Shown: in pieces, positions 1 to 64,000 of the stretch
Numbering within the stretch: the first letter of the stretch is position 1
Layout of the letters: each line of letters opens with the position of its first letter
Source of the DNA: Candidatus Koribacter versatilis Ellin345
GTDB lineage: Bacteria; Acidobacteriota; Terriglobia; Terriglobales; Acidobacteriaceae
NCBI RefSeq assembly: GCF_000014005.1
Contig: NC_008009.1
Coordinates: 1,240,001 to 1,304,000 of the forward strand
Direction of reading: 5' to 3'
DNA length: 64,000 nt
Program-made: the position numbers and the translations under genes
Notes under the pieces: generated by a model
What the model saw: only the letters and a program-made list of their open reading frames with translations
Told to the model about the DNA's origin: nothing
The model's database searches: none

Positions 1-261
1 CGCATACGCCTCGGCCGCAGCCGGATCAATGTTGTCCGAATAGAACCCGAGCTGGTCGTAAATCTTCCGCTTCTTTGGATCGCTCAGGACTTCGTTCGCC
101 TCGGAGATTTCCTTGAACTTGTCTTCGGCCTTCTTGTCCCCGGGGTTCACGTCCGGGTGATATTTGCGCGCAAGTTTGCGGAACGCCTTGCGGATCTCCT
201 CCGCCGAAGCATTCTTCTTAACCCCTAACGCGCCGTAATAATCTTTGGTCTGTGTTGCCAT
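1..261 (-). CDS. dnaJ: Chaperone DnaJ, N-terminal part (runs off left edge)
   Basis: Only the first 87 codons lie in the window. They encode a typical J-domain: the start reads [14 protein letters not shown], a basic helix follows, and the HPD tripeptide needed to stimulate DnaK ATPase is at residues 35-37. The rest of the J-domain ([21 protein letters not shown]) is also present. DnaJ delivers unfolded clients to DnaK in the cytoplasm, and dnaK lies 2.6 kb upstream on the same strand. No Shine-Dalgarno sequence is obvious before the ATG. The Gly/Phe, zinc-finger and C-terminal domains are outside the window, so a shorter J-domain protein such as CbpA cannot be excluded. Confidence 0.9.
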
Positions 262-335
262 TAGTTAACCGATTCTACTGCTCTGTTCCAAATACTTTGT
301 GATTAGCGCCAATTGCCAATGCCACCGCACTCTCC

Positions 336-376
336 TGTCATTGCGAGGAGGACGTTAGTCCGACGTGGCAATCTGC
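336..376. repeat. Dispersed TCATTGCGAG...GTGGCAATC repeat, one copy
   Basis: The 159-bp gap between the PIN gene and dnaJ holds TGTCATTGCGAGGAG followed about 15 bp later by CGACGTGGCAATC. The same two cores recur near 25712-25873 and 35241-35280, always between genes. Nothing else is recognised in this gap. Confidence 0.6.
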
Positions 377-420
377 TCCCAATCCAAGCTCTCCGGGATG
401 AAAAGGAGGCAGCAACGCGT

Positions 421-1695
421 CTAATCGCATAGATCGACCTTCATGTTTAACTGGCCTTCGAACGGCTTCGGGTAATTGGCAGCCACAATTCGGTATTTGA
501 ACCCAAACGAGCGCACAGAGGTTATCCTCGGAAAGTGCACGTGGACGGTTGGCAGGGCCTCCTTCATGGTGTGTTTTAGTCGAGCAACCACGAAGTGTAC
601 AGAGGAGGACGCCCCTCTCTGAATCTCGACTAATCGCGCATTCGAGGGTTCGTCTTCCGGTTCTTGGGCGACTTTGGAGTCAAAGAAACCGGCGGTTGCT
701 GGATGCCGTCTTTCGCCAGGATGCTGAGGAGGATCCGGCTCGACCGGTGGCTCTAGGAAATCCTCATCAGAAAGCAAATCCAGATCCTCCGGGAAGTCCA
801 ACCAAACATCGATATCGTCTGCAGGAATGCCGCCATCGTTTCGAAGCACAAGTGAAATGGATCTCGTTCGCTCGTTCCAATTCTCTGATTCGACTTCCTC
901 AATCAAGAACTTCTCGTAAGCTTTAAAAAACTCGTTTAACTCGCCGTTGTACCTCCTGCAGATCTCTGGACCGCCCTGGAAATACGCGTAGCCCGTTGGG
1001 CCGAGAGTGGGCGCAAGATAAGGGTATTGCTTCTTGAGTTGCCCAATCTCTTCCGACAATTCATTGAGCGTTAGTTGCTTCTCCGCTCGGCTGATCCGAG
1101 TACTCCGAAATAGGTCACCGTCTTCGAACATAAGCGTCAGCTTAGGGCTGCGAGCGGTAAACGCTTGAAGTTGAGATTCCAGCTCTGCGATGCGCTTTTC
1201 TTCCGGTTCCAATTCTTGGGGTATCCGCAAGGACTCATCCATCGCTAGCATTTTCACGTTGATCTTGGACTTACCTTTGATCGTGAGCCCAAGGTCAGCT
1301 GAGGTTACGAGGACGCGATCACTCGGTAAAGTGTGGTCAAGTGCGTACTCGATAGCAGACGCGAGCAGACGATCGTCGGGGATGTCACTCGAAAGCCGGT
1401 GCTCCGCGAAGTTGATCAGAGGTTCATTTGGCAAGAACAGAATGTCCGTCCCGGTCCTCACCGTGGGGGTTCCTCCCAGGCGCTCGTATGTACTGAGAAG
1501 TCTGATCGCCGTTGCTGCACGCTGCTTTAGCCGAGGCCGGTTTGCACCATCCTTGTGACGATTTAGCTCGCCAATCGTAACTGGCGAAATCACTAGAGTC
1601 ACAGAATCGCAGTCCGCCAGACGAGGCCAGTCGATGTCGGTAATCGGAGGGAAATGCTCAAAGATGTTAGTGTCAAGAAATACGAACTTATGCAT
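421..1695 (-). CDS. Large PIN-domain protein with C-terminal extension
   Basis: The first ~145 residues match a PIN ribonuclease fold. FLDTNIF carries Asp8, TIGEL carries Glu43, PDDRLLASA carries Asp107/108 and VTSADLGL carries Asp134, which is the expected four-acid metal site. A short charged coiled-coil-like segment follows (about 160-178). The ~250-residue C-terminal extension is not recognised. At 424 residues it is about three times the length of a VapC toxin, so it is not a standard toxin, and no antitoxin-like gene adjoins it. It sits between dnaK and dnaJ, 9 bp downstream of a 62-codon gene. Its base composition looks lower in GC than its neighbours by eye, which suggests acquisition. 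RNA cleavage is an inference from the fold. Confidence 0.65.
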   Translation of the reverse strand: MHKFVFLDTNIFEHFPPITDIDWPRLADCDSVTLVISPVTIGELNRHKDGANRPRLKQRAATAIRLLSTYERLGGTPTVRTGTDILFLPNEPLINFAEHRLSSDIPDDRLLASAIEYALDHTLPSDRVLVTSADLGLTIKGKSKINVKMLAMDESLRIPQELEPEEKRIAELESQLQAFTARSPKLTLMFEDGDLFRSTRISRAEKQLTLNELSEEIGQLKKQYPYLAPTLGPTGYAYFQGGPEICRRYNGELNEFFKAYEKFLIEEVESENWNERTRSISLVLRNDGGIPADDIDVWLDFPEDLDLLSDEDFLEPPVEPDPPQHPGERRHPATAGFFDSKVAQEPEDEPSNARLVEIQRGASSSVHFVVARLKHTMKEALPTVHVHFPRITSVRSFGFKYRIVAANYPKPFEGQLNMKVDLCD

Positions 1696-1704
1696 CTCTC
1701 CCGC

Positions 1705-1893
1705 CTAATTCACTTTCTTCGTTCTCTCCGGCGCATCCTCATCACCGCCGATTGGCGCAATGAACATCGGTCCATCGTCGTGCACAATCTTCATTCGCTC
1801 AAAGTCCTCGCCATCCTTTTCGAACAGCGCGAAGCTGCCCTCACCCGGCAAGAACGTCAATACATACGCCTGACCATTCACTTCGAAATTCAT
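1705..1893 (-). CDS. Small acidic conserved-looking protein, 62 aa
   Basis: The start MNFEVNGQAYVL is chosen because an AGGAG-type ribosome site lies just upstream of this ATG; the longer reading frame adds low-complexity residues that overlap the upstream methyltransferase gene. The product begins with an apparent beta-hairpin (NGQAYVLTF, GSFALFEKDG) and ends in an acidic/charged tail. It has no signal peptide and no known motif that I recognise. It lies 19 bp after the methyltransferase stop and 9 bp before the PIN gene, so it is probably co-transcribed with both. Function unknown. Confidence 0.6.
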   Translation of the reverse strand: MNFEVNGQAYVLTFLPGEGSFALFEKDGEDFERMKIVHDDGPMFIAPIGGDEDAPERTKKVN

Positions 1894-1912
1894 CCTCGTT
1901 ACTCCTGACCCC

Positions 1913-2875
1913 TTATACCGCTGCCCGTTCGGACAGGTTCCATAACATCGGCTGTCCCAGCGGCGCCGCACCAATTCTGTAAATCCCGCTCGACAGCACA
2001 TTCCATCCCGCGCGACGCATCATCTCGTTCAGCGCCTTCAGCGAGAAGTAGTTCACGTGCTCGTGCATTACGCGCAGCCATCCGCCATGCATCAGCGACT
2101 TCGCCACCTTCGGCCGCGTCACGCCCAGCACACCAAACTGCACCACCCGACGCGCCACCATCGGCGCGCTCAGCGAACTCTCCAGCGGCACATCGTGAAG
2201 CACCAGCGTGTTCGGCGCAGCGATGGCGTTGATCCGCGCCATCAGTTCCAGCGGAAACCCAACATGCTCCAGCAAGTTGCTGGTTACGATCACGTCGAAC
2301 CCACGCTGCTTGCACTCTTCTTCCGATCGCAGCGCGGTCACGCCCGCCACCGGCTCCACGCCGGAGATGTCGTACACAAACCGCTCCGCATCCGGAAACA
2401 GCTTGTCCACCAGTTCTCCGCGATCCCCGCCAAAATCCAGGACACTCGCGACCTTCCGCCCCGTCAGCGCCTGCTTCACCACCGGCCCTAACGCTCCGGT
2501 TCGCCCAGTCCAGCGCTTCTCATCGGCGAGGCCTTTGTTGAACGCCTCGCTATACCACGGTTCTGTTTCCTGCCGCGATTTCTGATACTCACTCTCGCGA
2601 TAGTCGTGGTAGAGCTTCATCTCTTCTGTCAGTTCGAGCCGCGGGTTGTAGAACTCGAAATCGCAATTCGCGCAATGACTGAGTTCCACCGGAAACGTCT
2701 CTCGTTGCCAGATGCGCCGGGCCAAGAACGGCGCGACCATCGCTCGCTTACCTGCCGAGACCGCCGCCCCGCAGATGACACACTCGCTGACCTTGATCAA
2801 TTCACCCCGCCCAAGTCGCCCAATATTCGAAAGGGAGCAGACGGCGAATATCTCAGCCTGCTCCCAATTCGTCAA
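1913..2875 (-). CDS. Class I SAM-dependent methyltransferase with N-terminal zinc-binding cysteines
   Basis: Two CxxC pairs (Cys32/35 and Cys68/71) form a probable zinc knuckle before the catalytic part. The SAM-binding glycine motif is [10 protein letters not shown] at about 145-154. [10 protein letters not shown] matches the post-II motif of the Methyltransf_23 group, and a hydrophobic strand HDVPLE follows. Members with this layout often modify sugars or small molecules, but the substrate cannot be read here. It begins 24 bp after dnaK and probably reads through from that promoter. The true start could be further downstream, closer to the first CxxC, since no strong ribosome site marks the annotated ATG. 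Confidence 0.75.
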
Positions 2876-2899
2876 AACACGTTGGTACTGCGCGGACGC

Positions 2900-4834
2900 T
2901 TATTTCTTCTCGTCCACGTCCACGTACTCAGCGTCGATCACACCTTCGTCCTTCTTCGGCTCAGCCTGCGCCTGCTGCGCGCCGCCCGCCGCTTCCGGAC
3001 CAGGACCAGCTCCGGGAGCTCCTGCCCCTGGAGCAGCCTGCTTGTACATCGCCTCGGCCAGCTTGTGCGAAGCCGCCGTGAGCCGCTCGCGCGCCGCGTT
3101 CATCTGCTTTGCGTCGTTGGTCTCCAGCGCCTTCTTCGAATCGGCCAGCGCGTTCTCCACGTCGCCGCGTTCGCTTGGGCTGATCTTGTCCCCATTCTCT
3201 TTCAGCATCTTTTCGATCTGGTACACCATGCCGTCGAGTTGGTTGCGGGCCTCGATCTCTTCCTTCTTGGCTTTGTCTTCCGCGGCGTGCGCATCCGCTT
3301 CTTTCGCCATGCGCTCCACTTCTTCCTTGCTCAAGCCGGAAGACGACGTAATCGTGATCTTCTGGTCCTTGCCGGTGGCATTGTCCTTCGCCGTCACGTT
3401 CAGAATGCCGTTCGCATCAATGTCGAACGTCACTTCGATCTGTGGCACGCCACGCGGAGCCGGCGGCAAACCGGTCAGGTGGAACTTGCCCAGCGTGCGG
3501 TTCTGCCCCGCCATCGGACGCTCGCCCTGCAGCACGTGGATCTCAACCGAGTTCTGGTTGTCAGCTGCGGTCGAGAACGTTTCCGTCTTCTTGGTCGGAA
3601 TCGTCGTGTTACGCGGAATCATCGGCGTCGCCACTCCACCCAGCGTCTCAATCGAGAGCGTCAGCGGAGTCACGTCGAGCAGGAGCAGGTCTTTCACCTC
3701 GCCCTTGAGCACGCCACCCTGGATCGCCGCGCCAATCGCCACGACTTCATCCGGGTTCACGCCACGGTGCGGCTCGCGCCCGAAGAATTCCTTCACTACC
3801 TGCTGAATCCGCGGCATACGCGTCTGACCGCCGACCAGCACTACTTCATCGATCTTGCTGGCGTCAATGCCGGCGTCTTTCAACGCCTGCCGGCACGGCT
3901 CAATCGAACGATCGACCAGGTCGCGCACCATCTCTTCCAGCTTCGAACGGGTCAGCCGCTCTACCAGGTGCTTTGGGCCACTCGCATCGGCGGTGATAAA
4001 CGGCAGGTTGATCTCCGTCTCCATCGTCGTCGAGAGCTCGATCTTGGCGCGCTCCGCACCGTCACGCAGACGCTGCAGCGCCATCTCGTTGCCCTTCGCC
4101 CGCAGATCCAGGCCTTCCTTCTTCTTGAACTCGTCAATCAGCCACTCGACAATGCGCTGGTCGATGTTGTCGCCGCCAAGATGCGTATCGCCATTGGTCG
4201 ACTTCACTTCGATTACGCCTTCGCCCACTTCCAGGATCGAAATATCGAAGGTGCCGCCGCCGAAGTCGTACACGGCGATGGTTTCGTCCTTCTTCTTGTC
4301 GAGCCCGTAGGCCAGCGCAGCCGCCGTCGGTTCGTTGATGATGCGCTTTACGTCGAGACCGGCAATCTTGCCCGCATCCTTGGTCGCCTGCCGCTGCGCG
4401 TCATTGAAGTATGCAGGCACCGTGATCACGGCTTCCGTGACCGTCTCGCCGAGATAGTCTTCCGCCGCCTTCTTCAGCTTTTGCAGGATGTACGCCGAGA
4501 TCTCGGCCGGGCTGTATTCCTTGCCCTGCGCCAGCACCGCCACGTGGTCGCCCGCCTGCTGTACCTTGTAGGGCACCATCTTCATCTCTTCATTGACTTC
4601 GTTGTACCGACGTCCCATGAAGCGCTTTATCGAGAAAATCGTGTTCTCAGGGTTGGTAATCGCCTGGCGTTTCGCCACCTGTCCCACCAACCGCTCGCCG
4701 GTCTTCGTGAAGCCAACAACTGAAGGCGTAGTCCGGCCCCCTTCTTCATTGGGGATAACCTTCGGTTCCCCACCTTCCATCACGGCCACCACGGAGTTCG
4801 TAGTGCCGAGGTCAATTCCAATAATCTTCGCCAT
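2900..4834 (-). CDS. dnaK: Chaperone DnaK (Hsp70)
   Basis: This is a full-length Hsp70 of 644 residues. The phosphate-1 loop is [10 protein letters not shown] at the N-terminus, [11 protein letters not shown] and the second phosphate loop [13 protein letters not shown] follow, and the substrate-binding domain starts after [18 protein letters not shown]. The C-terminus is a Gly/Pro/Ala-rich linker ending in an acidic EYVDVDEKK tail, equivalent to the EEVD-like tail of bacterial DnaK. It folds nascent and stress-damaged proteins with DnaJ and GrpE. It is the first gene of a minus-strand run (methyltransferase, small protein, PIN protein, dnaJ). A near-consensus sigma-70 promoter with a HAIR-like inverted repeat lies about 85 bp upstream. 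A GGGAGG ribosome site precedes the ATG. Confidence 0.98.
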
Positions 4835-4918
4835 CGGAGCCTTAGCCTCCCTAAAAATTGCCAGAAACTCTTGTCTTTGAGCTTGTTAGACCATCAACTC
4901 TGGCCTGATAACAGAGTT

Positions 4919-4947
4919 ATTATCAGACTTGAGTGAGTTACTGTCAA
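4919..4947 (-). promoter_or_regulatory. dnaK sigma-70-type promoter
   Basis: On the minus strand TTGACA (4947-4942) and GATAAT (4924-4919) are separated by exactly 17 bp, giving a near-consensus housekeeping promoter upstream of dnaK. The predicted leader is about 75-80 nt. No CIRCE element was seen. Confidence 0.75.
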
Positions 4948-4948
4948 G
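4928..4948. promoter_or_regulatory. HAIR-like inverted repeat over the dnaK -35 region
   Basis: CTTGAGT-N7-TGTCAAG overlaps the -35 hexamer. The HspR operator known from actinobacteria is CTTGAGT-N7-ACTCAAG; here one arm is perfect, the spacing is identical and the other arm matches 5 of 7. Repression by an HspR-like MerR protein is inferred. No hspR gene is in the window, though it could lie beyond dnaJ. Confidence 0.55.
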
Positions 4949-5076
4949 TTATTGGATGAGCCGAGAGGAGCGTTGGTTGCGGAGAAATGTGGCTTTGTTT
5001 GCAATGGGATGCAGGCCATCAACTCCAGCCCTCTTTATCCTTCGCTGTGCTTCTGAGCCGCGCATTGGCGTCGGAT

Positions 5077-5101
5077 GGTGCCCCAGCCCGCAAGGGCTGG
5101 G
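5077..5101 (-). repeat. Variable-stem hairpin with GGGGCACC tail (copy A)
   Basis: CCCAGCCC-GCAA-GGGCTGGG is a perfect 8-bp stem with a GNRA-type loop, and on the minus strand it is followed by GGGGCACC. Related elements sit near 32660, 33611 and 49267. The rest of the 4950-5282 gap shows no gene that I can support. Confidence 0.5.
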
Positions 5102-5282
5102 TATGGATCTCCACTCTCCCGAACCCCCGCCAGTGGCGGCACCCATTCGCCGCGACCGTCACGCGATTGACGAATTTAAAGCTCGAATTCCCTTAGTAGT
5201 CTCAATCTAGGAACACAGCTATTTTTCGGATGGCAAATTTAGGCTGCCCCGATACACTGCACTTTTTCGGAGTTCTGGATTC

Positions 5283-8042
5283 ATGGGTCTTCGTCGTCTC
5301 GTCGCTTTCCTTCTGCTTTCCACAGCCTCGCTTTTCTCCCAAACCGCCCCGGTCTGCACTCTTCCGGCGATCCAGGTAAAGTCCGCGCCCGGCAACATCT
5401 TCACCGAGGCTCAGGAGAACCAGCTTGGTGACGTCGTCGTTGACCAGTCGCTCCCGTATATCACCATCATTCACGACGAAACACTCGCCAGGCCCTTGCG
5501 CGAAATTGGTGCCAAGCTCATTGCCCAGCTTCCCACGACGATGACGTATCACTTCGATGTCATCGAGCTCGATGAAGCCAATGCCTTCAGCTTGCCCGGC
5601 GGACACATCTATGTTTCGCGCAAGCTGATTGCGCTGACGCAGACGGAGGACGAACTCGCCGCCGTCCTCGCCCACGAACTCGGCCATGAGGTCACGCATC
5701 AGGGAGCCGCGACCTTCTCCCGCCTTTTTGCAACCTTGCTTGGCGTTCACCAGGTCACTACCGCCGACGACATCCGGCACCGCTATAACCAAATGCTCGA
5801 CCTGCAAGCGTCCAAAAAGGTAAAGCTCAGCAAGGAAGAAGACGATCAGCTCGATGCCGACGCTGTCGCCATCCAAGCCCTCGCCCGTGCCGGTTATAGC
5901 GCCTCGGCTTTTGCGTCCATGTTTGACCGCGTCGCCGAAACCCATGGCGGGAAGAGCAGCTTCTTCGCGGATCTCTTCGGCATGACCAAGCCCAACACCG
6001 CGCGCTTCCGCAAAATCCAGAAGACGATCGCCACCCTGCCGACAGAATGTTCAACCCAGCGCGCGACCGGCGACTCCTTCGCGAAATGGCGTACCAGCAT
6101 CATCGAGTACGATCCCACCGCAGCGGCCGAGGCCCATGCTCCGGGTTTGCTCTGGCAAAAGAAGCTCACGCCCGCATTGCGTCCCGGTGTGAAAGAGATC
6201 CAGTACAGTAGCGATGGCCGTTACCTCCTCATCCAGGACAGCGGCGCCATTCACGTCGCAACCCGAGATCCGCTGAAAGAAGTTTTCCAGATTCCTGCCC
6301 AGCGCGCCTATCCCGCCAAGTTCTCTCTTGATGGCCAGCGCATCAGCTTTTACATGGGCAACGGCGAGCCCCGCATCGAGGTGTGGAGCGTCGCCGACCA
6401 GAAGCGCGTAGAGGTGCATGAACTCCACGTGAAGCAGCGCGAGTGTCCGCAGTCGGAACTCTCGGCCGATGGCAAGGTTTTCGCATGTATCCAGGCGCGC
6501 GAAGTCAGCGACGGCGTTTATTTCGACCTCGTTCTCTACGACGTTTCAAACGGCGCGGAGCTGCTGCGCTTCCCGAAGATCCGCGACGCCACCGGCTGGA
6601 ACGCTTACGTCCTGCTGCGTCAGTACACAGCGGTCGTCAATCGCCACGGTTCCTTCGAGCTGGTTTCCATGCATTTCTCGCCAGATGGTCACTGGCTGGT
6701 CGCGGCGTTCCTGAACCGCATGGTGGCCTTCGATCTGACCCAGAGAACGAAAGTTGAGTTCCCGCCGCAGATCGCAAAACTGCTCGGTAATAGCTTCGTC
6801 TTTCTATCCCCGGACCGTGTGTTGGTGTCGAAGTTCGTCGGCGCATCCAGTGCCGATGTCCGCAGCTTCCCCGGCGGCGACCTCATCAAGCCCGACATCC
6901 TTATTGGTGCTGGCTGGGTCCGTCCCACCGAGGACCCCAACCATGTCCTCGTTGGTCCGCTCGACGACTACCCGCTCGGCATCGTTGACATCAACACCAA
7001 CAAGGTCGCGCTTCGTCTCAAAGGCCGCAGCGCCAACGTCTGGAAGGACGAGTTCGCGATGGAAAGGACGGGCGGCGACCTCTCGGTCAACAACCTCCCC
7101 GATGCCAAAGAGAAAGCGCTCCTCCATCTTTCCGACAGCCAGCTCGGCAGCGTCGATCTCGGCGTGATCTCCGGCGACCTTTCCTGGATTGCCTACACCG
7201 AAGGCGCCCGCGGCGGCGTGTGGAACCTGGCAACCGGCGAGCGTGCTTACCATCTGCGCGATTTCAACGGCGCGTATTTCGCAGGCGATACCGTCCACGC
7301 GGACATGCCGAAATTCGAGAAGAGCCCGCGCGTCATCGCCCACATGAAGCTGCCCGGCTCCGCCGTCACTACCAACGAGTTACCAGGCGACGATCACTTC
7401 CTTCAGTACGGGCCGATCGTGCTCGCATTCCGCTCCGGTAAAATCGGTCGCCACCCGAAGGACGAATGGTACGACTCGGAAGTCACGCAAGTCCGTGGCC
7501 TCGACGTCGCCACCCTCAAAGAGCTCTGGACCGAGCCCATCGCGAAACGTGCCGACGCCTTCCACGTGCACTCCACCGGCGATACCTTCGTCATTGAACG
7601 CGACGAGAAAGATGTCGTGAACCTCGAGTTCCAGCAGCTATCCACCGGAAAGCCGCTCGCGAAGCTCGCCATTAAAACCAACAAACATTCCTTCAATGTG
7701 ATCGACGCCGTCATCGCCGGTGACTACCTCATCGTGGCGGACGATCAGTCTCGTTCGACCATTTACAAAACCAGTGGCGAAGAGGTGGCGCGCGTCTTCG
7801 GCGGATACATCATGCCCTCGGCGAAAGCCGGCGTCCTCGCCGTGCAATCCGAAGAGCAGGGCGTCTTCCTCTACGAACTGGCAACGGGCAAAAAGATCGA
7901 CACCCTCCAGCTCGGCCGCCCCATCGTGTATTACAACTTCGACTCGACCGGAGAAAAACTCTTCGTCCTCACCTCCGACCAGGTGGCCTACGCCTTCGAC
8001 GTCGAGAAGCTGAAAACCAGCGCGACCACCGGCGCGAACTGA
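5283..8042 (+). CDS. Secreted M48-family zinc metalloprotease with WD40-like C-terminal region
   Basis: An N-terminal signal peptide (MGLRRLVAFLLLSTASLFS) is followed by a gluzincin M48 domain. The motif LAHELGHEVTHQ places the zinc site HELGH at 131-135, and QLDADAVAI supplies the downstream acidic ligand region. From about residue 290 to the C-terminus (919) the protein has repeated blocks such as YSSDGRYLLIQDSG, LSADGKVFACI and FSPDGHWLVAAF, typical of beta-propeller repeats. Related M48 proteins of the BepA/YfgC type act in envelope quality control, usually with TPRs; here the TPRs are replaced by the propeller. The gene is monocistronic. A weak CGGAG site lies 10 bp before the ATG. Confidence 0.85.
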   Translation: MGLRRLVAFLLLSTASLFSQTAPVCTLPAIQVKSAPGNIFTEAQENQLGDVVVDQSLPYITIIHDETLARPLREIGAKLIAQLPTTMTYHFDVIELDEANAFSLPGGHIYVSRKLIALTQTEDELAAVLAHELGHEVTHQGAATFSRLFATLLGVHQVTTADDIRHRYNQMLDLQASKKVKLSKEEDDQLDADAVAIQALARAGYSASAFASMFDRVAETHGGKSSFFADLFGMTKPNTARFRKIQKTIATLPTECSTQRATGDSFAKWRTSIIEYDPTAAAEAHAPGLLWQKKLTPALRPGVKEIQYSSDGRYLLIQDSGAIHVATRDPLKEVFQIPAQRAYPAKFSLDGQRISFYMGNGEPRIEVWSVADQKRVEVHELHVKQRECPQSELSADGKVFACIQAREVSDGVYFDLVLYDVSNGAELLRFPKIRDATGWNAYVLLRQYTAVVNRHGSFELVSMHFSPDGHWLVAAFLNRMVAFDLTQRTKVEFPPQIAKLLGNSFVFLSPDRVLVSKFVGASSADVRSFPGGDLIKPDILIGAGWVRPTEDPNHVLVGPLDDYPLGIVDINTNKVALRLKGRSANVWKDEFAMERTGGDLSVNNLPDAKEKALLHLSDSQLGSVDLGVISGDLSWIAYTEGARGGVWNLATGERAYHLRDFNGAYFAGDTVHADMPKFEKSPRVIAHMKLPGSAVTTNELPGDDHFLQYGPIVLAFRSGKIGRHPKDEWYDSEVTQVRGLDVATLKELWTEPIAKRADAFHVHSTGDTFVIERDEKDVVNLEFQQLSTGKPLAKLAIKTNKHSFNVIDAVIAGDYLIVADDQSRSTIYKTSGEEVARVFGGYIMPSAKAGVLAVQSEEQGVFLYELATGKKIDTLQLGRPIVYYNFDSTGEKLFVLTSDQVAYAFDVEKLKTSATTGAN

Positions 8043-8062
8043 GGGCGTTGTATCCTTGCTCG

Positions 8063-8228
8063 GTGCCGGAACTCCCCGACATCACCGCCTATCTCACCGC
8101 GCTCGAACCGCGTGTCGTCGGCAAAACGCTCCACCGCGTTCGCATCACCAGCGCATTCCTGCTGCACACGATTGATCCCACCGCTTGAGGCCGTGGAAGG
8201 GAAGCGCGTCCTCGCGCTGCGAGGTATC
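8063..8228 (+). pseudogene. Broken 5' copy of the Fpg/MutM-type glycosylase gene
   Basis: From GTGCCGGAACTCCCCGACAT onward this stretch is very similar to the first ~165 bp of the intact glycosylase gene at 10915. An extra C near 8179 shifts the frame, so the open part ends at a TGA after 41 codons (MPELPDITAYLTALEP...). Similarity then continues out of frame (GCCGTGGAAGGGAAGCGCGT) to about 8228 and stops. It is a truncated duplicate rather than a functional gene. The remaining ~190 bp before the permease gene contain no recognised feature. Confidence 0.85.
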
Positions 8229-8415
8229 GGAGCAGACCGCCGGCAACTAGACGCGCTGAAATCTACCCCCTTTCGCAAGCCCCCGACACCACCAGTCCGC
8301 ATTTTTCCTGTCCGGAATGCGATCGTCCGAGTCCAATTCCGGACAGCCGCGTTTCACACTAGTTCTGTAGTTTCAATGTTTTACCTTTGGCGATTTTGGT
8401 GCTCTGATAGGCAAT

Positions 8416-10869
8416 ATGAGGGAAGATCTCCGCTCGGCGCTCCGCGCGATGCTGGCTAACCGCGGCTTCACCTTTATTGCCGTTCTCACCATCGGCATCG
8501 GCATCGGCGCCAGTACCACCATCTTCGGCTGGATCCGAACTGTTCTGCTCCATCCTCTCCCCGGGGCGACCAACGCCTCTCGTATCGTCTCCCTCGAGAA
8601 CACCGCCGACGATGGCCATCCGCTGACGACCTCGTTCCTCGATTTCACCGACTATCGCGACCACCTCAAGCTCGCCGACGTGACTCTGCGCAAAATCCAG
8701 CCCCTTATCATTGGCGAGGAGCCGAACCCGGCGCGGGCCTGGGGTGAAGTGGTGTCCGGCAACTTCTTCCCGGTGCTCGGCGTGCAGCCTGAAATCGGCC
8801 GGTTTTTCTCGTCCGAAGAGAGCACCGACGCCCAGAATGCGCACCCGGTGGTGGTGATCAGCCACGGCTATTGGGTCTCCCACTACGGAAGCTCTCCCGC
8901 GGCGATTGGCCAGACCCTTCACATCAACCGCACGCCGTTCACCGTCATCGGCGTCGCCCCGCTGGCATTTCACGGCTCGTGGGCCGGGTTAGACATGGAG
9001 ATGTGGGTTCCGGTCACCATGTACGGCCAGCTCACCCACACCGGCATATGGATGCTGGAAGACCGCAAGACCCGGAACTTCGAGATGCTGGCACGGCTCA
9101 AGCCCGGGGTTCACCTCGCAGAAGCGAACCAGGAGGCGCAGGCCCTCGCCGCGAACATGGCGAAGGCCGATGCCGACGCAGATAACGGAGTCGGGCTGGT
9201 TTTCATGCCGCTCTCGAAATCGCACTTTGGAGCGGAAGCCGTGCTCCTGAAGCCGCTCGGTATTTTGATGGGCGCCAGTGCGTTGATGCTCCTTACGGTT
9301 TGCGCCAACATCGCCAGCTTGCTTTTGGCCCGCGCTACGGCGCGCCGCAAGGAATTCAGTATTCGTCTTGCCATGGGAGCCCGGCCCGCACGGCTCACCC
9401 GTCAGCTTCTCACCGAAGCTCTCGCCCTCGCGCTTGCGGGCGCGTTGCTAGGCTTGCTCCTTACGCGCTGGCTTACCGGCGCTCTCAACTGGCTCGCGCC
9501 CGGAAACTCCACCCCATTGCTCAACGCTCACCGGTTCGATTGGGAAGTGCTGCTCTTCAGCGCGGGATTAGCTGCCTTCGTTGCGGTGGCTGCCGGCATG
9601 GCGCCCGCACTCAGCGCTGTGCGCGCCGACGTGAACCAGGTTCTCAACGAAGCCCGCGGTCTGGGCACCAGCGGCGAGTCGCATCACTTGCGCAAGGTGT
9701 TCGTCGTGGCGGAGGTGGCGCTCGCAGTCATGGCTCTCATCGGCGCCGGTTTGTTCGTCAAGAATTTCCAGCGCTCCCGCCAAATGGACCCAGGCTTCAT
9801 CGCCGAGGGCGTGGCGGTCGCCAGCTTCGATCTTTCCACAGCCGGCTACAACGCGCGTCAGGCCGACGACTTTTGCACTCGTCTGCGCGAGAAGCTTGAG
9901 CATACCCCTAGTGTGACCGCGGTCAGCTACGACGATTCTTTGCCCCTCGGCTCCTCCGGCGGCAATTGGGAGGACCTCGAAATCCAGGGTTATGTTCCGC
10001 GTCTGAACGAGAACATGAAGATCTACCGCGACCTGATCTCGCCCGGCTTCTTCGACCTCATGAAGATCCCTCTCCTCGCCGGACGCGACTTCGACCTGCA
10101 CGATTCCGCAACCCGACTTCATGACGATCCCATACAGAAGGTCATGATCGTGAACCAGGAATTCGTTCGCCGCTTCCTGCCCGGCCGCGATCCCCTCGGC
10201 CACAGAGTGCGCGGCTGGGGCGAGTGGTTCACCATCGTCGGCGTGGTACAGACGGTCAAATACCACCAGATTACCGAGAGTCCCGAACCTTACATCTATG
10301 TGCCGATCCGCCAGGTTTACCGTCCGGAATACGGGCTGACTTTCCATGTGCGCACCTCCGGATCGGTTCCGGAAGCCATCGCCTCCATCCGGCGTGAAGC
10401 GCGCCAGATCGATCCCGGCTTGCTGTTGCTCGATGCCCAACCCCTCACCGAGTACATCGCCGGCTCCCTTTACGGTCAGCGAGTCGCCGCCAGCCTGCTT
10501 ACCGTGCTTGGCGGGATCTCAATTCTTCTGGCTGCCGTCGGGCTCTATGGCCTCATGAGCTATTCCGTCGCAGAGCGCACCAGTGAAATCGGAATCCGCA
10601 TGACTCTTGGCGCACAACGCGCCACCGTCATGTCGATGGTTCTAAAACAGGGCTTGGTGATGGCTTTGCTTGGACTCGCGATCGGGACAGTCGCGTCGCT
10701 GGCCGCGGCGCGCCTGGTCTCCGCTGCGCTCGGCGCCATCAGTCCGGCGGATCCCGCGGTTTACCTCGCCGCCGTTGCCTTCACCATCATGATGGCCCTA
10801 CTTTCGGTCGCTATCCCTGCATGGCGAGCCATGCGCGTCGATCCTATGGTGGCGCTGCGCTATCAGTGA
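8416..10869 (+). CDS. MacB/FtsX-type ABC permease of the acidobacterial duplicated orphan (ADOP) type
   Basis: The 817-residue protein has the ADOP arrangement. An N-terminal membrane helix (FIAVLTIGIGIGASTTIF) leads into a MacB periplasmic domain, then an FtsX block of three helices (ASALMLLTVCANIASLL). A second MacB periplasmic domain follows (SYDDSLPLGSSGG), then a second FtsX block ending in PMVALRYQ. No ATPase is encoded nearby, hence orphan. MacB-type permeases act as mechanotransmission pumps in the inner membrane; the role of ADOPs is not established. The ATG is preceded only by a weak GATAGGCAAT sequence. The gene lies between a fragment and an intact copy of the glycosylase 5' end, which implies a rearrangement. 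Confidence 0.88.
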   Translation: MREDLRSALRAMLANRGFTFIAVLTIGIGIGASTTIFGWIRTVLLHPLPGATNASRIVSLENTADDGHPLTTSFLDFTDYRDHLKLADVTLRKIQPLIIGEEPNPARAWGEVVSGNFFPVLGVQPEIGRFFSSEESTDAQNAHPVVVISHGYWVSHYGSSPAAIGQTLHINRTPFTVIGVAPLAFHGSWAGLDMEMWVPVTMYGQLTHTGIWMLEDRKTRNFEMLARLKPGVHLAEANQEAQALAANMAKADADADNGVGLVFMPLSKSHFGAEAVLLKPLGILMGASALMLLTVCANIASLLLARATARRKEFSIRLAMGARPARLTRQLLTEALALALAGALLGLLLTRWLTGALNWLAPGNSTPLLNAHRFDWEVLLFSAGLAAFVAVAAGMAPALSAVRADVNQVLNEARGLGTSGESHHLRKVFVVAEVALAVMALIGAGLFVKNFQRSRQMDPGFIAEGVAVASFDLSTAGYNARQADDFCTRLREKLEHTPSVTAVSYDDSLPLGSSGGNWEDLEIQGYVPRLNENMKIYRDLISPGFFDLMKIPLLAGRDFDLHDSATRLHDDPIQKVMIVNQEFVRRFLPGRDPLGHRVRGWGEWFTIVGVVQTVKYHQITESPEPYIYVPIRQVYRPEYGLTFHVRTSGSVPEAIASIRREARQIDPGLLLLDAQPLTEYIAGSLYGQRVAASLLTVLGGISILLAAVGLYGLMSYSVAERTSEIGIRMTLGAQRATVMSMVLKQGLVMALLGLAIGTVASLAAARLVSAALGAISPADPAVYLAAVAFTIMMALLSVAIPAWRAMRVDPMVALRYQ

Positions 10870-10914
10870 AGGCATTCCGCCCGTAGACGAACGACTCAGA
10901 TGTAAGCTATTTGC

Positions 10915-11814
10915 GTGCCGGAACTCCCCGACATCACCGCGTACCTCACCGCGCTAGAACCGCGCGTGCTTGGCAAAACGCTCCAGCGCGTCCGCATCAC
11001 CAGCCCCTTCCTCCTCCGCACCATCGATCCGCCGCTGGAAGCCGTGGAAAGGAAGCGCGTGCTCGCGTTGCGGCGCATCGGCAAACGCATCGTCTTTGGA
11101 TTGGAAGACGATCTCTGGCTGGTCTTGCACCTGATGATCGCCGGCCGCCTTCACTGGAAAGCCGCGGGCGTCGCGCTGAAAGGCCGAAATTACCTTGCCG
11201 CGCTGGATTTCGACGACGGATCGCTGGTACTCACCGAGGCCGGCGCGAAACGACGCGCGTCCTTGCATCTTTTCCGCGGCGAAGCCGCGCTGCGCACCGT
11301 GGATCCCGGTGGAATTGACGTCTTCACCGCCGATCTCGACGCATTTCGCGCGGCGCTCACCATAGAAAACCGCACCTTGAAGCGCGCCCTCACCGATCCG
11401 CGCTTCCTCAGTGGCATCGGCAACGCCTATTCCGACGAAATCCTCTGGGCCGCGCAGCTCTCACCCATCGCGCAAACCCACAAGCTGAAATCCGACGAAT
11501 GGCAGCGCCTCTACGACGCCACCCGCGCGACGCTGCAAACCTGGATCGACCGCTTCGCCGCCGAGGCCGCGAAGAAATTCCCGGAGAAAGTCACCGCGTT
11601 CCGTCCGGAGATGGCCGTCCACGGCAAGTACGGCGAGCCCTGCCCGCGCTGCGGCGAGAAAGTCCTACGCATCCGCTACGCCGACAACGAAACCAACTAC
11701 TGCGCGCGTTGCCAGACCGGCGGCCGCGTCCTCGCCGACCGCAGCCTATCGCGCCTTCTCGGCTCCGATTGGCCGCGCACTCTCGACGAACTCGAGGCCC
11801 TCAAGCACCGCTAG
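10915..11814 (+). CDS. mutM: Fpg/Nei-family DNA glycosylase (formamidopyrimidine-DNA glycosylase-like)
   Basis: The gene starts with GTG and the product begins PELPD, giving the Pro/Glu catalytic pair used for Schiff-base glycosylase/lyase chemistry. ERKRVLALRRIGKRIVFGL provides the beta-hairpin lysine region, DPRFLSGIGNAYSDEILW is the helix-two-turn-helix, and CPRCGE...YCARCQ is the zinc finger. It excises oxidised bases from DNA. At 299 residues it is slightly long because about 30 residues follow the zinc finger (GGRVLADRSLSRLLG). PELPD instead of PELPE places it nearer the less-studied Nei-like branch, so the substrate is uncertain. The 3' end overlaps the convergent gene by 4 bp. Confidence 0.88.
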   Translation: MPELPDITAYLTALEPRVLGKTLQRVRITSPFLLRTIDPPLEAVERKRVLALRRIGKRIVFGLEDDLWLVLHLMIAGRLHWKAAGVALKGRNYLAALDFDDGSLVLTEAGAKRRASLHLFRGEAALRTVDPGGIDVFTADLDAFRAALTIENRTLKRALTDPRFLSGIGNAYSDEILWAAQLSPIAQTHKLKSDEWQRLYDATRATLQTWIDRFAAEAAKKFPEKVTAFRPEMAVHGKYGEPCPRCGEKVLRIRYADNETNYCARCQTGGRVLADRSLSRLLGSDWPRTLDELEALKHR

Positions 11815-12323
11815 TCTACTTCCGGCTTGTCTCCGGTGTGATGGTCTTCGATTTGGAACCGGAGGAAGTCGTGGATCGCTTGCAAAGCTTCGGCATCTTG
11901 AGTTTGTATGCGCACCTCACCGCCAGTTGGCATTTCCAAATAGGCATAGGTGATCTGGTCGCGCCGCTCTTCCATGACGTTGGCGCCCGGCGGGTCTTGG
12001 CTGTGGACGAACATTGGTGCCGAGAAGTCGCCATTCTTAAACATTGTTGCGATGTGGGCTAGGTGCATGCGGATTTGCGCGAGTGAGTCTTTGTCGTCGG
12101 CGTTATTGGCGACGACCTGGATAGCACCACCATCGGCTAAGAGGCGGAAATGGTGCGTGGTTTTCTCATGCGAAAAGCCCATTGCCTCGTCGCCATGCTT
12201 TTCGACGTCGCTGCGATGTTGCTCCCGTTCCTGCTGGTGTTTCGCGTGCATGGGACACGACGCCATGTCTTGGGCAGAAAGTGAGAGTGCGCTGAACGCC
12301 AGAACGATAAGCACCATCTTCAT
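11811..12323 (-). CDS. Secreted His/Met-containing protein, function unknown
   Basis: A signal peptide (MKMVLIVLAFSALSLSAQ) is followed by a short metal-ligand-rich region (CPMHAKHQQE, HRSDVEKHGDE) and a conserved-looking domain with HEKTTHHFRLL, GGAIQVVAN and FLRFQIEDHHTGD. I recall similar domains as unnamed proteins in many acidobacteria and proteobacteria, sometimes with misassigned enzyme names. The start codon overlaps the stop of the upstream MerR regulator as ATGA, so the two are translationally coupled. Metal binding in the periplasm is inferred from the residues and the MerR neighbour, not shown. Confidence 0.65.
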   Translation of the reverse strand: MKMVLIVLAFSALSLSAQDMASCPMHAKHQQEREQHRSDVEKHGDEAMGFSHEKTTHHFRLLADGGAIQVVANNADDKDSLAQIRMHLAHIATMFKNGDFSAPMFVHSQDPPGANVMEERRDQITYAYLEMPTGGEVRIQTQDAEALQAIHDFLRFQIEDHHTGDKPEVD

Positions 12324-12802
12324 AAGGAACTCCTGTTGCGAAAGGATCTGTTCGAGCGGCCGCCGGGCACCGGCGCCAAGCTCAGCGAGTACAGCAGCTG
12401 CGAGCGTTGCGTGGGACCGGCCTTTTTTAGTCTGCTGTCCCAGTCCGACAGGACAGAACGCAAATACGCCGCCGTTTGCCTTAGTGCTGTGATTTCAGCC
12501 TCGATCGCTGCAAGCTTTTGCTCAGCAAGGGCGCGTACTCGCCGGCAGGGTGTCCCACCAGAATCGCGCTCTTTCAACACGTCGGCAAGCTCCGGAAGGG
12601 TAAAGCCGATGCGCAAAGCCCGGCGCACCACAAGCACGCGTTCAATCGCCGCTTCGGGATACACGCGGTAACCCGATTGCGTCCGCGACGCCTTGGGCAG
12701 AACGCCGATCTTCTCGTAATGACGCACCGTATCTGGGCTCACGCCAGTTGCCTTCGCTAACGCCCCGGAACGCAATTGATTGTTGGATAATTGCTGCACC
12801 AT
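12320..12802 (-). CDS. MerR-family transcriptional regulator (heavy-metal-sensor-like)
   Basis: The N-terminal winged helix is typical: SGALAKATGVSPDTVRHYEKIG, then GYRVYPEAAIERV and a second helix pair FTLPELADVL. A dimerisation coiled coil covers about 95-140. A single Cys (GGTPCRRVRALAE) sits where CueR/ZntR/MerR-type sensors place their first metal-binding cysteine, but the usual C-terminal CxC or CC loop is missing. The ATG at 12802 is preferred over one 36 bp upstream because the domain then starts normally; neither has a clear ribosome site. It is coupled to the downstream secreted His-rich protein and divergent from an amidohydrolase gene. Confidence 0.85.
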   Translation of the reverse strand: MVQQLSNNQLRSGALAKATGVSPDTVRHYEKIGVLPKASRTQSGYRVYPEAAIERVLVVRRALRIGFTLPELADVLKERDSGGTPCRRVRALAEQKLAAIEAEITALRQTAAYLRSVLSDWDSRLKKAGPTQRSQLLYSLSLAPVPGGRSNRSFRNRSSL

Positions 12803-12915
12803 GAGAAGTATGAACCCTCGAATCGATTCCAAAGTCAATGGCAGTTCGAAGGTTGGTGCAGGAAAAACGGCGGTTCGTCCCTGTTAAGATGGCCGGACTC
12901 TCCCGGAGGAAGTTC

Positions 12916-14214
12916 ATGCGCATCCTTGTGACGTTTGCCGTGATGGTGTTGTGCGCTACGGGTTTCGCTCAGGAACCCGACGCCGAAATTGCGCACCACA
13001 TCGAATCCATCAAGGCGATCGACAACCATTCGCACGTGATCGCCGCCGATCCCGCCGACAAAGGTTTCGACCAATTGCGTTGTGAGATGCTGCCCGACAG
13101 CGGCATTGGCGCCGCCAGCCAGCGCTATCCCAACCCTGACTGGATGAACGCCATCCACGCGCTCTACGGATTCACCCCGAAAGACGGCAGCGACGCCGAA
13201 ATGAAGCGCGTAGACGATGCCCGCGCCGCCGAGATGCAACACCACGGCGACCAGCGGTGGGTGCTCGACAAAGCCGGCATCGGCACGGTCCTCGCCAATC
13301 GTCTCGATCTCACGCCCGAGATGAAAGCCCCGCGCGTGCTCTGGGTCCCGTATGAGGATGCGCTGCTTTTCCCGCTGAACAATACGGGCGAGAAGTCGGT
13401 GAACCCCGATCGCAAAGCGTTGTTTGAAATGGCCGAGCACCTGCAAACCCACTACCTAGAACTAGCGGGCCTGAAGAAGCTCCCGCCAACGCTCGATCAA
13501 TACGTGAAGCAGGTCCTGGTTCCGACGCTCGAGCGTCAGAGAAAAGGTGGCGCCGTTGCGTTGAAATTTGAAGCCGCGTATCTCCGCGCGCTCGACTTTG
13601 AGCCAGTGCTGCCGTACCAGGCCCAACAGGTGTACGCGAAGCACGTCAACGGTTCTATCGCGCAACCCGCGGATTACAAACTGCTTCAGGACTACCTCTT
13701 CAAGCAGATTGCGCTCGAAGCTGGGAAACTCGGAATGGCGGTCCACATCCACACCGGTAGCGGTTGCGGCGCCTTCTTCAACGATCCCGGAGCTGACGCG
13801 GTTCTGCTCTCGCCCATGCTCAACGATCCCGACCTGCGCAAAACAAACTTCGTCCTGCTGCACGGCAATTGGACGCAGGAACGCAAAGTCATCGGCCTCA
13901 TCCTCAAGCCGAATGTCTACGTGGATACGTCGCTGATCGAGTACTTCCTCACGCCGCGCGAATACGCAGAGATCCTGAAGTCGTGGCTCGAACAAATGCC
14001 CGAGCGCGTCCTCTTCGGTACCGACGCCTCGCCCGGCGGCCCCGGCCAGAACTGGCCCGAAACCACACTATGGGGCGCGGCAAAGTTCCGCCGCTCGCTG
14101 GCAATCGCTCTGACTGAGATGGTGCGAGAGGGAAGTATCGACAAGCAACGCGCGAAGGAGATTGCGGACCTCGTGCTGCGCGAAAACGCTGCCAAGCTCT
14201 ACGCCGTGAAGTAA
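12916..14214 (+). CDS. Secreted amidohydrolase-superfamily protein
   Basis: The ATG is fixed by a GGAGGA site 5 bp upstream and by the signal peptide that follows (MRILVTFAVMVLCATGFAQ). The mature part is a TIM-barrel metal hydrolase of the Amidohydro_2 type. The first ligand motif is AIDNHSHVI (HxH), later histidines are in VHIHTGSG and LLHGNW, and the final aspartate is in LFGTDASPGG. Members hydrolyse or decarboxylate small ring compounds; the substrate here is unknown. It is divergent from the MerR gene, with about 113 bp between the two starts, so a shared control region is possible. Confidence 0.8.
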   Translation: MRILVTFAVMVLCATGFAQEPDAEIAHHIESIKAIDNHSHVIAADPADKGFDQLRCEMLPDSGIGAASQRYPNPDWMNAIHALYGFTPKDGSDAEMKRVDDARAAEMQHHGDQRWVLDKAGIGTVLANRLDLTPEMKAPRVLWVPYEDALLFPLNNTGEKSVNPDRKALFEMAEHLQTHYLELAGLKKLPPTLDQYVKQVLVPTLERQRKGGAVALKFEAAYLRALDFEPVLPYQAQQVYAKHVNGSIAQPADYKLLQDYLFKQIALEAGKLGMAVHIHTGSGCGAFFNDPGADAVLLSPMLNDPDLRKTNFVLLHGNWTQERKVIGLILKPNVYVDTSLIEYFLTPREYAEILKSWLEQMPERVLFGTDASPGGPGQNWPETTLWGAAKFRRSLAIALTEMVREGSIDKQRAKEIADLVLRENAAKLYAVK

Positions 14215-14217
14215 GCG

Positions 14218-15186
14218 CTATTTTTCCGCAGGCGCAGGCTTATTCCCGAACACGGCGTGCCACGCGCGTTTCAGCGAACGTCCCGTCGCGTCCGACGCCT
14301 TTTGCAGGCTGTTAGACGTATGCGTGTCCGCGTTGTCGAGCGCGTCACTGGTGTGCTGCGCGCTGTTGTTCATGGAGCCCAATACCGTATCGCTCACCGC
14401 GATGGTTCCACGAAATGTGCTGCGGCCCGCCACCGTCACCACCGCGCCCGGCGGCGCGGCATCCACGATTTTCACCATCTCCGGCGTGAAGTTGCTGCCC
14501 ATCTTGTCGCCAAGCACCCACGCCGGTGAAGCAATCCAGTCAGAACCGTTCGCGGGGACATGTCGCTCTCCGATGTTCACCACGTTAACTTCACGCGCGA
14601 GCTCCACGTTGTCGGCGCAGGAATCGGCGCCACATCCGCTGCCGCTATCGCACTTCACCTTGGTGAAGTAAAGCGCATGCTTGCCGGCCGAACTCCACAC
14701 CTGTGGCCCGTGATCTTCCGCGTCCAGCGCCGTTGCCCGCGCTCCGCTGCTGATGTCGCAAGCAGTCTTCTCGTGCGCGCCTGCGTACCAATACAGCGCC
14801 TTCGGCTCTGCGCCGGAAATCGAGATCAGCGCCGCTACGTGCTCCGCATCCAACGCATGAGGAACCCGCCCGCAATCGCGGTCCCACAGCGTGTAGTAGT
14901 GCACCTCGACCTTGTCGGCCGATGCCGGAAACACCTGCCCGTAAATTGTCCCGTCTTTGGCCTCGACTTCCGGGCTCGCGCCGGGTTTGAAACGCGCCGG
15001 AGTTCCCGCACAGTCGGATGCGCTGATCATCAGCTTCGGCTGGAATTTCTGTAGCAGCGATTGCTCGAAATCGTCGGAAAGGCCATCGTGATCGGAATCC
15101 GTCGCGGCGGCAGATTGGGCGAATAGCGGCGTGCAACCGAGGAGTACAGTTGCGATCAAAAGGATGCGGGGAGGGAACGCGACCAT
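14218..15186 (-). CDS. Secreted protein with calcium-binding TSP3-like motif
   Basis: The preferred start gives a clean signal peptide (MVAFPPRILLIATVLLG...LFAQ). Immediately after it, DSDHDGLSDDFEQ is a thrombospondin type-3/EF-hand-like calcium loop. The rest (322 residues in total) has several cysteines (ISASDCAGTPA, DRDCGRVPH, CDSGSGCGADSC), which suggests disulfides in the periplasm or outside. The C-terminal ~90 residues are Ser/Asn/Thr-rich and probably partly helical (LDNADTHTSNSLQKASDA). I do not recognise the family. It converges with the amidohydrolase gene, 3 bp apart. Confidence 0.6.
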   Translation of the reverse strand: MVAFPPRILLIATVLLGCTPLFAQSAAATDSDHDGLSDDFEQSLLQKFQPKLMISASDCAGTPARFKPGASPEVEAKDGTIYGQVFPASADKVEVHYYTLWDRDCGRVPHALDAEHVAALISISGAEPKALYWYAGAHEKTACDISSGARATALDAEDHGPQVWSSAGKHALYFTKVKCDSGSGCGADSCADNVELAREVNVVNIGERHVPANGSDWIASPAWVLGDKMGSNFTPEMVKIVDAAPPGAVVTVAGRSTFRGTIAVSDTVLGSMNNSAQHTSDALDNADTHTSNSLQKASDATGRSLKRAWHAVFGNKPAPAEK

Positions 15187-15278
15187 GTCGCTTGATTGTA
15201 CGCCGAGAGAATTCGACCTTGAGTTTCTCATTGATAGATACACAAACTTCTGAGATTCTTACACATCGGAGAGCCGTG

Positions 15279-15494
15279 ATGCGAACGAACATCGAGATTG
15301 ACGACCATTTGATGCAGGAGGCGATGCGCAGCAGTGGAGCGAAGACGAAGAAGGCAGCGGTCGAGGCGGGGCTTCGATTGCTCGTGCAGGTAAAGGCGCA
15401 GTCTTCTATCCGCGAGTTACGAGGCAAGGTGAAATGGGATGGAGACCTTAAATCAATGCGACGTAGCCGCGTTCGAGAAGAAGCCTCTGCATGA
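15279..15494 (+). CDS. vapB: VapB-type antitoxin (ribbon-helix-helix)
   Basis: The 71-residue product starts MRTNIEIDDHLMQEAM, the beta strand and first helix of a VapB/Arc-type ribbon-helix-helix antitoxin. AKTKKAAVEAGLRLLV forms the second helix, and WDGDLKSMRRSR is the toxin-wrapping tail. CGGAGAG 6 bp upstream supports the ATG. The stop overlaps the vapC start as ATGA, so the two are coupled. The family binds its own promoter with the toxin. Confidence 0.88.
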   Translation: MRTNIEIDDHLMQEAMRSSGAKTKKAAVEAGLRLLVQVKAQSSIRELRGKVKWDGDLKSMRRSRVREEASA

Positions 15495-15886
15495 TTGTCG
15501 TGGATAGTACGGTTTGGATTGACTATTTCAGGGCCGTCCCAAATCCCCACACAAATTGGCTTGACCGAGAGTCGGCTCGCCAGCCGCTCGCGATTACGGA
15601 CTTGATTCTCTGCGAGGTACTGCAGGTTATACGAGACGATGTAATGTATCGACGAGTCCAGCGGGATCTTTGCCGATTTACCGTATTCGATTCCGGCGGG
15701 GCGACCCTTGCGACAAAAGCGGCCGCGAACTACCGGTTGCTGCGATCGAAGGGTTTCACCATACGATCCACAATTGACTCTCTCATCGCAACGTTTTGCC
15801 TCTCAACCGGGTACAGCCTGATCCATCGCGATCGCGATTTTGATTGTTTCGAGCGAGTACTGGGGTTGCAGGTAGTGCATCCGTAA
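15491..15886 (+). CDS. vapC: VapC-type PIN ribonuclease toxin
   Basis: A PIN domain of standard length (131 residues). Acidic site residues are Asp5 (VVDSTVWIDYF), Glu42 (LILCEVLQ), Asp96 (STIDSLIA) and the HRDRDFD cluster at 112-118. VapC proteins cleave tRNA or rRNA when released from VapB. It is translationally coupled to vapB and converges with the FAD oxidoreductase gene, 7 bp apart. Confidence 0.9.
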   Translation: MIVVDSTVWIDYFRAVPNPHTNWLDRESARQPLAITDLILCEVLQVIRDDVMYRRVQRDLCRFTVFDSGGATLATKAAANYRLLRSKGFTIRSTIDSLIATFCLSTGYSLIHRDRDFDCFERVLGLQVVHP

Positions 15887-15893
15887 CCAGGCG

Positions 15894-17453
15894 CTACTTC
15901 TTGCTCTCGTGGTACTCCATCTCGGTATTCACCGCCCAGATGTTCTCTTTGTCCTTGCGACCGGTGATGATGTTGTCCACCGCGGTCATCGCGGTCAGCA
16001 TGGAGTGGTCCTGGTTGTTGTACTTGTGCATGCCGTTGCGGCCCACCAGGAAGAGATTGTCGAAGCGATCGATCCATTCGCGGATCTCGTGGAAGCGGTC
16101 GTAGCTGCCGAAATACGCAGGGTAGGTCTTCGGCACGTGGATCACGGTGCCATCCAGCACCGCGCGGGCATCGACGATGCCGATCCGCTCCAGTTCCGAG
16201 GCGCAGTACTTCAGCATCTCCTCGTCGGATTTCTTCCAGAGCTCATCGCCCTCGTAGCAGAAATATTCCGCGCCAATCCACGTCTTCGTGCGGTCCTGCA
16301 CCAGGTACGGGCTCCAGTTGTTGAAGATCTGCAAGCGTCCCACGGTCACGTCGGGCTCCTGCACATAAATCCAGTTATCGTCGATCATTTTGCCGTTGCG
16401 ATCGGTCACGCGCAGTTTGTCGACGAGCAGCCCAACCGTGATGAAGTCGCGATACTGTAGGCCATCGCTCACCTGCCGAACATTCGGCGGCACCGGGCAA
16501 TCGAGTTTCTTGACCAGTTCCTGCACCGGCATGGTCGAGAAGAAATAATCGCCCTTAAATTCCTGCAAGTATCCTTCTCCGTCCTGCACTGCCACACCTA
16601 CAACCCGCGCGCCTTCGGTGTGCAGCCGGATCACGTCGGCGTCCATCACGATTGTTCCGCCGAGGCTCTTTACCTTCTCCGCCACCAGTTCCCACATCTG
16701 TCCGGGGCCGAGCTTCGGATAGAGGAATTGCTCGATCAGCGAGGTCTCGGTTTCTTTCTGTGCCAGGCTCGTTTTCGAACTAAAAGTCTGCCGCAGGAAA
16801 TGCCCAATCGCTTTTGTGATCGAAAGGCCCTTGATGCGTTGTGCGCCCCATTCGGCGCTGATCTTGTCGCAGGGGACGCCCCAAACTTTTTCCGTGTACG
16901 ACTTGAAGAAGGTCCCGTACAACTCGCGGCCAAAGCGGTTGATGAAGAACTGTTCGAGGTTCTTCTCGTCCTTAATCGGACGCAGCCGCGTGCCGACGTA
17001 GCTCACCCCGATTTTCGCGCTACGCTTCAGGCCGAGCTTGCCCAGCGTGTCGCCGGTGAGCTTGATGGGGTAGTCGAAAAACCGGCGCAGGAAATAAATG
17101 CGCGAGCGCCGTTGACGCACCAGCATCACTTCGTCGGTCTGCTCAGGATCAGGTCGTGGGCCGTCGCCGCGCACCTGGCGCTGCTGGTTCTGATAGGTGA
17201 GACTGAGTTCTTCGTGTCCCGCCTCGATGGGCATGTGCTGAAACCACCACTCCATCACGCGGTCGCTCTTGGAGAAAAAGCGGTGCCCGCCGATGTCCAT
17301 GCGGTTGCCCTTGTAATTCGCGGTGCGCGAAATACCCCCAATGTACGGGCTCTTCTCAATCACGATCGGTACGATGTCGGTGCGCGTCAGCAGTTCGTAC
17401 GCGGCCGTAAGCCCCGCCGGTCCCGCGCCTATGATGATTGCCTGTTTCGCCAT
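15894..17453 (-). CDS. FAD-dependent amine-oxidase/UDP-galactopyranose-mutase-like oxidoreductase
   Basis: The N-terminus is a dinucleotide-binding Rossmann motif ([17 protein letters not shown]), followed by the flavin signature [19 protein letters not shown]. The C-terminal flavin-contacting segment is [19 protein letters not shown]. The 519-residue length fits the amine oxidase/protoporphyrinogen-oxidase-like group often found with glycosyltransferases, where some members are suspected to act on polyprenyl or sugar intermediates. The substrate is not evident. It is the last gene of a minus-strand pair with the ferredoxin-reductase-like gene, separated by 172 bp containing an inverted repeat. 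Confidence 0.78.
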
Positions 17454-17538
17454 GGAAGGATGTATCTAGTTTGCGGGAACAGGTGCGTTTTCGCCAACTA
17501 ATAAGCGCGAACGAACGTGGGATTTCAGATGACTAAAG

Positions 17539-17616
17539 GCTTTCACCACGTGGTCGTTCGTGCCCTTCGAAGGAATTTGAATATAAAACCCCTTCGTGAA
17601 CCTTCGTGGTGAAAGC
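17539..17616. repeat. Inverted repeat GCTTTCACCACG / CGTGGTGAAAGC
   Basis: Two perfect 12-bp arms (17539-17550 and 17605-17616) flank a 54-bp centre. Allowing one mismatch the arms extend to 16 bp. The right half (CCTTCGTGGTGAAAG) resembles generic dispersed bacterial repeats. No gene is present between the two flanking coding regions. Confidence 0.5.
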
Positions 17617-17625
17617 TTTTGCCTT

Positions 17626-18363
17626 TCAATCGTACCGCTCAAAATTGATCTGCTTCTTGTCCCACCCGAACTCGTCTTTCAGAACGTCGCGAACACCGCT
17701 CACCATCTCATTCAGACCGCAGATATACACCTGCATGTCCTTGCCGCCGTCGTGCGCCTTCAGGATCTCGCGCAAATGGTCCTGCACGTAGCCCTTGCGA
17801 CCTGTCCACGCGTCGCCGCCACGGCTGAGCGTGCATACGTAGTGGAAGTTCGGGTGTTCGCGTTCCATCTGCTCAAATTCGTCGCGATAGTAGATGTCGT
17901 CGGCGTAGCGAGTGCCGTAGATCATCCAGAACTCGCGCCCTTTGTAGCGTTCGGGGTGCTGGAAGAGCCAACGTCCCATGCTGCGGAACGGCGCAACGCC
18001 CGTGCCCGTGGAGATGAAAATTGTGTCCTTCAATTCTTCATGCAGGACGAAATGCCCGTGCGGCCCATGCATGCGCACTTCGTCGCCAACTTCGCGGTCG
18101 CACAGATAGTTCGACATGAACCCGTTCTCCACCCGGTTCAGGCAAAGGTCGAGGGTATTGTCGTCGCGCGGGTCGGAGGCGATGGAATAGGCGCGAGTAA
18201 TGAACTTGCCGTCGGCCTTCGGCTCGCGGACAGAGACAAATTGCCCGGCGATGAAATCGAATTTCGGCCGATCGAGAAATTCAAATTCAATATGTTTGGT
18301 TTTCTCTGAAAGCAGGATTGAGCGCGTAACGCGCGCCGCCATAATCGGGTGAGTCTCAGCCAA
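17626..18363 (-). CDS. Ferredoxin-NADP-reductase-like flavoprotein
   Basis: The FAD-binding barrel has the RAYSIAS signature (RxYS-type). The NAD(P)-binding domain has FISTGTGVAPFRSM and the terminal CGLNEMVSGV motif. There is no iron-sulfur domain, so at 245 residues it is a stand-alone reductase of the FNR superfamily, moving electrons between NAD(P)H and an unknown partner. It could reduce a ferredoxin or feed the downstream flavin oxidoreductase; both ideas are inference. An alternative ATG seven codons downstream is possible. Confidence 0.82.
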   Translation of the reverse strand: MAETHPIMAARVTRSILLSEKTKHIEFEFLDRPKFDFIAGQFVSVREPKADGKFITRAYSIASDPRDDNTLDLCLNRVENGFMSNYLCDREVGDEVRMHGPHGHFVLHEELKDTIFISTGTGVAPFRSMGRWLFQHPERYKGREFWMIYGTRYADDIYYRDEFEQMEREHPNFHYVCTLSRGGDAWTGRKGYVQDHLREILKAHDGGKDMQVYICGLNEMVSGVRDVLKDEFGWDKKQINFERYD

Positions 18364-18479
18364 GTTTCATCCCCCGGGTGCTGGGCCGCAAGCCCGCACA
18401 ATTGTACTTGAGGGCGGCAAGATGCCCGAATCTGCGGTTCATTGCATGCTTCTCGCGCGGCGTGGGGCACAGGAAGGCG

Positions 18480-18866
18480 TTACACCGGGTTGATAGAAGC
18501 GGGATACTTCGCCAACTCACGATCGACTGTGACGAGTGTCATTCCCTCGACCCGTGCCTGCGCCACGAGCAACCGATCAAACGGGTCCTTGTGAATTCTC
18601 GGCAGGGCCGCAACTTCGAGCCCATGATCCGCGGTCACCGGCAGCTCGTTGTACTCGTTGGCAAGCAGGGTCCGCCGCAATGAGGCGACATCAAACGTGA
18701 TGCTTGGGTGCTTAAGACTACTCTTGATCGCAAGCTCCCAAATGCTCGCCGCACTGAAATATAGCTCGTTGGCCGGATCGTTGATAAGCTTCCGGCCCGC
18801 AAGCGAGATCCGTTTAGCATCGCTCGTTGCCCAGATAAGCAGATGACTGTCGAGGAGAAGCTTCAT
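18480..18866 (-). CDS. PIN-domain toxin (VapC-like) of a Phd/PIN module
   Basis: Standard PIN toxin of 128 residues. Asp6 is in MKLLLDSHLLIW, Glu44 in SIWELAIK, Asp94/97 in HKDPFDRLLVAQA and Asp115 in VTVDREL. The DPFDRLL signature places it with PIN toxins that pair with Phd/YefM antitoxins rather than with VapB. Its start overlaps the antitoxin stop by 4 bp. Confidence 0.9.
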   Translation of the reverse strand: MKLLLDSHLLIWATSDAKRISLAGRKLINDPANELYFSAASIWELAIKSSLKHPSITFDVASLRRTLLANEYNELPVTADHGLEVAALPRIHKDPFDRLLVAQARVEGMTLVTVDRELAKYPASINPV

Positions 18867-19111
18867 TCGTCCTCGCCGTAGAACATCTTCTCGATCTCCT
18901 CCTGGTGGCGAGTGTCGAAATCGTCGGGAATCGTGAATACTCCCGGCATTGCGTTCAGGCGCTTTACCTTCTTAGGCGCAGCCTCATTGATGGCCACTAC
19001 CTTCACCATCGGCTTGCCCGCCTTCGCTATGATGAACGGTTTTCCCTTCGCCGCCTCGTCCACCAGGCGTGAGAGATGGGTCTTGGCTTCGTGAATGTTT
19101 ATCTTTTTCAT
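18863..19111 (-). CDS. Phd/YefM-type antitoxin
   Basis: The 82-residue product begins MKKINIHEAKTHLSRLVDEA and continues KPFIIAKAGKPMVKVV, the Phd/YefM DNA-binding fold. An acidic C-terminal tail (TRHQEEIEKMFYGEDE) probably wraps the toxin. A perfect inverted repeat sits just upstream and is the likely autoregulatory operator. It is coupled to the PIN toxin through an ATGA-type overlap. Confidence 0.9.
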   Translation of the reverse strand: MKKINIHEAKTHLSRLVDEAAKGKPFIIAKAGKPMVKVVAINEAAPKKVKRLNAMPGVFTIPDDFDTRHQEEIEKMFYGEDE

Positions 19112-19125
19112 CGCAGTCCATTGAG

Positions 19126-19147
19126 TAAACTAAGTCCACTTAGTTTA
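19126..19147. promoter_or_regulatory. Palindromic operator upstream of the Phd/PIN module
   Basis: TAAACTAAG-TCCA-CTTAGTTTA is a perfect 9-bp inverted repeat with a 4-bp spacer, ending 15 bp before the antitoxin ATG. Phd-family antitoxins bind such palindromes to autorepress, so this is the probable operator. It is AT-rich relative to its surroundings. Confidence 0.7.
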
Positions 19148-19182
19148 GTTCATATCGCCGGGTCTGTCTAGGGTCTTCGCCC

Positions 19183-20346
19183 TTATCGAATCACCCCATA
19201 CTTCTTAAGAACCCCCTTTGTCTCCTCGATCGGCAACGCCTTTACCGTATGCCCGTTTCCCGTGGTCGTCGTGGCCTTCAGCATCGAGTTGTAAATCGCT
19301 TCCTCGGTCGCTTCAATCGTGGCTTCGAACAGCGGTGACATCGTGTCGTTGGTCACTGTTTCAGTGTGCCGCGTTAGCGCTTTGTCGGCAGTACGAATCC
19401 GGTTCTGCGAAGCGGTGGAGAACGCGATCGCATAATCGCCGCTGCCGTTCGATGACGCGCTACCGGTACGGGCCAGCCCCAGGATCGCTCGTGCTGCGAG
19501 GCGCTTCAAATTGCGCGAGTCCATCGGGGCGTCGGTGGCTACGACGATCATGCACGAGCCATCAGCGCGGTCTCTTCCATTACCGGCCTTTTGCAGCTCT
19601 TCGCGCAGGTAGTACTGGCCAAGTTCCTGCCCTACCGGTGCGCCTGCGATGGTCAGCACGCCGCCGAAATTCGTCTGCACCAGCACCCCGACGGTGTAGC
19701 CGCCAAGGTTCGCCGGCAATCGTCGCGACGCCGTGCCAATGCCGCCCTTCCATCCGAACGCCACGGTTCCGGTGCCCGCTCCAACGGCGCCTTCTGCGAC
19801 CGGGCCGCCCTTTGCGCTCTTGATCGCGGCAAATACATCGTCCGGCGAAACGTGGCGTCCGCGGATGTCGTTCAAATAGCCGTCGTTGGTTTCACCGACC
19901 ACCGGATTGAACGAGAGCACGTCTTCGTTCCCGGGCAAGCCGATCATGTACGTGGTCAGCGCATCGGCGACCTGCGAAACACTCGTTGTGTTGGTCAGCA
20001 GCACCGGCCCTTCGATCTCGCCGAGTTCCTCTACCTGTGTAGAGCCAGTCATCTTGCCGTAGCCGTTCCCCACGAACACCGCGCCGGGCACCTTCTCGCG
20101 ATAAAGATTGCCTGCGTGCGGCAGGATCGCGGTCACGCCGGTGCGAATGTTGTCGCCGCGGATGATGGTCGTCTGGCCAACCAGCACTCCATCCACATCG
20201 GTAATGGCGTTGAGCGGTCCACGCGGAAGCACGCCGACGTTGATTCCCAGGTCAGCGGCGCGGGGCCGTTCGTTCGAGGTTTGGTTCTGGGCGATGCCGA
20301 GGGCGCTTAGGAGAGTGAGAGCAGTCGCGAGCACGACTTTATGCAT
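19183..20346 (-). CDS. Secreted P1-family (DmpA/S58) aminopeptidase
   Basis: A signal peptide (MHKVVLATALTLLSALGIAQ) precedes a DmpA-type fold. The N-terminal block has GPLNAITDVDGVLVGQTT, the centre has GAGTGTVAFGWKGGIGTAS, and the autoprocessing/nucleophile region is NGSGDYAIAFSTA, where the serine after the processing site becomes the N-terminal nucleophile. Members release N-terminal D- or L-residues or beta-amino acids from peptides. At 387 residues it is normal length. It is the last gene of a minus-strand run purS-glmS-HAD-dmpA (27 bp after the HAD gene). Confidence 0.87.
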   Translation of the reverse strand: MHKVVLATALTLLSALGIAQNQTSNERPRAADLGINVGVLPRGPLNAITDVDGVLVGQTTIIRGDNIRTGVTAILPHAGNLYREKVPGAVFVGNGYGKMTGSTQVEELGEIEGPVLLTNTTSVSQVADALTTYMIGLPGNEDVLSFNPVVGETNDGYLNDIRGRHVSPDDVFAAIKSAKGGPVAEGAVGAGTGTVAFGWKGGIGTASRRLPANLGGYTVGVLVQTNFGGVLTIAGAPVGQELGQYYLREELQKAGNGRDRADGSCMIVVATDAPMDSRNLKRLAARAILGLARTGSASSNGSGDYAIAFSTASQNRIRTADKALTRHTETVTNDTMSPLFEATIEATEEAIYNSMLKATTTTGNGHTVKALPIEETKGVLKKYGVIR

Positions 20347-20373
20347 GGCGAAGAATTATAGAGGCGTCTGGGT

Positions 20374-21033
20374 CTACTCGTGCTTCGCGATCAATTCCGG
20401 CAGCTCTCGCATATCGTCGAATGCATGGAAAGCGCCAGCATTGAGCAATGCTTCTGCGTGGCCAGGAGAGCAGTGCGAGCCACCGAAGAACCCCAACACG
20501 CGCATACCGGCCCGCAGAGCAGCGCGAACTCCTGGCACACTGTCTTCCACCACGAGGCAGTTCAGCGGACTCGCCTTCATCCAGCCCGCCGCCAGGATAA
20601 AAACGTCTGGCTCCGGCTTTCCGCGCGCCACCATCTTCGCGCTCACCACGTTCGGCGCGAACCGCTCATACAGCCCGATCGCACTCAATCCGACCCGCAG
20701 CGTTTCCGGAGAGCTGCTCGATGCAACACAAATCGGCATGGTCAGTGAATTGACCGCCTCCACCACTCCGCTTACGGCCGTGAGCGAGGTGGCGTAAGCC
20801 TCCGCTCGCCGTTCTCTTACGGCTTTCCGAAACGAATCCGGAATCGGCTGGCGCCATTCATTCTCAATTTCCGCTTCCATCTCGCGCGCCGTCCGGCCAA
20901 TGAATCGGCGAATCACATCTTCCGTGCTGATCGTATAGCCGATTTTCGTCAGCTCTTCGGCGGCGATCCTGCAGGCGACAACCTCACTGTCAATCAGCAC
21001 TCCGTCGCAGTCGAAAATAACGGCATCGAGCAT
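20374..21033 (-). CDS. HAD-superfamily hydrolase (phosphatase/phosphoglucomutase-like)
   Basis: The N-terminal motif IFDCDGVLIDSE holds the nucleophile Asp8 and acid/base Asp10. Motif II is CVASSSSPE, and motifs III/IV are GKPEPDVFILA and CLVVEDSVPGVRAA. The helical cap between motifs I and II is of the subclass I type found in phosphoglycolate phosphatase and beta-phosphoglucomutase. It sits 6 bp after glmS, so a role in sugar phosphate clean-up is plausible but inferred. Confidence 0.85.
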   Translation of the reverse strand: MLDAVIFDCDGVLIDSEVVACRIAAEELTKIGYTISTEDVIRRFIGRTAREMEAEIENEWRQPIPDSFRKAVRERRAEAYATSLTAVSGVVEAVNSLTMPICVASSSSPETLRVGLSAIGLYERFAPNVVSAKMVARGKPEPDVFILAAGWMKASPLNCLVVEDSVPGVRAALRAGMRVLGFFGGSHCSPGHAEALLNAGAFHAFDDMRELPELIAKHE

Positions 21034-21039
21034 CGGAGA

Positions 21040-22902
21040 CTACTCGACGGTTACAGACTTCGCCAAGTTTCGCGGTTGGTCTACATCGCAACCACGTCGT
21101 ACCGCGATGTGATATGCAAGCAATTGCAGCGGCACGATCTCGAGGATCGGCGAGAGCAACTCTGGGACTTCCGGCAGGAAGACCACGTGGTCGGCGTGGT
21201 CCGCGATGTGCGGATCACCTTCCGTCGCCACGGCGATCACGGTCCCGCTGCGTGCCTTTACTTCCTGAAGGTTGGAAATCGTCTTCTCGTACTTCAGGAC
21301 AGAGTTCGCGTCGCGGGTGTCCTGCGTCGCGATGATAACGACAGGAAGATTTTCGTCAATCAGCGCGTTGGGGCCGTGCTTCATCTCCCCCGCCGGATAG
21401 CCTTCGGCGTGGATGTACGAGATTTCCTTCAGCTTCAATGCGCCTTCCAGCGCGATCGGATAGTGAATGCCGCGGCCAAGGAAAAGGAAATCGCTGGCGC
21501 GGTGGTATTTCTTGGCGAGCTCTTCGGTCTCGGCGTCGAGCTTCAGGACGTGCTCCAGCTTGCCGGGAAGCTGTGCTAACTCTTCCATGTATTTTCGCGC
21601 GTCGTCGTAGCTGATCTTGCCGCGAACTTCCGCCATGTGCAGCGTGATCAGGAACAGCGCGGTCAGCTGCGCGGTGAACGCCTTCGTTGAAGCCACACCG
21701 ATTTCAGGCCCGGCATGCGTGTACACGGTTCCAGCGGCTTCGCGCGCAATCATCGAGCCCACCACGTTGCAGACGGCCAGCGTCTTCGAGCCTTTAGCTT
21801 TCGACTCGCGCTGTGCTGCGATTGTGTCGGCAGTTTCGCCCGACTGCGTAATCAAAATCGTGAGATCGTTCGGACCGACGAGCGGATCGCGATAGCGATA
21901 TTCGCTGGCGTAATCCACTTCCACCCGAATTTTCGCCAGGCGCTCAAGCATGAACTTCGCCGCCAGTCCGGCATGCCAGCTTGTGCCGCAGGCCGTGATG
22001 TACACCTGTTCGAAGCGGCGGAAATCGTCGGCGGTGATTTGCATCTCGTCGAGGAAGATCTTGCCGGTATCGAGCGAAATGCGGCCCAGCGTGGTGTCGC
22101 GGACAGCACGCGGCTGCTCATAAATTTCCTTGAGCATGAAGTGCTTGAAGCCGCCTTTTTCCGCCTGGATCGGGTCCCACGTCACGCGTTGCGGCTTGCG
22201 CTCGAGCACGTTGCCGTCGAAGTCGGTGACTTTTACGCCGTTGGGCGTGATGACCGCGAGATCGCCGTCGTGAAGGAAGAACATGTTGCGCGTGTGGTGA
22301 AGGATCGCCGGGACATCCGAGGCGACAAAGAATTCGTCCTCGCCCAGGCCAATCACTGCCGGTGGCCCGTTGCGCGCCGCGACAATCTTGTTCGGCTCAT
22401 CCGACGAAATCACCGAGACTGCAAACACGCCGGTGAGCTGCCGCACGGCTTTGCGCACTGCGTCTTCCAGCGCAACGTGCTCCCCGATGAAATATTTCTC
22501 GATCAGGTGCGCGATGATTTCGGTATCGGTCTCAGTCACGAATTTGTGCCCATCGGCGATGAGCTGCTTCTTCAGCGTGACGTAATTCTCGACGATGCCG
22601 TTGTGCACGACGACGATGCGGCCGGTGCAATCACGATGCGGGTGCGCATTCTCTTCCGTCGGACGGCCGTGCGTGGCCCAGCGGGTGTGACCGATGCCGT
22701 AAGTGCCTTCGAGCGGCTTGTTGCGGATGACTTCTTCGAGGTTGCGCAGCTTGCCTTCGGCGCGACGCAGTTGCAGACCGTCTCCGTTGCCACCAACGGC
22801 AATGCCGGCCGAGTCATAGCCGCGATACTCCAGGCGACGCAGGCCTTCCAATATGACGTTGACCGGCTCTTTTTTGCCGACGTAACCTACAATGCCGCAC
22901 AT
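21040..22902 (-). CDS. glmS: Glutamine-fructose-6-phosphate aminotransferase (isomerising)
   Basis: The start MCGIVGYVG exposes the catalytic Cys at the N-terminus after Met removal. The glutaminase domain has [16 protein letters not shown], and two SIS domains follow ([25 protein letters not shown]). The C-terminus is [11 protein letters not shown], as in all GlmS. It makes glucosamine-6-phosphate for peptidoglycan and lipopolysaccharide. Length (620) is normal. The 58-bp upstream spacer has a GAGG ribosome site but is too short for a glmS ribozyme. Confidence 0.97.
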
Positions 22903-22960
22903 ACCTTGAACCTCGGAGACGCGTGGGCGCTACGGTATCCGCGCGAGAATTGCGGGGCCG

Positions 22961-23203
22961 CTATTCTTCGATGGAGTAGCGGTACTCTTCGATCACAGGG
23001 TTGGTGAGCACTTCCTTGGCGGCGCGCTCGACCTCGGCCTTTGCCTGGTCGTGGTTCAGGCCGTCCAACTGGATCTCGAAGTACTTGCCCTGGCGCACGT
23101 CGGCCAGGCCCTTGTACCCCATTTTGTTCAAAGCCCCGTGAATGGTCTTACCCTGTGGATCGAGCACACTTTTCTTGAGCGAAACGTAGACGTAAGCTTT
23201 CAT
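22961..23203 (-). CDS. purS: Phosphoribosylformylglycinamidine synthase subunit PurS
   Basis: An 80-residue PurS: MKAYVYVSLKKSVLDPQG, then ALNKMGYKGLADVRQGKYFEI, the ferredoxin-like strand-helix-strand fold. PurS bridges PurQ and PurL in the FGAM synthase complex of purine synthesis. purQ and purL are not in the window, so this is a detached subunit. It lies 58 bp ahead of glmS on the same strand, and both gene products serve glutamine-dependent amidotransfer. It is divergent from the serine hydrolase gene. Confidence 0.93.
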   Translation of the reverse strand: MKAYVYVSLKKSVLDPQGKTIHGALNKMGYKGLADVRQGKYFEIQLDGLNHDQAKAEVERAAKEVLTNPVIEEYRYSIEE

Positions 23204-23248
23204 GGCGGAAGATACGATTATAGCGTGGTTTGGGAGGGTCTTTTGAAG

Positions 23249-24352
23249 ATGCGTCGCGTTTTTGCGTTGGTCCTGTTCCTTGCTTCTGCCGGTTCACTCC
23301 TGGCGCAGCCGCTACAGCCGAAACAAGGCAAGGCGCTCATGGACCTCACTCACCAGATGATCGAAACCCACCATATTCCCGGCGCCTCGGTCGGAGTTGT
23401 AACCAACGGCACCATCACCACGTGGGCTGATGGCCTCGCGGATGTTGAGAACCGAAGCGCTGCGTCGCCGCTCACCCTTTATCGCCTGGCTTCCGTCTCA
23501 AAGCCGATCTCGGCGGTCGCCGCGATGACGCTCGTCGAGCAACATAGGCTCGATCTAGACGCCCCGATCCAGAAGTACTGCCCGGCGTTTCCGGAGAAAC
23601 AGAAGCCGATCACCACACGCGAATTGCTTTCGCATACCTCCGGAGTCCGCCACTACCGCGACGACGAGATGTCGTCGGCATGGACCGAGAACACCAAGCA
23701 TTACGACAGGCCGAGCGAAGCCTTTGAGATGTTCGCCAGCGATCCGTTGAAGTTCGATCCCGGCACAAAGTTCGGATATTCAACTTACGGCTACACCGTT
23801 CTGGGCTGTGTGATCGAAGGTGCGTCCGGCGAGAAGTTCATGGACTACCTGCAGAAGTCGGTGCTCGCGCCCGCCAAGATGACGCACACCTTGCAGGACA
23901 ATCTGCTCACGATCATTCCCAACCGCACGCGCTATTACGACACGGAGAAAGATGGGACCGTCATCAACGCCGGATACATGGATTCCAGCTATAAGCTCCC
24001 CGGCGGGGGACTGATCTCCGACGTGACCGACATGTCCGAATTCATGATCGCCATGATGCAGCACACGATCGTCTCGCAATCGACGGTGGACCTAATGTGG
24101 ACACCGGTGAAGACCAGCGATGGAAAAACCAGCGGCTACGGCCTCGGCTTCGGCACTGGCGATCTGCATGGCTGGAAAACCATCTCGCACACCGGCGGCC
24201 AGAAGGGCACAAGCACGATTATCTACATGGTCCCCGAAAAGCAGTTCGGCGTGGTGATCCTGACCAACCTCGAAGGCCAGGGCGATGCGCTGCGAGAGAC
24301 AGCCGCGAAAATCGCGGACGAAGTGCTGAGCGCTACTCCGAAAGCTCAATAA
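23249..24352 (+). CDS. Secreted serine hydrolase of the class C beta-lactamase/PBP-like family
   Basis: The ATG is chosen for its signal peptide (MRRVFALVLFLASAGSLLAQ) and a GGGAGG ribosome site 11 bp upstream. The catalytic SxxK is ASVSK (Ser82, Lys85), the second motif is YSTYGYT (the usual YxN Asn replaced by Thr) and the third is HTGG in SHTGGQKGTS. The replaced Asn suggests esterase or D-aminopeptidase activity rather than true beta-lactamase activity; that is inference. The 3' end overlaps the convergent phosphoesterase gene by 20 bp. Confidence 0.87.
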   Translation: MRRVFALVLFLASAGSLLAQPLQPKQGKALMDLTHQMIETHHIPGASVGVVTNGTITTWADGLADVENRSAASPLTLYRLASVSKPISAVAAMTLVEQHRLDLDAPIQKYCPAFPEKQKPITTRELLSHTSGVRHYRDDEMSSAWTENTKHYDRPSEAFEMFASDPLKFDPGTKFGYSTYGYTVLGCVIEGASGEKFMDYLQKSVLAPAKMTHTLQDNLLTIIPNRTRYYDTEKDGTVINAGYMDSSYKLPGGGLISDVTDMSEFMIAMMQHTIVSQSTVDLMWTPVKTSDGKTSGYGLGFGTGDLHGWKTISHTGGQKGTSTIIYMVPEKQFGVVILTNLEGQGDALRETAAKIADEVLSATPKAQ

Positions 24353-24794
24353 TGCGTGGCTTCAGCTTGCCGGCAGCGGTGATCTGGATAATGCCGACGG
24401 CGATCGGCAGGTAGAAACGGCGCGGGCCGGCGGCGCCGGGATTGAAGAACAGCACGTCCTTCTCCCAGCGGATCTCCGGCTTATGCGAGTGCCCGTAAAT
24501 CACCGCGGCGATACCCGCCGCGCCCGGCACAACATCGAGTTCTTTCACATTGTGGATGAGATAGAAGAGCTTGCCGCCAAGTTCCACAGCGTCTGTCGCG
24601 GCGAATTGATGGTAGTCGCGGTGGGTATCTACGTTACCGCGGATGGCGGTTACGGGTGCAAGGTTGCGCAACTCTGCAACAATCTCGATATTGCCGATAT
24701 CGCCGGCGTGCAGGATGTGGTCAACGCCCTCTAAAGCAGAGACGGCCTGCGGACGAAGCAGGCCGTGCGTATCCGAGATGACGCCGATTTTCAC
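24333..24794 (-). CDS. YfcE/MJ0936-type metallophosphoesterase
   Basis: All five motifs of the small calcineurin-like group are present: GVISDTHG, ILHAGDIG, IRGNVD, FYLIHN and YGHSHKP, followed by FFNPGAAGPRR. At 153 residues it is a compact phosphodiesterase that needs two metal ions. Physiological substrates of the family are not settled. It overlaps the LytTR regulator stop by 4 bp and is therefore probably translated from the same message. Confidence 0.9.
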   Translation of the reverse strand: MKIGVISDTHGLLRPQAVSALEGVDHILHAGDIGNIEIVAELRNLAPVTAIRGNVDTHRDYHQFAATDAVELGGKLFYLIHNVKELDVVPGAAGIAAVIYGHSHKPEIRWEKDVLFFNPGAAGPRRFYLPIAVGIIQITAAGKLKPRIIELSE

Positions 24795-25579
24795 AAGCCG
24801 AACAACTCGCGGAGCCGCTTGGTCTGCGCGCGGCTGACGGGAATTTCCGTCTGCTTACGGTCATCCATGCGGATCTGGTAGCTGCTCTTGAACCACGGCA
24901 CTACTTCCTTGATCCGGTTGATGTTCACCAGGAACGAGCGGTGCGCGCGCCAGAATGCTCCCGGGTCGAGCGAGTCCAGCAGCTCTTCCAGCGTGCGGCA
25001 ATTCGATTGGCCTTCCATGTTGGCGGCAACCACGGTAATCACGCCGTCTTCGATCGAGGCGAAGCAGATGTCTTTCTGGTCCACCAGGAACATGCGGCCA
25101 TTGGCCTTGAGCAATATCTTCGATTGCCCGGCTTTCTGCTCTGTCTTCTGTTCGAGCATCTTCACCAGCGCGTCAATGCGCTGATCGTTGCTGGGCGCGG
25201 GCTCGGCACTTTCGAGGTTCTTCTTGGCCTTGTCGATCGCCTGCGCAATGCGCTTCTTATCGTAAGGCTTGAGCACGTAGTCAACGGCATTCACTTCAAA
25301 GGCCTTCACCGCATATTGATCGAACGCGGTCGCAAAGATCACCTGCGGCATCGCGACCTTACGGTCGAGGAGCTTTTTGATGACGCCAAAGCCGTCGAGG
25401 CCGGGCATCTGCACATCGAGGAAAACGAGGTCGGGGTTGTGTTCCTTGATCAGGTTCACGCCCTCAACGCCGTTCTTGCCCTGGGCGATGACGTCCACAT
25501 CGCCAATGGATTGCAGCAGGTAGGCGAGCTCGTCGCGCGCCAGCTGCTCGTCGTCAACAATCACCGCAGAAAGAGACAT
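24791..25579 (-). CDS. LytTR-family response regulator
   Basis: The receiver domain has the acidic pocket IVDDEQ, the phosphoacceptor Asp55 in LVFLDVQMPGLDG, Thr in FATAFD and Lys in VLKPYDKKR. After a charged linker (about 122-150) a LytTR DNA-binding domain follows, with FWRAHRSFLVNI and PVSRAQTKRL. Such regulators bind tandem direct repeats and usually pair with a LytS/YehU-type membrane kinase, which is not in the window. It is co-transcribed with the phosphoesterase. Confidence 0.93.
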   Translation of the reverse strand: MSLSAVIVDDEQLARDELAYLLQSIGDVDVIAQGKNGVEGVNLIKEHNPDLVFLDVQMPGLDGFGVIKKLLDRKVAMPQVIFATAFDQYAVKAFEVNAVDYVLKPYDKKRIAQAIDKAKKNLESAEPAPSNDQRIDALVKMLEQKTEQKAGQSKILLKANGRMFLVDQKDICFASIEDGVITVVAANMEGQSNCRTLEELLDSLDPGAFWRAHRSFLVNINRIKEVVPWFKSSYQIRMDDRKQTEIPVSRAQTKRLRELFGL

Positions 25580-25711
25580 TCGACCGTCCGTGAGTGAGAA
25601 GTATAGCTCCGCTGAGTACGGCTGAGTCTTACAAACTGATGCGTAGCGCGGCCAGCGTGGTGCAGCGAATGCGGTGGAATTCGCCTTGAATTGAGCAAAA
25701 ATGGCTGCCCT

Positions 25712-25873
25712 CTGTCATTGCGAGCGTAGAACGCGCAGCGTTCGCAGCGCGGCAATCCCGAGGATGCGGGGTCCGGAAGAGCCGTCGAGAGTTCTTCGGG
25801 AGAGACTCTTGACCCTTGCGGTGAGTGAGGCTGTATGGGGATTACCACGTCGCTGCACTCCTCGCAATGACAG
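25712..25873. mobile_element. 162-bp MITE-like element with 13-bp terminal inverted repeats
   Basis: CTGTCATTGCGAG at 25712-25724 is repeated exactly inverted at 25861-25873. Each end continues into the GGCAATC or GATTACCACG core of the TCATTGCGAG repeat family, so the element may be two copies head to head. No transposase is encoded and no clear target duplication is visible. It occupies most of the 347-bp gap between the LytTR and XRE genes. Confidence 0.5.
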
Positions 25874-25926
25874 GGGTCCACATCCCGGTGAGTTGATGTA
25901 CCATATTTGATACATGGGACTGCGCC

Positions 25927-26274
25927 GTGACTAAACCTACTGGATCTTCCTTCGATAGCTTCCTCGAAGAAGAGGGTCTTCTTGAGGAGGTCCAAGCCGT
26001 AGCCATGAAGCGCGTCCTCGCCTGGCAACTGGAACAGGCGATGAAGGCAAAGGGGCTGACGAAACAGCGAATGGCGAAGCATCTGAACACCAGCCGCAGT
26101 CAGGTGGACCGCCTGCTCGACCCGGAATATACGGGCATCGGCCTCAATGCGGTGTCGCGAGCTGCGCATGCTCTCGGCAAACGCATCGAATTCCAACTCG
26201 TCGATGCTCCGCCACGGCGGAACTCCACCAAGTTGCGCGCACGCCGCACGATGCCCTCTAAACGCACCGCCTAG
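25927..26274 (+). CDS. XRE-family helix-turn-helix protein (HigA-like)
   Basis: The gene starts with GTG. The HTH covers about 40-85: MKAKGLTKQRMAKHLNTSRSQVDRLLD, with NAVSRAAHALGKRIEF closing the domain. The fold matches solitary XRE regulators and HigA-like antitoxins, but no RelE/HigB-like toxin adjoins it, only the MITE-like element upstream. A basic tail (RRNSTKLRARRTMPSKR) may contact DNA. It may be an orphan antitoxin or a free regulator. Confidence 0.75.
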   Translation: MTKPTGSSFDSFLEEEGLLEEVQAVAMKRVLAWQLEQAMKAKGLTKQRMAKHLNTSRSQVDRLLDPEYTGIGLNAVSRAAHALGKRIEFQLVDAPPRRNSTKLRARRTMPSKRTA

Positions 26275-26320
26275 CAAGCGGCCGAATAGGCGGCGGCAGA
26301 GTGTCGTAAACTAAAAGCTT

Positions 26321-27106
26321 ATGGACGTGATCTACGGTATCCACCCGGTGAGCGAGGCGCTGAAGTCGCGCGGGCGCAGCTTTCAGTATGTGGCGATTGC
26401 GAAGGACCGCATGGATCCGCGGGTGCAGCGCATTGTTGAAGACGCGCGCGAGTCCGGGATCACGGTGCGCTTTTTGCCGCGCGATTTCCTGGACCGCACC
26501 GCCAACACCAACATGCACCAGGGCGTGATCGCGGTCACGTCGAAGAAGGAATATCTCGACCTCGACGACATTATCGAGAAGAAGCGCGGCGAACATGCGT
26601 TCGTGGTGGTGCTCGACGGGATTGAAGATCCGCACAATCTGGGCGCGTTGATTCGCAGCGCCGATGGCGCGGGCGTGGACGGCGTCGTAATTCCCGAGCG
26701 GCGCGCCGTGGGCGTGACCGGTACGGCGATGAAGGCCAGCGCGGGGGCCGCGGAATACGTGCCGATCGCGCGCGTCACGAACATTGCGCGGTCGATTGAA
26801 GATTTGAAAGACAAGTACAACGTGTGGACCGTAGGACTGGACGAGCGCGGCACGCAGAATTACGACGAGATCGACTACAACATGAGCCTCGCGCTGGTGC
26901 TCGGCGCGGAAGGCAAGGGCCTGCACGATCTCGTGCGCAAGAAATGCGATCTGCTGGTGAAAATCCCGATGGCGGGCGAGGTCTCGTCGCTTAATGTTTC
27001 CGTGGCCGGCGGCATCGTGATGTACGAAGTTTCGCGGCAGCGGCGCGCGAAGGTGGCGGGTGCCGGATCGCCGGGTACAACGTCTAAAAAGAAAAACCGT
27101 AAGTAG
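26321..27106 (+). CDS. rlmB: 23S rRNA (guanosine-2'-O)-methyltransferase RlmB, SPOUT family
   Basis: The N-terminal substrate-binding domain starts YGIHPVSEALKSRG. The SPOUT knot motifs are DPHNLGALIRSADGAG (motif 1), LVLGAEGKGLHDLV (motif 2) and IPMAGEVSSLNVSVAGG (motif 3). RlmB methylates G2251 of 23S rRNA in the peptidyl-transferase loop. Length (261) is normal, with a basic tail. A TrmH-group enzyme with another rRNA or tRNA target is the main alternative. Confidence 0.9.
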   Translation: MDVIYGIHPVSEALKSRGRSFQYVAIAKDRMDPRVQRIVEDARESGITVRFLPRDFLDRTANTNMHQGVIAVTSKKEYLDLDDIIEKKRGEHAFVVVLDGIEDPHNLGALIRSADGAGVDGVVIPERRAVGVTGTAMKASAGAAEYVPIARVTNIARSIEDLKDKYNVWTVGLDERGTQNYDEIDYNMSLALVLGAEGKGLHDLVRKKCDLLVKIPMAGEVSSLNVSVAGGIVMYEVSRQRRAKVAGAGSPGTTSKKKNRK

Positions 27107-27142
27107 TCGCGAGGCAAGCCACGTAGTGGCGCCAGTTGGTAG

Positions 27143-27199
27143 CCCAGCGCGTGAGCGCTGGGAAAAGCCGCACAAATCTTTAAGAGCCCCGTCAGGGGC
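27143..27199. repeat. Two short palindromic repeats (CCCAGCGC-GTGA-GCGCTGGG and GCCCC-GTCA-GGGGC)
   Basis: Two small perfect stem-loops with similar tetraloops (GTGA, GTCA) lie in the 125-bp gap after rlmB. They resemble the dispersed palindromes elsewhere in the window. No U-run follows either, so they are not convincing terminators. Confidence 0.45.
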
Positions 27200-27231
27200 G
27201 TCACGCGCTTGATCGACGCGAAGACCCGAAA

Positions 27232-28932
27232 GTGATTCGACCTAGATTGAAGTTTATCCGGAGCATTCTCGTTCTCTTTGTCCTCTCCGCAGCGGCGTTT
27301 GGCGCGGACCGCAACGCGCTTACGTTCACCCAATACAACTTGAAGACGACCGTCACGCCGACCTCGCAGGGCTTTGAGGCCGAGGGCACGGTCACGCTAC
27401 GCAACGATAGCGCCACGCCACAGAAGTGGGCGGTTTTGCAGGTCTCTTCGTCGCTGGAGTGGCGCTATGTGCGCGTGGGCAGCGAGGAAGTGCAGTTCAT
27501 CGCGCAGCCGTACACAACGGACATTGATCACACCGGCGCAGTGAGTGAGGTGACGGTCACGCTGCCGAAGCCGCTGGAGCCGAAGCAGAGCGTGACGCTG
27601 AACATCGCGTACGGCGGGACGATCGCGCTCGATGCCAAGCGCCTGACGCGCGTCGGTACGCCCGATGCCGATGCGACGCGCTCCGACTGGGACCAGGTCT
27701 CGAATGACTTCACTGCAGTGCGCGGGCTCGGATTCGTTGCGTGGTATCCGGTGGTGATGGAAGCCGCGAGCCTGAGCGACGGCAACGCGGTGTTCTCGAC
27801 GATTGGCCAGTGGCGCAGCCGCAACCGCGGTGCGGAGATGCACCTGGCGATTTGTTTGCCCGCGAAAGAAGCCGGCGGACGCATGATCGTTGCGAATGGC
27901 ACGGAATCGCAGGCGAAGCCAGACGAGGGATGCAAAGCGTACGACTATCGCTTGGGGCCGATGACCGTGCCGGCGTTCGTAGTCGGAAATTTCCAGGAGC
28001 TGAAGCGGCCGGTGCTGACGGTGTATCACGAGCAAGGGCACACCACGGCGGCTCAGGATTATGCGGCGGAGTTTGAACGCCTGCAACCGTTCGCCGCAGG
28101 ATGGTTTGGCGCACCCAAGGAGCACGCGATGTACGTCGAGCTGACCGGCCGCGCGGTGACGCCATACGAGACCGGCGCGCTGATGTTCGCGCCGCTCGGG
28201 CAGGGCGAGCGCATGGCGACAGATTTGTCGGCGGCGTACCAGCTCGGGCAGGTTTCGGTGCAGTCGTTCCGGCCCTGGATTGATTACGGGACGGCGCACT
28301 TCCTGCAGTTCCTGGTGGTGGAGCGCGAAATGGGACGCGCGAATGCACTGGCGTATTTGCAGCAGTACGCCCGTCCGCTGGCGACGGCGGACAAGGATCC
28401 GGCGAAGGACCCGGCGGCGCAGTCGCTGATCAACACCGACGACGAGCTGTTGTATCGGGGTAAGTCGCTGTTCGTGTGGTCGATGCTGCGCGATTTGGTG
28501 GGCGACGAGGCGCTTTCGGCAGCGGTGCAAAGCTACCGTCCGGAAGACGATCACGATGCGAGCTATATGCAGAAGCTGATCGAGAGCCATGCGCACAAGG
28601 ACCTGGAGTGGTTCTTCGATGACTGGGTCTATCGCGACCGCGGGCTGCCGGATTTCCACATTGTCAGTGCGTATCCCCGGCAGATTTTGGGCGGACAGTA
28701 CCTGGTCACGATCACAGTCGAGAATTTGGGGAGTGCAGCGGCGGAAGTGCCGGTGTCGGCGCAGGTGAATGGTGGAGAGAAATCCGTGCGCATTTTTGTG
28801 AAGCCGGGCGAGAAGGCGACCGCGCGCATCAACACGCAGCAGGTGCCGACGTCAGTAACGGTGAACGACGGCAGCGTTCCGGAGCGCGACATGACCAACA
28901 ACAAGATGGAAGTGAAGCCGCCCGCGCAGTAA
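27232..28932 (+). CDS. Exported M1-peptidase-like protein that has lost the zinc site
   Basis: A GTG start leads into a signal peptide (FIRSILVLFVLSAAAFGA). The order of parts fits gluzincin M1 peptidases: an N-terminal beta-sandwich, then GLGFVAWYPVV, then the helical catalytic region. Where HExxH is expected the sequence reads AAYQLGQVS (YQLGQ at 336-340), and the WxNEGFA motif reads WIDYGTAHF (349-357), so both histidines and both glutamates are gone. Helical residues 360-470 remain intact, and a CARDB-like beta domain with VTVENLGSAAAEVPV forms the C-terminus. It is probably a binding or scaffold protein derived from an aminopeptidase; this assignment rests on motif order only. Confidence 0.7.
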   Translation: MIRPRLKFIRSILVLFVLSAAAFGADRNALTFTQYNLKTTVTPTSQGFEAEGTVTLRNDSATPQKWAVLQVSSSLEWRYVRVGSEEVQFIAQPYTTDIDHTGAVSEVTVTLPKPLEPKQSVTLNIAYGGTIALDAKRLTRVGTPDADATRSDWDQVSNDFTAVRGLGFVAWYPVVMEAASLSDGNAVFSTIGQWRSRNRGAEMHLAICLPAKEAGGRMIVANGTESQAKPDEGCKAYDYRLGPMTVPAFVVGNFQELKRPVLTVYHEQGHTTAAQDYAAEFERLQPFAAGWFGAPKEHAMYVELTGRAVTPYETGALMFAPLGQGERMATDLSAAYQLGQVSVQSFRPWIDYGTAHFLQFLVVEREMGRANALAYLQQYARPLATADKDPAKDPAAQSLINTDDELLYRGKSLFVWSMLRDLVGDEALSAAVQSYRPEDDHDASYMQKLIESHAHKDLEWFFDDWVYRDRGLPDFHIVSAYPRQILGGQYLVTITVENLGSAAAEVPVSAQVNGGEKSVRIFVKPGEKATARINTQQVPTSVTVNDGSVPERDMTNNKMEVKPPAQ

Positions 28933-29146
28933 GTTGCACTTTTGTGGGAGATATCGCGACACGATAGAAATGTTGTCAATAGGCAAAAATCGCCGATTTC
29001 TCCGCAAGCTGATGAATCGCGGGGAAATATAAATTCCGGAAAAGTGCAATTTTCCGGTGCTCAACTTGATATTCTAGAAATAGGGGGAACGAAAAGAGTT
29101 CCGCCGAGAGATTCGAGGGCGACATCGAGAGATGAGCGCCCTTTTT
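28933..29146 (+). repeat. Tandem element, copy 1
   Basis: This 214-bp unit begins GTTGCACTTTTGTGGGAG and is repeated immediately downstream. It contains the 10-bp inverted repeat TTGCACTTTT (28934-28943) / AAAAGTGCAA (29040-29049), a 20-codon open frame (28970-29032), a TATTCT -10-like hexamer (29070-29075), and two hairpins, the second followed by a U-run. The first ~125 bp are nearly identical to copy 2. Confidence 0.85.
29082..29146 (+). ncRNA. Candidate small RNA, copy 1
   Basis: The predicted transcript would start about 7 nt after TATTCT. It has hairpin 1 GGAAC (29086-29090) / GTTCC (29098-29102) and hairpin 2 with outer stem AGGGCG (29116-29121) / CGCCCT (29137-29142) and inner stem CATC / GATG closed by a GAGA loop. 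Five T residues follow, as in an intrinsic terminator. No known family is recognised and transcription is inferred. Confidence 0.45.
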
Positions 29147-29363
29147 GTTGCACTTTTGTGGGAGAAATCGCGACACGACAAAAATGTTGTCAATAGGCAG
29201 AAATTACCGATTTCGCCGCAAGCTGATGAATCGCGGGGAAATATAAATTCCGAAAAAGTGTCCGGTTTACCCCCTTCAACTTGGTATTCTGGATATAGAT
29301 GGGAACGAGAGAAGTTCCCGCTGAAAGTTTTGAGGGCGCCGTCGAGAGACGGGTGCCCTTTTC
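29147..29363 (+). repeat. Tandem element, copy 2
   Basis: It starts right after the U-run of copy 1 with the same GTTGCACTTTTGTGGGAG. The 20-codon frame (29184-29246) is retained without indels. The right inverted-repeat arm has decayed to AAAAGTG (29254-29260). TATTCT recurs at 29285-29290, and both hairpins are kept although their sequences have drifted. Confidence 0.85.
29297..29363 (+). ncRNA. Candidate small RNA, copy 2
   Basis: Hairpin 1 is GGGAAC (29301-29306) / GTTCCC (29314-29319), one pair longer than in copy 1. Hairpin 2 has outer AGGGC (29333-29337) / GCCCT (29355-29359) and inner CCGTC / GACGG around the same GAGA loop (29344-29347), then four T residues. The inner stem differs from copy 1 by compensatory changes. 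The start point is estimated from the TATTCT box. Confidence 0.45.
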
Positions 29364-29419
29364 GTTTTGGCGGGGCGTTTCGGATATTGGGAGAGCGGCG
29401 TGGGACGTAGACTTTGGGC

Positions 29420-30121
29420 ATGGATGCAGGGTTGGCAAAGATCGATTGGGAGCGCGTGGCGCAGGAGTTGGACGAGCGTGGCTGCGCGACCACGGGCGTG
29501 GTTCTGGAGCGCGGAATCTGTGATGAGTTGGCGCGTGGGTACGGCAACGACGCGCAGTTTCGCAGCAAAGTCGTTATGGCGCGGCATGGGTTTGGACGCG
29601 GCGAGTACAAGTACTTTGCATATCCGCTGCCGGAAATTGTTCAGCGGTTGCGGACGGAACTGTATCCGCGCTGCGCTGCTGTCGCGAACGGATGGCAGGA
29701 AAAGTTGGGACTGGACAAACGCTTTCCGCGCGAGCATGGCGAGTACCTGAAGCTGTGCCATGCGGCAGGACAGACGCAGCCTACGCCGCTGTTGCTGAAG
29801 TACGGTGCGGATGATTACAACTGCCTGCATCGCGATTTGTATGGCGACTTGGTGTTTCCGCTGCAGGTGGCGTTCTTGCTGAGCACGCCTGGCGAGAATT
29901 TCACGGGAGGAGAGTTCGTGCTGACGGAACAGCGTCCGAGGATGCAGTCGCGGGTGGAAGTGGTGCCGCTGCGGCAGGGCGAGGGCGTGATCTTCGCGGT
30001 GAACGAGCGTCCGGTACGCGGAACGAAAGGCGTTTATCGGGTAGGCATGCGGCACGGAGTGAGCCGGCTTCGCTCGGGGCAGCGATTCACGATGGGGATT
30101 ATTTTTCATGACGCACTCTGA
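29420..30121 (+). CDS. 2-oxoglutarate/Fe(II)-dependent oxygenase
   Basis: The iron ligands fit HxD...H: CLHRDLYGD gives His137 and Asp139, RHGVSRL gives His212, and RSGQRFTMGI gives the 2OG-binding Arg222. The double-stranded beta-helix strands are visible as VFPLQVAFLLSTP and GEGVIFAVN. The family covers prolyl hydroxylases and DNA/RNA demethylases. The stop lies 14 bp inside the next gene, which encodes AlkB, so a shared role in nucleic-acid repair or modification is plausible. The ATG at 29420 is preferred over a TTG two codons upstream. Confidence 0.85.
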   Translation: MDAGLAKIDWERVAQELDERGCATTGVVLERGICDELARGYGNDAQFRSKVVMARHGFGRGEYKYFAYPLPEIVQRLRTELYPRCAAVANGWQEKLGLDKRFPREHGEYLKLCHAAGQTQPTPLLLKYGADDYNCLHRDLYGDLVFPLQVAFLLSTPGENFTGGEFVLTEQRPRMQSRVEVVPLRQGEGVIFAVNERPVRGTKGVYRVGMRHGVSRLRSGQRFTMGIIFHDAL

Positions 30122-30752
30122 TTTGCCGTTGTGGCCGGAGACGCGGGTGGAGATCCGCGAAGGCGCTGTGCTGCTGCGCGGGTTTGCATTGTCCGTGGCG
30201 GACGAGCTTTTGCCCGGGATCCGCGAAGTGGCATCAGTTGCAGAGTTTCGAAACATGGTGACGCCGGGTGGGCACGTGATGAGTGTGGCGATGACCAACT
30301 GCGGGCGGCTCGGATGGGTGACGGACAGCAAGGGATATCGGTACACGACGGAAGATCCATCGACCGGAAAGCGTTGGCCGGAAATTCCGGAGGCGTTTGA
30401 GAAATTGGCCCGTGAAGCCGCGGATGCAGCGGGATTTTCGGGGTTCGCGCCGGATGCATGTTTGATCAATCGTTATGCGGTGGGTGCGCGGATGACGTTG
30501 CACCAGGACCGCAACGAACAGGATTTCGGGCAGCCGATTGTTTCGGTGTCGTTGGGTTTGCCGGCGACGTTTCAGTTTGGCGAAGTGGAGAACCGCCGCG
30601 GGGCGCAAAACGTCGCGGTGCGACACGGGGATGTGGTGGTGTGGGGCGGAACCGCGCGGTTGGCGTATCACGGGGTGTTGGCGTTGAAGGCGGGAGTTCA
30701 CGAGGCGACGGGGGAGTATCGGTTTAATTTGACGTTTCGGCGGGCGGGATAG
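30108..30752 (+). CDS. alkB: Alkylated DNA repair dioxygenase AlkB
   Basis: The Fe(II)/2OG site is complete: NRYAVGARMTLHQDRNE gives His132 and Asp134, AYHGV gives His188, and the signature RFNLTFR gives Arg205 and Arg211. The nucleotide-recognition lid is in the N-terminal half (MTNCGRLGWVTD, GYRYT). AlkB oxidatively removes methyl groups from 1-meA and 3-meC in single-stranded DNA and RNA. Length (214) matches E. coli AlkB. It overlaps the upstream oxygenase gene by 14 bp. Confidence 0.95.
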   Translation: MTHSDLPLWPETRVEIREGAVLLRGFALSVADELLPGIREVASVAEFRNMVTPGGHVMSVAMTNCGRLGWVTDSKGYRYTTEDPSTGKRWPEIPEAFEKLAREAADAAGFSGFAPDACLINRYAVGARMTLHQDRNEQDFGQPIVSVSLGLPATFQFGEVENRRGAQNVAVRHGDVVVWGGTARLAYHGVLALKAGVHEATGEYRFNLTFRRAG

Positions 30753-30766
30753 CGCATTTCACTTTG

Positions 30767-30942
30767 GAGTCGCTTCACCACAGAGGCACAGAGGCGCAGA
30801 GTTTTGGGGGAGATGTGACCCGAATTTCTCTGCTTCTCTGTGCCTCTTTCGTGAGCCTGAGCTTTCTTGGCGCGAGTGCTGAGTAGGGGGCGATAGGGGT
30901 CCTTCGACTCCGTCGCTTCGCGACTCCGCTCAGGATGACAGG
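30767..30942. repeat. Two dispersed repeats downstream of alkB
   Basis: The first part has TTCACCACAGAGGCACAGAG and, about 50 bp on, the inverted form CTCTGTGCCTCTTTCGTGAG. The second part (about 30888-30942) has ATAGGGGTCCTTCGACT, a small hairpin and CTCCGCTCAGGATGACAG, also seen near 35307 and 39058. They fill most of the 324 bp before msrP. Confidence 0.6.
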
Positions 30943-31076
30943 GGCGGGAAATCTGTTTGGGTTGCTGGGACGTAGTCTTTAAGGAACGTTGATGAATGGG
31001 CACATTCGAGTGGTGAACAACACTTGATGTAACCTTTCGCGGCGCCGGCCATCCAACTTTGTAGTGGGGTGTGGGC

Positions 31077-32033
31077 ATGTTGATCAAGAAGCAGGGTGAG
31101 ATTCCGTCGTCGGAAATTACGGACAAAAAGGTGTACCTGAACCGTCGTGCGTTTATCGGCGGGGCGGCTGCGGCTGGGGCGGCGATTGCGGTGGGATTCA
31201 AGGCGGCGGGGCTATTCGATCCGGCGCTGCACGCGAGCGCGAATGCGAAGTTGCAGTTCAAGCCGAGCAGCTTCAGCACGAACGAGAAGCAGACGCCGCT
31301 GAACGACGTGACCCACTACAACAACTATTACGAGTTCGGCACCGACAAAACCGATCCGGCAGACGAGGCCAAAAATTTCAAACCAACGCCGTGGAAGGTG
31401 AAGGTGGAAGGCCTGGTCAAGAAGGCGCAGACCTTCGACATTGACACGTTGCTGAAGATCCCGCTGGAGGAGCGCGTGTATCGCATGCGCTGCGTCGAGG
31501 GATGGTCGATGGTGATTCCGTGGATCGGATTTCCGTTGTCGGCGCTTTTGAACCAAGTGGAAGTGCAGCCGAAGGCGAAGTTCGTGGAGTTTACCTCGCT
31601 GCTCGATCCGAATCGCATGCCGGGGCAGCGGAGGGCGGTGCTGGAATGGCCGTATGTGGAGGGGTTGCGGCTGGATGAGGCGATGCATCCGCTGACGACG
31701 ATGGTGGTAGGCCTGTATGGCGAGACGCTTCCGAACCAGGATGGCGCGCCGTTGCGATTAGTGGTGCCGTGGAAGTATGGGTTCAAGGGGATCAAGGCGA
31801 TCGTGAACATCAAGCTGGTGGAGAAACAGCCGACCTCGACGTGGACGCAGGCGGCGTCAAACGAATATGGTTTCTACTCCAATGTGAATCCGAACGTGGA
31901 CCATCCGCGATGGAGCCAGGCGAAGGAGCGGAGGATCGGGGAGTTTTTCAAGCGTCCGACGCTGATGTTTAACGGGTACGGCGACCAGGTGGCGAGTTTG
32001 TATTCGGGCATGGATTTGAAGAAAAACTTCTAA
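31077..32033 (+). CDS. msrP: Protein-methionine-sulfoxide reductase catalytic subunit MsrP (YedY)
   Basis: A twin-arginine signal ([20 protein letters not shown]) targets the folded molybdoenzyme to the periplasm. The sulfite-oxidase-type fold has [15 protein letters not shown], whose Cys binds molybdenum, then GFPLSALL and the conserved GEPLPN-like [26 protein letters not shown] region. It reduces methionine sulfoxide in envelope proteins using electrons from the quinone pool through MsrQ. The ATG at 31077 is preferred over a GTG two codons upstream. The stop overlaps the msrQ start by one base. Confidence 0.95.
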
Positions 32034-32647
32034 TGCGACCGAAATTGATCAAGCCGCTGGTATTCATCGCGTGCCTGATGCCGGTGGCGAACATGGCATT
32101 CGGCGGATTTCGCGCGCAATTGGGTGCGAATCCGATTGAGGCGATCACGCACGAGACCGGCGACTGGACGATGATCCTGATCATGACGACGCTGGCGATC
32201 ACGCCGCTGCGCCGCATTACGGGTATCAGCGAATTGATTTCGTTTCGGCGAATGATTGGGCTGTTCGCGTTCTTCTATGGGACGCTGCATTTCCTGACGT
32301 ACATTTGGCTCGACAAGTTTTTCGACATGCACGAGATCGTGAAGGACGTGTACAAGCGGCCGTTCATCACCGCCGGATTCACGGCGTTCGTACTGATGAT
32401 TCCGCTGGCGCTGACGTCGACGAAGGGGTGGATCCGCAGGTTGGGGAAGAAGTGGACGGCACTGCATCGGCTGATTTATGGGACCGCGCTGGCGGGCGTG
32501 GTGCATTACATCTGGCTGACGAAGAGGGATGAGGCGAAGCCGTTTATGTATGCGGTGATCCTCGCGGCGCTGATGTTGTGGCGAGCGTGGGCTTGGTGGG
32601 AGAAGCGTCGGAAAGTGAGCGGCGCGAGAGTGGCGGAAGCGGCGTAG
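32033..32647 (+). CDS. msrQ: Heme-binding membrane subunit MsrQ (YedZ)
   Basis: A six-helix ferric-reductase-like membrane protein. Heme-ligand histidines are likely in GTLHFLTYIW, ALHRLIYG and VVHYIWL. LAITPLRRITG matches the conserved cytoplasmic loop of the family. It passes electrons from quinones to MsrP. Length (204) is normal, and TAATG overlap with msrP indicates coupling. Confidence 0.94.
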   Translation: MRPKLIKPLVFIACLMPVANMAFGGFRAQLGANPIEAITHETGDWTMILIMTTLAITPLRRITGISELISFRRMIGLFAFFYGTLHFLTYIWLDKFFDMHEIVKDVYKRPFITAGFTAFVLMIPLALTSTKGWIRRLGKKWTALHRLIYGTALAGVVHYIWLTKRDEAKPFMYAVILAALMLWRAWAWWEKRRKVSGARVAEAA

Positions 32648-32659
32648 ATATTCTCGATT

Positions 32660-32694
32660 CCCATGTCTCGAAAAACGCGAGACATGGGGCACCC
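32660..32694 (+). repeat. Variable-stem hairpin with GGGGCACCC tail (copy B)
   Basis: CCCATGTCTCG and CGAGACATGGG form a perfect 11-bp stem around AAAAACG, followed directly by GGCACCC. It is about 12 bp after the msrQ stop but has no U-run. Confidence 0.55.
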
Positions 32695-32711
32695 GGACAT
32701 TTTTGTGGAGT

Positions 32712-32757
32712 AAACAGCAGATCCTTCGTCGCTGCGCTCCTCTGGATGACAAGAGAG
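32712..32757. repeat. Dispersed repeat CAGATCCTTCGTCGCTGCGC...GGATGACAAG
   Basis: The same 45-bp block occurs near 49104-49145 with almost no change, and near 38960-39000 with several changes. Its CTTCG...GGATGACA ends match the repeat at 30888. Confidence 0.6.
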
Positions 32758-32916
32758 GACTGTGGAGGTGCGCGCGGGGGTGGGGGCTGGCCGCGATGCG
32801 ATTTCTTGTCGCGCGCGAGTGGGATGAGTTGCGTCGTCGCGCGATGAAAGTGCTTGGATTTGGCGCGGGGCGTGGCAAAATGGTGGGGCATTCCGGAAGA
32901 CCCAGGAGAAAACTGA

Positions 32917-33039
32917 ATGAAGAGGATTTTGTGGGGTGCGGGCCTGTGTGTGCTTGCGATTGGGGCAGTTGTGGCGGCGCAGGATGCGGCGGCGCCGAGT
33001 CGCTTGGGCCGAAGGAAGAAGCGCAGAAGTAGAGTTTAA
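32917..33039 (+). CDS. Small exported peptide, 40 aa
   Basis: AGGAG 8 bp upstream of the ATG fixes the start. The product is a signal-peptide-like N-terminus (MKRILWGAGLCVLAIGAVVA, then AQDAAAPS) and an unusually basic tail (RLGRRKKRRSRV). A rho-independent terminator lies 37 bp after the stop. Together the ribosome site, signal sequence and terminator support a real gene, even though it is short. After cleavage only about 20 mostly basic residues would remain, so it may be a secreted cationic peptide; function unknown. Confidence 0.5.
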   Translation: MKRILWGAGLCVLAIGAVVAAQDAAAPSRLGRRKKRRSRV

Positions 33040-33075
33040 GCCGCGGGGCTCACGCCTCGCGGCAAGTACCGTGCC

Positions 33076-33100
33076 GCCCGCTAAAGCGGGCTTTTATTTT
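33076..33100 (+). terminator. Intrinsic terminator after the 40-aa peptide gene
   Basis: GCCCGC-TAAA-GCGGGC is followed by TTTTATTTT. The TAAA loop is the same as in the nearby GGGGC-TAAA-GCCCC repeats, so this may be a repeat recruited as a terminator. Confidence 0.7.
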
Positions 33101-33198
33101 GGGCGGGCGTTTCACGACGCTGGTCGGCCTTCGGCCTGGGAGTGGTGCGAGGGAGGCCGTGTGGCATGGGGAGACGGTGGGGGCGGGGATAGAGTTTG

Positions 33199-33361
33199 CA
33201 GGGGCTAAAGCCCCGTTCATTATTGCCGCTTTTCGGCACGACTGAAGTCGTGCCCTGATACAAACCGGCGTCGATACGAGTTTTTCAGCAGCCTGTGAAG
33301 CCGTGCCCTGATACGAAGCCTGTCGATTCAACGTCCTGAGTCGTGCGTGTCTTGATACGAC
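33199..33361 (+). repeat. REP-like element, copy 1, with diverged tail copies
   Basis: GGGGC-TAAA-GCCCC is followed by GGCACGAC-TGAA-GTCGTGCC (33235-33254) and CCTGATACAAA. Two more diverged tails follow (GTGCCCTGATACGAA and GTCTTGATACGAC). The 326-bp gap to the FmdB-like gene contains nothing else recognised. Confidence 0.65.
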
Positions 33362-33365
33362 GCAA

Positions 33366-33587
33366 CTAGTTCATGTTGCAGCCGCCGCCGGTGCCCATGC
33401 AGCAGGGGCCACCGCTGGCGCAGGAGGGCGCTTCGGAGGACGAGCCTTTGCTGTGGGCGGCGAATTTGGAGAGTTGCTGCTCGAGATGGTGAGCGTTGCA
33501 CTTGGGGCAGGAGGCTTCCTGCGAACCCATGACGATGGCCTCGAAGTGGTGGCCGCAATCGGAACAGATGTATTCGAAGATGGGCAT
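33366..33587 (-). CDS. FmdB-type zinc-ribbon protein
   Basis: The 73-residue product starts MPIFEYICSDCGHHFEAIV and continues SCPKCNAHHLEQQLSKF, the two CxxC pairs of the putative regulatory zinc ribbon first named in formamidase operons. The C-terminus is Gly/Cys-rich (CASGGPCCMGTGGGCNMN), which may bind extra metal. The molecular role of the family is not established. Confidence 0.88.
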   Translation of the reverse strand: MPIFEYICSDCGHHFEAIVMGSQEASCPKCNAHHLEQQLSKFAAHSKGSSSEAPSCASGGPCCMGTGGGCNMN

Positions 33588-33610
33588 GAACGGCTCCTAT
33601 GTGTCGCGGT

Positions 33611-33642
33611 CCCACCCTCCCTTCGGGGAGGGTGGGGCACCC
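33611..33642 (+). repeat. Variable-stem hairpin with GGGGCACCC tail (copy C)
   Basis: CCCACCCTCCC-TTCG-GGGAGGGTGGG is a perfect 11-bp stem with a UUCG-type loop, followed by GCACCC. Copy D near 49267 is very similar. Confidence 0.55.
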
Positions 33643-33663
33643 ACAGCATCGTAAGATAAGAGA

Positions 33664-34662
33664 ATGATAGCAAGTGGGGGCGCTGCGGGCAGCGCTGCTT
33701 TCGTACCACATCCATGGTTTAAGAATGGGCATGCGCAGACGCTGGCTGGGAACTTCCAGCGGCGGAGGAATTTGCTGCCGCTGGCAGAAGACCGCTTGTT
33801 CAACGTGGAAGAAGATGCGCAGATCCTGTGCCATTGCCATTGGCAGGTCGATCGATCAGCACGGATGACGCTGATCATCGTGCATGGGCTGGAGGGGTCG
33901 AGCGATTCGCGGTATGTGATTGGCACTGGGTCGAAGGCGTGGAAGCGCGGATGGAACGTGGTGCGCATGAATATGCGCAATTGCGGCGGGACCGAGTCGC
34001 TGACGCCGACGCTGTATCACTCGGGGATGTCGCATGATGTGGCGGCGGTGGTGAAGACGCTGATTAATGAAGATCGATTGACGGAGATCGCCGTGGCAGG
34101 GTTTTCCATGGGCGGGAACCTGGTGCTGAAGATGGTTGGAGAGTGGGGCACGGCGGCGCCCAAAGAAGTGAAGGCGGCGGTGGGGATCTCGCCGGCGATT
34201 GACCTGGCGGTTTCGGCGGACGCGCTGCACACGCCGGGAAACCGGATCTACGAGTGGAAGTTTATGCGGGGGTTGCGCAACCGGATCAAGCGGAAGGCGA
34301 AGTTGTATCCGCACCGGTATGACCTGCGGTATCTACGTGGGGTGACGACGATCAGGCAGTTCGACGATCAGATCACGGCGCGATATTCAGGATTTACCGG
34401 CGCAGATGACTATTACGCGCGGGCGGCGGCGGCTAACGTGGTCGACAAGATCGCGGTGCCGACGCTGGTGATCCACTCGAAGGACGACCCGTTTATCAAG
34501 ATGACGCTGGAAAGCCGGGCGAAGCTGGAGGGGAATTCGCACATCCGGTTCATCGAGACAGAGTTTGGGGGGCATTGCGCGTTCATGGGAACGCCCAACG
34601 GAGACGATGATGGGCGGTGGGCGGAGAAGCGGCTGGTGGAATTTGTGGGGGAGCACGTGTGA
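33664..34662 (+). CDS. YheT-type alpha/beta hydrolase
   Basis: The N-terminal motif FVPHPWFKNGHAQTLAGNF is diagnostic for the YheT/UPF0017 group. The oxyanion region is IIVHGLEGSSDSRY, the nucleophile elbow GFSMGGNL, the acid VIHSKDDPF and the histidine in GGHCAF. Members are esterases or lipases of unsettled substrate. The gene overlaps the next start by one base (TGATG). Confidence 0.9.
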   Translation: MIASGGAAGSAAFVPHPWFKNGHAQTLAGNFQRRRNLLPLAEDRLFNVEEDAQILCHCHWQVDRSARMTLIIVHGLEGSSDSRYVIGTGSKAWKRGWNVVRMNMRNCGGTESLTPTLYHSGMSHDVAAVVKTLINEDRLTEIAVAGFSMGGNLVLKMVGEWGTAAPKEVKAAVGISPAIDLAVSADALHTPGNRIYEWKFMRGLRNRIKRKAKLYPHRYDLRYLRGVTTIRQFDDQITARYSGFTGADDYYARAAAANVVDKIAVPTLVIHSKDDPFIKMTLESRAKLEGNSHIRFIETEFGGHCAFMGTPNGDDDGRWAEKRLVEFVGEHV

Positions 34663-35192
34663 TGGAGTGCGAGTTCTCGGTGGAGTTGGGGGCGGACGAT
34701 CCGACGCTGGCGGTGCCGTGGCGGTCGCCGGATGGATCGGTGGGTTTCGTGGACCTACGGTTTGACAGTTCGATGATTGTCGAATTGAGCGAAGTGAAGG
34801 AATTCCCGGAGCTTGGGGAGTTTTTGCGCGCGCTGAATTCTGGAGAATTCGCGACGGCGAAGTGCGATGTTTGGTTCGATACGTTGATGGATGTTGATGA
34901 TGAGCCTTACGAAGCAGCGATGAAGTGCGCTAGTTATGTGGATGTGTACTTCGCTGGTGCGCGGTTGGCATCGTTTGAGGAGCATGAGCTGAGAGCACGT
35001 GCGGTGGTGAAGCGGGTGCGAGCGGCAGAGGAGATTCGGGGACGCGCGGAGGTGGTGGTGCGTCGGGCGTGGTTTGGGGAGGACGAAGGGTTTTATTGGA
35101 CGGTTTATTTGACGGGGTATGGGGAGGATTCGGACTCTTCGCGACAGCAGTGGGCGAAGGCGATGAGAGTGGTTGAAAAGGCGCTGAGTTGA
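34662..35192 (+). CDS. Conserved-looking hypothetical protein, 176 aa
   Basis: The start shares its first base with the stop of the YheT-type gene, giving a TGATG junction and probable coupling. The sequence is soluble, acidic at the start (MECEFSVELGADD) and alternates strands and helices (YVDVYFAGARLASF, RARAVVKRVRAAEEIR). GFYWTVYLTGYGED is a recognisable block, but I do not know the family. No signal peptide or metal motif was seen. Confidence 0.65.
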   Translation: MECEFSVELGADDPTLAVPWRSPDGSVGFVDLRFDSSMIVELSEVKEFPELGEFLRALNSGEFATAKCDVWFDTLMDVDDEPYEAAMKCASYVDVYFAGARLASFEEHELRARAVVKRVRAAEEIRGRAEVVVRRAWFGEDEGFYWTVYLTGYGEDSDSSRQQWAKAMRVVEKALS

Positions 35193-35240
35193 TCGTCGTG
35201 AGAGAGCTTGTGGCAGTGGTGGCGACGTCGGCGGCGTTGG

Positions 35241-35354
35241 GATTGCCACGGCGCGGCTGACGCCGCTCCTCGCAATGACAAGGGGGATGGGGTTGTGGAG
35301 GGATAGGGGTCCTTCGACTGCGCAGCGCTTCGCGCTGCTCCGCTCAGGATGACA
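35241..35354. repeat. Half copy of the TCATTGCGAG repeat followed by a CTTCGACT repeat
   Basis: GATTGCCACG...CTCCTCGCAATGACA occupies 35241-35280. ATAGGGGTCCTTCGACT-[CAGCGC-TTC-GCGCTG]-CTCCGCTCAGGATGACAG occupies about 35307-35354. They fill the gap between two convergent genes. Confidence 0.6.
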
Positions 35355-35366
35355 GAAGCATAAAGA

Positions 35367-36647
35367 TTAGTGTGAAGAGGAAGTGGTTTGGGCTGCGCTC
35401 TGTGGGGGCGCGGCTTTTAGTTTTTGCAGGTCGGATTCTAGTTGGGCTTGCTTCTTGGGATCTTTGAGGGCGACGGGCTTGCCATCGTGATCGGAGAAGT
35501 AGGTCAGGAGAGCTTCGCGGAGGTCGGGGGTGATCTCGGCGTTGTCTTGACTGGTGAGACGGTTCACGAGTTCGGCGTAAGTTGAGTCGGAGAGCGAGTA
35601 TTCGCCGGGGCGGGTGGGCTTGCCGGTGTCGAGATCCATGGCGTGGAGAGTGACTTCGCCGTTTCGCAGTTGTTCCGTGAGCTGGGTGTAGTAGTCGTAG
35701 GTGCTGTTGACGCTCTTGAAGTAGAGGTCTTGCGTCTGCGGTGTCGGGTTCTTATAGGCGAGTCCGCGGAACGGGCCGATGTGGGGGAAGATCTTCAGGA
35801 CTACGGCGAGGATGCGGGCTCCGGCGCCGGGCTTCTGGTATTGCTTGCCCCATTGCTTTTCGTACTGGGCGCGTGAGAGGCGGTAAAGGAACTTCTGACG
35901 GTTGTAGTCGGGAATCTCTTTCTTCATTTCGTCTTCGCGGCTGGCGACGGCAACCCTGGTCATCTCGGGGATGATTTTGCTGACGGAGCGGCGGTAGGTC
36001 CCGAGGGCGAGGTCTTCATGGGTGATGACGCTGGTGATCTCGATACCGTAGGTGTCTTTGAAAGCGCGTTCGAGCAATGGTTTCGAAACTTCGAAACCGA
36101 TGAAGTCGTGGTAGGACTGCGGGGCGTAGCGGCCCTTGGCGACCTGGCTGACGTCGAAGCCAAACTCGACTTCGAGGTGAGCGGAGTGGTCTTCGGCATA
36201 AGTCACAACTCTGCCGTACTTGGCGCGGAGCTTGGGGAACTCGATGGCGACGGCCTGGTTGACGATGGGGTGTCCGGTGATGTCGGAGGCGTAGTGAGCG
36301 AGGGCGCCGAGGGCGAAGGCGTACTCGTTGATGCTGTCGGACTCGTTAATGAGGTTGACGACGAAGTCGCCGGAGCGTACGTAGTGCACGAGATCGCTAA
36401 AGGTGCGGTTGCCGAAGGGGTAGTAGCCGAGGTCCTGGATGACGGCGCCGCCATAGGCGTAGGCGTGGGCTTCTTTCAGATCGTCATCGGTGGCGTCGGG
36501 GAAGCGGGCCTTGATGAGGGGGACGATGTCGTGGTCCCACGCGAGGTCGATGACTTCTTCGTGAGTGAGGACGGAGTAGGCGCTCGTCGGGGGACAGAGC
36601 GCCAACAGGATAAGGTACACGCTGCAAAGGCGGAGCAATCGCGGCAC
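35367..36647 (-). CDS. Secreted zinc-dependent phospholipase-C-like protein
   Basis: The GTG start at 36647 is chosen because it follows a GAGG site, begins the signal peptide (LLRLCSVYLILLALCPPTSA) and clears the small membrane-protein gene upstream. The mature protein starts YSVLTHEEVIDLAWD, then has AYAYGGAVIQDLGYYPFGN and FALGALAHYASDITGHPIVN, the histidine/aspartate pattern of the Zn_dep_PLPC family. The Gln/Lys-rich C-terminal third is not conserved in the family as I know it. A role in lipid turnover outside the cytoplasm is inferred. Confidence 0.8.
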   Translation of the reverse strand: MPRLLRLCSVYLILLALCPPTSAYSVLTHEEVIDLAWDHDIVPLIKARFPDATDDDLKEAHAYAYGGAVIQDLGYYPFGNRTFSDLVHYVRSGDFVVNLINESDSINEYAFALGALAHYASDITGHPIVNQAVAIEFPKLRAKYGRVVTYAEDHSAHLEVEFGFDVSQVAKGRYAPQSYHDFIGFEVSKPLLERAFKDTYGIEITSVITHEDLALGTYRRSVSKIIPEMTRVAVASREDEMKKEIPDYNRQKFLYRLSRAQYEKQWGKQYQKPGAGARILAVVLKIFPHIGPFRGLAYKNPTPQTQDLYFKSVNSTYDYYTQLTEQLRNGEVTLHAMDLDTGKPTRPGEYSLSDSTYAELVNRLTSQDNAEITPDLREALLTYFSDHDGKPVALKDPKKQAQLESDLQKLKAAPPQSAAQTTSSSH

Positions 36648-36660
36648 AACGGCCTCGTTC

Positions 36661-36813
36661 TTACAGAGCCGGCCGGCGCCCTGTGATGAGTTGGATAAGC
36701 AGGGCGACGACAGCGAGGACGAGCAGGAGGTGGATGTAGCCTCCGATTGTATAACTGCTGACAACGCCGATGAGCCAACCGATAAGCAGGATGACGAAGA
36801 TCGTCCAGAGCAT
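36661..36813 (-). CDS. Lmo0937/DUF5670-type small membrane protein, 50 aa
   Basis: AGGAGGT 7 bp upstream of the ATG gives a strong ribosome site. The product starts MLWTIFVILLIGWLIGVV, has a short central turn SSYTIGGYIHL and a second helix LLLVLAVVALLIQLITG, ending in RRPAL. This two-helix pattern is characteristic of the small Lmo0937-type membrane family. It lies 13 bp before the phospholipase-like gene and is probably co-transcribed with it. Function unknown; many members are stress-linked. Confidence 0.85.
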   Translation of the reverse strand: MLWTIFVILLIGWLIGVVSSYTIGGYIHLLLVLAVVALLIQLITGRRPAL

Positions 36814-36873
36814 GGGTGCACCTCCTATACGAGTAGTTAGAGGTGAGAAGCGGGATGGTGGTTGTATAGCGGT

Positions 36874-36939
36874 CAGGGGCTAAAGCCCGTCATTTTTCCA
36901 GCGGCTTTTCGGCACGGCTGAAGCCGTGCCCTGATACAA
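36874..36939 (+). repeat. REP-like element, copy 2
   Basis: CAGGGGCTAAAGCCC is followed by GGCACGGC-TGAA-GCCGTGCC (36911-36930) and CTGATACAA. The stem differs from copies 1 and 3 by compensatory changes. Confidence 0.65.
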
Positions 36940-36954
36940 GGCGTGAGTCAACTA

Positions 36955-37365
36955 TTAGTCGAGGGGTTCGGCGTCGATGCCGATGTTTTTTTCGCCGGCG
37001 GCTTTTTTCTCGTTGTACTTCTTGACCCAGGCTTCGAAGGACTTGCCGGCGGCGCTGTCTTTGCCGGTGAAGCTCAGGGCGGCGATGTCGCTGTAGCGGA
37101 TGCTCATTTTTTCGGCGCTATTTTTGGGATAGAGGCGGACGGTGCATTCGCTCAGGTCGGCGGATTCGGCACGACGATCGAAGACGTAGCCTTCGACGGA
37201 GTCACCGGTTTTGAGGGTGATGGTGAGGTCGCCGCGGAAGTCGAAGGCTTTGTCGAAGGCGTCGTGGATTTCGGCGGGGGTGGCGAGGGAGGGAATGTAG
37301 CCCTCGAGGTTTTCGTGCTTGAATCCGAGTTTTTCGTCTTCGCCGTGAGTGTTGGGATTGTGCAT
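36955..37365 (-). CDS. Hypothetical protein next to hpnH, 136 aa
   Basis: A soluble 136-residue protein, helical at the ends, with a beta-rich centre FRGDLTITLKTGDSVEGYVFDRR and SIRYSDIAALSF that looks like a small barrel (Sm-like or PilZ-like topology). No catalytic motif or signal peptide is seen. It is downstream of hpnH on the same strand but separated from it by the REP-like element and 19-bp array, so co-transcription would have to cross those repeats. Function unknown. Confidence 0.65.
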   Translation of the reverse strand: MHNPNTHGEDEKLGFKHENLEGYIPSLATPAEIHDAFDKAFDFRGDLTITLKTGDSVEGYVFDRRAESADLSECTVRLYPKNSAEKMSIRYSDIAALSFTGKDSAAGKSFEAWVKKYNEKKAAGEKNIGIDAEPLD

Positions 37366-37372
37366 GGTGCCT

Positions 37373-37438
37373 CAGGGGCTAAAGCCCCTTTTCTTTTCGT
37401 ACTCTTGCGGCAGCGCTGAAGCGCTGCCCTGATACAAA
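37373..37438 (+). repeat. REP-like element, copy 3
   Basis: CAGGGGCT-AAAGCCCC is followed by GGCAGCGC-TGAA-GCGCTGCC (37409-37428) and CCTGATACAAA. Its tail is the first unit of the 19-bp array. Confidence 0.65.
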
Positions 37439-37691
37439 TCTCGTACCCTGATACAAATCTCGCGCCCTGATACAAATCTCGTACCCTGATACAAACCTCG
37501 CGCCCTGATACAAACCTCGGGCCCTGATACAAACCTCGGGCCCTGATACAAACCTCGGGCCCTGATACAAACCTCGGCCCTGATACAAACCTCGGGCCCT
37601 GATACAAACCTCGGGCCCCGATACAAACCTCGGGCCCCGATACAAACCTCGGGCCCCGATACAAACCTCGGGCCCTGATACAAATCTTACG
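37427..37691. repeat. Tandem array of fourteen 19-bp units
   Basis: The consensus unit is CCCTGATACAAACCTCGGG, with variation at position 4 (T or C), position 13 (T or C) and the last three bases (GTA, GCG, GGG). One unit is 18 bp. Units are contiguous, so there are no spacers. The last unit overlaps the hpnH stop codon. Confidence 0.9.
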
Positions 37692-38787
37692 ACTCGGGAG
37701 TCGTGATGTGGACGAGCGTGGGGGTGGGGGCTTTGGGGCGCGGGGTTTGGTCGTTGTCGACTTCTGGGTCGGGATAGCGATGGAAGAATGTGGCTTTCGC
37801 GGTGGCCCAGAGGCCGCCCAGGGAACCGAAGGTGTGGTTCACGGCGCTGGCTTCGTAGCCGCTGTGGACCATGCAATTGGCGCATTTCGGGTTGCCGCTC
37901 TCAGTGCCGTAGCGCTCCCACTTCGTCGTGTTGATGAGTTCGTCGAAGGTATCGGCGTAGCCGTCTTGCAATAAGTAGCAGGGCTTCTGCCATCCGAAGA
38001 TGTTGTAGGTCGGCATGCCCCACGGGGTGCATTTGTATTCGCGCTTGCCCATGAGGTACTCGAGGAAGAGTGGGCTCATGTTGAACTGCCATTTCTCGTG
38101 ACGATTGCTGAGAATCTGGCGGAAGAGGCGGCGCGTTTTGTTCTTGGAGAGGAAGTGCTCCTGGTCGGGGGCCTTGTCGTAGGTATAGCCCGGCGAGAGC
38201 ATCATGCCTTCGACGCCGACTTCCATCATGGTGTCGAAAAATTCGCGGACGGATTGCGGATCGGCGCCGTCGAAGAGCGTGGTGTTGGTGGTGACGCGGA
38301 AGCCACGGGCGAGCGCGAGCTTAATGGCTTCGAGCGCTTTGTCGTAGGTACCTTCGCGGCAGACAGCGAAATCGTGGTGCTCCTTGAGGCCGTCCATGTG
38401 AACGACGAAGGACAGGTACTTGCTCGGCTTGAAGAGGTGGAGCTTCTCTTTGAGCAGCAGTCCGTTGGTGCAGAGATAGATGTACTTCTTGCGGGCGAGC
38501 AGTCCTTCGACGATCTCGACGATCTGCGGGTGCATGAGCGGTTCGCCGCCGGGGATCGAGACCATGGGGGCGCCACATTCGTCCACGGCGTTGAAGCACT
38601 GCTCGGGAGTAAGTTCCTTTTTCAAGATGTGGCCGGGGTACTGAATTTTGCCGCAGCCCGCACAGGCGAGGTTGCAACGCATCAGGGGCTCAAGCATCAG
38701 GACGACAGGGAAGTGCTTGCGGCGTTTGAGCTTTTGGCCCAAGACGTAGGACGCGACCGTCCACATTTGCGATACAGGAACTGGCAT
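37687..38787 (-). CDS. hpnH: Hopanoid biosynthesis radical SAM protein HpnH (adenosylhopene synthase)
   Basis: The radical SAM cluster motif is CNLACAGC near the N-terminus, followed by SIPGGEPLMHPQI and LCTNGLLL. The start MPVPVSQMWTVASYVLGQKL and GTPWGMPTYN-like CTPWGMPTYNIFG region are characteristic of HpnH. C-terminal cysteines in NPKCANCMVHSGYE suggest a SPASM-like segment. HpnH adds 5'-deoxyadenosine to diploptene as the first step to extended hopanoids. No other hopanoid gene is in the window. The 3' end touches the 19-bp array. Confidence 0.95.
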   Translation of the reverse strand: MPVPVSQMWTVASYVLGQKLKRRKHFPVVLMLEPLMRCNLACAGCGKIQYPGHILKKELTPEQCFNAVDECGAPMVSIPGGEPLMHPQIVEIVEGLLARKKYIYLCTNGLLLKEKLHLFKPSKYLSFVVHMDGLKEHHDFAVCREGTYDKALEAIKLALARGFRVTTNTTLFDGADPQSVREFFDTMMEVGVEGMMLSPGYTYDKAPDQEHFLSKNKTRRLFRQILSNRHEKWQFNMSPLFLEYLMGKREYKCTPWGMPTYNIFGWQKPCYLLQDGYADTFDELINTTKWERYGTESGNPKCANCMVHSGYEASAVNHTFGSLGGLWATAKATFFHRYPDPEVDNDQTPRPKAPTPTLVHITTPES

Positions 38788-38956
38788 TGTTCTCTATTTT
38801 ACCGTAATAAAGCGGTACTCACCACCCCACAGAGGTAGGAGTATCAATAGTTTAGACAGCCATTGTGATAGATGCGAGGGGAGGGCATTGGTTGCGGGAA
38901 ATGAGGGGGTGAGGGGGGAATTTGGGGAGGGAACGGGGTGGCTGGGCTTGGGGGAA

Positions 38957-39118
38957 CAGCGGATCCTTCGTCGCTGCGCTCCTCGAGGATGACAGAGAGG
39001 GTGGTGGGGTGCGGACGGTGGTGTGGGCTGGCCGCGAGAGGCGAAGAGTTTTGGCGTTGATAGGGGTTCTTCGACTGCGAATCCGCATTGGTATGCGGAT
39101 TCTCCGCTCAGAATGACA
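38957..39118. repeat. Two dispersed GGATGACA-type repeats
   Basis: AACAGCGGATCCTTCGTCGC...GGATGACAGAG lies at about 38957-39000. ATAGGGGTTCTTCGACT, the hairpin AATCCGCAT-TGGT-ATGCGGATT and CTCCGCTCAGAATGACAG lie at about 39058-39118. No gene is supported in the 337-bp gap that holds them. Confidence 0.6.
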
Positions 39119-39124
39119 GACAGG

Positions 39125-39736
39125 TTAGAAGAAGCCGTCTTTGCGCAGTTCTCCGGAGAAAAGCTCCACGACGCCTTTGATGACCTTGTCGGCGTTTTTG
39201 GGATTGAAGGTATCGCTGGTGCCGGTCCAGAGAAGGACGGTGTCGTCGCCGGCGACGCCGTAGAAATTGCCTTCGACGCGGACCTTCTTTTCCTCGCGCA
39301 GATATCCGGGGGTGCAAACGATGGGGGCGACGTATCCGTAGTAGCCGTAGAAAGAGCCGTAATACGGGTAGGGCGCCATGGCCTGCGGCGGAACGTAGGT
39401 GACGCTCTCGTGAATGCTGACGAGACGCGCGACGATGACGGCGTCAATGTGATTGGCCTTGATCTGCTCGCGGATGTAGTTGGGATCCATGACTGCGCCT
39501 TCGGGGCGGAGAAGAAGTTGATTGCCGGGTACGACTTCGACGTGATTCGCGGTAAGAGCGGCAGCGAGGTCGTCCTCGAAGTCGGCGCGGTGGCCGGGGT
39601 TGGGGCTCATGCCGATGATCAGCACCTTCTTGTAGGCGTGGGTCGCAGCCGCAGGACTCTTCCAACTGGTGAGGAGCTTGGCTTTGGCGGAGGCCACGCA
39701 GGGGAGGAGAAGGATGATGATCAGCAGGCGTTTCAT
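39125..39736 (-). CDS. Exported protein of unknown function, 203 aa
   Basis: The start is set at the ATG that begins the signal peptide (MKRLLIIILLLPCVASA). The mature protein has KKVLIIGMSPNPGHRADFEDDLAAAL, NHIDAVIVARLVSI, a Tyr/Gly/Pro segment (APYPYYGSFYGYYGY) and DTFNPKNADKVIKGVVELF. This strand-helix order resembles lipoproteins of the DUF4136 group, but a lipobox is absent. I cannot name the function. No good ribosome site precedes the ATG. Confidence 0.65.
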   Translation of the reverse strand: MKRLLIIILLLPCVASAKAKLLTSWKSPAAATHAYKKVLIIGMSPNPGHRADFEDDLAAALTANHVEVVPGNQLLLRPEGAVMDPNYIREQIKANHIDAVIVARLVSIHESVTYVPPQAMAPYPYYGSFYGYYGYVAPIVCTPGYLREEKKVRVEGNFYGVAGDDTVLLWTGTSDTFNPKNADKVIKGVVELFSGELRKDGFF

Positions 39737-39914
39737 GGGGGGAGTGTAGAGGGAATTGAGGGGTGGCGTGACCTGTGTGAAGTGACAGGCAAGGAGATCG
39801 GGTTGGCCGAATTTCAATTTGGTTCTGACGGGAGGAGAACCACTTGTCCATGGACGATTGGTATCGAGCGGAGGTTGCGCAGCGTGTTACGGTCGTCTTG
39901 CGAGCCTCTCTTAG

Positions 39915-41051
39915 ATGAAAACCAAATTCGCGGTTCTCTGGGTATATCTAGCCTGTGCACTTCTACTTGGCAGTTTGATCAGTTGCGGCGGCGGTGGTGG
40001 GGGCGGTAACTCAGGAGGAGGCCTGACTCCTGTAGTTCCATCGATAACAGCGGTCTCGCCAACGGATGCACTGGTCGGGCGGTCTGACTTCCATCTCGTG
40101 GTAAACGGCGCGAACTTCTCCTCGGCTGCCGTGGTGTTATGGAACTCCAATCCGCTCGCGACCACGTTTGTTAACTCCGGAAAGATCCAGGCAGACGTTC
40201 CAGCAACGTCGCTGACCGTTGGCGTGGCCGTAAAACTGAGCGTAAAGAACGGCGATACAGGGAAGGTGAGCGCCTCGTTCGAGTTCGATGTGTACAACCC
40301 AGCGCCAACACTGACTTCAATTTCGCCGACGAACGCGAAGATGGGATTGCCGGTGACGATTACGGTCACAGGGTCCGCCTTTGTCAGCAACTCGCAGGTG
40401 CAGTGGAATGGGACAGCGGTGGCGACAACGTTCGTGAGTTCCACGCAACTCACGGCGGACATTTCGGCAGCGCAATTGGGAAGTGCCACTCCGGGATCGA
40501 TCAAGGTATTTAATCCCGGACCACGGGGAGGGACATCGGAAGGGCAGACTCTGCTGGTGGTGAACGCCGCAACGACAATCACGACGCTCGACGTGAGCGC
40601 GACCGCAATCGTGAATGATCCGACACACGGGAAACTGTATGCAACGGGAGCATTCGATGGGTCAAATTATGGCGTATTGGCAATTGACCCGCTGACGGGC
40701 GCCGCAGGAACCTCGCAACCGGTAACGGGGCCAACCAGCCAGTTGGCGCTGTCTTCGGACGGCTCGTATTTATGGATAGGAGGACGGGACAACAACCTGA
40801 TCCAAAGAGTGACGCTTCCGGGATTTGCGCCGGACGTTACGATTACGATTCCGCCCAACCATTTAGGCGAAAAGATGTTTCCGTTGTCGATGGCTGCGGC
40901 GCCTGTGGGTTCGCACGCGCTGGCGGTTATGCGGAGCAATTATTCGACGGGAGCGGATTCGCTCGGTGTCATCTATGACGATGCGACGCCGAGAGCAAAC
41001 GCAATCACGCCCGGAACCTACACGGTTGCCGGAGTGACCTGGCTGACGTAG
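39915..41051 (+). CDS. TIG/IPT-domain lipoprotein, N-terminal part before an in-frame stop
   Basis: The lipobox LLGSLISC is followed by a Gly-rich linker (GGGGGGGNSGGG). Two IPT/TIG immunoglobulin-like domains follow (SITAVSPTDALVG, TLTSISPTNAKMG), then the first blades of a propeller (TTLDVSATAIVNDPTHGKLYATG). Translation ends at TAG (41049-41051) in the middle of a blade (AGVTWLT). The same frame reopens at once and continues for 650 codons. The intact ancestor would be a ~1031-residue cell-surface protein. Either this is a pseudogene or two pieces are made. Confidence 0.75.
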   Translation: MKTKFAVLWVYLACALLLGSLISCGGGGGGGNSGGGLTPVVPSITAVSPTDALVGRSDFHLVVNGANFSSAAVVLWNSNPLATTFVNSGKIQADVPATSLTVGVAVKLSVKNGDTGKVSASFEFDVYNPAPTLTSISPTNAKMGLPVTITVTGSAFVSNSQVQWNGTAVATTFVSSTQLTADISAAQLGSATPGSIKVFNPGPRGGTSEGQTLLVVNAATTITTLDVSATAIVNDPTHGKLYATGAFDGSNYGVLAIDPLTGAAGTSQPVTGPTSQLALSSDGSYLWIGGRDNNLIQRVTLPGFAPDVTITIPPNHLGEKMFPLSMAAAPVGSHALAVMRSNYSTGADSLGVIYDDATPRANAITPGTYTVAGVTWLT

Positions 41052-41066
41052 GGTAAGGACGATTCG

Positions 41067-43010
41067 GTGCTATACGGGCAGAATGGCGCGAGCGATGGAT
41101 TCGATTTTTATCAGTTTCAAGTTGACGGAACAGGCGCGACGCTTGCGAAACGCTATAGCAACCTATTCACGTATTTTGACTTCGGCTTCTACTACAACCG
41201 GTCGAACGGGCTGATGTATGGCGTGAACGGAGAAGTCGTTGATCCGCAGACGGGAACACTTGTCGGCAGGTTCAATCTCGCTTCATTCCAGTTCTGGCCT
41301 TTATGCCTGCCGGATCTAGAACAGGATGTCGTATTTTTCCTTGGGCCAGCGTCATGGGAGAACTATGGCCCACCGCATTACATCCTGCAGGCGTTCGACA
41401 CGAAGACGTATCGTCAATTAGGCACGCTTGAATTGCCGCAGGTTACAGGCGACGCGAAGAACCTTGTTCGTTGGGGAAATGCCGGACTCGCGTTCAACAC
41501 AGTGTCGGATAACGTCTGGGCGACCGACAAACCTGGGGTGTACTTAATTGACGGCGATTTTGTAAATCCTCACAAGACGCCCGATGTGACGGCAGGAACG
41601 ATTTTGAAGACCATCCCGCGACTGACATCTATCAGTCCGGTGAGCGCCCTGGTGGGAAGTGGGGCGCAGACGCTTACGATCCGGGGCACGGGATTCCAGC
41701 CGTCGGCGACTGCGTATTGGAACAACAATGCGCAAAGCACTACGTATATCAGCGACACGCAAGTACAAGCGAGCATTCCTCCGACGAATCTTTCGGCGGA
41801 GGGGACGTCGAGCATCACGGTAAACAACAGCAGCACTGCGGTCGCTTTTACTCCACAGGCGTTCAGGGTAGTCGGTGCGGGGTCGACCGCGATTCGGTTG
41901 AACCTGGGAAGCTACGACATCGCGTGGGACAGCAAATCCGCCAAGTTGTATGCGGCGGTGTGGAGCGCGGATGGAGCGTATCCGAATGCGGTTGTGGCGG
42001 TCGATCCGAATACCGGGAATGTTGGGCCCTCGCGCATAGGGATACCTGATCCAGACCTGCTACGCGTGTCGAGCGATGGAACGTACGTCTACACGGCCCA
42101 GCGGCATGCGAATACGATGACGCGACTCGATCTGCCCGGGCTCGACAACCCGCTCACATGGCCCCTCGGAGCGGACGCTTTTTGGGGGCCGATGTTCGCG
42201 CTGGATTTCGAGACTGCGCCGGGATCTCCAAACACAGTCGCCGTCACTACAGGCGACAGGGGAACCGAACCAGAAAGCCTGGGCGGAGTAGCGATCTACG
42301 ATAACGACATTCAGCGAACGAATAAGCTTTGTGCCGATTGCACCAACCAGTTTGGGGTGATCAATTTATTCGATGACCTGGCATGGGGCTCCGATGACAC
42401 AACGCTTTACTCTTCGATCATCGACGATTGGGGCTACCGCGACGACTTTTACACCATGGGCGTGAACACCTCCGGGGTTGATCTGGTCAGCCGTTTCGAA
42501 AAATTCACGAAGAGCTACAACAGTTACATCCACTACGATTCAGCGTCGGGATTGATCTATGTGGACGATGGACGCATCTTTGATCCGGTGACAGGTAATA
42601 CCGTCGGCAATTTGGGAAGCTCCGGATACGTCGTGCCTGACTCGAGCCTTGGCAAGATCTTCGTGCTCGGGCAAACGGCAGCACAGAGTGGAACGGCAGA
42701 TTACACAGTACTGTCATTCGATAAAGGGAGCCTGAGCCAAGTCGGCTCGATAACCATCAAGAACCTCGTTGGTGTGCCGGCGAAGATAGTTCGGTGGGGG
42801 GCTTCGGGATTGGCGATTGCCACAGTCAACAACGTGGCGCCGATTGGTGAGTTGTACATCATCAACGACGCGAGCTTCGTGAGTTCGGCTTCGCCCGCGG
42901 GGATTGGGGCCAGAACAGTCGGCCCAGTGCGGTTGTCATGGACCGTACCACAGCGGAGGGATCGAGCTTCCAAACCGGCATCTCGGAGCCAGGGAATGCC
43001 CCTTCGCTAA
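41067..43010 (+). CDS. TIG/propeller protein, C-terminal part after the in-frame stop
   Basis: It is in the same frame as the preceding lipoprotein gene. A GTG preceded by AAGGA at 8 bp could restart translation. The piece contains the rest of the first propeller (MLYGQNGASDGFDFYQF), a third TIG domain (RLTSISPVSALVGSGAQTL) and a second propeller whose LAWGSDDTTLYSSIIDD is parallel to VTWLT-stop-GKDDSVLYGQ across the break. It lacks a signal peptide, so the fragment alone could not be exported. A good terminator follows. Confidence 0.65.
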   Translation: MLYGQNGASDGFDFYQFQVDGTGATLAKRYSNLFTYFDFGFYYNRSNGLMYGVNGEVVDPQTGTLVGRFNLASFQFWPLCLPDLEQDVVFFLGPASWENYGPPHYILQAFDTKTYRQLGTLELPQVTGDAKNLVRWGNAGLAFNTVSDNVWATDKPGVYLIDGDFVNPHKTPDVTAGTILKTIPRLTSISPVSALVGSGAQTLTIRGTGFQPSATAYWNNNAQSTTYISDTQVQASIPPTNLSAEGTSSITVNNSSTAVAFTPQAFRVVGAGSTAIRLNLGSYDIAWDSKSAKLYAAVWSADGAYPNAVVAVDPNTGNVGPSRIGIPDPDLLRVSSDGTYVYTAQRHANTMTRLDLPGLDNPLTWPLGADAFWGPMFALDFETAPGSPNTVAVTTGDRGTEPESLGGVAIYDNDIQRTNKLCADCTNQFGVINLFDDLAWGSDDTTLYSSIIDDWGYRDDFYTMGVNTSGVDLVSRFEKFTKSYNSYIHYDSASGLIYVDDGRIFDPVTGNTVGNLGSSGYVVPDSSLGKIFVLGQTAAQSGTADYTVLSFDKGSLSQVGSITIKNLVGVPAKIVRWGASGLAIATVNNVAPIGELYIINDASFVSSASPAGIGARTVGPVRLSWTVPQRRDRASKPASRSQGMPLR

Positions 43011-43035
43011 AAGTGAAGTAGTGCGATCGAACAAG

Positions 43036-43060
43036 AGGCGCGCTGATCTGCGCGCCTTTT
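43036..43060 (+). terminator. Intrinsic terminator after the TIG/propeller gene
   Basis: AGGCGCGC-TGATCT-GCGCGCCT followed by TTTT, 25 bp after the stop codon. Confidence 0.8.
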
Positions 43061-43116
43061 GCGTTGATTGGGAAGAACTTTGATGGTTCGCTCCGTTTGA
43101 GTCTTTAATGGAAGAC

Positions 43117-43145
43117 GAGAAAAGCCCCCGGGCGTCCCCGGGGGC
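43117..43145 (-). terminator. Intrinsic terminator after the amidase gene
   Basis: Read on the minus strand, GCCCCCGGGGACGCCCGGGGGC is followed by TTTTC. It lies 15 bp after the amidase stop and is strongly GC-rich. Confidence 0.8.
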
Positions 43146-43160
43146 GAAGTTGCAGCGACG

Positions 43161-44993
43161 CTACAGGGTTTTGTGCGGCGACTTGGTTGTGGCTTTGGCG
43201 GCTTTGTTGGCCGGGTAGGCGTGCTCTTTGTGCGGCTTCTTCAGGGTTGTGCCTTGTATGTGAGTGAAGGGTTCGGTATCGGCGAAGGTGGGCAGGTTGT
43301 GCGCGCGCGTTTTGGTGACAGCTTCAAATCCGGAGGCGAGCTTGATGAGAGTGGGCTCGCTGAAGGCGGTACCGAAGAAGCTCACGCCTAGAGGAACTCC
43401 AAACTGGGTGCAGTCGTTTGGTTTCGTGGGAGAGGCGCAGAGTTTTGGCATGGCGCCCGGTACCTGAATGATTGGGTAACCCGGACCGGCGGCCATTCCT
43501 GAGGTGCCGAAGATGAAGTGATCTCCGTATAGCAGGTCGGTGGACCATGCTGGGTTGTCGGTTGCGGTGAACACGGCATCAAGATGGAACATCGAGATCG
43601 CGGCATCGATTCCATTGACACCAGCGTTGTGGTCGATGGCGAGGGCCTGGTTGTAGGTCATGCCACCGAAGGCGGGCTGAGGATCATCGGCGCCGGGAGC
43701 GAGGGTAATGGTGAGGTCCCAGATGTCCTGATTGAAGAAGGGCATTTCTTCTTCGGGGTGGGCGTTGTTGAAGTCGATGGCGGTCTGCAAGTCTCCGCCG
43801 CCGATGGGAACGCTGAAGCGGGTGGCGAGATAGGCTTTGAGGTCGTTGCGGAAATCGAAGCACAGGACGAGGAACTCACCGTCAGCAGTGGCGAAGGTGA
43901 AGCCCGCTGCGTCGAGATCGATGACGGTCGCACCAGCGTCTTCCAAGGCCTGGACGGTTTCTTCGAAGGCATCGAGCACGGGTTGGGGCGTGCTGACGTT
44001 GGTGAATCCGGAGAGACCAACGCGCGTGACACCGATGGTCGCGCCGTTGAGGCCGTTCTTATCCAAGAACTGGGTGTAGTCGGTGGGGATGGTGGGACGC
44101 GTTTTGCCGGTTCCCTGCCAGCCGAGAGGAACTCCGCCGGTTGCGGGATCACGTCCGTCGGAGGTGCGGCTCTGGATGATGCCGAGGGCCGCGGCAGCGT
44201 CCGCGACGGTGCGACCGTGAACACCGACAGTGTCCTGAGTGTGGGAGATGGGAACCGCGCCGGCGCGACTGGTGAGGCCGACGGTGGGCTTAATGCCGAC
44301 GACACCGTTGGCGTTGGCGGGGCAGACGATGCTGCCGTCGGTTTCGGTACCGAGCGAGACAGCTGTGAAGTTAGCGGACACGGCAGCGGCGGAGCCTGAA
44401 CTGGATCCGCAGGGATTGCGATCGATGGCGTAGGGATTGTTAGTTTGTCCACCACGGCCCGACCAACCGCTGACGGATTCGAAGGAGCGGAAGTTCGCCC
44501 ATTCCGAGAGATTTGTCTTGCCGAGGATCACGGCGCCGGCGGCGCGCAGGTTGGCGGCGACAGTGGAGTCGCGGAAGGCGGGGGCGCCGACCAGCGCGAA
44601 GGACCCGGCGGCAGTCTGCATCTTGTCGCCGGTATCGATGTTGTCTTTGAGCAAGACAGGAATGCCGAGCATTGGGCCGCGCACGCCGTTACGGCGCATG
44701 CGATCGGCATTCTTGGCCATGTTGAGCGCGTCAGGGTTCAACTGGATGACGGCGTTCACTCCCGGGCCGTTCTGGTCGAGGGCATCGATTCTTGCCAGGT
44801 AAAAGCGAGTGAGTTGTTCGGAATTCAGTTGGTGAGAATTCATCAGGTGCTGAAGCTGGACCAGGGTGGCTTCGTTGTATTGGTCAGGCGCGTTGTGGTT
44901 TTTGTGATTGGCTGTTTGGGCGGACGCTAACGGCGCTGCCAGCAGTGCAGCGCACACGAGAAAACAAAATCCAGAGAGACGGGGGAGTCTCAT
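43161..44993 (-). CDS. Secreted amidase (amidase signature family)
   Basis: A signal peptide (SGFCFLVCAALLAAPLASAQ) precedes an amidase-signature domain. The Ser-cisSer-Lys triad is Lys116 (LLKDNIDTG), Ser197/198 (NPCGSSSGSAAAV) and Ser221 (TETDGSIVCPA). The 610-residue length and the two-block C-terminus resemble bacterial peptide amidases that remove C-terminal amide groups. The substrate is unknown. The leader region upstream has no clear promoter. Confidence 0.88.
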   Translation of the reverse strand: MRLPRLSGFCFLVCAALLAAPLASAQTANHKNHNAPDQYNEATLVQLQHLMNSHQLNSEQLTRFYLARIDALDQNGPGVNAVIQLNPDALNMAKNADRMRRNGVRGPMLGIPVLLKDNIDTGDKMQTAAGSFALVGAPAFRDSTVAANLRAAGAVILGKTNLSEWANFRSFESVSGWSGRGGQTNNPYAIDRNPCGSSSGSAAAVSANFTAVSLGTETDGSIVCPANANGVVGIKPTVGLTSRAGAVPISHTQDTVGVHGRTVADAAAALGIIQSRTSDGRDPATGGVPLGWQGTGKTRPTIPTDYTQFLDKNGLNGATIGVTRVGLSGFTNVSTPQPVLDAFEETVQALEDAGATVIDLDAAGFTFATADGEFLVLCFDFRNDLKAYLATRFSVPIGGGDLQTAIDFNNAHPEEEMPFFNQDIWDLTITLAPGADDPQPAFGGMTYNQALAIDHNAGVNGIDAAISMFHLDAVFTATDNPAWSTDLLYGDHFIFGTSGMAAGPGYPIIQVPGAMPKLCASPTKPNDCTQFGVPLGVSFFGTAFSEPTLIKLASGFEAVTKTRAHNLPTFADTEPFTHIQGTTLKKPHKEHAYPANKAAKATTKSPHKTL

Positions 44994-45145
44994 CTTTGAC
45001 CTCCATGAGGATTAGTGGAAAGAAGGTGGGTCTGACTCTCCGATTCGAGCGAAGGTGGGAGAGGGGCAGAAATTCGCTCGGGACATTCTGCTCCCAGCGG
45101 GGCGCGGTGAATCAAAAAAGTGGAGCGGAAATTGTCAAAATTAAT

Positions 45146-45164
45146 GGGCACCTCAAAGGTGCCC
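45146..45164 (-). terminator. Intrinsic terminator after glgC
   Basis: GGGCACC and GGTGCCC form a 7-bp stem. Read on the minus strand it is followed by ATTAATTTT, 27 bp after the glgC stop. Confidence 0.7.
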
Positions 45165-45190
45165 GTGCAGGGACAAGTCGTAGAGCGAGG

Positions 45191-46444
45191 TTACTCCGAG
45201 GTGAAGTAGTCCACTTCCACCGGGTTCTCGAAGAGCGAGTAGTCGCGGGTGACGACGGTGATGCCGCTGTCGGTAACGTGGTATTTCTGGCGGTCGGATT
45301 CGGTGTCGTAGCCGATGACTGTGCCTTCGGGGATGTGGACGTCGCGGTCGATGATGGAGCGGCGGATGCGGCAGTGGCGGCCTACGTTGACGTGCGAGAA
45401 GAGGATGCTGCTGTCGACCTCGCTGAAGGAGTTCACGCGGACGTCGGGCGAGAGTACACAATTGCGCACCGTACCACCGGAGACGATGCATCCCATGGAG
45501 ACGACGGAATCGAGCGCGGTACCCATGCGGCCTTGCTCGGCGAAGACGAACTTCGCGGGCGGGTATTGGCGCTGGTGGGTGCGGATGGGCCACGCCTTGT
45601 CGTAGAGGTTGAAGACCGGGGCGACGCTGACGAGATCGAGGTTGGCGTCGTAATAGGCGTCGAGGGTGCCGACGTCGCGCCAGTAGAGGGCTTCCTTCTT
45701 GTTTTCGTCGATGAAGTTGAAGCTGTAGATTTTGTACTCGCCGACCATCTTGGGAAGGATGTTGTGTCCGAAGTCGTGCTTGGAGTTGGGATCTTCAGCA
45801 TCTTTCAACAGGACGGGGATGAGCACGTCAGTGTTGAAGATGTAGATGCCCATGGAGGCGGAGACTTTGGATGGATCGTAGGGCGAACGAAGTTCGGTGG
45901 ACTTGGGTTTCTCGACGAAGCCGTTGACGTGGCTCTGGTTATCAACGTCGACGACGCCGAAGTGACGCGTTTCGGAGGGATCGATGAGGATGGTGGCGAG
46001 GGTGACGTCGGCGCCGGAGTCCTTGTGCTGGCGCATCATAAGGTCGTAGTTCATTTTGTAGATGTGGTCGCCGGAGAGAATGAGAACGTACCGCGGCTGC
46101 TCAGATCCGATGGAGTAGATGTTCTGATAGACGGCGTCGGCGGTGCCCATGTACCAGTTCTCGCTGACGCGCTTCATGGGCGGCAGGATTTCGATGAACT
46201 CGCCGAGCTCGTTGCCGACGATGCCGCTCCAGCCTTCGCGGATATGACGGTTCAACGAGAGCGCCTTGTACTGCGTGAGGATATACACGCGGCGCAGGCC
46301 GGAGTTGATGCAGTTGGATAAGGTGATGTCGATGATGCGGTAGATGCCGCCGAAGTTGACGGCAGGTTTGGCGCGGTCTCGGGTTAGAGGATAAAGGCGC
46401 TCACCAGCGCCGCCGGCCAGGAGTACTCCCAATGTCTCGATCAT
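45191..46444 (-). CDS. glgC: Glucose-1-phosphate adenylyltransferase (ADP-glucose pyrophosphorylase)
   Basis: The nucleotidyltransferase motif is LLAGGAGERLYPLTRDRAKPAV, with the catalytic Arg and Lys of GxGxRLxPLTxxRAKPAV. Sugar binding is at FVEKPKST, and metal coordination at LILSGDHIYKMNY. The C-terminal half is a left-handed beta-helix (ISGGTVRNCVLSPDVRV, RHCRIRRSIIDRDV). It makes ADP-glucose for glycogen or maltosyl-1-phosphate pathways. Length (417) is normal. It is monocistronic with its own terminator. Confidence 0.97.
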   Translation of the reverse strand: MIETLGVLLAGGAGERLYPLTRDRAKPAVNFGGIYRIIDITLSNCINSGLRRVYILTQYKALSLNRHIREGWSGIVGNELGEFIEILPPMKRVSENWYMGTADAVYQNIYSIGSEQPRYVLILSGDHIYKMNYDLMMRQHKDSGADVTLATILIDPSETRHFGVVDVDNQSHVNGFVEKPKSTELRSPYDPSKVSASMGIYIFNTDVLIPVLLKDAEDPNSKHDFGHNILPKMVGEYKIYSFNFIDENKKEALYWRDVGTLDAYYDANLDLVSVAPVFNLYDKAWPIRTHQRQYPPAKFVFAEQGRMGTALDSVVSMGCIVSGGTVRNCVLSPDVRVNSFSEVDSSILFSHVNVGRHCRIRRSIIDRDVHIPEGTVIGYDTESDRQKYHVTDSGITVVTRDYSLFENPVEVDYFTSE

Positions 46445-46620
46445 CGTCTCTCGCTATCACTGCGCCATCCGAGCGAACATGGCGAAACAAACGGAGCACG
46501 GATGGGTAGGAAATATCTAAAGGAAGCCAGACTGTACTAACGAGAACGGAGCTTGCAGCATCCCCGAAAATCAAGGGGAATTCGATGGTAGCACAGGCCG
46601 GAGGGGCGCGCAGTTCAGGG

Positions 46621-46923
46621 TCAAGCGGCATCGTCGAGACGAATGCGCAGCGATTTCAGGAAGCGTTCGTCTTGAGGACTGACTTTTAATTCGGGGCTAG
46701 CGCCGTTGGCGTTTACCAGGCTGGGGCCGAGTTTCTCAGAAGACTGTTCGTCTTCGTTTTTGCTGAAGCCGATGGTCGCTTCGAAGGCAAGAAAGATGTC
46801 GTAGCCGCTGGATTTGATCTGTCCGATGACGCTGGCGACTTCGTCAGAGTTGGCGAGGGACTGGTTCATGGCTTCGCCGAGTTGCTGGAAGAGCTGTTTA
46901 AGGTTCTCGTCCACTGTATTCAC
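46621..46923 (-). CDS. Hypothetical protein, 100 aa
   Basis: A soluble, largely helical N-terminal half (NLKQLFQQLGEAMNQSLANSDEVASVIGQIK) carries coiled-coil character, and the C-terminus (SPQDERFLKSLRIRLDD) ends in a charged helix. The middle (GYDIFLAFEATIGF) could be one beta-hairpin. No known motif is seen. It lies 176 bp upstream of glgC on the same strand and is divergent from the next membrane protein. Confidence 0.55.
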   Translation of the reverse strand: MNTVDENLKQLFQQLGEAMNQSLANSDEVASVIGQIKSSGYDIFLAFEATIGFSKNEDEQSSEKLGPSLVNANGASPELKVSPQDERFLKSLRIRLDDAA

Positions 46924-47060
46924 CTAGCTGCAGGGGCGATCCGCCCGGAATTTCCGCGCTTCAAAGGATTGGATGCAAATGGGAAAAGAAGGTTTTGGTT
47001 GTACCAGAGTAGTGGGACATTTTTGTTGGCTAAGGGGCGTAAAATCATAATTTGAGCGAA

Positions 47061-47405
47061 ATGGAGCCAAACCGGAGCATTGGCGGGTCGATCGGGGCCG
47101 GACTAGGCCAGGTTGCCCGTCATGCGATGAACCCGAACAAGCGAGCCAAGGTACTGCGCGCGGCAGGTGCAGGTCTGGCGGCGACAGCGAACTCTGTCCG
47201 GCGGACGACGCACGTGTTGTGGCTGGAAGTCACCGGGTTCTTCTTCCTGGTGTTCGCGACGGTTTGCGGCGGGGCAGCGTACCGGGAGTATCAGCAAGTG
47301 CTGCTCGGGAAGACGGAGATGAACCGCGTGTACCTGGCGGGAGCTCTGGCGTTTATTTTCGCGTGGTTCGGCGTGAGTTCCTTTTGGAGGGCACGCCGAC
47401 GATAG
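47061..47405 (+). CDS. Small membrane protein with two transmembrane helices
   Basis: The product has a soluble Gly/Ala-rich N-terminus (GGSIGAGLGQVARHAMNP), then two hydrophobic helices (LEVTGFFFLVFATVCGGAAY and LAGALAFIFAWFGVSSFW) and ends RARRR. The ATG was taken as start; a TTG three codons upstream is possible, and neither has a strong ribosome site. It precedes the acyl-CoA mutase gene by 45 bp and may be co-transcribed with it. Function unknown. Confidence 0.6.
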   Translation: MEPNRSIGGSIGAGLGQVARHAMNPNKRAKVLRAAGAGLAATANSVRRTTHVLWLEVTGFFFLVFATVCGGAAYREYQQVLLGKTEMNRVYLAGALAFIFAWFGVSSFWRARRR

Positions 47406-47450
47406 GGTTTTGTTTTGTATTCATAATTCATAACCAAGAGGGCCGCTCAA

Positions 47451-49079
47451 ATGGCCGCAACAACTGAAGTGCCAGTCGAAAAGAAAAAGCCATCCATTCC
47501 TGACGCAAAAACTACCTCAAACATTCCCATCAAATTGGTTTACGGTCCTGCCGATCTGGAGTCGCAGAATTACGACGCGGAACTCGGGCAGCCGGGACAA
47601 TTTCCTTACACACGCGGCGTACAGCCGACGATGTATCGTGGGCGGCTATGGACCATGCGGCAGTACGCCGGCATGGGCGACGCCGAGGCTTCCAACCAGC
47701 GCTACAAGTACCTGCTGAGCCAGGGGACATCCGGACTCAGCGTGGCGTTCGATCTTCCGACACAGATCGGCTATGACTCCGACAATCAGTTTGCGCTCGG
47801 CGAAGTGGGCAAAGTCGGCGTGGCGATTGACTCCATTGAAGACATGGAGCGGTTGTTCAATGGCATTGATCTTGAGAAGGTTTCTACGTCGATGACGATC
47901 AACTCGACGGCGACGATTTTGTTGTCGTTGTATATCGCGGTCGCGAAGCGCAACGGCGCTGACATGAAGAAGCTCTGCGGCACGGTGCAGAACGACATCC
48001 TGAAGGAATACATTGCGCGCGGAACGTATATCTATCCGCCGAAGCAGGGAATGCGGTTGATTACGGACCTGTTTGCCTTCTGCAACGACAACGTGCCGGA
48101 GTGGAACACGATTTCGATTTCCGGCTACCACATGCGGGAAGCCGGTTCGACGGCGGTGCAGGAAGTGGCATTCACACTGGCCGATGGCATTACGTATGTC
48201 GAAGCGGCGCGCAAATCAGGCTTAGATGTGGACAAGTTTGGGCCGCGGCTGTCGTTCTTCTTCTCTTGCGATCGCAATTTCCTGGAAGAGGTAGCGAAGT
48301 TCCGGGCAGCACGTCGGATGTGGGCGAAGATCATGCGCGATCGCTTTGGAGCAAAGAATCCGAAGGCCATGATGCTGCGGTTCCATACGCAGACGGCGGG
48401 ATCGTCGCTGACGGCACAGCAGCCGGAAGTGAACATTGTGCGTACGGCGATCCAGGCGTTGGCGGCGGTGCTGGGTGGAACGCAGTCTCTGCACACGAAC
48501 TCGTTCGACGAAGCGCTGGCGTTGCCGACGGAGAACTCGGCGCGCATCGCGCTACGCACGCAGCAAGTGATCGCGTATGAGAGCGGCGTGCCTCAGACGG
48601 TAGATCCGCTGGCGGGTTCGTACTACATCGAGTCGCTGACGAACGAGATCGAGACGCGGGCGACGGAGTATCTCGGGAAAGTGGATGCGATTGGCGGGAT
48701 GCTTAAGGCGATCGAGAAGGGATACGTGCAGCAGGAGATCCAGAACTCGGCGTATGAGTTCCAGCAGAGCATCGATCACAAGGAAGCAGTGCTGGTGGGC
48801 GTCAACAAGTTCCAGGTGGATGAACACAAGGAGATTCCGCTGCAGGTGATTGATCCGTCGCTGGAGCCGAAGCAGGTGGAGCGGTTGAAGGCGCTGCGTG
48901 TGCGTCGCGATAAGGCTGCCTGGTATAGCGCGCTGCAAGGCGTCGAGGATGCGGCGAGGAATGGAAGTAACGTAATGCCGCAGATTATCAACGCGGTGGA
49001 GAAGTATGCGACCGTGGGTGAGATTGCGGACACGCTGCGGAAAGTGTTTGGGGAGTATAAGGAAGCGGTGGTGATTTAG
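47451..49079 (+). CDS. Methylmalonyl-CoA mutase-type large (catalytic) subunit
   Basis: The acyl-CoA-binding TIM barrel begins at [12 protein letters not shown] and carries the family pattern [20 protein letters not shown], then [25 protein letters not shown] with substrate contacts. [13 protein letters not shown] and [17 protein letters not shown] are also standard. At 542 residues it lacks the B12-binding domain, so a separate small subunit is needed; none is in the window. It rearranges a CoA thioester carbon skeleton, but methylmalonyl versus isobutyryl specificity is not resolved. A terminator-like hairpin lies 130 bp downstream. Confidence 0.9.
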
Positions 49080-49097
49080 GGGCTGTGTGAGCCCTGA

Positions 49098-49145
49098 AGA
49101 AACAGCAGATCCTTCGTCGCTGCGCTCCTCTGGATGACAAGAGAG
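49098..49145. repeat. Dispersed repeat CAGATCCTTCGTCGCTGCGC...GGATGACAAG
   Basis: An almost exact second copy of the block at 32712-32757, placed between the mutase gene and its terminator. Confidence 0.6.
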
Positions 49146-49208
49146 CGTAGTGGTGAAGTGAGCGCTTTGCAGGCTCACGCTACGCAATAAAACCTAGGAA
49201 AAAAAGGA

Positions 49209-49235
49209 GCGCGGCTTTCGGGCCGCGCTTTATTT
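49209..49235. terminator. Bidirectional intrinsic terminator
   Basis: GCGCGGC-TTTCGG-GCCGCGC is followed by TTTATTT on the plus strand and by a run of Ts (the complement of AAAAAAAGGA) on the minus strand, so it can serve both the mutase gene and the convergent small gene. Confidence 0.75.
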
Positions 49236-49263
49236 GCTGCATGCGGAGAGATTGGTTCTTGCG

Positions 49264-49296
49264 TATCCACCCTCCCTTCTGGAAGGGTGGGGCACC
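49264..49296 (+). repeat. Variable-stem hairpin with GGGGCACCC tail (copy D)
   Basis: CCACCCT (49267-49273) and AGGGTGG (49284-49290) form the stem, followed by GGCACCC. It is a close relative of copy C at 33611. Confidence 0.5.
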
Positions 49297-49305
49297 CACA
49301 GTTTC

Positions 49306-49683
49306 TTATTCGTCTTGTTTCCAGAGGCTGCGCGGTGGATCTTCGGGTTCTTCGGAGAACACGGGTTCATCCTGGAGGCCGAGGAAGCCGGAGGGTTGTG
49401 TGCCGACTTCTTTAATTTCGTGATCCTGGGTGTGCTTCTTGCGTTTTTTGGAAGTGCGCACCGGTTCGGTTTCAGCGTCGTCGGTGACGCTGATCATGAG
49501 GACTTGTTCATCGCTGGAGGGCATCATGATGCCGCAGCGATGCGAATGACGAATGGCGTCGATGAGGGCCGGGTTAATCTTGCTCGAATGCGGGTGTACA
49601 TCGCGGAGTTCTACGCGGTGCACTCCGACCGCCTGCGCGAGGCGAGCGGCCACTTCAGCGTCGTAAGTAACAAATCGGGTCAT
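49306..49683 (-). CDS. Hypothetical protein with basic/acidic tail, 125 aa
   Basis: The N-terminal ~75 residues form a compact block (FVTYDAEVAARLAQAVGVHRVEL, CGIMMPSSDEQVLMISVTDD). The remainder is a low-complexity charged tail (SKKRKKHTQDHEIKEVG, SEEPEDPPRSLWKQDE). No signal peptide, membrane helix or known motif is visible. It converges with the mutase gene and is 86 bp downstream of wecB on the same strand, so it could be in the same transcript. Confidence 0.6.
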   Translation of the reverse strand: MTRFVTYDAEVAARLAQAVGVHRVELRDVHPHSSKINPALIDAIRHSHRCGIMMPSSDEQVLMISVTDDAETEPVRTSKKRKKHTQDHEIKEVGTQPSGFLGLQDEPVFSEEPEDPPRSLWKQDE

Positions 49684-49769
49684 GCGTCATCTCCGGGACG
49701 AGAGTTTTACGCATTAGCAACTGGAGAGCCTAAGAGCACGTGCTTTGCCACCCGGTGGTACATAGGAAA

Positions 49770-50912
49770 TCAAGCACTTACGGACGCGTCCACAAGTAAC
49801 GAGTGGGAGTTTTTTACATCGTTCGGGTCGCCGGGGAAACTTCCACAGTTGATGAGAATGGAGGCGATTCGGTCCGAGGTGTGGCCGTCCCAAAGTGGCG
49901 GAATGGACCCACACTTTTTGTTACCGGCGATGACTTTGCGCGCTTCGGATTCCATGCGATGGAAATCAGAACCGACAAGAAGGTTGGTGCCGAGCGTGAC
50001 GGTCACGGGTCGCTCGGTGTTTTCGCGAACTGTCAGGCAGGGAATGCCGAGATACGTGGTTTCTTCCTGGATGCCGCCGGAGTCGGTGATGACCAGTGCG
50101 GCGCGTTGCTGGAGGGAGAGAAAGTCAATGTACGGGAGTGGCTCGAGTATCTGGAGATGATGAAGGTTGATGCTGAACTCCTGCATGTGTTGCAAGGTTC
50201 GAGGATGAACGGGGAAGAGCAGCGGGAGATCTTCTGCGATGCGATCGAGGGCGAAGAGCAACGGTGCGAGATGGGAGATGTCGTCCACGTTAGATGGACG
50301 ATGAAGCGTGACGAGGCCGAACTTTATGAGATTGAATTTTGCGGCGAGGTCGGCGAAGCGAAGTTCTGCGAGGGGAAGAAGGCGCACCAGGGTGTCGATC
50401 ATGATGTTACCGACGAAGTGGACTTTGTTGTCGGGAATGCCTTCGCGATGCAGGTTCTCATCGCCATCGAGTGAGGGCGTGAAAAGGACGTCGGCGAGTT
50501 GATCGGTGACGAGGCGATTGATTTCCTCGGGCATGGAGCGGTCGAAAGAGCGTAAGCCGGCTTCGACGTGGATGAGCTTGATGCCAAGTTTCGCGCAGAC
50601 GAGGGCGACCGCGACCGTGGAATTGATGTCGCCGTAAACGATGACAGCGTCAGGACGTTGGTTGAGAAGCACGGGCTCGACGCGGCTCATGATGGCGGCG
50701 GTTTGTTGCGCGTGGCTGCCGCTCCCGACCTGCAGATTGACGTCGGGCTTGCGAATGCCTAGCTGATCGAAGAAGACCGTCGACATGTTGCGGTCGTAGT
50801 GCTGACCGGAGTGAACGAGAGTTTGACGGGAGCCGCGCTGTTCGAGGGCGCGAATCAGCGGAGCTGCTTTCATAAAGTTGGGACGCGCACCCACTACGTG
50901 CAGGAAGTGCAT
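49770..50912 (-). CDS. wecB: UDP-N-acetylglucosamine 2-epimerase (non-hydrolysing)
   Basis: The start VVGARPNFMKAAPLIRALE is the diagnostic GxRPxxxK motif. GQHYDRNMSTVFF, VYGDINSTVAVAL, HVEAGLRSFDRSMPEEINR and GNIMIDTLVR follow, and TDSGGIQEE supplies the UDP-binding C-terminal site. It interconverts UDP-GlcNAc and UDP-ManNAc for surface polysaccharide. Length (380) is normal. The ManNAc dehydrogenase usually found beside it is not in the window. Confidence 0.95.
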   Translation of the reverse strand: MHFLHVVGARPNFMKAAPLIRALEQRGSRQTLVHSGQHYDRNMSTVFFDQLGIRKPDVNLQVGSGSHAQQTAAIMSRVEPVLLNQRPDAVIVYGDINSTVAVALVCAKLGIKLIHVEAGLRSFDRSMPEEINRLVTDQLADVLFTPSLDGDENLHREGIPDNKVHFVGNIMIDTLVRLLPLAELRFADLAAKFNLIKFGLVTLHRPSNVDDISHLAPLLFALDRIAEDLPLLFPVHPRTLQHMQEFSINLHHLQILEPLPYIDFLSLQQRAALVITDSGGIQEETTYLGIPCLTVRENTERPVTVTLGTNLLVGSDFHRMESEARKVIAGNKKCGSIPPLWDGHTSDRIASILINCGSFPGDPNDVKNSHSLLVDASVSA

Positions 50913-51019
50913 GATGCAAGGGGCCTCAGATCGAACGTATCTGAGTGCAGAGGCGGCGGGTATCCCACAAGGGCTCGCTGCGTTTTCCCATTTCGGGCAA
51001 AGATTCGCAGAACTTCGGC

Positions 51020-51559
51020 CTATTCAGAGAGCATGGTGGACTTCATGGTGATGGCGCCGACACACCAGAGGAGAGCGTCTTCGAGACGCTCGCGGCTGCC
51101 TTCATCGCGCAGGAATTCGCCGTACATGTGGGTACGCTGGAGGTGCGCCATGAGATCGCTGAGGGCTTCCTGATAGAGCGGGGGCATGCTGAGACGGGTA
51201 GCTCGCACGAGGTCGTCAACGACTTCGAGGCAGTCCACGATGATTTTGTCGGAATCTTCGGATTCGGCGTTGATGAGGTACATGGTCTGGGCGATGTCAC
51301 AGAGCATGTCGAGGTCTTCGGGGACTTCGCCGAGGGCTTGCATGCTGGGATCGCCGATTTCGAGGGCCCGCTGCGAGAGTTCCGGGCGGGTGAAGAAGAC
51401 GACGCGGTCACCGACGGTAGTGATAGGGCGCTCGTTGTCGCCGCCGAAGGCGAAGAGGGTGTAGAACTGCGGGCCCTCGGAGTCGGGATCGAGGCGAAAG
51501 CCGACGAGGTAGAGGTCTTCGGCCGAAGGCGTTTGGTTCAGGATTGGGAAATCGTTCAT
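51020..51559 (-). CDS. Conserved-looking acidic hypothetical protein, 179 aa
   Basis: The first half looks like a beta-rich domain with a nucleotide-like turn (YLVGFRLDPDSEGPQFYTLFAFGGDNE, RVVFFTRPEL). The second half is helical (DLDMLCDIAQTMYLINAE, DLVRATRLSMPPLYQEALSDLMAHLQ). It has no signal peptide and no metal motif. It is divergent from the sigma-factor operon, with about 136 bp between the starts. I do not recognise the family. Confidence 0.6.
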   Translation of the reverse strand: MNDFPILNQTPSAEDLYLVGFRLDPDSEGPQFYTLFAFGGDNERPITTVGDRVVFFTRPELSQRALEIGDPSMQALGEVPEDLDMLCDIAQTMYLINAESEDSDKIIVDCLEVVDDLVRATRLSMPPLYQEALSDLMAHLQRTHMYGEFLRDEGSRERLEDALLWCVGAITMKSTMLSE

Positions 51560-51695
51560 TCCGAAATTGGAAGCCTATCCTAACATCCTGCGGGAGAGGC
51601 CAGTTCTTTTTCCGTGGCCCATCCCAAGTTGCTACAATGCCCGCAAGTCTATCGAGTGATTGAACTTTTCGTCCCATGACTACGTAGACCTGAGC

Positions 51696-52361
51696 ATGGG
51701 ATTTGGGGCAAGTGGCATCGCCCTTGTAGAAGTCGGCAGGAACTTCACGGAGCGGCGGTTGGACGAAAACCAGGCACTAGCTTTATCAGTGCGGCGCTGT
51801 GTGGCCGGAGATACGGCTGCCTGGGAGGATATCGTCCGGCAGACGAACCGGAGGATTTACAACCTCTGCTACCGGTTTTCCGGCTCTCCTGATGACGCGC
51901 AAGACCTTACCCAGGAAGTATTTATCAAGATTTACCGGACGCTGGGGAGCTTCGACTCCGGCAAGGCGTCATTCGTTACGTGGGTAACGACGGTGACCCG
52001 GAACCTGCTGGTAGACCATTTCCGTAAAGGCAAATACGACCGCATGACCGACTCGCTCGACGCCCCGATGGGCGACGAAGAGGACGGCCTGGCGCTGGGT
52101 TCGCAGATCGCGGACAAGGGGCAGACCCCGGACGAGCGGCTGGAGTCCCGGGAGACCAAGGAACTGGTACACAAGGCTTTACAAAAGCTGTCGCCAGAGC
52201 TTCGGGAAGCCGTCATCCTGAGGGATTTGCAGGACATGGATTACAAGGAAATCTCGCAGATTTTGAAGATTCCGGAAGGCACCGTGAAATCGCGAATTAA
52301 TCGCGGGCGGACGGAACTTGCAAGGCTATTGCAACGTAGTAATAGGCAGGTTGGCGAGTAA
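51696..52361 (+). CDS. Sigma-70 family RNA polymerase sigma factor (ECF-like)
   Basis: Region 2 is RIYNLCYRFSGSPDDAQDLTQEVFIKIYR with the -10 recognition helix in ASFVTWVTTVTRNLLVDHFRK. Region 4 is LREAVILRDLQDMDYKEISQILKIPEGTVKSRINRGR, the -35 reader. A ~35-residue linker between them is rich in acidic residues. The ATG at 51696 is preferred over a TTG 36 bp upstream; TACAAT at 51633-51638 is a possible -10. It heads a five-gene run with a zinc-finger anti-sigma factor next, so activation by anti-sigma release is expected. Confidence 0.9.
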   Translation: MGFGASGIALVEVGRNFTERRLDENQALALSVRRCVAGDTAAWEDIVRQTNRRIYNLCYRFSGSPDDAQDLTQEVFIKIYRTLGSFDSGKASFVTWVTTVTRNLLVDHFRKGKYDRMTDSLDAPMGDEEDGLALGSQIADKGQTPDERLESRETKELVHKALQKLSPELREAVILRDLQDMDYKEISQILKIPEGTVKSRINRGRTELARLLQRSNRQVGE

Positions 52362-52395
52362 ATTGCCAATCGGCCGGAAGGAATAGAGAGCTGCC

Positions 52396-53103
52396 ATGAA
52401 CGGCAACGGAAAATTCGAGATGCAGTGCACGGACTTCGATGCGCTGCTGACGGACGCTCTCGACGGGCTTTTGGAAGGCGAGCGACGGGCACGGTTTGAC
52501 CGCCACAAGGCGGAGTGCTCAGCGTGCAGCCTGCTATTCCAGGAGACCAAGTCCGGATTTGACTGGCTGCACACGTTGGATGAGGTGGAGCCTCCCCTCA
52601 ACCTCGTGCACAACGTGATCGCAGCTACTACGGTCGCCCAGGTCATGGGAGTCACGGATGTCGCACCGCGCAAGAGCTGGCTGGAGCGCATGAAGGAAGC
52701 GTTCCTGCCGAAGTTTGCGCCGGTGATGACGCCCCGTTTCGCGATGTCGTTCGGGATGGCGTTCTTCTCCATCTCGATGTTGATGAGCGTAGCGGGCGTG
52801 AAACCTGGTGATCTGCGCCATATGGACTTAACGCCGAAAGGCATTCGCAAGACGTATTACGAGACGCAGGCCCGCGCAACGCGCTACTACGAAAACATCC
52901 GGCTGGTTTATCAGATGGAAGCTTTCGGACGGCAGTTGAAAAAGGCCGCGACGACGCCCGCTGACCAGAAGCAACCGTCCAAACCCGATGTCAACGAGAA
53001 CCGGAGCCAGGACAAGGACAAGCGGGAACAGAATTACAGCCGGCAAGGCCAGAACGAGATTCTGGCCCAAATAGACCGGTGCCGTGTGAGTCTGCACGGC
53101 TAG
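52396..53103 (+). CDS. Zinc-finger anti-sigma factor (ZAS type)
   Basis: The N-terminal HC2 motif CTDFDALLTDALDGLLEGE...HKAECSACSLLFQE gives the Hx3CxxC zinc site that binds sigma region 2/4. One transmembrane helix (FAMSFGMAFFSISMLMSVAG) separates it from a charged C-terminal domain (YYETQARATRYYENIRLVY) with a Lys/Gln/Asp-rich tail. It starts 34 bp after the sigma gene. Its release from sigma on envelope stress is inferred from the family. Confidence 0.85.
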   Translation: MNGNGKFEMQCTDFDALLTDALDGLLEGERRARFDRHKAECSACSLLFQETKSGFDWLHTLDEVEPPLNLVHNVIAATTVAQVMGVTDVAPRKSWLERMKEAFLPKFAPVMTPRFAMSFGMAFFSISMLMSVAGVKPGDLRHMDLTPKGIRKTYYETQARATRYYENIRLVYQMEAFGRQLKKAATTPADQKQPSKPDVNENRSQDKDKREQNYSRQGQNEILAQIDRCRVSLHG

Positions 53104-53147
53104 TTGAAGTGGTAGTGACTGGGGAATTCGGGGAGAGGAGAAACACC

Positions 53148-53897
53148 ATGAACTGCGCCAAACATCCAGAAGTTACCGCCTCGGCGTTTTGCCGAACTTG
53201 CGGCAAGGCGCTCTGTTCCACCTGCGCGCGCGATGTACGCGGCGTTGTCTATTGCGAGGAGTGCCTCGCTAGCCGGCTGCACGATACCGTGCCGCCGAAT
53301 GCGCCGCCTTACGCCACAGTACCCCCGATCGCCACGCCGGTCATAGTCCGCCAGGGAGGCAGCCCCGGTTTGGCTGCACTGCTCTCGCTGATCCCCGGTG
53401 TGGGCCAGATGTACAACGAGCAATACGCGAAGGGATTGGTCTTCGTGCTGATCTTCGCGGCACTGATCCAGTTGACCGACCACGTGAGCGGTATGTTCGG
53501 TCTGCTGATCGGCGGCTTCTACATTTACCAGATCATTGACGCTTACAAGACGGCCGAGGCCCGGCGCTTCGGATTGCCGTTACCGGATCCGTTCGGACTC
53601 AACGACATGCTCGGCGCCAAGAACAAGCCGGCGTATGCGAACCCTCCTGCTGCATTCGTGCAGACGACCGGTGATCCGGTCACGGGAGTAGGGCCGCAAA
53701 TGGTGGCGGTGGAAGAGGAGCCGGAGAAGGTCGGGGCACCGATGGGTGCCATCATCCTGATCGGCCTGGGCGTGATCTTCCTGCTCAATACGTTCGACTG
53801 GTTCCATTTCGACTGGTTCGGCAAGACGTGGCCAATCCTGTTGATTGTCATCGGTGTGTGGATCTTCATTCGCCGCAGGGATGCGGCAGCGAGATAG
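53148..53897 (+). CDS. B-box zinc-finger membrane protein
   Basis: The ATG is set by GAGAGGAG about 8 bp upstream. The N-terminal B-box starts MNCAKHPEVTASAFCRTCGKALCSTCARDV and contains the Cys/His pairs expected of the bacterial B-box group, followed by a Pro-rich linker. A TM2-like pair of helices follows (ALLSLIPGVGQMYNEQYAKG, LVFVLIFAALIQL), then a LiaF/DUF5668-like last segment (MGAIILIGLGVIFLLNTFDW, ILLIVIGVWIFIRRR). It is the third gene of the operon. It probably localises or assembles partner proteins at the inner membrane; the role is unknown. Confidence 0.8.
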   Translation: MNCAKHPEVTASAFCRTCGKALCSTCARDVRGVVYCEECLASRLHDTVPPNAPPYATVPPIATPVIVRQGGSPGLAALLSLIPGVGQMYNEQYAKGLVFVLIFAALIQLTDHVSGMFGLLIGGFYIYQIIDAYKTAEARRFGLPLPDPFGLNDMLGAKNKPAYANPPAAFVQTTGDPVTGVGPQMVAVEEEPEKVGAPMGAIILIGLGVIFLLNTFDWFHFDWFGKTWPILLIVIGVWIFIRRRDAAAR

Positions 53898-53906
53898 GAG
53901 GGCATC

Positions 53907-54224
53907 ATGTATCGCTACAACCGCAGATGTTCCTGCGCTCGTTGCAAAGCGCATGCCCTTATGGCTCCCGCGATCCTGGTGACAATGGGAGTTCTGTTCC
54001 TGCTATCGGAGTTTGGCGGATGGCGGGTGAACTTCGATCACACCTGGCCGATGGTTTTGATCGTTATCGGCGGCGTGATTCTCGCAAAGCGCAATGGTTC
54101 GATGGAAGGACATGTCGATCCGGCACAAGAATACGTGGTATTGCAGCAGGCGGCCGTGGTCGCGAATCCCGCGGCTATGACTCCGGCTCCCGACCAAGGC
54201 AACTCGGAGGTGCAAAATGGCTAG
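53907..54224 (+). CDS. LiaI/LiaF-like small membrane protein
   Basis: The 105-residue product starts with a Cys/Arg-rich head (MYRYNRRCSCARCKAH), then has two hydrophobic helices (APAILVTMGVLFLLSEFGGW, TWPMVLIVIGGVILAKR) of the LiaI-LiaF-TM type and a Gln/Val/Ala-rich tail. It lies 9 bp after the B-box gene and overlaps the DUF4097 gene by 8 bp. It is probably a transmembrane partner in envelope-stress sensing. Confidence 0.75.
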   Translation: MYRYNRRCSCARCKAHALMAPAILVTMGVLFLLSEFGGWRVNFDHTWPMVLIVIGGVILAKRNGSMEGHVDPAQEYVVLQQAAVVANPAAMTPAPDQGNSEVQNG

Positions 54225-55605
54225 CACGGTAACTGCTCCTCCTCCAGCGCCTCCCATGCGTCCGCGGCGGCAGAAGTCTTACGCCGGCGCGGTAGTACTG
54301 ATCCTCATCGGCGTGCTGGCCCTGCTGCAGAACTTCGGCATGATTTCGCTGCGGCACTTCTACGCCCGGTACTGGCCGCTGATCATCATCCTGATTGGTG
54401 CGATCAAGCTGGTCGAACACTTCCAGGCGAAGAAGGACAACGCGATTCCTGCGGGCGTCACGTTCGGAACGATCGTCCTGTTGTTCTTCGTGGTGGTGAG
54501 CGGTATCGCGATTTCGAAAGCCGAGGGCGTGAACTGGCACGAGCTCGGGCAAACGTTCGACATCAACGATGAAGACTTCAACCACATGGGGCAGAACAGT
54601 TACACCTATGAAGACCGGTTGGAGCAGGCGTTTCCCGCGAACGGCACTTTGAAGATCGTTTGCGATCACGGCAACATCAACGTGAACTCATCCGACGACG
54701 GCAAGATCCGGGTGATGGTCCACAAGAAGGTGTGGGCCAACAGCCAGAGCGATGCGGATGCGTCAAACAACAACGCGAAGCCGACGATCGAGATCAACGG
54801 CGGCGCGGTGGTGGTCAACGCGAACACGCAAGCCGGCGGTAAGCACGACATTGCGGCCGACATGGACATCTTCCTGCCGAAGAAGGCGGACGTCACGCTC
54901 AGCACGCGGCATGGGGACGTCAATATTGTGCAGCGTGAAGGGCTGATCACGGCTTCACATCAGCAAGGTGGCGCGAACTTCGAGGACATTACCGGCGACG
55001 TCAACGTGAGCGGCGAGAAGATCACCGTGCGCGCGACGCGGATCAAGGGCAACATCTCCGTGCAGGGACGCGTGACCGAGATGACGGCGGAAGACATCTC
55101 GGGAAATGCAACGCTGAACGGTGACAACTTCGAGGAAGTGCGGGTATCGAAGATCGGCAAGACGCTGACGTTCAAGTCGTACCGTACGGACCTGGAGTTC
55201 GCAGGCCTGGCGGGTGACTTCGACATGAGCTCTGACGATCTGCGGGCGAAGGACATCACCGGGCCGGTGCGGCTGATTACGCGGTCGAAGACGATCCACC
55301 TGGATGATGTGAGCGGCGATGTGCGGATCGAGAACTCGAACGGAGACGTGGAAGTCCACGCCGTGAAGCTCGGGAACTACGATGTGCGCAATCACCACGG
55401 CGATGTTACGGTGACGGTGCCGTCGAAGGCGGCGTTCAGCGTGGACGCGCGCACGCAGCACGGGGATGCGTCGAGTGACTTCGGGGAACTCAAGGTCTCG
55501 AACAACGACAACGAAGGCACGGTGAATGGCACGGTTGGAGGCGGCGGTTCCAAGCTCACGCTGACGACCGATGGTGCCGATGTGAATGTAAGAAAGAGCA
55601 GTTAG
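54217..55605 (+). CDS. LiaF-TM/DUF4097 beta-strand-repeat membrane protein
   Basis: Two N-terminal helices (YAGAVVLILIGVLALLQNFG, YWPLIIILIGAIKLVEHF) form a LiaI-LiaF-TM unit, and a third hydrophobic segment (TFGTIVLLFFVVVSGIAI) follows. The rest, from about 130 on, is a DUF4097 right-handed beta-helix-like array with repeated turns such as RHGDVNIV, ITGDVNVSG, NSNGDVEV and HHGDVTVTV. The last gene of the sigma operon, followed by a strong terminator. A role in detecting or tolerating envelope damage is inferred from LiaF. Confidence 0.83.
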   Translation: MASTVTAPPPAPPMRPRRQKSYAGAVVLILIGVLALLQNFGMISLRHFYARYWPLIIILIGAIKLVEHFQAKKDNAIPAGVTFGTIVLLFFVVVSGIAISKAEGVNWHELGQTFDINDEDFNHMGQNSYTYEDRLEQAFPANGTLKIVCDHGNINVNSSDDGKIRVMVHKKVWANSQSDADASNNNAKPTIEINGGAVVVNANTQAGGKHDIAADMDIFLPKKADVTLSTRHGDVNIVQREGLITASHQQGGANFEDITGDVNVSGEKITVRATRIKGNISVQGRVTEMTAEDISGNATLNGDNFEEVRVSKIGKTLTFKSYRTDLEFAGLAGDFDMSSDDLRAKDITGPVRLITRSKTIHLDDVSGDVRIENSNGDVEVHAVKLGNYDVRNHHGDVTVTVPSKAAFSVDARTQHGDASSDFGELKVSNNDNEGTVNGTVGGGGSKLTLTTDGADVNVRKSS

Positions 55606-55630
55606 GAAGTTCTCTCTCCCCAATAGGTAG

Positions 55631-55655
55631 GGCCGGGCATTTGCCCGGCCTTTTT
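55631..55655 (+). terminator. Terminator of the sigma-factor operon
   Basis: GGCCGGGC-ATTT-GCCCGGCC is followed by TTTTT, 26 bp after the last stop codon. Confidence 0.9.
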
Positions 55656-55671
55656 ATTTGGTGTGCAAAAT

Positions 55672-56460
55672 CTAGCTGGCGGCGGTGCGGGAGACCATGC
55701 TGGCCGGGACGGATTCGCCCTTCAGCAGGTATTGCGAATGGTGCGCCGGGCAAGAAGAGGTGAGGTCGGCTTTGACCTCGATCATGCGCGCTTCGATGTC
55801 CTCGGACTTGGCGAGGCCGGTAACACTCATCGCGTACACCTGGTGGCAGGTCGGACATTCCACGGTGCGTGGCTGATAGGTGCCAGAGCGGACGCGGCAA
55901 ACAATTCCGTTGGCGACGAGGATGTTGTAAGTCTGCACGGAACTGATCGCGGTGCCGGAGGCTGAAATGAACTCGAACCAGACGTCGAAGTCGGCGGCGC
56001 CTTTGGTCAATTCCTGGATCTGCTTGGTGACGTTCATTTCCTCGACGTGGCCGGCCTGCACGATCTCGTTGTAAGTGGCGTGCGACTGCGCTTCGCCGGA
56101 TTGCAGGTAGAGCGAGTGCAGCATGATGTGAGCGTGGCCGAGGTTCGCGATCCAAAGCACCGCGTTGGGCCCATCCTGGCGCAGTCCGAAGGCGTAGCTG
56201 TCATCGGAGAGCGTCTTCAGGATGGCTTGGTTTGTGCGCGCCAATTGTTCATTGGATAGAACGTGTAACCAGGTGATGTACGCGAGGGCGCATACGGCGA
56301 GAAGTGAAACTCCGCCGGCGATGGCTGTCATCGGTGCGGGTTTCCAAATGGATAAACCTGCAACGACGGCGAGGATGACTGCGAGGGCAATGGCCGCATT
56401 CTTGATGCGGGCCCTGGAATCCTGCAGCACTTGGGAAGAACGGCTCGATGGCGCAGACAT
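55672..56460 (-). CDS. Membrane protein with soluble C-terminal domain, 262 aa
   Basis: Two closely spaced helices (NAAIALAVILAVVAGLSIW, AIAGGVSLLAVCALAYITWL) are followed by a soluble domain (LWIANLGHAHIMLHSLYLQSG, FDVWFEFISASG) and two Cys pairs (VECPTCHQVY, SSCPAHHSQ) that may bind zinc. The start was taken at the ATG just ahead of the first helix; a GTG upstream is possible. The family is not recognised. It converges with the sigma operon. Confidence 0.6.
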   Translation of the reverse strand: MSAPSSRSSQVLQDSRARIKNAAIALAVILAVVAGLSIWKPAPMTAIAGGVSLLAVCALAYITWLHVLSNEQLARTNQAILKTLSDDSYAFGLRQDGPNAVLWIANLGHAHIMLHSLYLQSGEAQSHATYNEIVQAGHVEEMNVTKQIQELTKGAADFDVWFEFISASGTAISSVQTYNILVANGIVCRVRSGTYQPRTVECPTCHQVYAMSVTGLAKSEDIEARMIEVKADLTSSCPAHHSQYLLKGESVPASMVSRTAAS

Positions 56461-56648
56461 AGCGGATGGTGTTTTTATCACTACGTAATCGAGAGTACAA
56501 GTTACTTGAAGGGAGTTACTTCGAAGGGAACGGAGCGAGGCGAGGTTTCCTGCTGAAATTGAACCACTTAGGGAAGGGGAAAGGGCGGAGGCAAAACCAA
56601 CGTGCCCGCCCTGTCCGCTTTGCGGATAAGGACGGGGCACCCTGGGGA

Positions 56649-56804
56649 TTATGCTGCGGGATTTTTCTTCTTCTTTTCGTCGTCGCCGTAGATGCGTTCG
56701 GCTTCCTTACGGTCTTCTTCGACTTGTTCCGGGTCTGGAATTTCGAATTCCGGATCGTAGCCTTCGCGGTTTTTATCGGGCTGAGGGTTGTGTTGGTTTG
56801 ACAT
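56649..56804 (-). CDS. Small charged hypothetical protein, 51 aa
   Basis: A strong AAGGAGGTG ribosome site precedes the ATG by about 5 bp. The product is MSNQHNPQPDKNREGYDPEF, an acidic helix (IPDPEQVEEDRKEAERIYG) and a Lys-rich end. It has no hydrophobic segment and looks largely disordered. The clear ribosome site supports expression, but the function is unknown. It is divergent from the Ppx/GppA gene. Confidence 0.65.
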   Translation of the reverse strand: MSNQHNPQPDKNREGYDPEFEIPDPEQVEEDRKEAERIYGDDEKKKKNPAA

Positions 56805-56933
56805 GAAACACCTCCTTGCAGCAGTTGGGATGCTCGGCTTCGGGCAGGAGATTCGCAGAAACCTGATTTTCACAAGCGAGCGATACGAAGGGAGTAGGAT
56901 AACTATCTTTATCGGCCCAGGGCCTTTGAACGT

Positions 56934-58451
56934 ATGCCAACCTTCGCCGCTGTCGATATTGGATCGAACTCCGTCCGGCTCAAGATAGCTGCTCTCAACC
57001 GTCGGCGACTGGAAACCCTTTTTGAAGATCGGGAAGTGACGCGCCTGGGCGAGTCTGTGTTCCGCGCCGGATTGCTGGATCCGCGCGCGATGGAACAGAC
57101 CGTAAAGGTGCTGCGGCGCTTTCATCGCGCGGTGCAGCAGCACGGGGCAGATCGCGTCCGAGTGGTGGCAACGAGCGCGCTACGCGATGCGCGCAACGGC
57201 AACGCGTTCCTGCAGTGGGTGCGGGCATCGACTGGCTGGCAGTGTGAGGTGATCTCGGGGCTGGAAGAAGGCCGCCTGATTCACCTTGGCGTGATGGCCG
57301 GAAGTCGGATTAAGAGCTCGCCGATGCTGCTGATTGACCTTGGCGGCGGCAGTTGCGAATTGACCATCTCGGTGAAGGAGCAGATCGAGAAAATCGTCAG
57401 CTTGCCCCTGGGTGCGGTGCGGCTCACAAAGCAGTTTCTCGAGCACGATCCGCCGAAGAAGAAAGAGCTAAAGGAACTGCGGGCGTTCATCGCAGAGGAG
57501 ATCGGGCGCGTCGCGAAGCAAATGTTGCAGGCGAAGGTAAAAATGACGGTAGCAACATCGGGCACGCCCGCGGCGCTCTCCGACATGTGGGCAGCGCGCG
57601 AACGCAAGCATACGACCACCGTTCCGCGGGCTGGACTGCTGGAGTTGACGCACGAGTTGAGTCGCATGACGCTGGCGCAGCGCCGGACGGTCCAGGGAGT
57701 TGGCACTCGACGAGCGGAGATCATCATTGCCGGCGCGGTTGTCTTCTCGGAGTTGCTGACGCACTTGAAGCTGGGAAGCTTTCGATATCTGCCCCTGGGA
57801 TTGCGCGATGGGATGCTGGCGCAGATGGCGGCGGAGCACGACCAGCGCGCCGATCTCCGGACGCGGTTGGTGGCAGAGCGAGAGAAGTCGGTGTATGACC
57901 TTGGCACGCATTTTGGAGTTGATCATCGGCATGCCGAACGCGTGCGCGATCATGCGGTGCGGTTGTTCCAGGCGTTGAAACCGGTGCATGGATTGCCCTC
58001 GCAGTACGAGCAGTGGGTGGCGGCAGCGTCCATGCTGGCCGAGGTGGGATCGTTCATCAATCGCTCAGGACGACATCGGCATACTTACTACGTGATCTCG
58101 AATTCGGAAATTTTCGGTTACACGGTGCAGCAGCGCAGGGTCATCGCGGCGATCGCGCGGTTCGTGGGCGGTTCGAAGCCGACACTGCAGAGCCGGCAAC
58201 TCCGGGTGCTGTCGCCACAAGACCGGCCTTTGATTCCGCGGGCGGTGCTGCTGTTGAGAATGGCCCGCGCGCTGGAACAGGGACGTCGTGGGGCAGTGAA
58301 GGGAATCAAGGCGCGAGTGGAAGCGGATCGCGTGCTGCTGGCAGTGGATGAGCGGTCCACGGGCGCGGAACTGGAGATCTGGGCGCTGCGCAAAGAGCGC
58401 GCTTACTTCCGCGAAGTTTTTGGCAGGGATTTGCTGTGCGCGGAACCGTAG
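56934..58451 (+). CDS. ppx: Exopolyphosphatase / guanosine pentaphosphate phosphatase (Ppx/GppA family)
   Basis: The ASKHA ATPase fold begins VDIGSNSVRLKIA, and the second phosphate motif is LIDLGGGSCELTI, followed by SGTPAALSDMW. The C-terminal ~200 residues are helical and HD-like (GVDHRHAERVRDHAVRLFQ). Length (505) matches two-domain Ppx/GppA proteins that split polyphosphate or pppGpp. It lies opposite ppk1 and sixA, consistent with polyphosphate turnover. The start is the first good ATG; its 3' end overlaps sixA by 49 bp. Confidence 0.92.
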   Translation: MPTFAAVDIGSNSVRLKIAALNRRRLETLFEDREVTRLGESVFRAGLLDPRAMEQTVKVLRRFHRAVQQHGADRVRVVATSALRDARNGNAFLQWVRASTGWQCEVISGLEEGRLIHLGVMAGSRIKSSPMLLIDLGGGSCELTISVKEQIEKIVSLPLGAVRLTKQFLEHDPPKKKELKELRAFIAEEIGRVAKQMLQAKVKMTVATSGTPAALSDMWAARERKHTTTVPRAGLLELTHELSRMTLAQRRTVQGVGTRRAEIIIAGAVVFSELLTHLKLGSFRYLPLGLRDGMLAQMAAEHDQRADLRTRLVAEREKSVYDLGTHFGVDHRHAERVRDHAVRLFQALKPVHGLPSQYEQWVAAASMLAEVGSFINRSGRHRHTYYVISNSEIFGYTVQQRRVIAAIARFVGGSKPTLQSRQLRVLSPQDRPLIPRAVLLLRMARALEQGRRGAVKGIKARVEADRVLLAVDERSTGAELEIWALRKERAYFREVFGRDLLCAEP

Positions 58452-58933
58452 AGAGCGCGCGCGAGCTTCGGTGTAATCATCCAGTTCAAGACGGAACGCT
58501 TGGGGCTGAAGTCCACACGAGCGACGCTGCCTTTTTTCAATTCAATCGATTTGCGTGAGCCGCCGTTGGTGACGACCTGGCTGACGAACTCGGTCAGATT
58601 GGGATTGTGGCCGACAACCATGATGGCTTCGTGTTTTGCGCAGGCATTGAGGAGCGCGCGGAAGTCCTCGAAGGTTGCGGAAGGCCGGAGGGAGTCGCTG
58701 ATCTGGAGGCGGGCGTCGAAGCCAATTTCGTTGCCCACGAGCGATGCGGTCTGGGTGGCGCGCTTCAACGGGCTGGTGATGACCTGGTCCACCTGGACAT
58801 CGAGGGCGGAGAGCAGTGCGCCGACGTAACGGCACTGGAGAACGCCGTCTTTATCGAGTGGGCGCTTTTCGTCTTTGATGGGATCGGCGCGCTTTTCGCC
58901 GGCGTTCGCATGACGCATGAAGTAGATGATCAT
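58403..58933 (-). CDS. sixA: SixA-type phosphohistidine phosphatase
   Basis: The histidine phosphatase motif is YFMRHANAGEK with catalytic His8. SPLKRATQTAS gives the second arginine, and VVGHNPNLTEFV gives the C-terminal histidine. SixA removes phosphate from phosphohistidine proteins, best known for ArcB. It follows ppk1 by 6 bp on the same strand and overlaps the convergent ppx gene by 49 bp. Whether it acts on polyP-linked phosphohistidine is unknown. Confidence 0.9.
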   Translation of the reverse strand: MIIYFMRHANAGEKRADPIKDEKRPLDKDGVLQCRYVGALLSALDVQVDQVITSPLKRATQTASLVGNEIGFDARLQISDSLRPSATFEDFRALLNACAKHEAIMVVGHNPNLTEFVSQVVTNGGSRKSIELKKGSVARVDFSPKRSVLNWMITPKLARALYGSAHSKSLPKTSRK

Positions 58934-58939
58934 TCTCGT

Positions 58940-61081
58940 TTACCTGGCGCGGGCGCGGCTGCGAGTTCGCCGAACCGGTTTATGCTCGGGCACCGTCGGA
59001 ATTGCGTCAATGCTCTTTTTCCCTTCTGCGACCGCGATCAGGAAGTCTTGCGCGCTGAAGGGTTGAACATTCTTTCCGCGCGGATGGTGGAAAGCATAGC
59101 TGCCGTCGGCGTGGAGCACGCGAGCCTTCGAAGTATCCGCCAAGTATGGCGCAAGAATCTCCTGGCGCACCCTATCTTTGAGCAACGCGTCGCGTAACGG
59201 GAAAAGTGTTTCGACGCGCTCGTAGAGGTTGCGCGGCATCCAGTCGGCGCTGCCGAGATAGATTTCGTTGTTGCCACCATTCTCGAAGTAGAAGATGCGG
59301 CTGTGTTCGAGGAAGCGGCCTACGATGCTGCGGACGCGAATGTTGTCGCTCAGTCCGCGGACGCCAGGGCGCAACGTGCAGATGCCACGCACGATCAAAT
59401 CAATTTGTACGCCGGCACGCGACGCTTCGTAGAGCTCCTGGATGACGTCTTTATCGAGGAGCGAATTCATCTTGGCGATGATGCGGGCGGGCTTTTTCTC
59501 GCGGGCGTAATCGGCTTCGCGGCGAATGAGACCGGCAATACGCTCGGCCATTTCAAGCGGAGCGACGAGCAGCGGTTCGTAACTGGATTGCTCGGAGTAC
59601 GCCGTGAGGAAATTGAAGACACGGTGCACGGCGGCAGTGATTTCTTCGCTCGCTGTCATCAAGCTGACGTCGGTGTAGAACTGCGCTGTGATCGAGTTGT
59701 AGTTGCCGGTACCGAGGTGCGCATAGCGGCGAATGACGCCGTCGGGATCTTTGCGAGCGATGAGCGCGAGCTTGCAATGTGTCTTGAGGCCAACGAGACC
59801 GTGGAAGACCTGGACACCGGCGTCTTCAAGGGTGCGGGCCCAGCGGATGTTGGAGGCTTCATCGAAGCGGGCCTTCACCTCGATGACGGTGGTGACTTCT
59901 TTACTCTGGGCAGCTTCGACGAGGGCGTCGATGATCGGCGACTTCTCGTTGGTTCGGTAGAGTGTCTGCTTGATCGAGAGCACGCGCGGGTCTTCCGCTG
60001 CGGCTTCGATGAAGGAAACAACCGGTGTATAGGAATCGAACGGGTGATGCAGTAGGACGTCGCGCTGGCGGATGGCCTCGAAGACGTCGTTGGAGCCTTT
60101 GGGCAATGCCCATTCGCGGGCAACGAACGGCTTGAACTTTAGATCGGGCCGGTCGGTCTCGCTGTAGAGGTGCGAGAGACGCGAGAGATTCACCGGGCCG
60201 TGGGCCTTGAAGATCTGCCATTCATCGAGTTCAAATATCTCGCGAAGGCGCTGAGTGATCTCTTCGCCGGCGTCGGCTTCGATTTCGAGGCGGACGGCGT
60301 CACCGCGCCGGCGATTGTGCAGTTCGGTGCGGACGGATTCAAGGAGATTGCGGGTATCTTCTTCCTGCACGTAGAGGTTGCTGTTGCGCGTGATGCGGAA
60401 CGCACCCTGGGCAACGATGTCGTACCCGCGGTAGAGCCTGGCAGTGTGAAGGGCAACGAGATCGGCGAGGGAGATGTAGTCGTCAGTTGCACCCTGACTG
60501 GGAAGTTTGATCAGGCGCGGTAGCGCGCGCGGCACGGTAACGACGCCCATGTAGGACTCGGCGGCGCGACGACGGCGGCGTAACAGGAGCGCCTGGCAGA
60601 GCGCTTTGTTGATGACGCGCGGGAACGGATGCGCGGGATCGACGGTCACGGGTGTAAGTAGGGGATCGAGTTCCTGAAGGCAATAGTGCTCTACGAATTC
60701 GCGGGCCGGGCCATCGAGTTCCTCTAAGGAGAGCACCCGGACGCCATGCTCCGCGAGTTGCGGGCGCAGCGCCTGGTTCCAGCACCGATATTGGCCGGCG
60801 CCGAATTCCTGAAGTACGCCGGCGAGGCGGTCGCGCTCCATCGCGGGCGTGAGGCCATCGGGGGCGGAATCGGCATAGCCGTCTTCAATCCGCTGCAGCA
60901 AGCTGGCAACGCGAATCTCAAAGAACTCGTCGAGGTTGCTGGCGGTAATGGCGAGAAACTTTACCCGCTCCAGCAGGGGATTGTTCGCGTCTTCAGCTTC
61001 TTCGAGAACGCGAGAATTGAACTGGAGCCACGAGAGTTCGCGGTTCAGGTAGTTCGTCGATCTTGCCAGGGATGTGCTCAC
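58940..61081 (-). CDS. ppk1: Polyphosphate kinase 1
   Basis: The N-terminal domain starts STNYLNRELSWLQFNSRVL. The head domain and the two phospholipase-D-like catalytic domains follow. The catalytic histidine lies in RRYAHLGTGNYNS, and KARFDEASNIRWAR, TVIEVKARF and GICTLRPGVRGLS are also typical. At 713 residues it is full length. It polymerises the gamma-phosphate of ATP into polyphosphate. The C-terminus is Arg-rich (RRTRSRARAR). Confidence 0.97.
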   Translation of the reverse strand: MSTSLARSTNYLNRELSWLQFNSRVLEEAEDANNPLLERVKFLAITASNLDEFFEIRVASLLQRIEDGYADSAPDGLTPAMERDRLAGVLQEFGAGQYRCWNQALRPQLAEHGVRVLSLEELDGPAREFVEHYCLQELDPLLTPVTVDPAHPFPRVINKALCQALLLRRRRRAAESYMGVVTVPRALPRLIKLPSQGATDDYISLADLVALHTARLYRGYDIVAQGAFRITRNSNLYVQEEDTRNLLESVRTELHNRRRGDAVRLEIEADAGEEITQRLREIFELDEWQIFKAHGPVNLSRLSHLYSETDRPDLKFKPFVAREWALPKGSNDVFEAIRQRDVLLHHPFDSYTPVVSFIEAAAEDPRVLSIKQTLYRTNEKSPIIDALVEAAQSKEVTTVIEVKARFDEASNIRWARTLEDAGVQVFHGLVGLKTHCKLALIARKDPDGVIRRYAHLGTGNYNSITAQFYTDVSLMTASEEITAAVHRVFNFLTAYSEQSSYEPLLVAPLEMAERIAGLIRREADYAREKKPARIIAKMNSLLDKDVIQELYEASRAGVQIDLIVRGICTLRPGVRGLSDNIRVRSIVGRFLEHSRIFYFENGGNNEIYLGSADWMPRNLYERVETLFPLRDALLKDRVRQEILAPYLADTSKARVLHADGSYAFHHPRGKNVQPFSAQDFLIAVAEGKKSIDAIPTVPEHKPVRRTRSRARAR

Positions 61082-61346
61082 AGGTGGCGGGATTCTACGG
61101 GTTCATTATTACGTTTTCGTGAACAGGGGACAAGTTGGGGCGAATTGAGTTCTGGAATGCCCGGATATTGCCATTCACTATGCGGAATTTCACCTGTTAG
61201 GAGTTACAGCTTACGACGACCTAAGGATGGTAAGCTCCCGAATCAGAAAGCACTAGGACGTTCGTACTTTCTCGTGAGTCTCTCGATGTACTAAACTGAC
61301 CTCCACTAATTTGCCAGTACGTTTGGTATCCCCTCGGAGGCCCATC

Positions 61347-62897
61347 TTGCGTTTTCAGAAGCCCCTGTTTCTGCTCGCAATTCTCTCTTTATCTCTTTTC
61401 GCGTCAGCAGCCCAGAAGGGGCATGACGCAACGCTTACGGTTGGCGTCCAGGGTGGTTCAGGCGTGGCCGCTTCGGACATTTCCGTGACCCTCGGGGGGA
61501 AAGGCGCCGCCCTTGTAGCGGCTCCGGTACCGAAGAGCCTGATAGTTCCGGATCTGCAACTGGATCAATACACTACAGAGCTGCCGGAGGCGGTCCAGAG
61601 CCCGATTATTTTCGTCTTCGATGCGATGGATACGAGAGAGATCGAAGAACGCGACATGCGGAAGCATGTGCTGAAATTCATGGCCGATGCTGCGGCGAAG
61701 AAGCAGGCGGTGGGGCTGGTGATGATGTATCGCGACGGCGTTTTCGCGATCCATGACTATCGCATGGGATCGGCGGTGCTGGCGGCGGCCCTGGCGAAGG
61801 CCAATGGTGGATCCGCTCCGAGTGTTCCCGGTGCCGAGCAACGAGTTGCAATTGAAGCGAAGCTGCTGGCAGAGTTCGCTAAAGGCACATATTCAACCCA
61901 GGCGAGCGACAACACCGTACTCTTGACGACGCTGGATGCGCCGGTCCTGATGATGCAGGAAGTGGGAGCAGCACTGCGCGACCTTCCGGGACGCAAGGCG
62001 ATTGTATGGGTCACGGCAGGTGTGCCGTTCGAGATCGAAGAACGCGATCACAGCCTCACGACCCACCTCGAACTGAATAGCGGCGTGGCTGTGAACGGCG
62101 CTTCGGTGACGAGCACAAAGCGCACGGCAACCGACGACCAGATCCGAAAACTACAACCGATGTGGAGAGCGACGCTCAACAACCTTTGGGATTCCGGTAC
62201 CGCGGTTTACCCGGTTGAAGCTCGCAGCAATTTTTCTCCACCGGCGGGGCGCGTTTATACGTCCACGATGACCCAGGTTGCCGAAATGACGGGCGGCAAG
62301 GCTTTCTACGGGAGCAACGATCCTTCCTCCTTTTTCAACTCGATCGTGAGCGACAATGCGAATTCGATCCGGGTCGCATTTCCAATCGAAGGTTCGAACG
62401 ACAATTGGCAGAAGTTGAATGTGACTTCGCCGAAGGGAAAAGTCTTTGCGCCCACCGGGATGTTCGTACCGCCGGACCGCAGCGCCGACGATCTTCGCAA
62501 GAACGCGATCAGCACAGCACTGAATTCACGCTTTGGTTTCGGGGGAATGCCGTTCCGATTGACGCTAGGCGACCAGGGGGCGAGCGGGGCCAAGAAGACG
62601 GTGAACTTCGTCGTATTCCTGCCTCCGAATGCGGGCTTTGTGGATGAGAAAACCGGCGAGATCAACCTGGACATCGCAGCCGTTGCGTATGGCAAGAAAA
62701 GCGAGAAGGCCGGGACGATGGCGGCAGCGGTAGCGACGAAAGTGCCGACCGAAGCGGTGAAACAGATCGGCGAGATGGGGTCCAAACTCTCGCAGAAAAT
62801 TGATCTGCCGCCCGGGGATTACACGTTGCGCGTTGTGGTTCGCGACAATCTGAATGGACGTGTCGGCTCGATTGAGGCTCGCGTAGAAGTAAAGTAA
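61347..62897 (+). CDS. Exported VWFA-related protein (acidobacterial type)
   Basis: The TTG start is chosen because GGAGG lies 6 bp before it and a signal peptide follows (RFQKPLFLLAILSLSLFASA). The protein has the long VWA-like fold seen in acidobacterial exported proteins: SPIIFVFDAMDTREIEERDMR replaces the usual DxSxS metal site, and PGRKAIVWVTAGVPFEI and MTQVAEMTGGKAFYGSND are standard. The incomplete MIDAS motif suggests metal binding is weak or lost. The C-terminal beta domain (PPGDYTLRVVVRD) is typical. Function unknown. Confidence 0.8.
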   Translation: MRFQKPLFLLAILSLSLFASAAQKGHDATLTVGVQGGSGVAASDISVTLGGKGAALVAAPVPKSLIVPDLQLDQYTTELPEAVQSPIIFVFDAMDTREIEERDMRKHVLKFMADAAAKKQAVGLVMMYRDGVFAIHDYRMGSAVLAAALAKANGGSAPSVPGAEQRVAIEAKLLAEFAKGTYSTQASDNTVLLTTLDAPVLMMQEVGAALRDLPGRKAIVWVTAGVPFEIEERDHSLTTHLELNSGVAVNGASVTSTKRTATDDQIRKLQPMWRATLNNLWDSGTAVYPVEARSNFSPPAGRVYTSTMTQVAEMTGGKAFYGSNDPSSFFNSIVSDNANSIRVAFPIEGSNDNWQKLNVTSPKGKVFAPTGMFVPPDRSADDLRKNAISTALNSRFGFGGMPFRLTLGDQGASGAKKTVNFVVFLPPNAGFVDEKTGEINLDIAAVAYGKKSEKAGTMAAAVATKVPTEAVKQIGEMGSKLSQKIDLPPGDYTLRVVVRDNLNGRVGSIEARVEVK

Positions 62898-62960
62898 ACC
62901 GGGCGCTTGTGGCTGGCACAAAAGGGAGTTTGACAAATCTTTTTGGGCTTCTAAAATCAG

Positions 62961-62987
62961 CACCCCGGCGTCTTAAGCGCCGGGGTG
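62961..62987 (-). terminator. Likely terminator of the DUF4097 gene
   Basis: CACCCCGGCG and CGCCGGGGTG form a perfect 10-bp stem with a 7-base loop. On the minus strand it is followed by CTGATTTTAG, a weak U-tract, about 70 bp after the stop. Confidence 0.45.
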
Positions 62988-63057
62988 GATCGGTGGGAAG
63001 CTGGACCGCCAGGGCAGGTGGAGTTCCAGCTCCCGCTCCGAACTTGAAAATCCCTTC

Positions 63058-63834
63058 TTAGATGCCGGCGTTCCCGCCGTGGATTTTGATACTTCCGTTT
63101 ACATTGCTGAGCTCAACGCGGGTCGTACCCGAGCCGAGCGTCGTATCGAGATCCGATCCTACCCAACCTTTGTGAATAGGTAATTGAAAGTCACTCGAGA
63201 TGCTGCCACTCACGGTGCTGGCACTGAGGTGCGCATTGGCATCTTTCGGCATCGCGAGTTCGACGTGACCGTTCACGCTCGAGAGCTTTACGCGGCGTGC
63301 GGAGTTCAGGTCTACGAGTTCGCTCGAGACGCTGCCGTTTACGGTTGAAAGTTCCACGTCACCGGTGAGTCCGCGGGCTGAGATGGCGCCATTTACGGAC
63401 GCGCCGTGCACTTCGCCCTTCACACCATCAATGTCGAGCTTGCCGTTGACGAGATCAATCTTGTCGAGGCGCGCGCTGCGCGGGACGTGGAGTTGATACT
63501 CGACGTTTGCTGGATTGTTGTTGGTGCGATGTTCGGGATAATGCGTCTCGATATGAATGCGGTCGTTGGAGGCATCCACGCGAATCTCAGCTTCGTTGAG
63601 CTTCTCTTGCGTGTTCGCGGTCTTTACAGCGTCGAGCTGGACCTCGTTGCGGTCCCAGGCCGTGATCTCAACGGAGCCGTTGATATTGCTCAAGGAAACG
63701 TTGATGTTGGGTGAAGCGGGATAGGTCTTGTGAAATTCATCGCGAAACTGCGCCGCCGCGGCGGACAGGGCAGATGCGAGCACGACGAGCAGCGAGGCAG
63801 CAGCGAGGGCTGTCTTACGGCGCCATTGAAACAT
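63058..63834 (-). CDS. Exported DUF4097 beta-strand-repeat protein
   Basis: A signal peptide (TALAAASLLVVLASALSAAAA) is followed by a DUF4097 array of short strands with repeated turns: NINGSVEITAWDR, VNGKLDIDGV, VNGAISARG, TVNGSVSSEL, VNGHVELAM and NVNGSIKIHG. No N-terminal LiaF-type membrane unit is present, unlike the related protein at 54217. The C-terminus ends in NAGI with no anchor. It is probably an extracytoplasmic structural or binding protein. The remaining ~165 bp to the window edge contain no gene that I can support. Confidence 0.8.
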   Translation of the reverse strand: MFQWRRKTALAAASLLVVLASALSAAAAQFRDEFHKTYPASPNINVSLSNINGSVEITAWDRNEVQLDAVKTANTQEKLNEAEIRVDASNDRIHIETHYPEHRTNNNPANVEYQLHVPRSARLDKIDLVNGKLDIDGVKGEVHGASVNGAISARGLTGDVELSTVNGSVSSELVDLNSARRVKLSSVNGHVELAMPKDANAHLSASTVSGSISSDFQLPIHKGWVGSDLDTTLGSGTTRVELSNVNGSIKIHGGNAGI

Positions 63835-64000
63835 GAGTACCCTCCGGAGTCATGCGAAGCACGTGTGCTTCCCGTGAGACACCTTTGAATACGAATAAGT
63901 TAGCGCGATTGTTCCTTGTTTTCGTGTCGAGGGACGAACAGCACTGTTCGCGGGTGGACAGTGCTCGGATATGACGCGAAACGCAGCGCTAGTCTTTGAG

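Follow-up and report, generated by a model that had tools for sequence, protein, structure and literature searches.

Dispersed promoter-like modules with terminator hairpins in one acidobacterial family, and their probable origin beside a sigma-factor-like gene

Results

The tandem elements and their surroundings

The window analyzed here is a stretch of 64,000 nucleotides from the genome of Candidatus Koribacter versatilis Ellin345 (contig NC_008009.1, positions 1,240,001 to 1,304,000), and coordinates refer to this window unless stated otherwise. Two tandem elements on the forward strand, copy 1 at 28933–29146 and copy 2 at 29147–29363, are located between a gene for a peptidase-like protein (27232–28932) and an oxygenase-alkB gene pair. 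The 2 copies are spaced by 214 bp and abut each other; as originally predicted, copy 1 ends in a U-run (TTTTT, 29142–29146) and copy 2 starts at the very next base. Both units were delimited by repeat alignment and were also matched by our R1 model, at genome positions 1268968–1269095 for copy 1 and 1269181–1269307 for copy 2, the latter being the best R1 match in the genome (E 7e-29). The upstream gene, which had been labeled a dead peptidase, showed solely sub-threshold matches to M1 peptidases (E 0.03–0.05), in agreement with that label.

The open reading frames across the pair are purely mechanical, and a coding role was rejected, as had been anticipated. A search of Rfam 15, including Acido-1 and Acido-Lenti-1, gave no match at the gathering score across the pair and only chance eukaryotic matches (E 2–6), which upholds the original view that no known RNA family is present. 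A scan of the window for sigma-70 promoters of the TTGACA-TATAAT type found none, which fits the non-standard −30 box described below. It was also noted that an Acido-Lenti-1 RNA (RF01687, Rfam 53 bits) is located on the reverse strand at 27117–27162, between an rRNA-methyltransferase-like gene and the peptidase-like gene, and that a 27-nt inverted repeat, TCACCACAGAGGCACAGAGGCGCAGAG, is located at 30775–30854, immediately past the end of alkB, with a comparable string upstream of elements in genome G016 (genomes and loci are referred to by our own G and L identifiers).

The first 114 nt of the 2 copies are 93% identical, a repeat far above chance, with 8 mismatches in these 114 nt versus 26 in the remaining 100 nt (Fisher p = 1.6e-4) and a sharp edge at nt 114. 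Because the near-identical part includes nt 1–40, which are not conserved at other loci, the identity of the 5′ half is better explained by gene conversion or a recent duplication than by selection. Synteny of the site was rejected, since homologs of the downstream oxygenase gene were identified in only 3 of 37 relatives (G012, G015, and G037), none of which contained an R2-detected element there.

A conserved promoter-like module

To describe the anatomy of the elements, we collected 120 copies. Their conserved core begins with the sequence TTGTCAA and stops about 20 nt beyond TATTCT, about 115 bp in total, with both flanks at background. The edges were identical in every genome tested, with the information content going up at TTGTCAA and down about 20 nt after the box, and with random sequence on either side. 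The order inside the module is TTGTCAA, an A/T-rich UP-like tract (about −57 to −38), a box near −30, and an extended −10 element, TGnTATTCT, and the distance from TTGTCAA to the TATTCT box is fixed at about 96–99 bp. The box centered near −30 has the form GTGTCCGGTTTACCCC in Koribacter and TGGC..TTT.CCCC elsewhere.

In the window, the left module edge TTGTCAA is located at 28973–28979 in copy 1 (an invariant block in alignments A3 and A4) and at 29187–29193 in copy 2 (likewise invariant), 97 and 98 bp before TATTCT, respectively, all features being on the forward strand. The conserved block that we call UP-element-like, given its position and A/T content, is found at 29025–29044 in copy 1 (AAATATAAATTCCGGAAAAG, about −57 to −38) and at 29239–29258 in copy 2. 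The alignment placed the −30 box at 29044–29060 in copy 1, in the variant form GTGCAATTTTCCGGTGC, and at 29258–29274 in copy 2, in the common form GTGTCCGGTTTACCCCC. The variant form was observed in 2 Koribacter copies, L001 (window 28933–29146) and L004, in place of GTGTCCGGTTTACCCCC. The extended −10 elements, TGATATTCT at 29067–29075 and TGGTATTCT at 29282–29290, correspond to the TGnTATTCT-like box that is conserved in the family alignment; the TATTCT boxes themselves are at 29070–29075 and 29285–29290, where they had been predicted, and transcription would start near 29082 and 29297.

No conserved RNA structure was identified by RNAalifold in the upstream 110-nt part of the module, which indicates that the module acts as DNA. 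Judged from the alignments, the conserved entity is promoter-like DNA rather than an RNA or a hairpin pair, the hairpins being variable from copy to copy.

Distribution of the module

BLAST searches identified 4 further copies in the genome containing the window (G000; 5,650,368 bp), for which models based on sequence only gave a total of 12 to 14 copies, and the metagenome-assembled genome palsa_359 of the same genus (G001) contained 31. With a broader model we obtained 12 copies in G006, 15 to 16 in G007, 17 in G002, 32 in G019, 35 to 36 in G022, and 66 in G016; the copy number per genome ranged from 1 to 66 across many related genera. A strict DNA pattern searched against 84,980 species matched palsa_359 only, at 17 places, although the records of the window genome itself were possibly left out of this search. 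Within the phylum, matches were found in 20 of 297 genomes, all within one acidobacterial family, while about 266 genomes from the rest of the Acidobacteriota gave none. Related copies of the module are dispersed family-wide, but the hairpin pair is not conserved and the site in the window is not syntenic.

All but one of the 120 copies (119) were intergenic, beside varied genes. The mean pairwise identity of the copies was 76% in G016 and G022 and 57% in G000, where it reached 84% at the positions around the −10 box. Many of the G016 copies (contig starts, L065–L069) face a contig end at a distance of 120–480 bp, as if the assembly were broken by a repeat.

About 30 species in the genus to which G150 belongs share an orthologous copy at one site. 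At this site, about 9 species contained a tandem pair with a spacing of about 205–213 bp, and one contained 3 copies; tandem copies were also found in G318. The comparison thus indicates that the tandem arrangement is a recurring state of the element. In L005, a second, near-identical terminator (about 1405–1460) precedes the element by about 230 bp and is possibly a remnant of another tandem copy.

A sigma-70-region-4-like gene next to the putative ancestral copy

The gene located directly upstream of the orthologous copy in the G150 genus codes for a protein similar to region 4 of sigma-70 (PF04545, 2e-5). One such gene per genome was found in 31 of the 61 relatives searched, all of them in family f1, and in none of 24 genomes outside this family. 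In profile comparisons, 20 of 24 members of the protein family matched Sigma70_r4_2, whereas no match was obtained for the N-terminal half; similarly, sigma factors in the PDB matched only residues 59–115 of 123. A structure model predicted from the single sequence, with no alignment, was of too low quality for use (pLDDT 48). There was no match to this protein among phages and no match to the window pair in phage and plasmid collections, and a phage or plasmid origin was therefore rejected.

In 21 of the 24 genera inspected, the sigma-like gene is closely followed by an extended −10 box. At 19 of these loci TTGTCAA precedes the box by 96–99 bp and frequently falls within the final codons of the gene, which there read CQE, and the downstream module was seen even in genera with no model match at all. 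The corresponding copy in Koribacter is located at genome positions 5182454–5182582, about 275 bp past the matched part of the gene. We infer from this association in 21 of 24 genera that the sigma-like protein is the best candidate regulator of the elements. The copy directly downstream of the gene appears to be the ancestral one, and the family probably began beside this gene.

The sigma-like gene was missing from G016 and G002, which contain 66 and 17 copies, even when searched for with a profile, and it is therefore not needed for persistence or copying of the elements in these genomes. The same genomes are 2 of the 3 in which terminators are mostly missing (see below). The copies in G016 and G002 may have spread after losing control, or the sigma-like protein may not be the regulator.

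Terminator hairpins and predicted short RNAs

Both predicted transcripts in the window fold into 2 hairpins, in accordance with the original prediction, and none of 200 shuffled sequences was equally stable (z-scores −4.0 and −4.3). In the first predicted RNA, of about 65 nt, the fold contains a first hairpin at 29083–29105 and a terminator hairpin with its U-run at 29115–29146 (TTTTT at 29142–29146). In the second, the hairpins are located at 29296–29323 and 29332–29363 on the same strand, and the terminator stem shows a compensatory change from ATC/GAT to GTC/GAC relative to copy 1. Each copy does look like a complete small transcription unit, as originally noted.

A hairpin followed by a U-run was detected after the box in 31 of 43 copies in 4 genomes (7 of 11 in G000, 9 of 11 in G006, 8 of 12 in G007, and 7 of 9 in G022), compared with 5 of 128 control windows of the same loci (p = 3e-19). 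These are undercounts for bulged stems, since the strict scan missed both copies in the window despite their clear terminator folds. In G001, G016, and G002, a terminator was detected in 9 of 68 copies, most having none. For the first 4 genomes, the distance from the putative start to the end of the predicted RNA is 36–66 nt. As in multi-copy small RNA families, the copies combine a promoter with an intrinsic terminator and a short RNA with no open reading frame, all as predicted features; a conserved RNA sequence or seed was not found, identity being at background after about +40, and each copy has its own hairpin-terminator that differs from the others.

In the orthologous copies of about 30 species in the G150 genus, 97.3% of the cells in the hairpin alignment were paired, versus 37% to 66% in slid controls. 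The covariation score was 0.051, a value reached by none of 500 shuffles (shuffled mean 0.027), and compensatory changes were present, with a double-sided change in just 2 stem pairs. Because most stem pairs never vary, we regard the apparent retention of this hairpin as support, not proof.

Discussion

Each 214-bp unit is, in the explanation we favor with slightly better than even confidence, a promoter-terminator cassette, in which a strong hairpin and U-run follow within about 10–45 nt of the putative start, after the module with its rigid layout over about 115 bp. RNA polymerase would start at the TATTCT-like box and stop at the hairpin, and the products would be abundant RNAs of about 36–66 nt with a purine-rich 5′ end. 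With less certainty, the region-4-like protein, or an equivalent, would bind the −30 box in place of the normal sigma region 4, and all cassette copies would thereby form one regulon. The copies would have spread outward from the ancestral site by the sigma-like gene, and the pair in the window would be a local duplication in which the 5′ half was homogenized. That the hairpin varies while the promoter stays constant suggests that producing a short terminated RNA is more important than which sequence it has. One point against the cassette explanation is the lack of RNA sequence conservation from copy to copy, an uncommon property in families of base-pairing small RNAs. A stronger version, which we consider tentative and rather doubtful, posits a dedicated factor of the region-4-like type, with a single gene per genome next to the founding cassette. 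This factor would guide RNA polymerase to dozens of dispersed cassettes that produce many sequence-diverse short terminated RNAs; the system would have used the cassette of the factor as a part that can be copied and behind which nuclease or other genes can be placed. The original interpretation had recognized the look of a short transcription unit outside known RNA families, but had missed the family membership, the conservation of promoter DNA, and the link to a sigma-region-4-like gene.

The genes that follow the cassettes bear on a different explanation, which we hold to be unlikely, namely that the promoter serves the downstream gene and that the hairpin ends most transcripts until a signal permits read-through, the free-standing copies being relics. 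Consistent with such an attenuated leader, a small lysine-rich gene, gene X, closely follows the terminator at most sigma-like loci, and copy 2 in the window ends 57 nt ahead of the ATG of the oxygenase-alkB pair. Furthermore, a total of 15 cassettes in 2 genomes are followed within about 510 bp by a PDDEXK_5 gene on the same strand (all 6 PDDEXK_5 genes of G006 and 9 of the 21 in G007), where about 0.03 would be expected. Yet among the 120 copies, the gene that comes next has the same orientation in 63 cases and the opposite one in 46, so most copies lead nothing, and a role as general leader of the next gene was rejected. PDDEXK_5 genes are absent from G000 and G001, and the G000 copies nevertheless retain both promoter and terminator.

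The linkage to PDDEXK_5 genes also fits a mobile or homing relic, in which the module would mark either the conserved end of a mobile unit or the site that it targets. A nuclease such as PDDEXK_5 or another enzyme would have spread the unit, and the terminators would be incidental. This reading, to which we give less credence again, agrees with the presence of dozens of dispersed copies, amplified to a mean identity of 76% in G016 and G022, and with their persistence in G016 and G002 without the sigma-like gene. It also agrees with a second repeat module that follows cassettes in G001, G002, G022, and G150-type genomes. This second module is conserved and non-coding, is located 50–300 bp downstream of many cassettes, and consists of 2 or 3 copies of TAACTCCTTTGTTTTCAATATTTTG followed by AACAATAGA and GGGGGAGGGGG(TACC); it was observed at L007, L010, L014, L015, L017, L022, L116, and L125–L128 (G001), L155–L157 (G022), L161–L165 (G002), and L205–L208. 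However, neither terminal inverted repeats nor target duplications were noticed and there were no copies in phages or plasmids, the G000 copies are strongly diverged with only the −10 surroundings kept, and an element is found beside the sigma-like gene in most genera. The attenuated-leader and mobile-relic readings may each apply to subsets of the copies. Finally, it is highly improbable that these are strong housekeeping promoters of an ordinary type, each of independent origin and alike only in having good core elements. The box and the UP-like tract do resemble general strong promoter parts, but the architecture is rigid over about 115 bp, with TTGTCAA located 97 bp upstream, and is confined to one family.

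Neither Rfam, nor the phage and plasmid collections, nor a limited literature search yielded a description of these elements. The cassettes thus seem to be previously unnamed, although their broad kind is known from dispersed families of short RNAs or promoter repeats; the link to a regulator is inferred. Several multi-copy families of small RNAs are controlled by a single regulator, including the csRNAs of streptococci, Qrr in Vibrio, LhrC in Listeria, and the NsiR1 tandem array in Anabaena. Like these, the cassettes would be short intergenic RNA genes that end in terminators, some in tandem, with a common regulated promoter, but they differ in that the RNA itself is not conserved, in a copy number that can reach dozens, and in having about 115 bp of conserved DNA upstream. 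Another comparison is offered by putative mobile promoters, which are repeated intergenic promoter-bearing sequences beside unrelated genes, described in the literature on promoter propagation. The cassettes are similarly repeated beside non-homologous genes and nearly always intergenic, but each copy also comes with or encounters a terminator, and an apparent ancestral site by the sigma-like gene is shared across the family; nor do they show the high identity of recent copying, the G000 copies being old (57%) and those in G016 and G022 reaching 76%.

The middle promoters of phage T4 depend on AsiA and MotA, phage factors that replace sigma region 4 (PMC6755090). They resemble the module in having a good, often extended −10 element and a special box near −30 that replaces the −35 element (PMC6755090), and they differ in that the candidate factor here would be a region-4-like protein whose gene lies next to the putative ancestral copy and in that the module has an extra site about 109 bp upstream. 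The cassettes also share with REP/REPIN and MITE sequences that they are short dispersed intergenic repeats, but the module is asymmetric and promoter-like, and no link to a transposase was noticed. Its edges, at TTGTCAA and about +20, are asymmetric, and a repeat search around the window pair found no full terminal inverted repeat; the terminal inverted repeats reported for Koribacter are linked to transposases (PMC3733652).

Transcription of the cassettes would mean that common Acidobacteriota of soils make dozens of very short RNAs from a single class of promoters, undescribed in RNA libraries. The lineage-restricted sigma-like gene would provide a concrete candidate regulator that can be deleted in cultivable relatives. 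If the explanation is true, the family would represent a clear case of a promoter-plus-terminator unit that has been copied around a genome, with a bearing on the origin of new small RNA genes and regulated leaders.

Follow-up and report, generated by a model that had tools for sequence, protein, structure and literature searches.

A dispersed promoter-like element followed by terminator-like hairpins in one acidobacterial family, present as a tandem pair in Candidatus Koribacter versatilis

The window analysed here, 64,000 nucleotides long, comes from the genome of Candidatus Koribacter versatilis Ellin345 (G000 below; other genomes and loci of the survey carry G and L numbers), which consists of one contig of 5,650,368 bases. 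Between a peptidase-like gene that ends with the stop codon at 28932, on the same strand as the hairpins described below, and the start, near 29420, of an oxygenase-like gene lie two direct repeats of 214-216 nucleotides that together span 28933-29362 (Table 1); both gene names come from reading the translations, without a family search. At the corresponding site of a congener (G001), the peptidase gene and the next conserved gene are 209 bp apart, and both repeats, as well as two genes that are present in between in G000, are missing. A coding interpretation of the repeat (ORFs of 84 and 92 amino acids) was rejected because single-base variation in the length of the element that it contains would break the shared frame. 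Rfam recognizes a single family in the window, the Acido-Lenti-1 RNA (RF01687) at 27117-27162 on the minus strand (53 bits; gathering score, 37); in the region of the two repeats, the Rfam search yielded no family at the gathering threshold and, at relaxed thresholds, three matches at chance level (E 2.1 to 6.6), none of them real. Two other short repeats in the window, at 30770-30811 and 30889-30944, have many matches in G001 and other genomes of the family.

Table 1. Features of the tandem units, in window coordinates
Feature	Position	Strand	Remarks
Unit copy 1: promoter element plus short transcribed part (predicted) with two hairpins	28933-29146	+	direct repeat, 83% identity to copy 2
Unit copy 2, in tandem	29147-29362	+	direct repeat, 83% identity to copy 1
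115-bp element, copy 1 (second core type GTGCAATTTTCCGG)	28972-29087	+	model R1, E 2.0e-23
115-bp element, copy 2 (common core type GTGTCCGGTTTACCCCC)	29186-29301	+	model R1, E 1.7e-27
Extended -10 box TG-A-TATTCT, copy 1	29067-29075	+	motif of 153 copies; putative start near 29082
Extended -10 box TG-G-TATTCT, copy 2	29282-29290	+	motif of 153 copies; putative start near 29297
Hairpin 1, copy 1	29083-29105	+	fold; missing from most other element copies
Hairpin 1, copy 2 (GGGAAC/GTTCCC)	29301-29319	+	fold
Hairpin 2 and T run, copy 1	29117-29146	+	intrinsic-terminator-like; dG -15.3 in the terminator search
Hairpin 2 and T run, copy 2	29334-29362	+	intrinsic-terminator-like; dG -20.0 in the terminator search

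In each unit, hairpin 2 lies about 30 nucleotides behind the 115-bp element; it reads GGGCGACATCGAGAGATGAGCGCCC at 29117-29141 in copy 1 and GGGCGCCGTCGAGAGACGGGTGCCC at 29334-29358 in copy 2, with a GAGA loop in both cases. A preliminary description of this DNA had recognized these two hairpins and their loops, within a span (29116-29359) that indeed holds both but runs from copy 1 to copy 2 and is not one structure. The same description passed over the T tracts directly after the stems (29142-29146 in copy 1 and 29359-29362 in copy 2), an omission that alters the interpretation because, with a T run after each hairpin, an intrinsic terminator is the best reading. The stems that it compared, CATC/GATG and CCGTC/GACGG, belong to real hairpins but are of unequal length: the internal loop of copy 1 (A6 / A19 G20) is matched by an additional pair in copy 2, which itself can adopt two almost equivalent registers with a single bulged G.

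The two hairpins differ in 5 of 25 positions (A6C, A8G, T17C, A19G, C21T). The replacement of an A-T pair by G-C that was reported initially is borne out at positions 8/17 (A8/T17 to G8/C17, A-U to G-C as RNA) and is the one double change; the conversion of G5-C21 to G-U in copy 2 had been left out, and A6 with A19 of copy 1 gives way to a possible C-G pair. All nine pairs of the copy 1 hairpin are kept in copy 2. When five random substitutions were introduced into copy 1 (200,000 trials), all nine pairs survived in 1.6% of the trials, at least one double change arose in 13%, and the two coincided in 0.97%, which, for a single pair of sequences, is suggestive but not decisive evidence of structural selection. 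The single comparison and the frequency of chance double changes leave some room for plain duplication and drift, with the double change a coincidence; we nevertheless consider this explanation highly improbable, given that none of the five substitutions is incompatible with pairing, that the combination is so rare, and that other genomes also have terminators at the equivalent place. Selection on structure over sequence, as originally proposed, is backed more by the other copies of the element than by this one base pair; the hairpin stems of different copies are not alignable base by base. The segments 29080-29146 and 29296-29365 fold better than every one of 200 dinucleotide-shuffled versions, with z-scores of -4.41 and -4.85, respectively. 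A simple consensus scan of the region reported 0 promoters and three terminator-like sites, all on the minus strand, and listed neither of the plus-strand terminators; it counts only stems extendable without such bulges and requires a -35 hexamer.

A sequence-only model (R1), built from an alignment of 12 copies of the 115-bp element, detected 13 copies in G000 and gave matches in 82 of the 150 family genomes searched, with at most 24 candidates scored per genome. In a sample of the phylum, 17 of 297 genomes contained matches (16 in the family, one marginal and partial), and an exact three-box pattern matched 17 contigs in the genome collection, all from Acidobacteria. The 170 nhmmer matches, in 156 loci, yielded 153 distinct copies in 143 loci; these are the best-scoring matches, not a random sample, and the conservation of their motifs is partly ascertained because the search model was itself derived from copies of this kind. 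The strongest features of the 153 copies are, besides the -10 box, TTGTCAA at about -109, the A/T block AAATATAAA near -58 to -50, TG(T/G)C near -38, and CCCC near -25; the spacing is fixed, and the length is 114-116 in 152 copies. The -10 form is TG-n-TATtCT, with G97, A100, and T104 present in 100% of the copies and T96 in 99%, and both window copies carry the TGn before TATNNT that characterizes sigma70 extended -10 promoters. No -35 hexamer is apparent in the element. In the 117-bp upstream part, four pairs were predicted, none with a double change; with no supported RNA structure, the element is read as DNA, namely, as a putative extended -10 promoter, on the strength of the extended -10 box and of what follows. 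Past about 12 nucleotides from the predicted start, no sequence is common to the copies, as judged from the 151 that fit the -10 pattern (where, by construction, its values are 100%), and L003 and L081, although orthologous, are unlike each other in the putative transcribed part.

Upstream of the -10 box, the two window copies differ in core type: the core of copy 1 (29040-29069) also occurs at locus L004, and that of copy 2 (29255-29284) is the common type. The recurrence at L004 makes the copies look mosaic, and gene conversion may have contributed to them. The preliminary view that the copies are something other than a duplication is not supported: their sequences indicate that promoter and hairpin were duplicated together, in tandem. 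Further tandem pairs of this kind are found at L072, L074, L025, and L044.

Terminator-like hairpins are a regular companion of the element. In a search for a single hairpin with a T run in the 120 nucleotides behind the element, 71 of 153 copies reached dG <= -15, compared to 4 of 153 after one shuffle each. In G000, 12 of 13 copies are followed by a hairpin and T run at <= -10 within 110 nucleotides, and 11 of 13 at <= -12, with stems that differ between the copies; at <= -12, terminators are much rarer in two genomes, G001 (3 of 22 copies) and G016 (7 of 19), which speaks against a universal unit. In many G001 copies (for example, L006, L011, and L012), the terminator is replaced by another conserved block, AATATTTTG ... 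AACAATAGA ... GGGGGAGGGGGTACCC, 57-330 nucleotides behind the element. At locus L005, where the element occupies 1529-1645, it is flanked on both sides by an identical terminator stem, GCGAGGCGCGAGCCTCG, as if part of a unit had been duplicated.

The most stringent test of the association comes from an orthologous locus. A gene with a sigma70-region-4-like product is present in 113 of the 150 family genomes, nearly always once, and in the 30 best-scoring loci from these 113 genomes, the element lies directly behind it in all 30; the last columns of the model for this gene overlap the first bases of the element, so that the selection of loci favours those bearing the element. A terminator with dG <= -12 follows in 22 of the 30, against a shuffle mean of 1.35 (20 shuffles each). 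The window hairpins could, in principle, be ordinary 3' terminators of the peptidase-like gene that were duplicated: they lie on its strand, after its stop codon, and no other terminator is seen by eye between the gene and the hairpins. Such hairpins, however, follow the element even at loci where the ORF to its left is oriented away from it (L047, L049, and L019 among them), and hairpins at dG <= -15 are ten times rarer in the 120 nucleotides upstream of the element (7 of 153), which makes this origin very unlikely. Both window hairpins are stable, G+C-rich, and followed by a T run, as intrinsic terminators are; pairing is retained while the letters vary freely, in agreement with the preliminary description, and the structure retained is, most simply, an intrinsic terminator.

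In relatives of G000, a PDDEXK_5-like nuclease ORF lies behind the element in 43 of 143 loci, and all 58 matches to such ORFs are on the strand of the element; two of these ORFs were confirmed as PF11645 (E 1.8e-22 and 4.8e-22). Conversely, in 20 of the 30 PF11645 loci returned for 38 listed matches, the element is located upstream on the same strand. In 29 of the 32 cases in which both could be placed, the end of the terminator precedes the nuclease motif. There are, however, 0 matches to PF11645 in G000, its congener G001, and G016, which all hold many copies of the element. At 17 loci, where the element lies behind the sigma-like gene, it is followed by a small ORF (two ORFs of this type had no match in Pfam), and the order sigma70-region-4-like gene, element, terminator, small ORF is conserved (L230, L231, L247, L234-L263); at L019 and L228, a dual-specificity-phosphatase-like gene comes next at this type of locus. 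At L233, the element is followed by a gene for a phage-type lysozyme. Outside the loci with nuclease or small ORFs, the next ORF of 100 amino acids or more, as delimited by a crude caller, shares the strand of the element in 38 copies, lies on the opposite strand in 38, and is undetermined in 8.

Taken as sequence evidence, these observations are probably best explained if hairpin 2 acts as intrinsic terminator in a short unit driven by the putative promoter. Each copy would be a self-contained transcription unit in which RNA polymerase starts at the extended -10 promoter (TGnTATTCT, with no good -35 and with upstream boxes to about -109) and makes an RNA of approximately 65 nucleotides, stopping at the second hairpin. 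Tandem duplication produced the two window copies, and the terminator stem would have changed its letters while keeping its pairing because what termination requires is a stem followed by a U run rather than a given sequence. The unit stands either alone or in front of a gene (the PDDEXK_5 nuclease, the small ORF or, once, the lysozyme), which then lies behind a putative promoter plus a terminator.

Such an arrangement might serve to gate expression: transcription from a constitutive promoter would be halted at once by its terminator, and the gene would be expressed only on read-through mediated by some factor, as by Q at lambda pR'-tR'; copies without a gene would be left over as relics or serve as decoys. 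This proposal, which is compatible with the terminator reading and adds a purpose to it, is in line with the uniform orientation of the nuclease ORFs, the position of the terminators upstream of the nuclease motif, and the small ORFs and the lysozyme gene behind the unit, but we entertain it only tentatively. No antiterminator was identified; the one candidate neighbour is the sigma-like gene, and it was rejected as a regulator of all copies because G016, G069, and G002 lack it and yet contain at least 10 copies each. Furthermore, the even split in the strand of the next ORF implies that many copies gate nothing. That same lack of strand preference of stand-alone copies relative to their neighbours, together with the intergenic position and an own terminator, would suit a family of regulatory small RNA genes that share the promoter and are free in their RNA bodies, but this is unlikely in view of the absence of common sequence beyond the first 12 or so nucleotides and the divergence of L003 from L081.

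The copies multiply or are homogenised within lineages, since 78 of the 82 copies compared across six genomes are most closely related to another copy of their own genome. Two loci of G007 align from TTGTCAA through the end of the nuclease gene, and at L049 two genes that abut in G001 are separated by 387 bp that include the element, an unpolarised difference that may be a gain or a loss. This is the only clean empty-site comparison (the flanks of L179 matched on one side, and those of L050 on the downstream side), and no target duplication was recognised there. Movement of some copies is likely by these comparisons. Conceivably, then, the units are relics of a mobile nuclease cassette in which the element, the terminator, and the PDDEXK_5 gene spread together, with solo copies, such as those in the window, having lost the gene or being moved in trans; the frequent presence of the element upstream of PF11645 genes fits this scenario as well. 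Against it, neither terminal inverted repeats (the termini of the copies being undefined) nor target duplications were recognised, some copies occupy orthologous places across many genera, the copy-rich genomes G000, G001, and G016 have no PF11645 gene, and the L049 change lacks a direction.

With regard to the purpose of the unit, we give the same low credence to a mobile-cassette relic and to control by read-through, and less to small RNA genes. A composite view, offered as a speculation with little confidence in the whole, is that these are promoter-terminator modules of one acidobacterial family that spread with PD-(D/E)XK nuclease genes and are gated by some read-through factor, the promoter being conserved and the stem evolving freely under pairing alone. 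One promoter with many independently evolved terminators would be a natural test of the requirements for termination, and the link to nuclease genes provides a handle on how such units spread.

A literature search, with most subscription papers outside its scope, found no description of the element. As in known intrinsic terminators, a G+C-rich stem with a short loop is directly followed by a T run; these, however, usually lie behind a gene, whereas here they are found approximately 30 nucleotides behind a conserved putative promoter. Homing-type endonuclease genes of the PDDEXK_5 type (PF11645, a family that includes I-Ssp6803I) lie behind the element in several relatives but are absent from G000. 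Mobile attenuators, that is, terminators upstream of insertion-sequence genes, are similar (PMC2965389) in placing a terminator before a probably spreading gene and in being repeated in the genome. Their terminator sequences, however, are highly conserved and precede transposase or insertion-sequence genes (PMC2965389), whereas here the promoter is conserved, the stems differ, and the gene is a PDDEXK_5 nuclease in 43 of 143 loci and in none of G000. The REP/GTAG repeats reported for Koribacter (PMC3733652) are likewise short, dispersed, intergenic repeats in Acidobacteria, but REPs are palindromes of 20-40 bp, in contrast to the 115-bp, directional, non-palindromic element. Unlike lambda pR'-tR' with Q (PMC4604602), the units come without an identified Q-like factor or pause element and in many dispersed copies, many of them without a gene. 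They resemble that system in having a sigma70-type promoter with an apparent intrinsic terminator immediately behind it, the layout of Q-gated late promoters, and the lysozyme gene behind the unit at L233 adds to the likeness to lambdoid late promoters.
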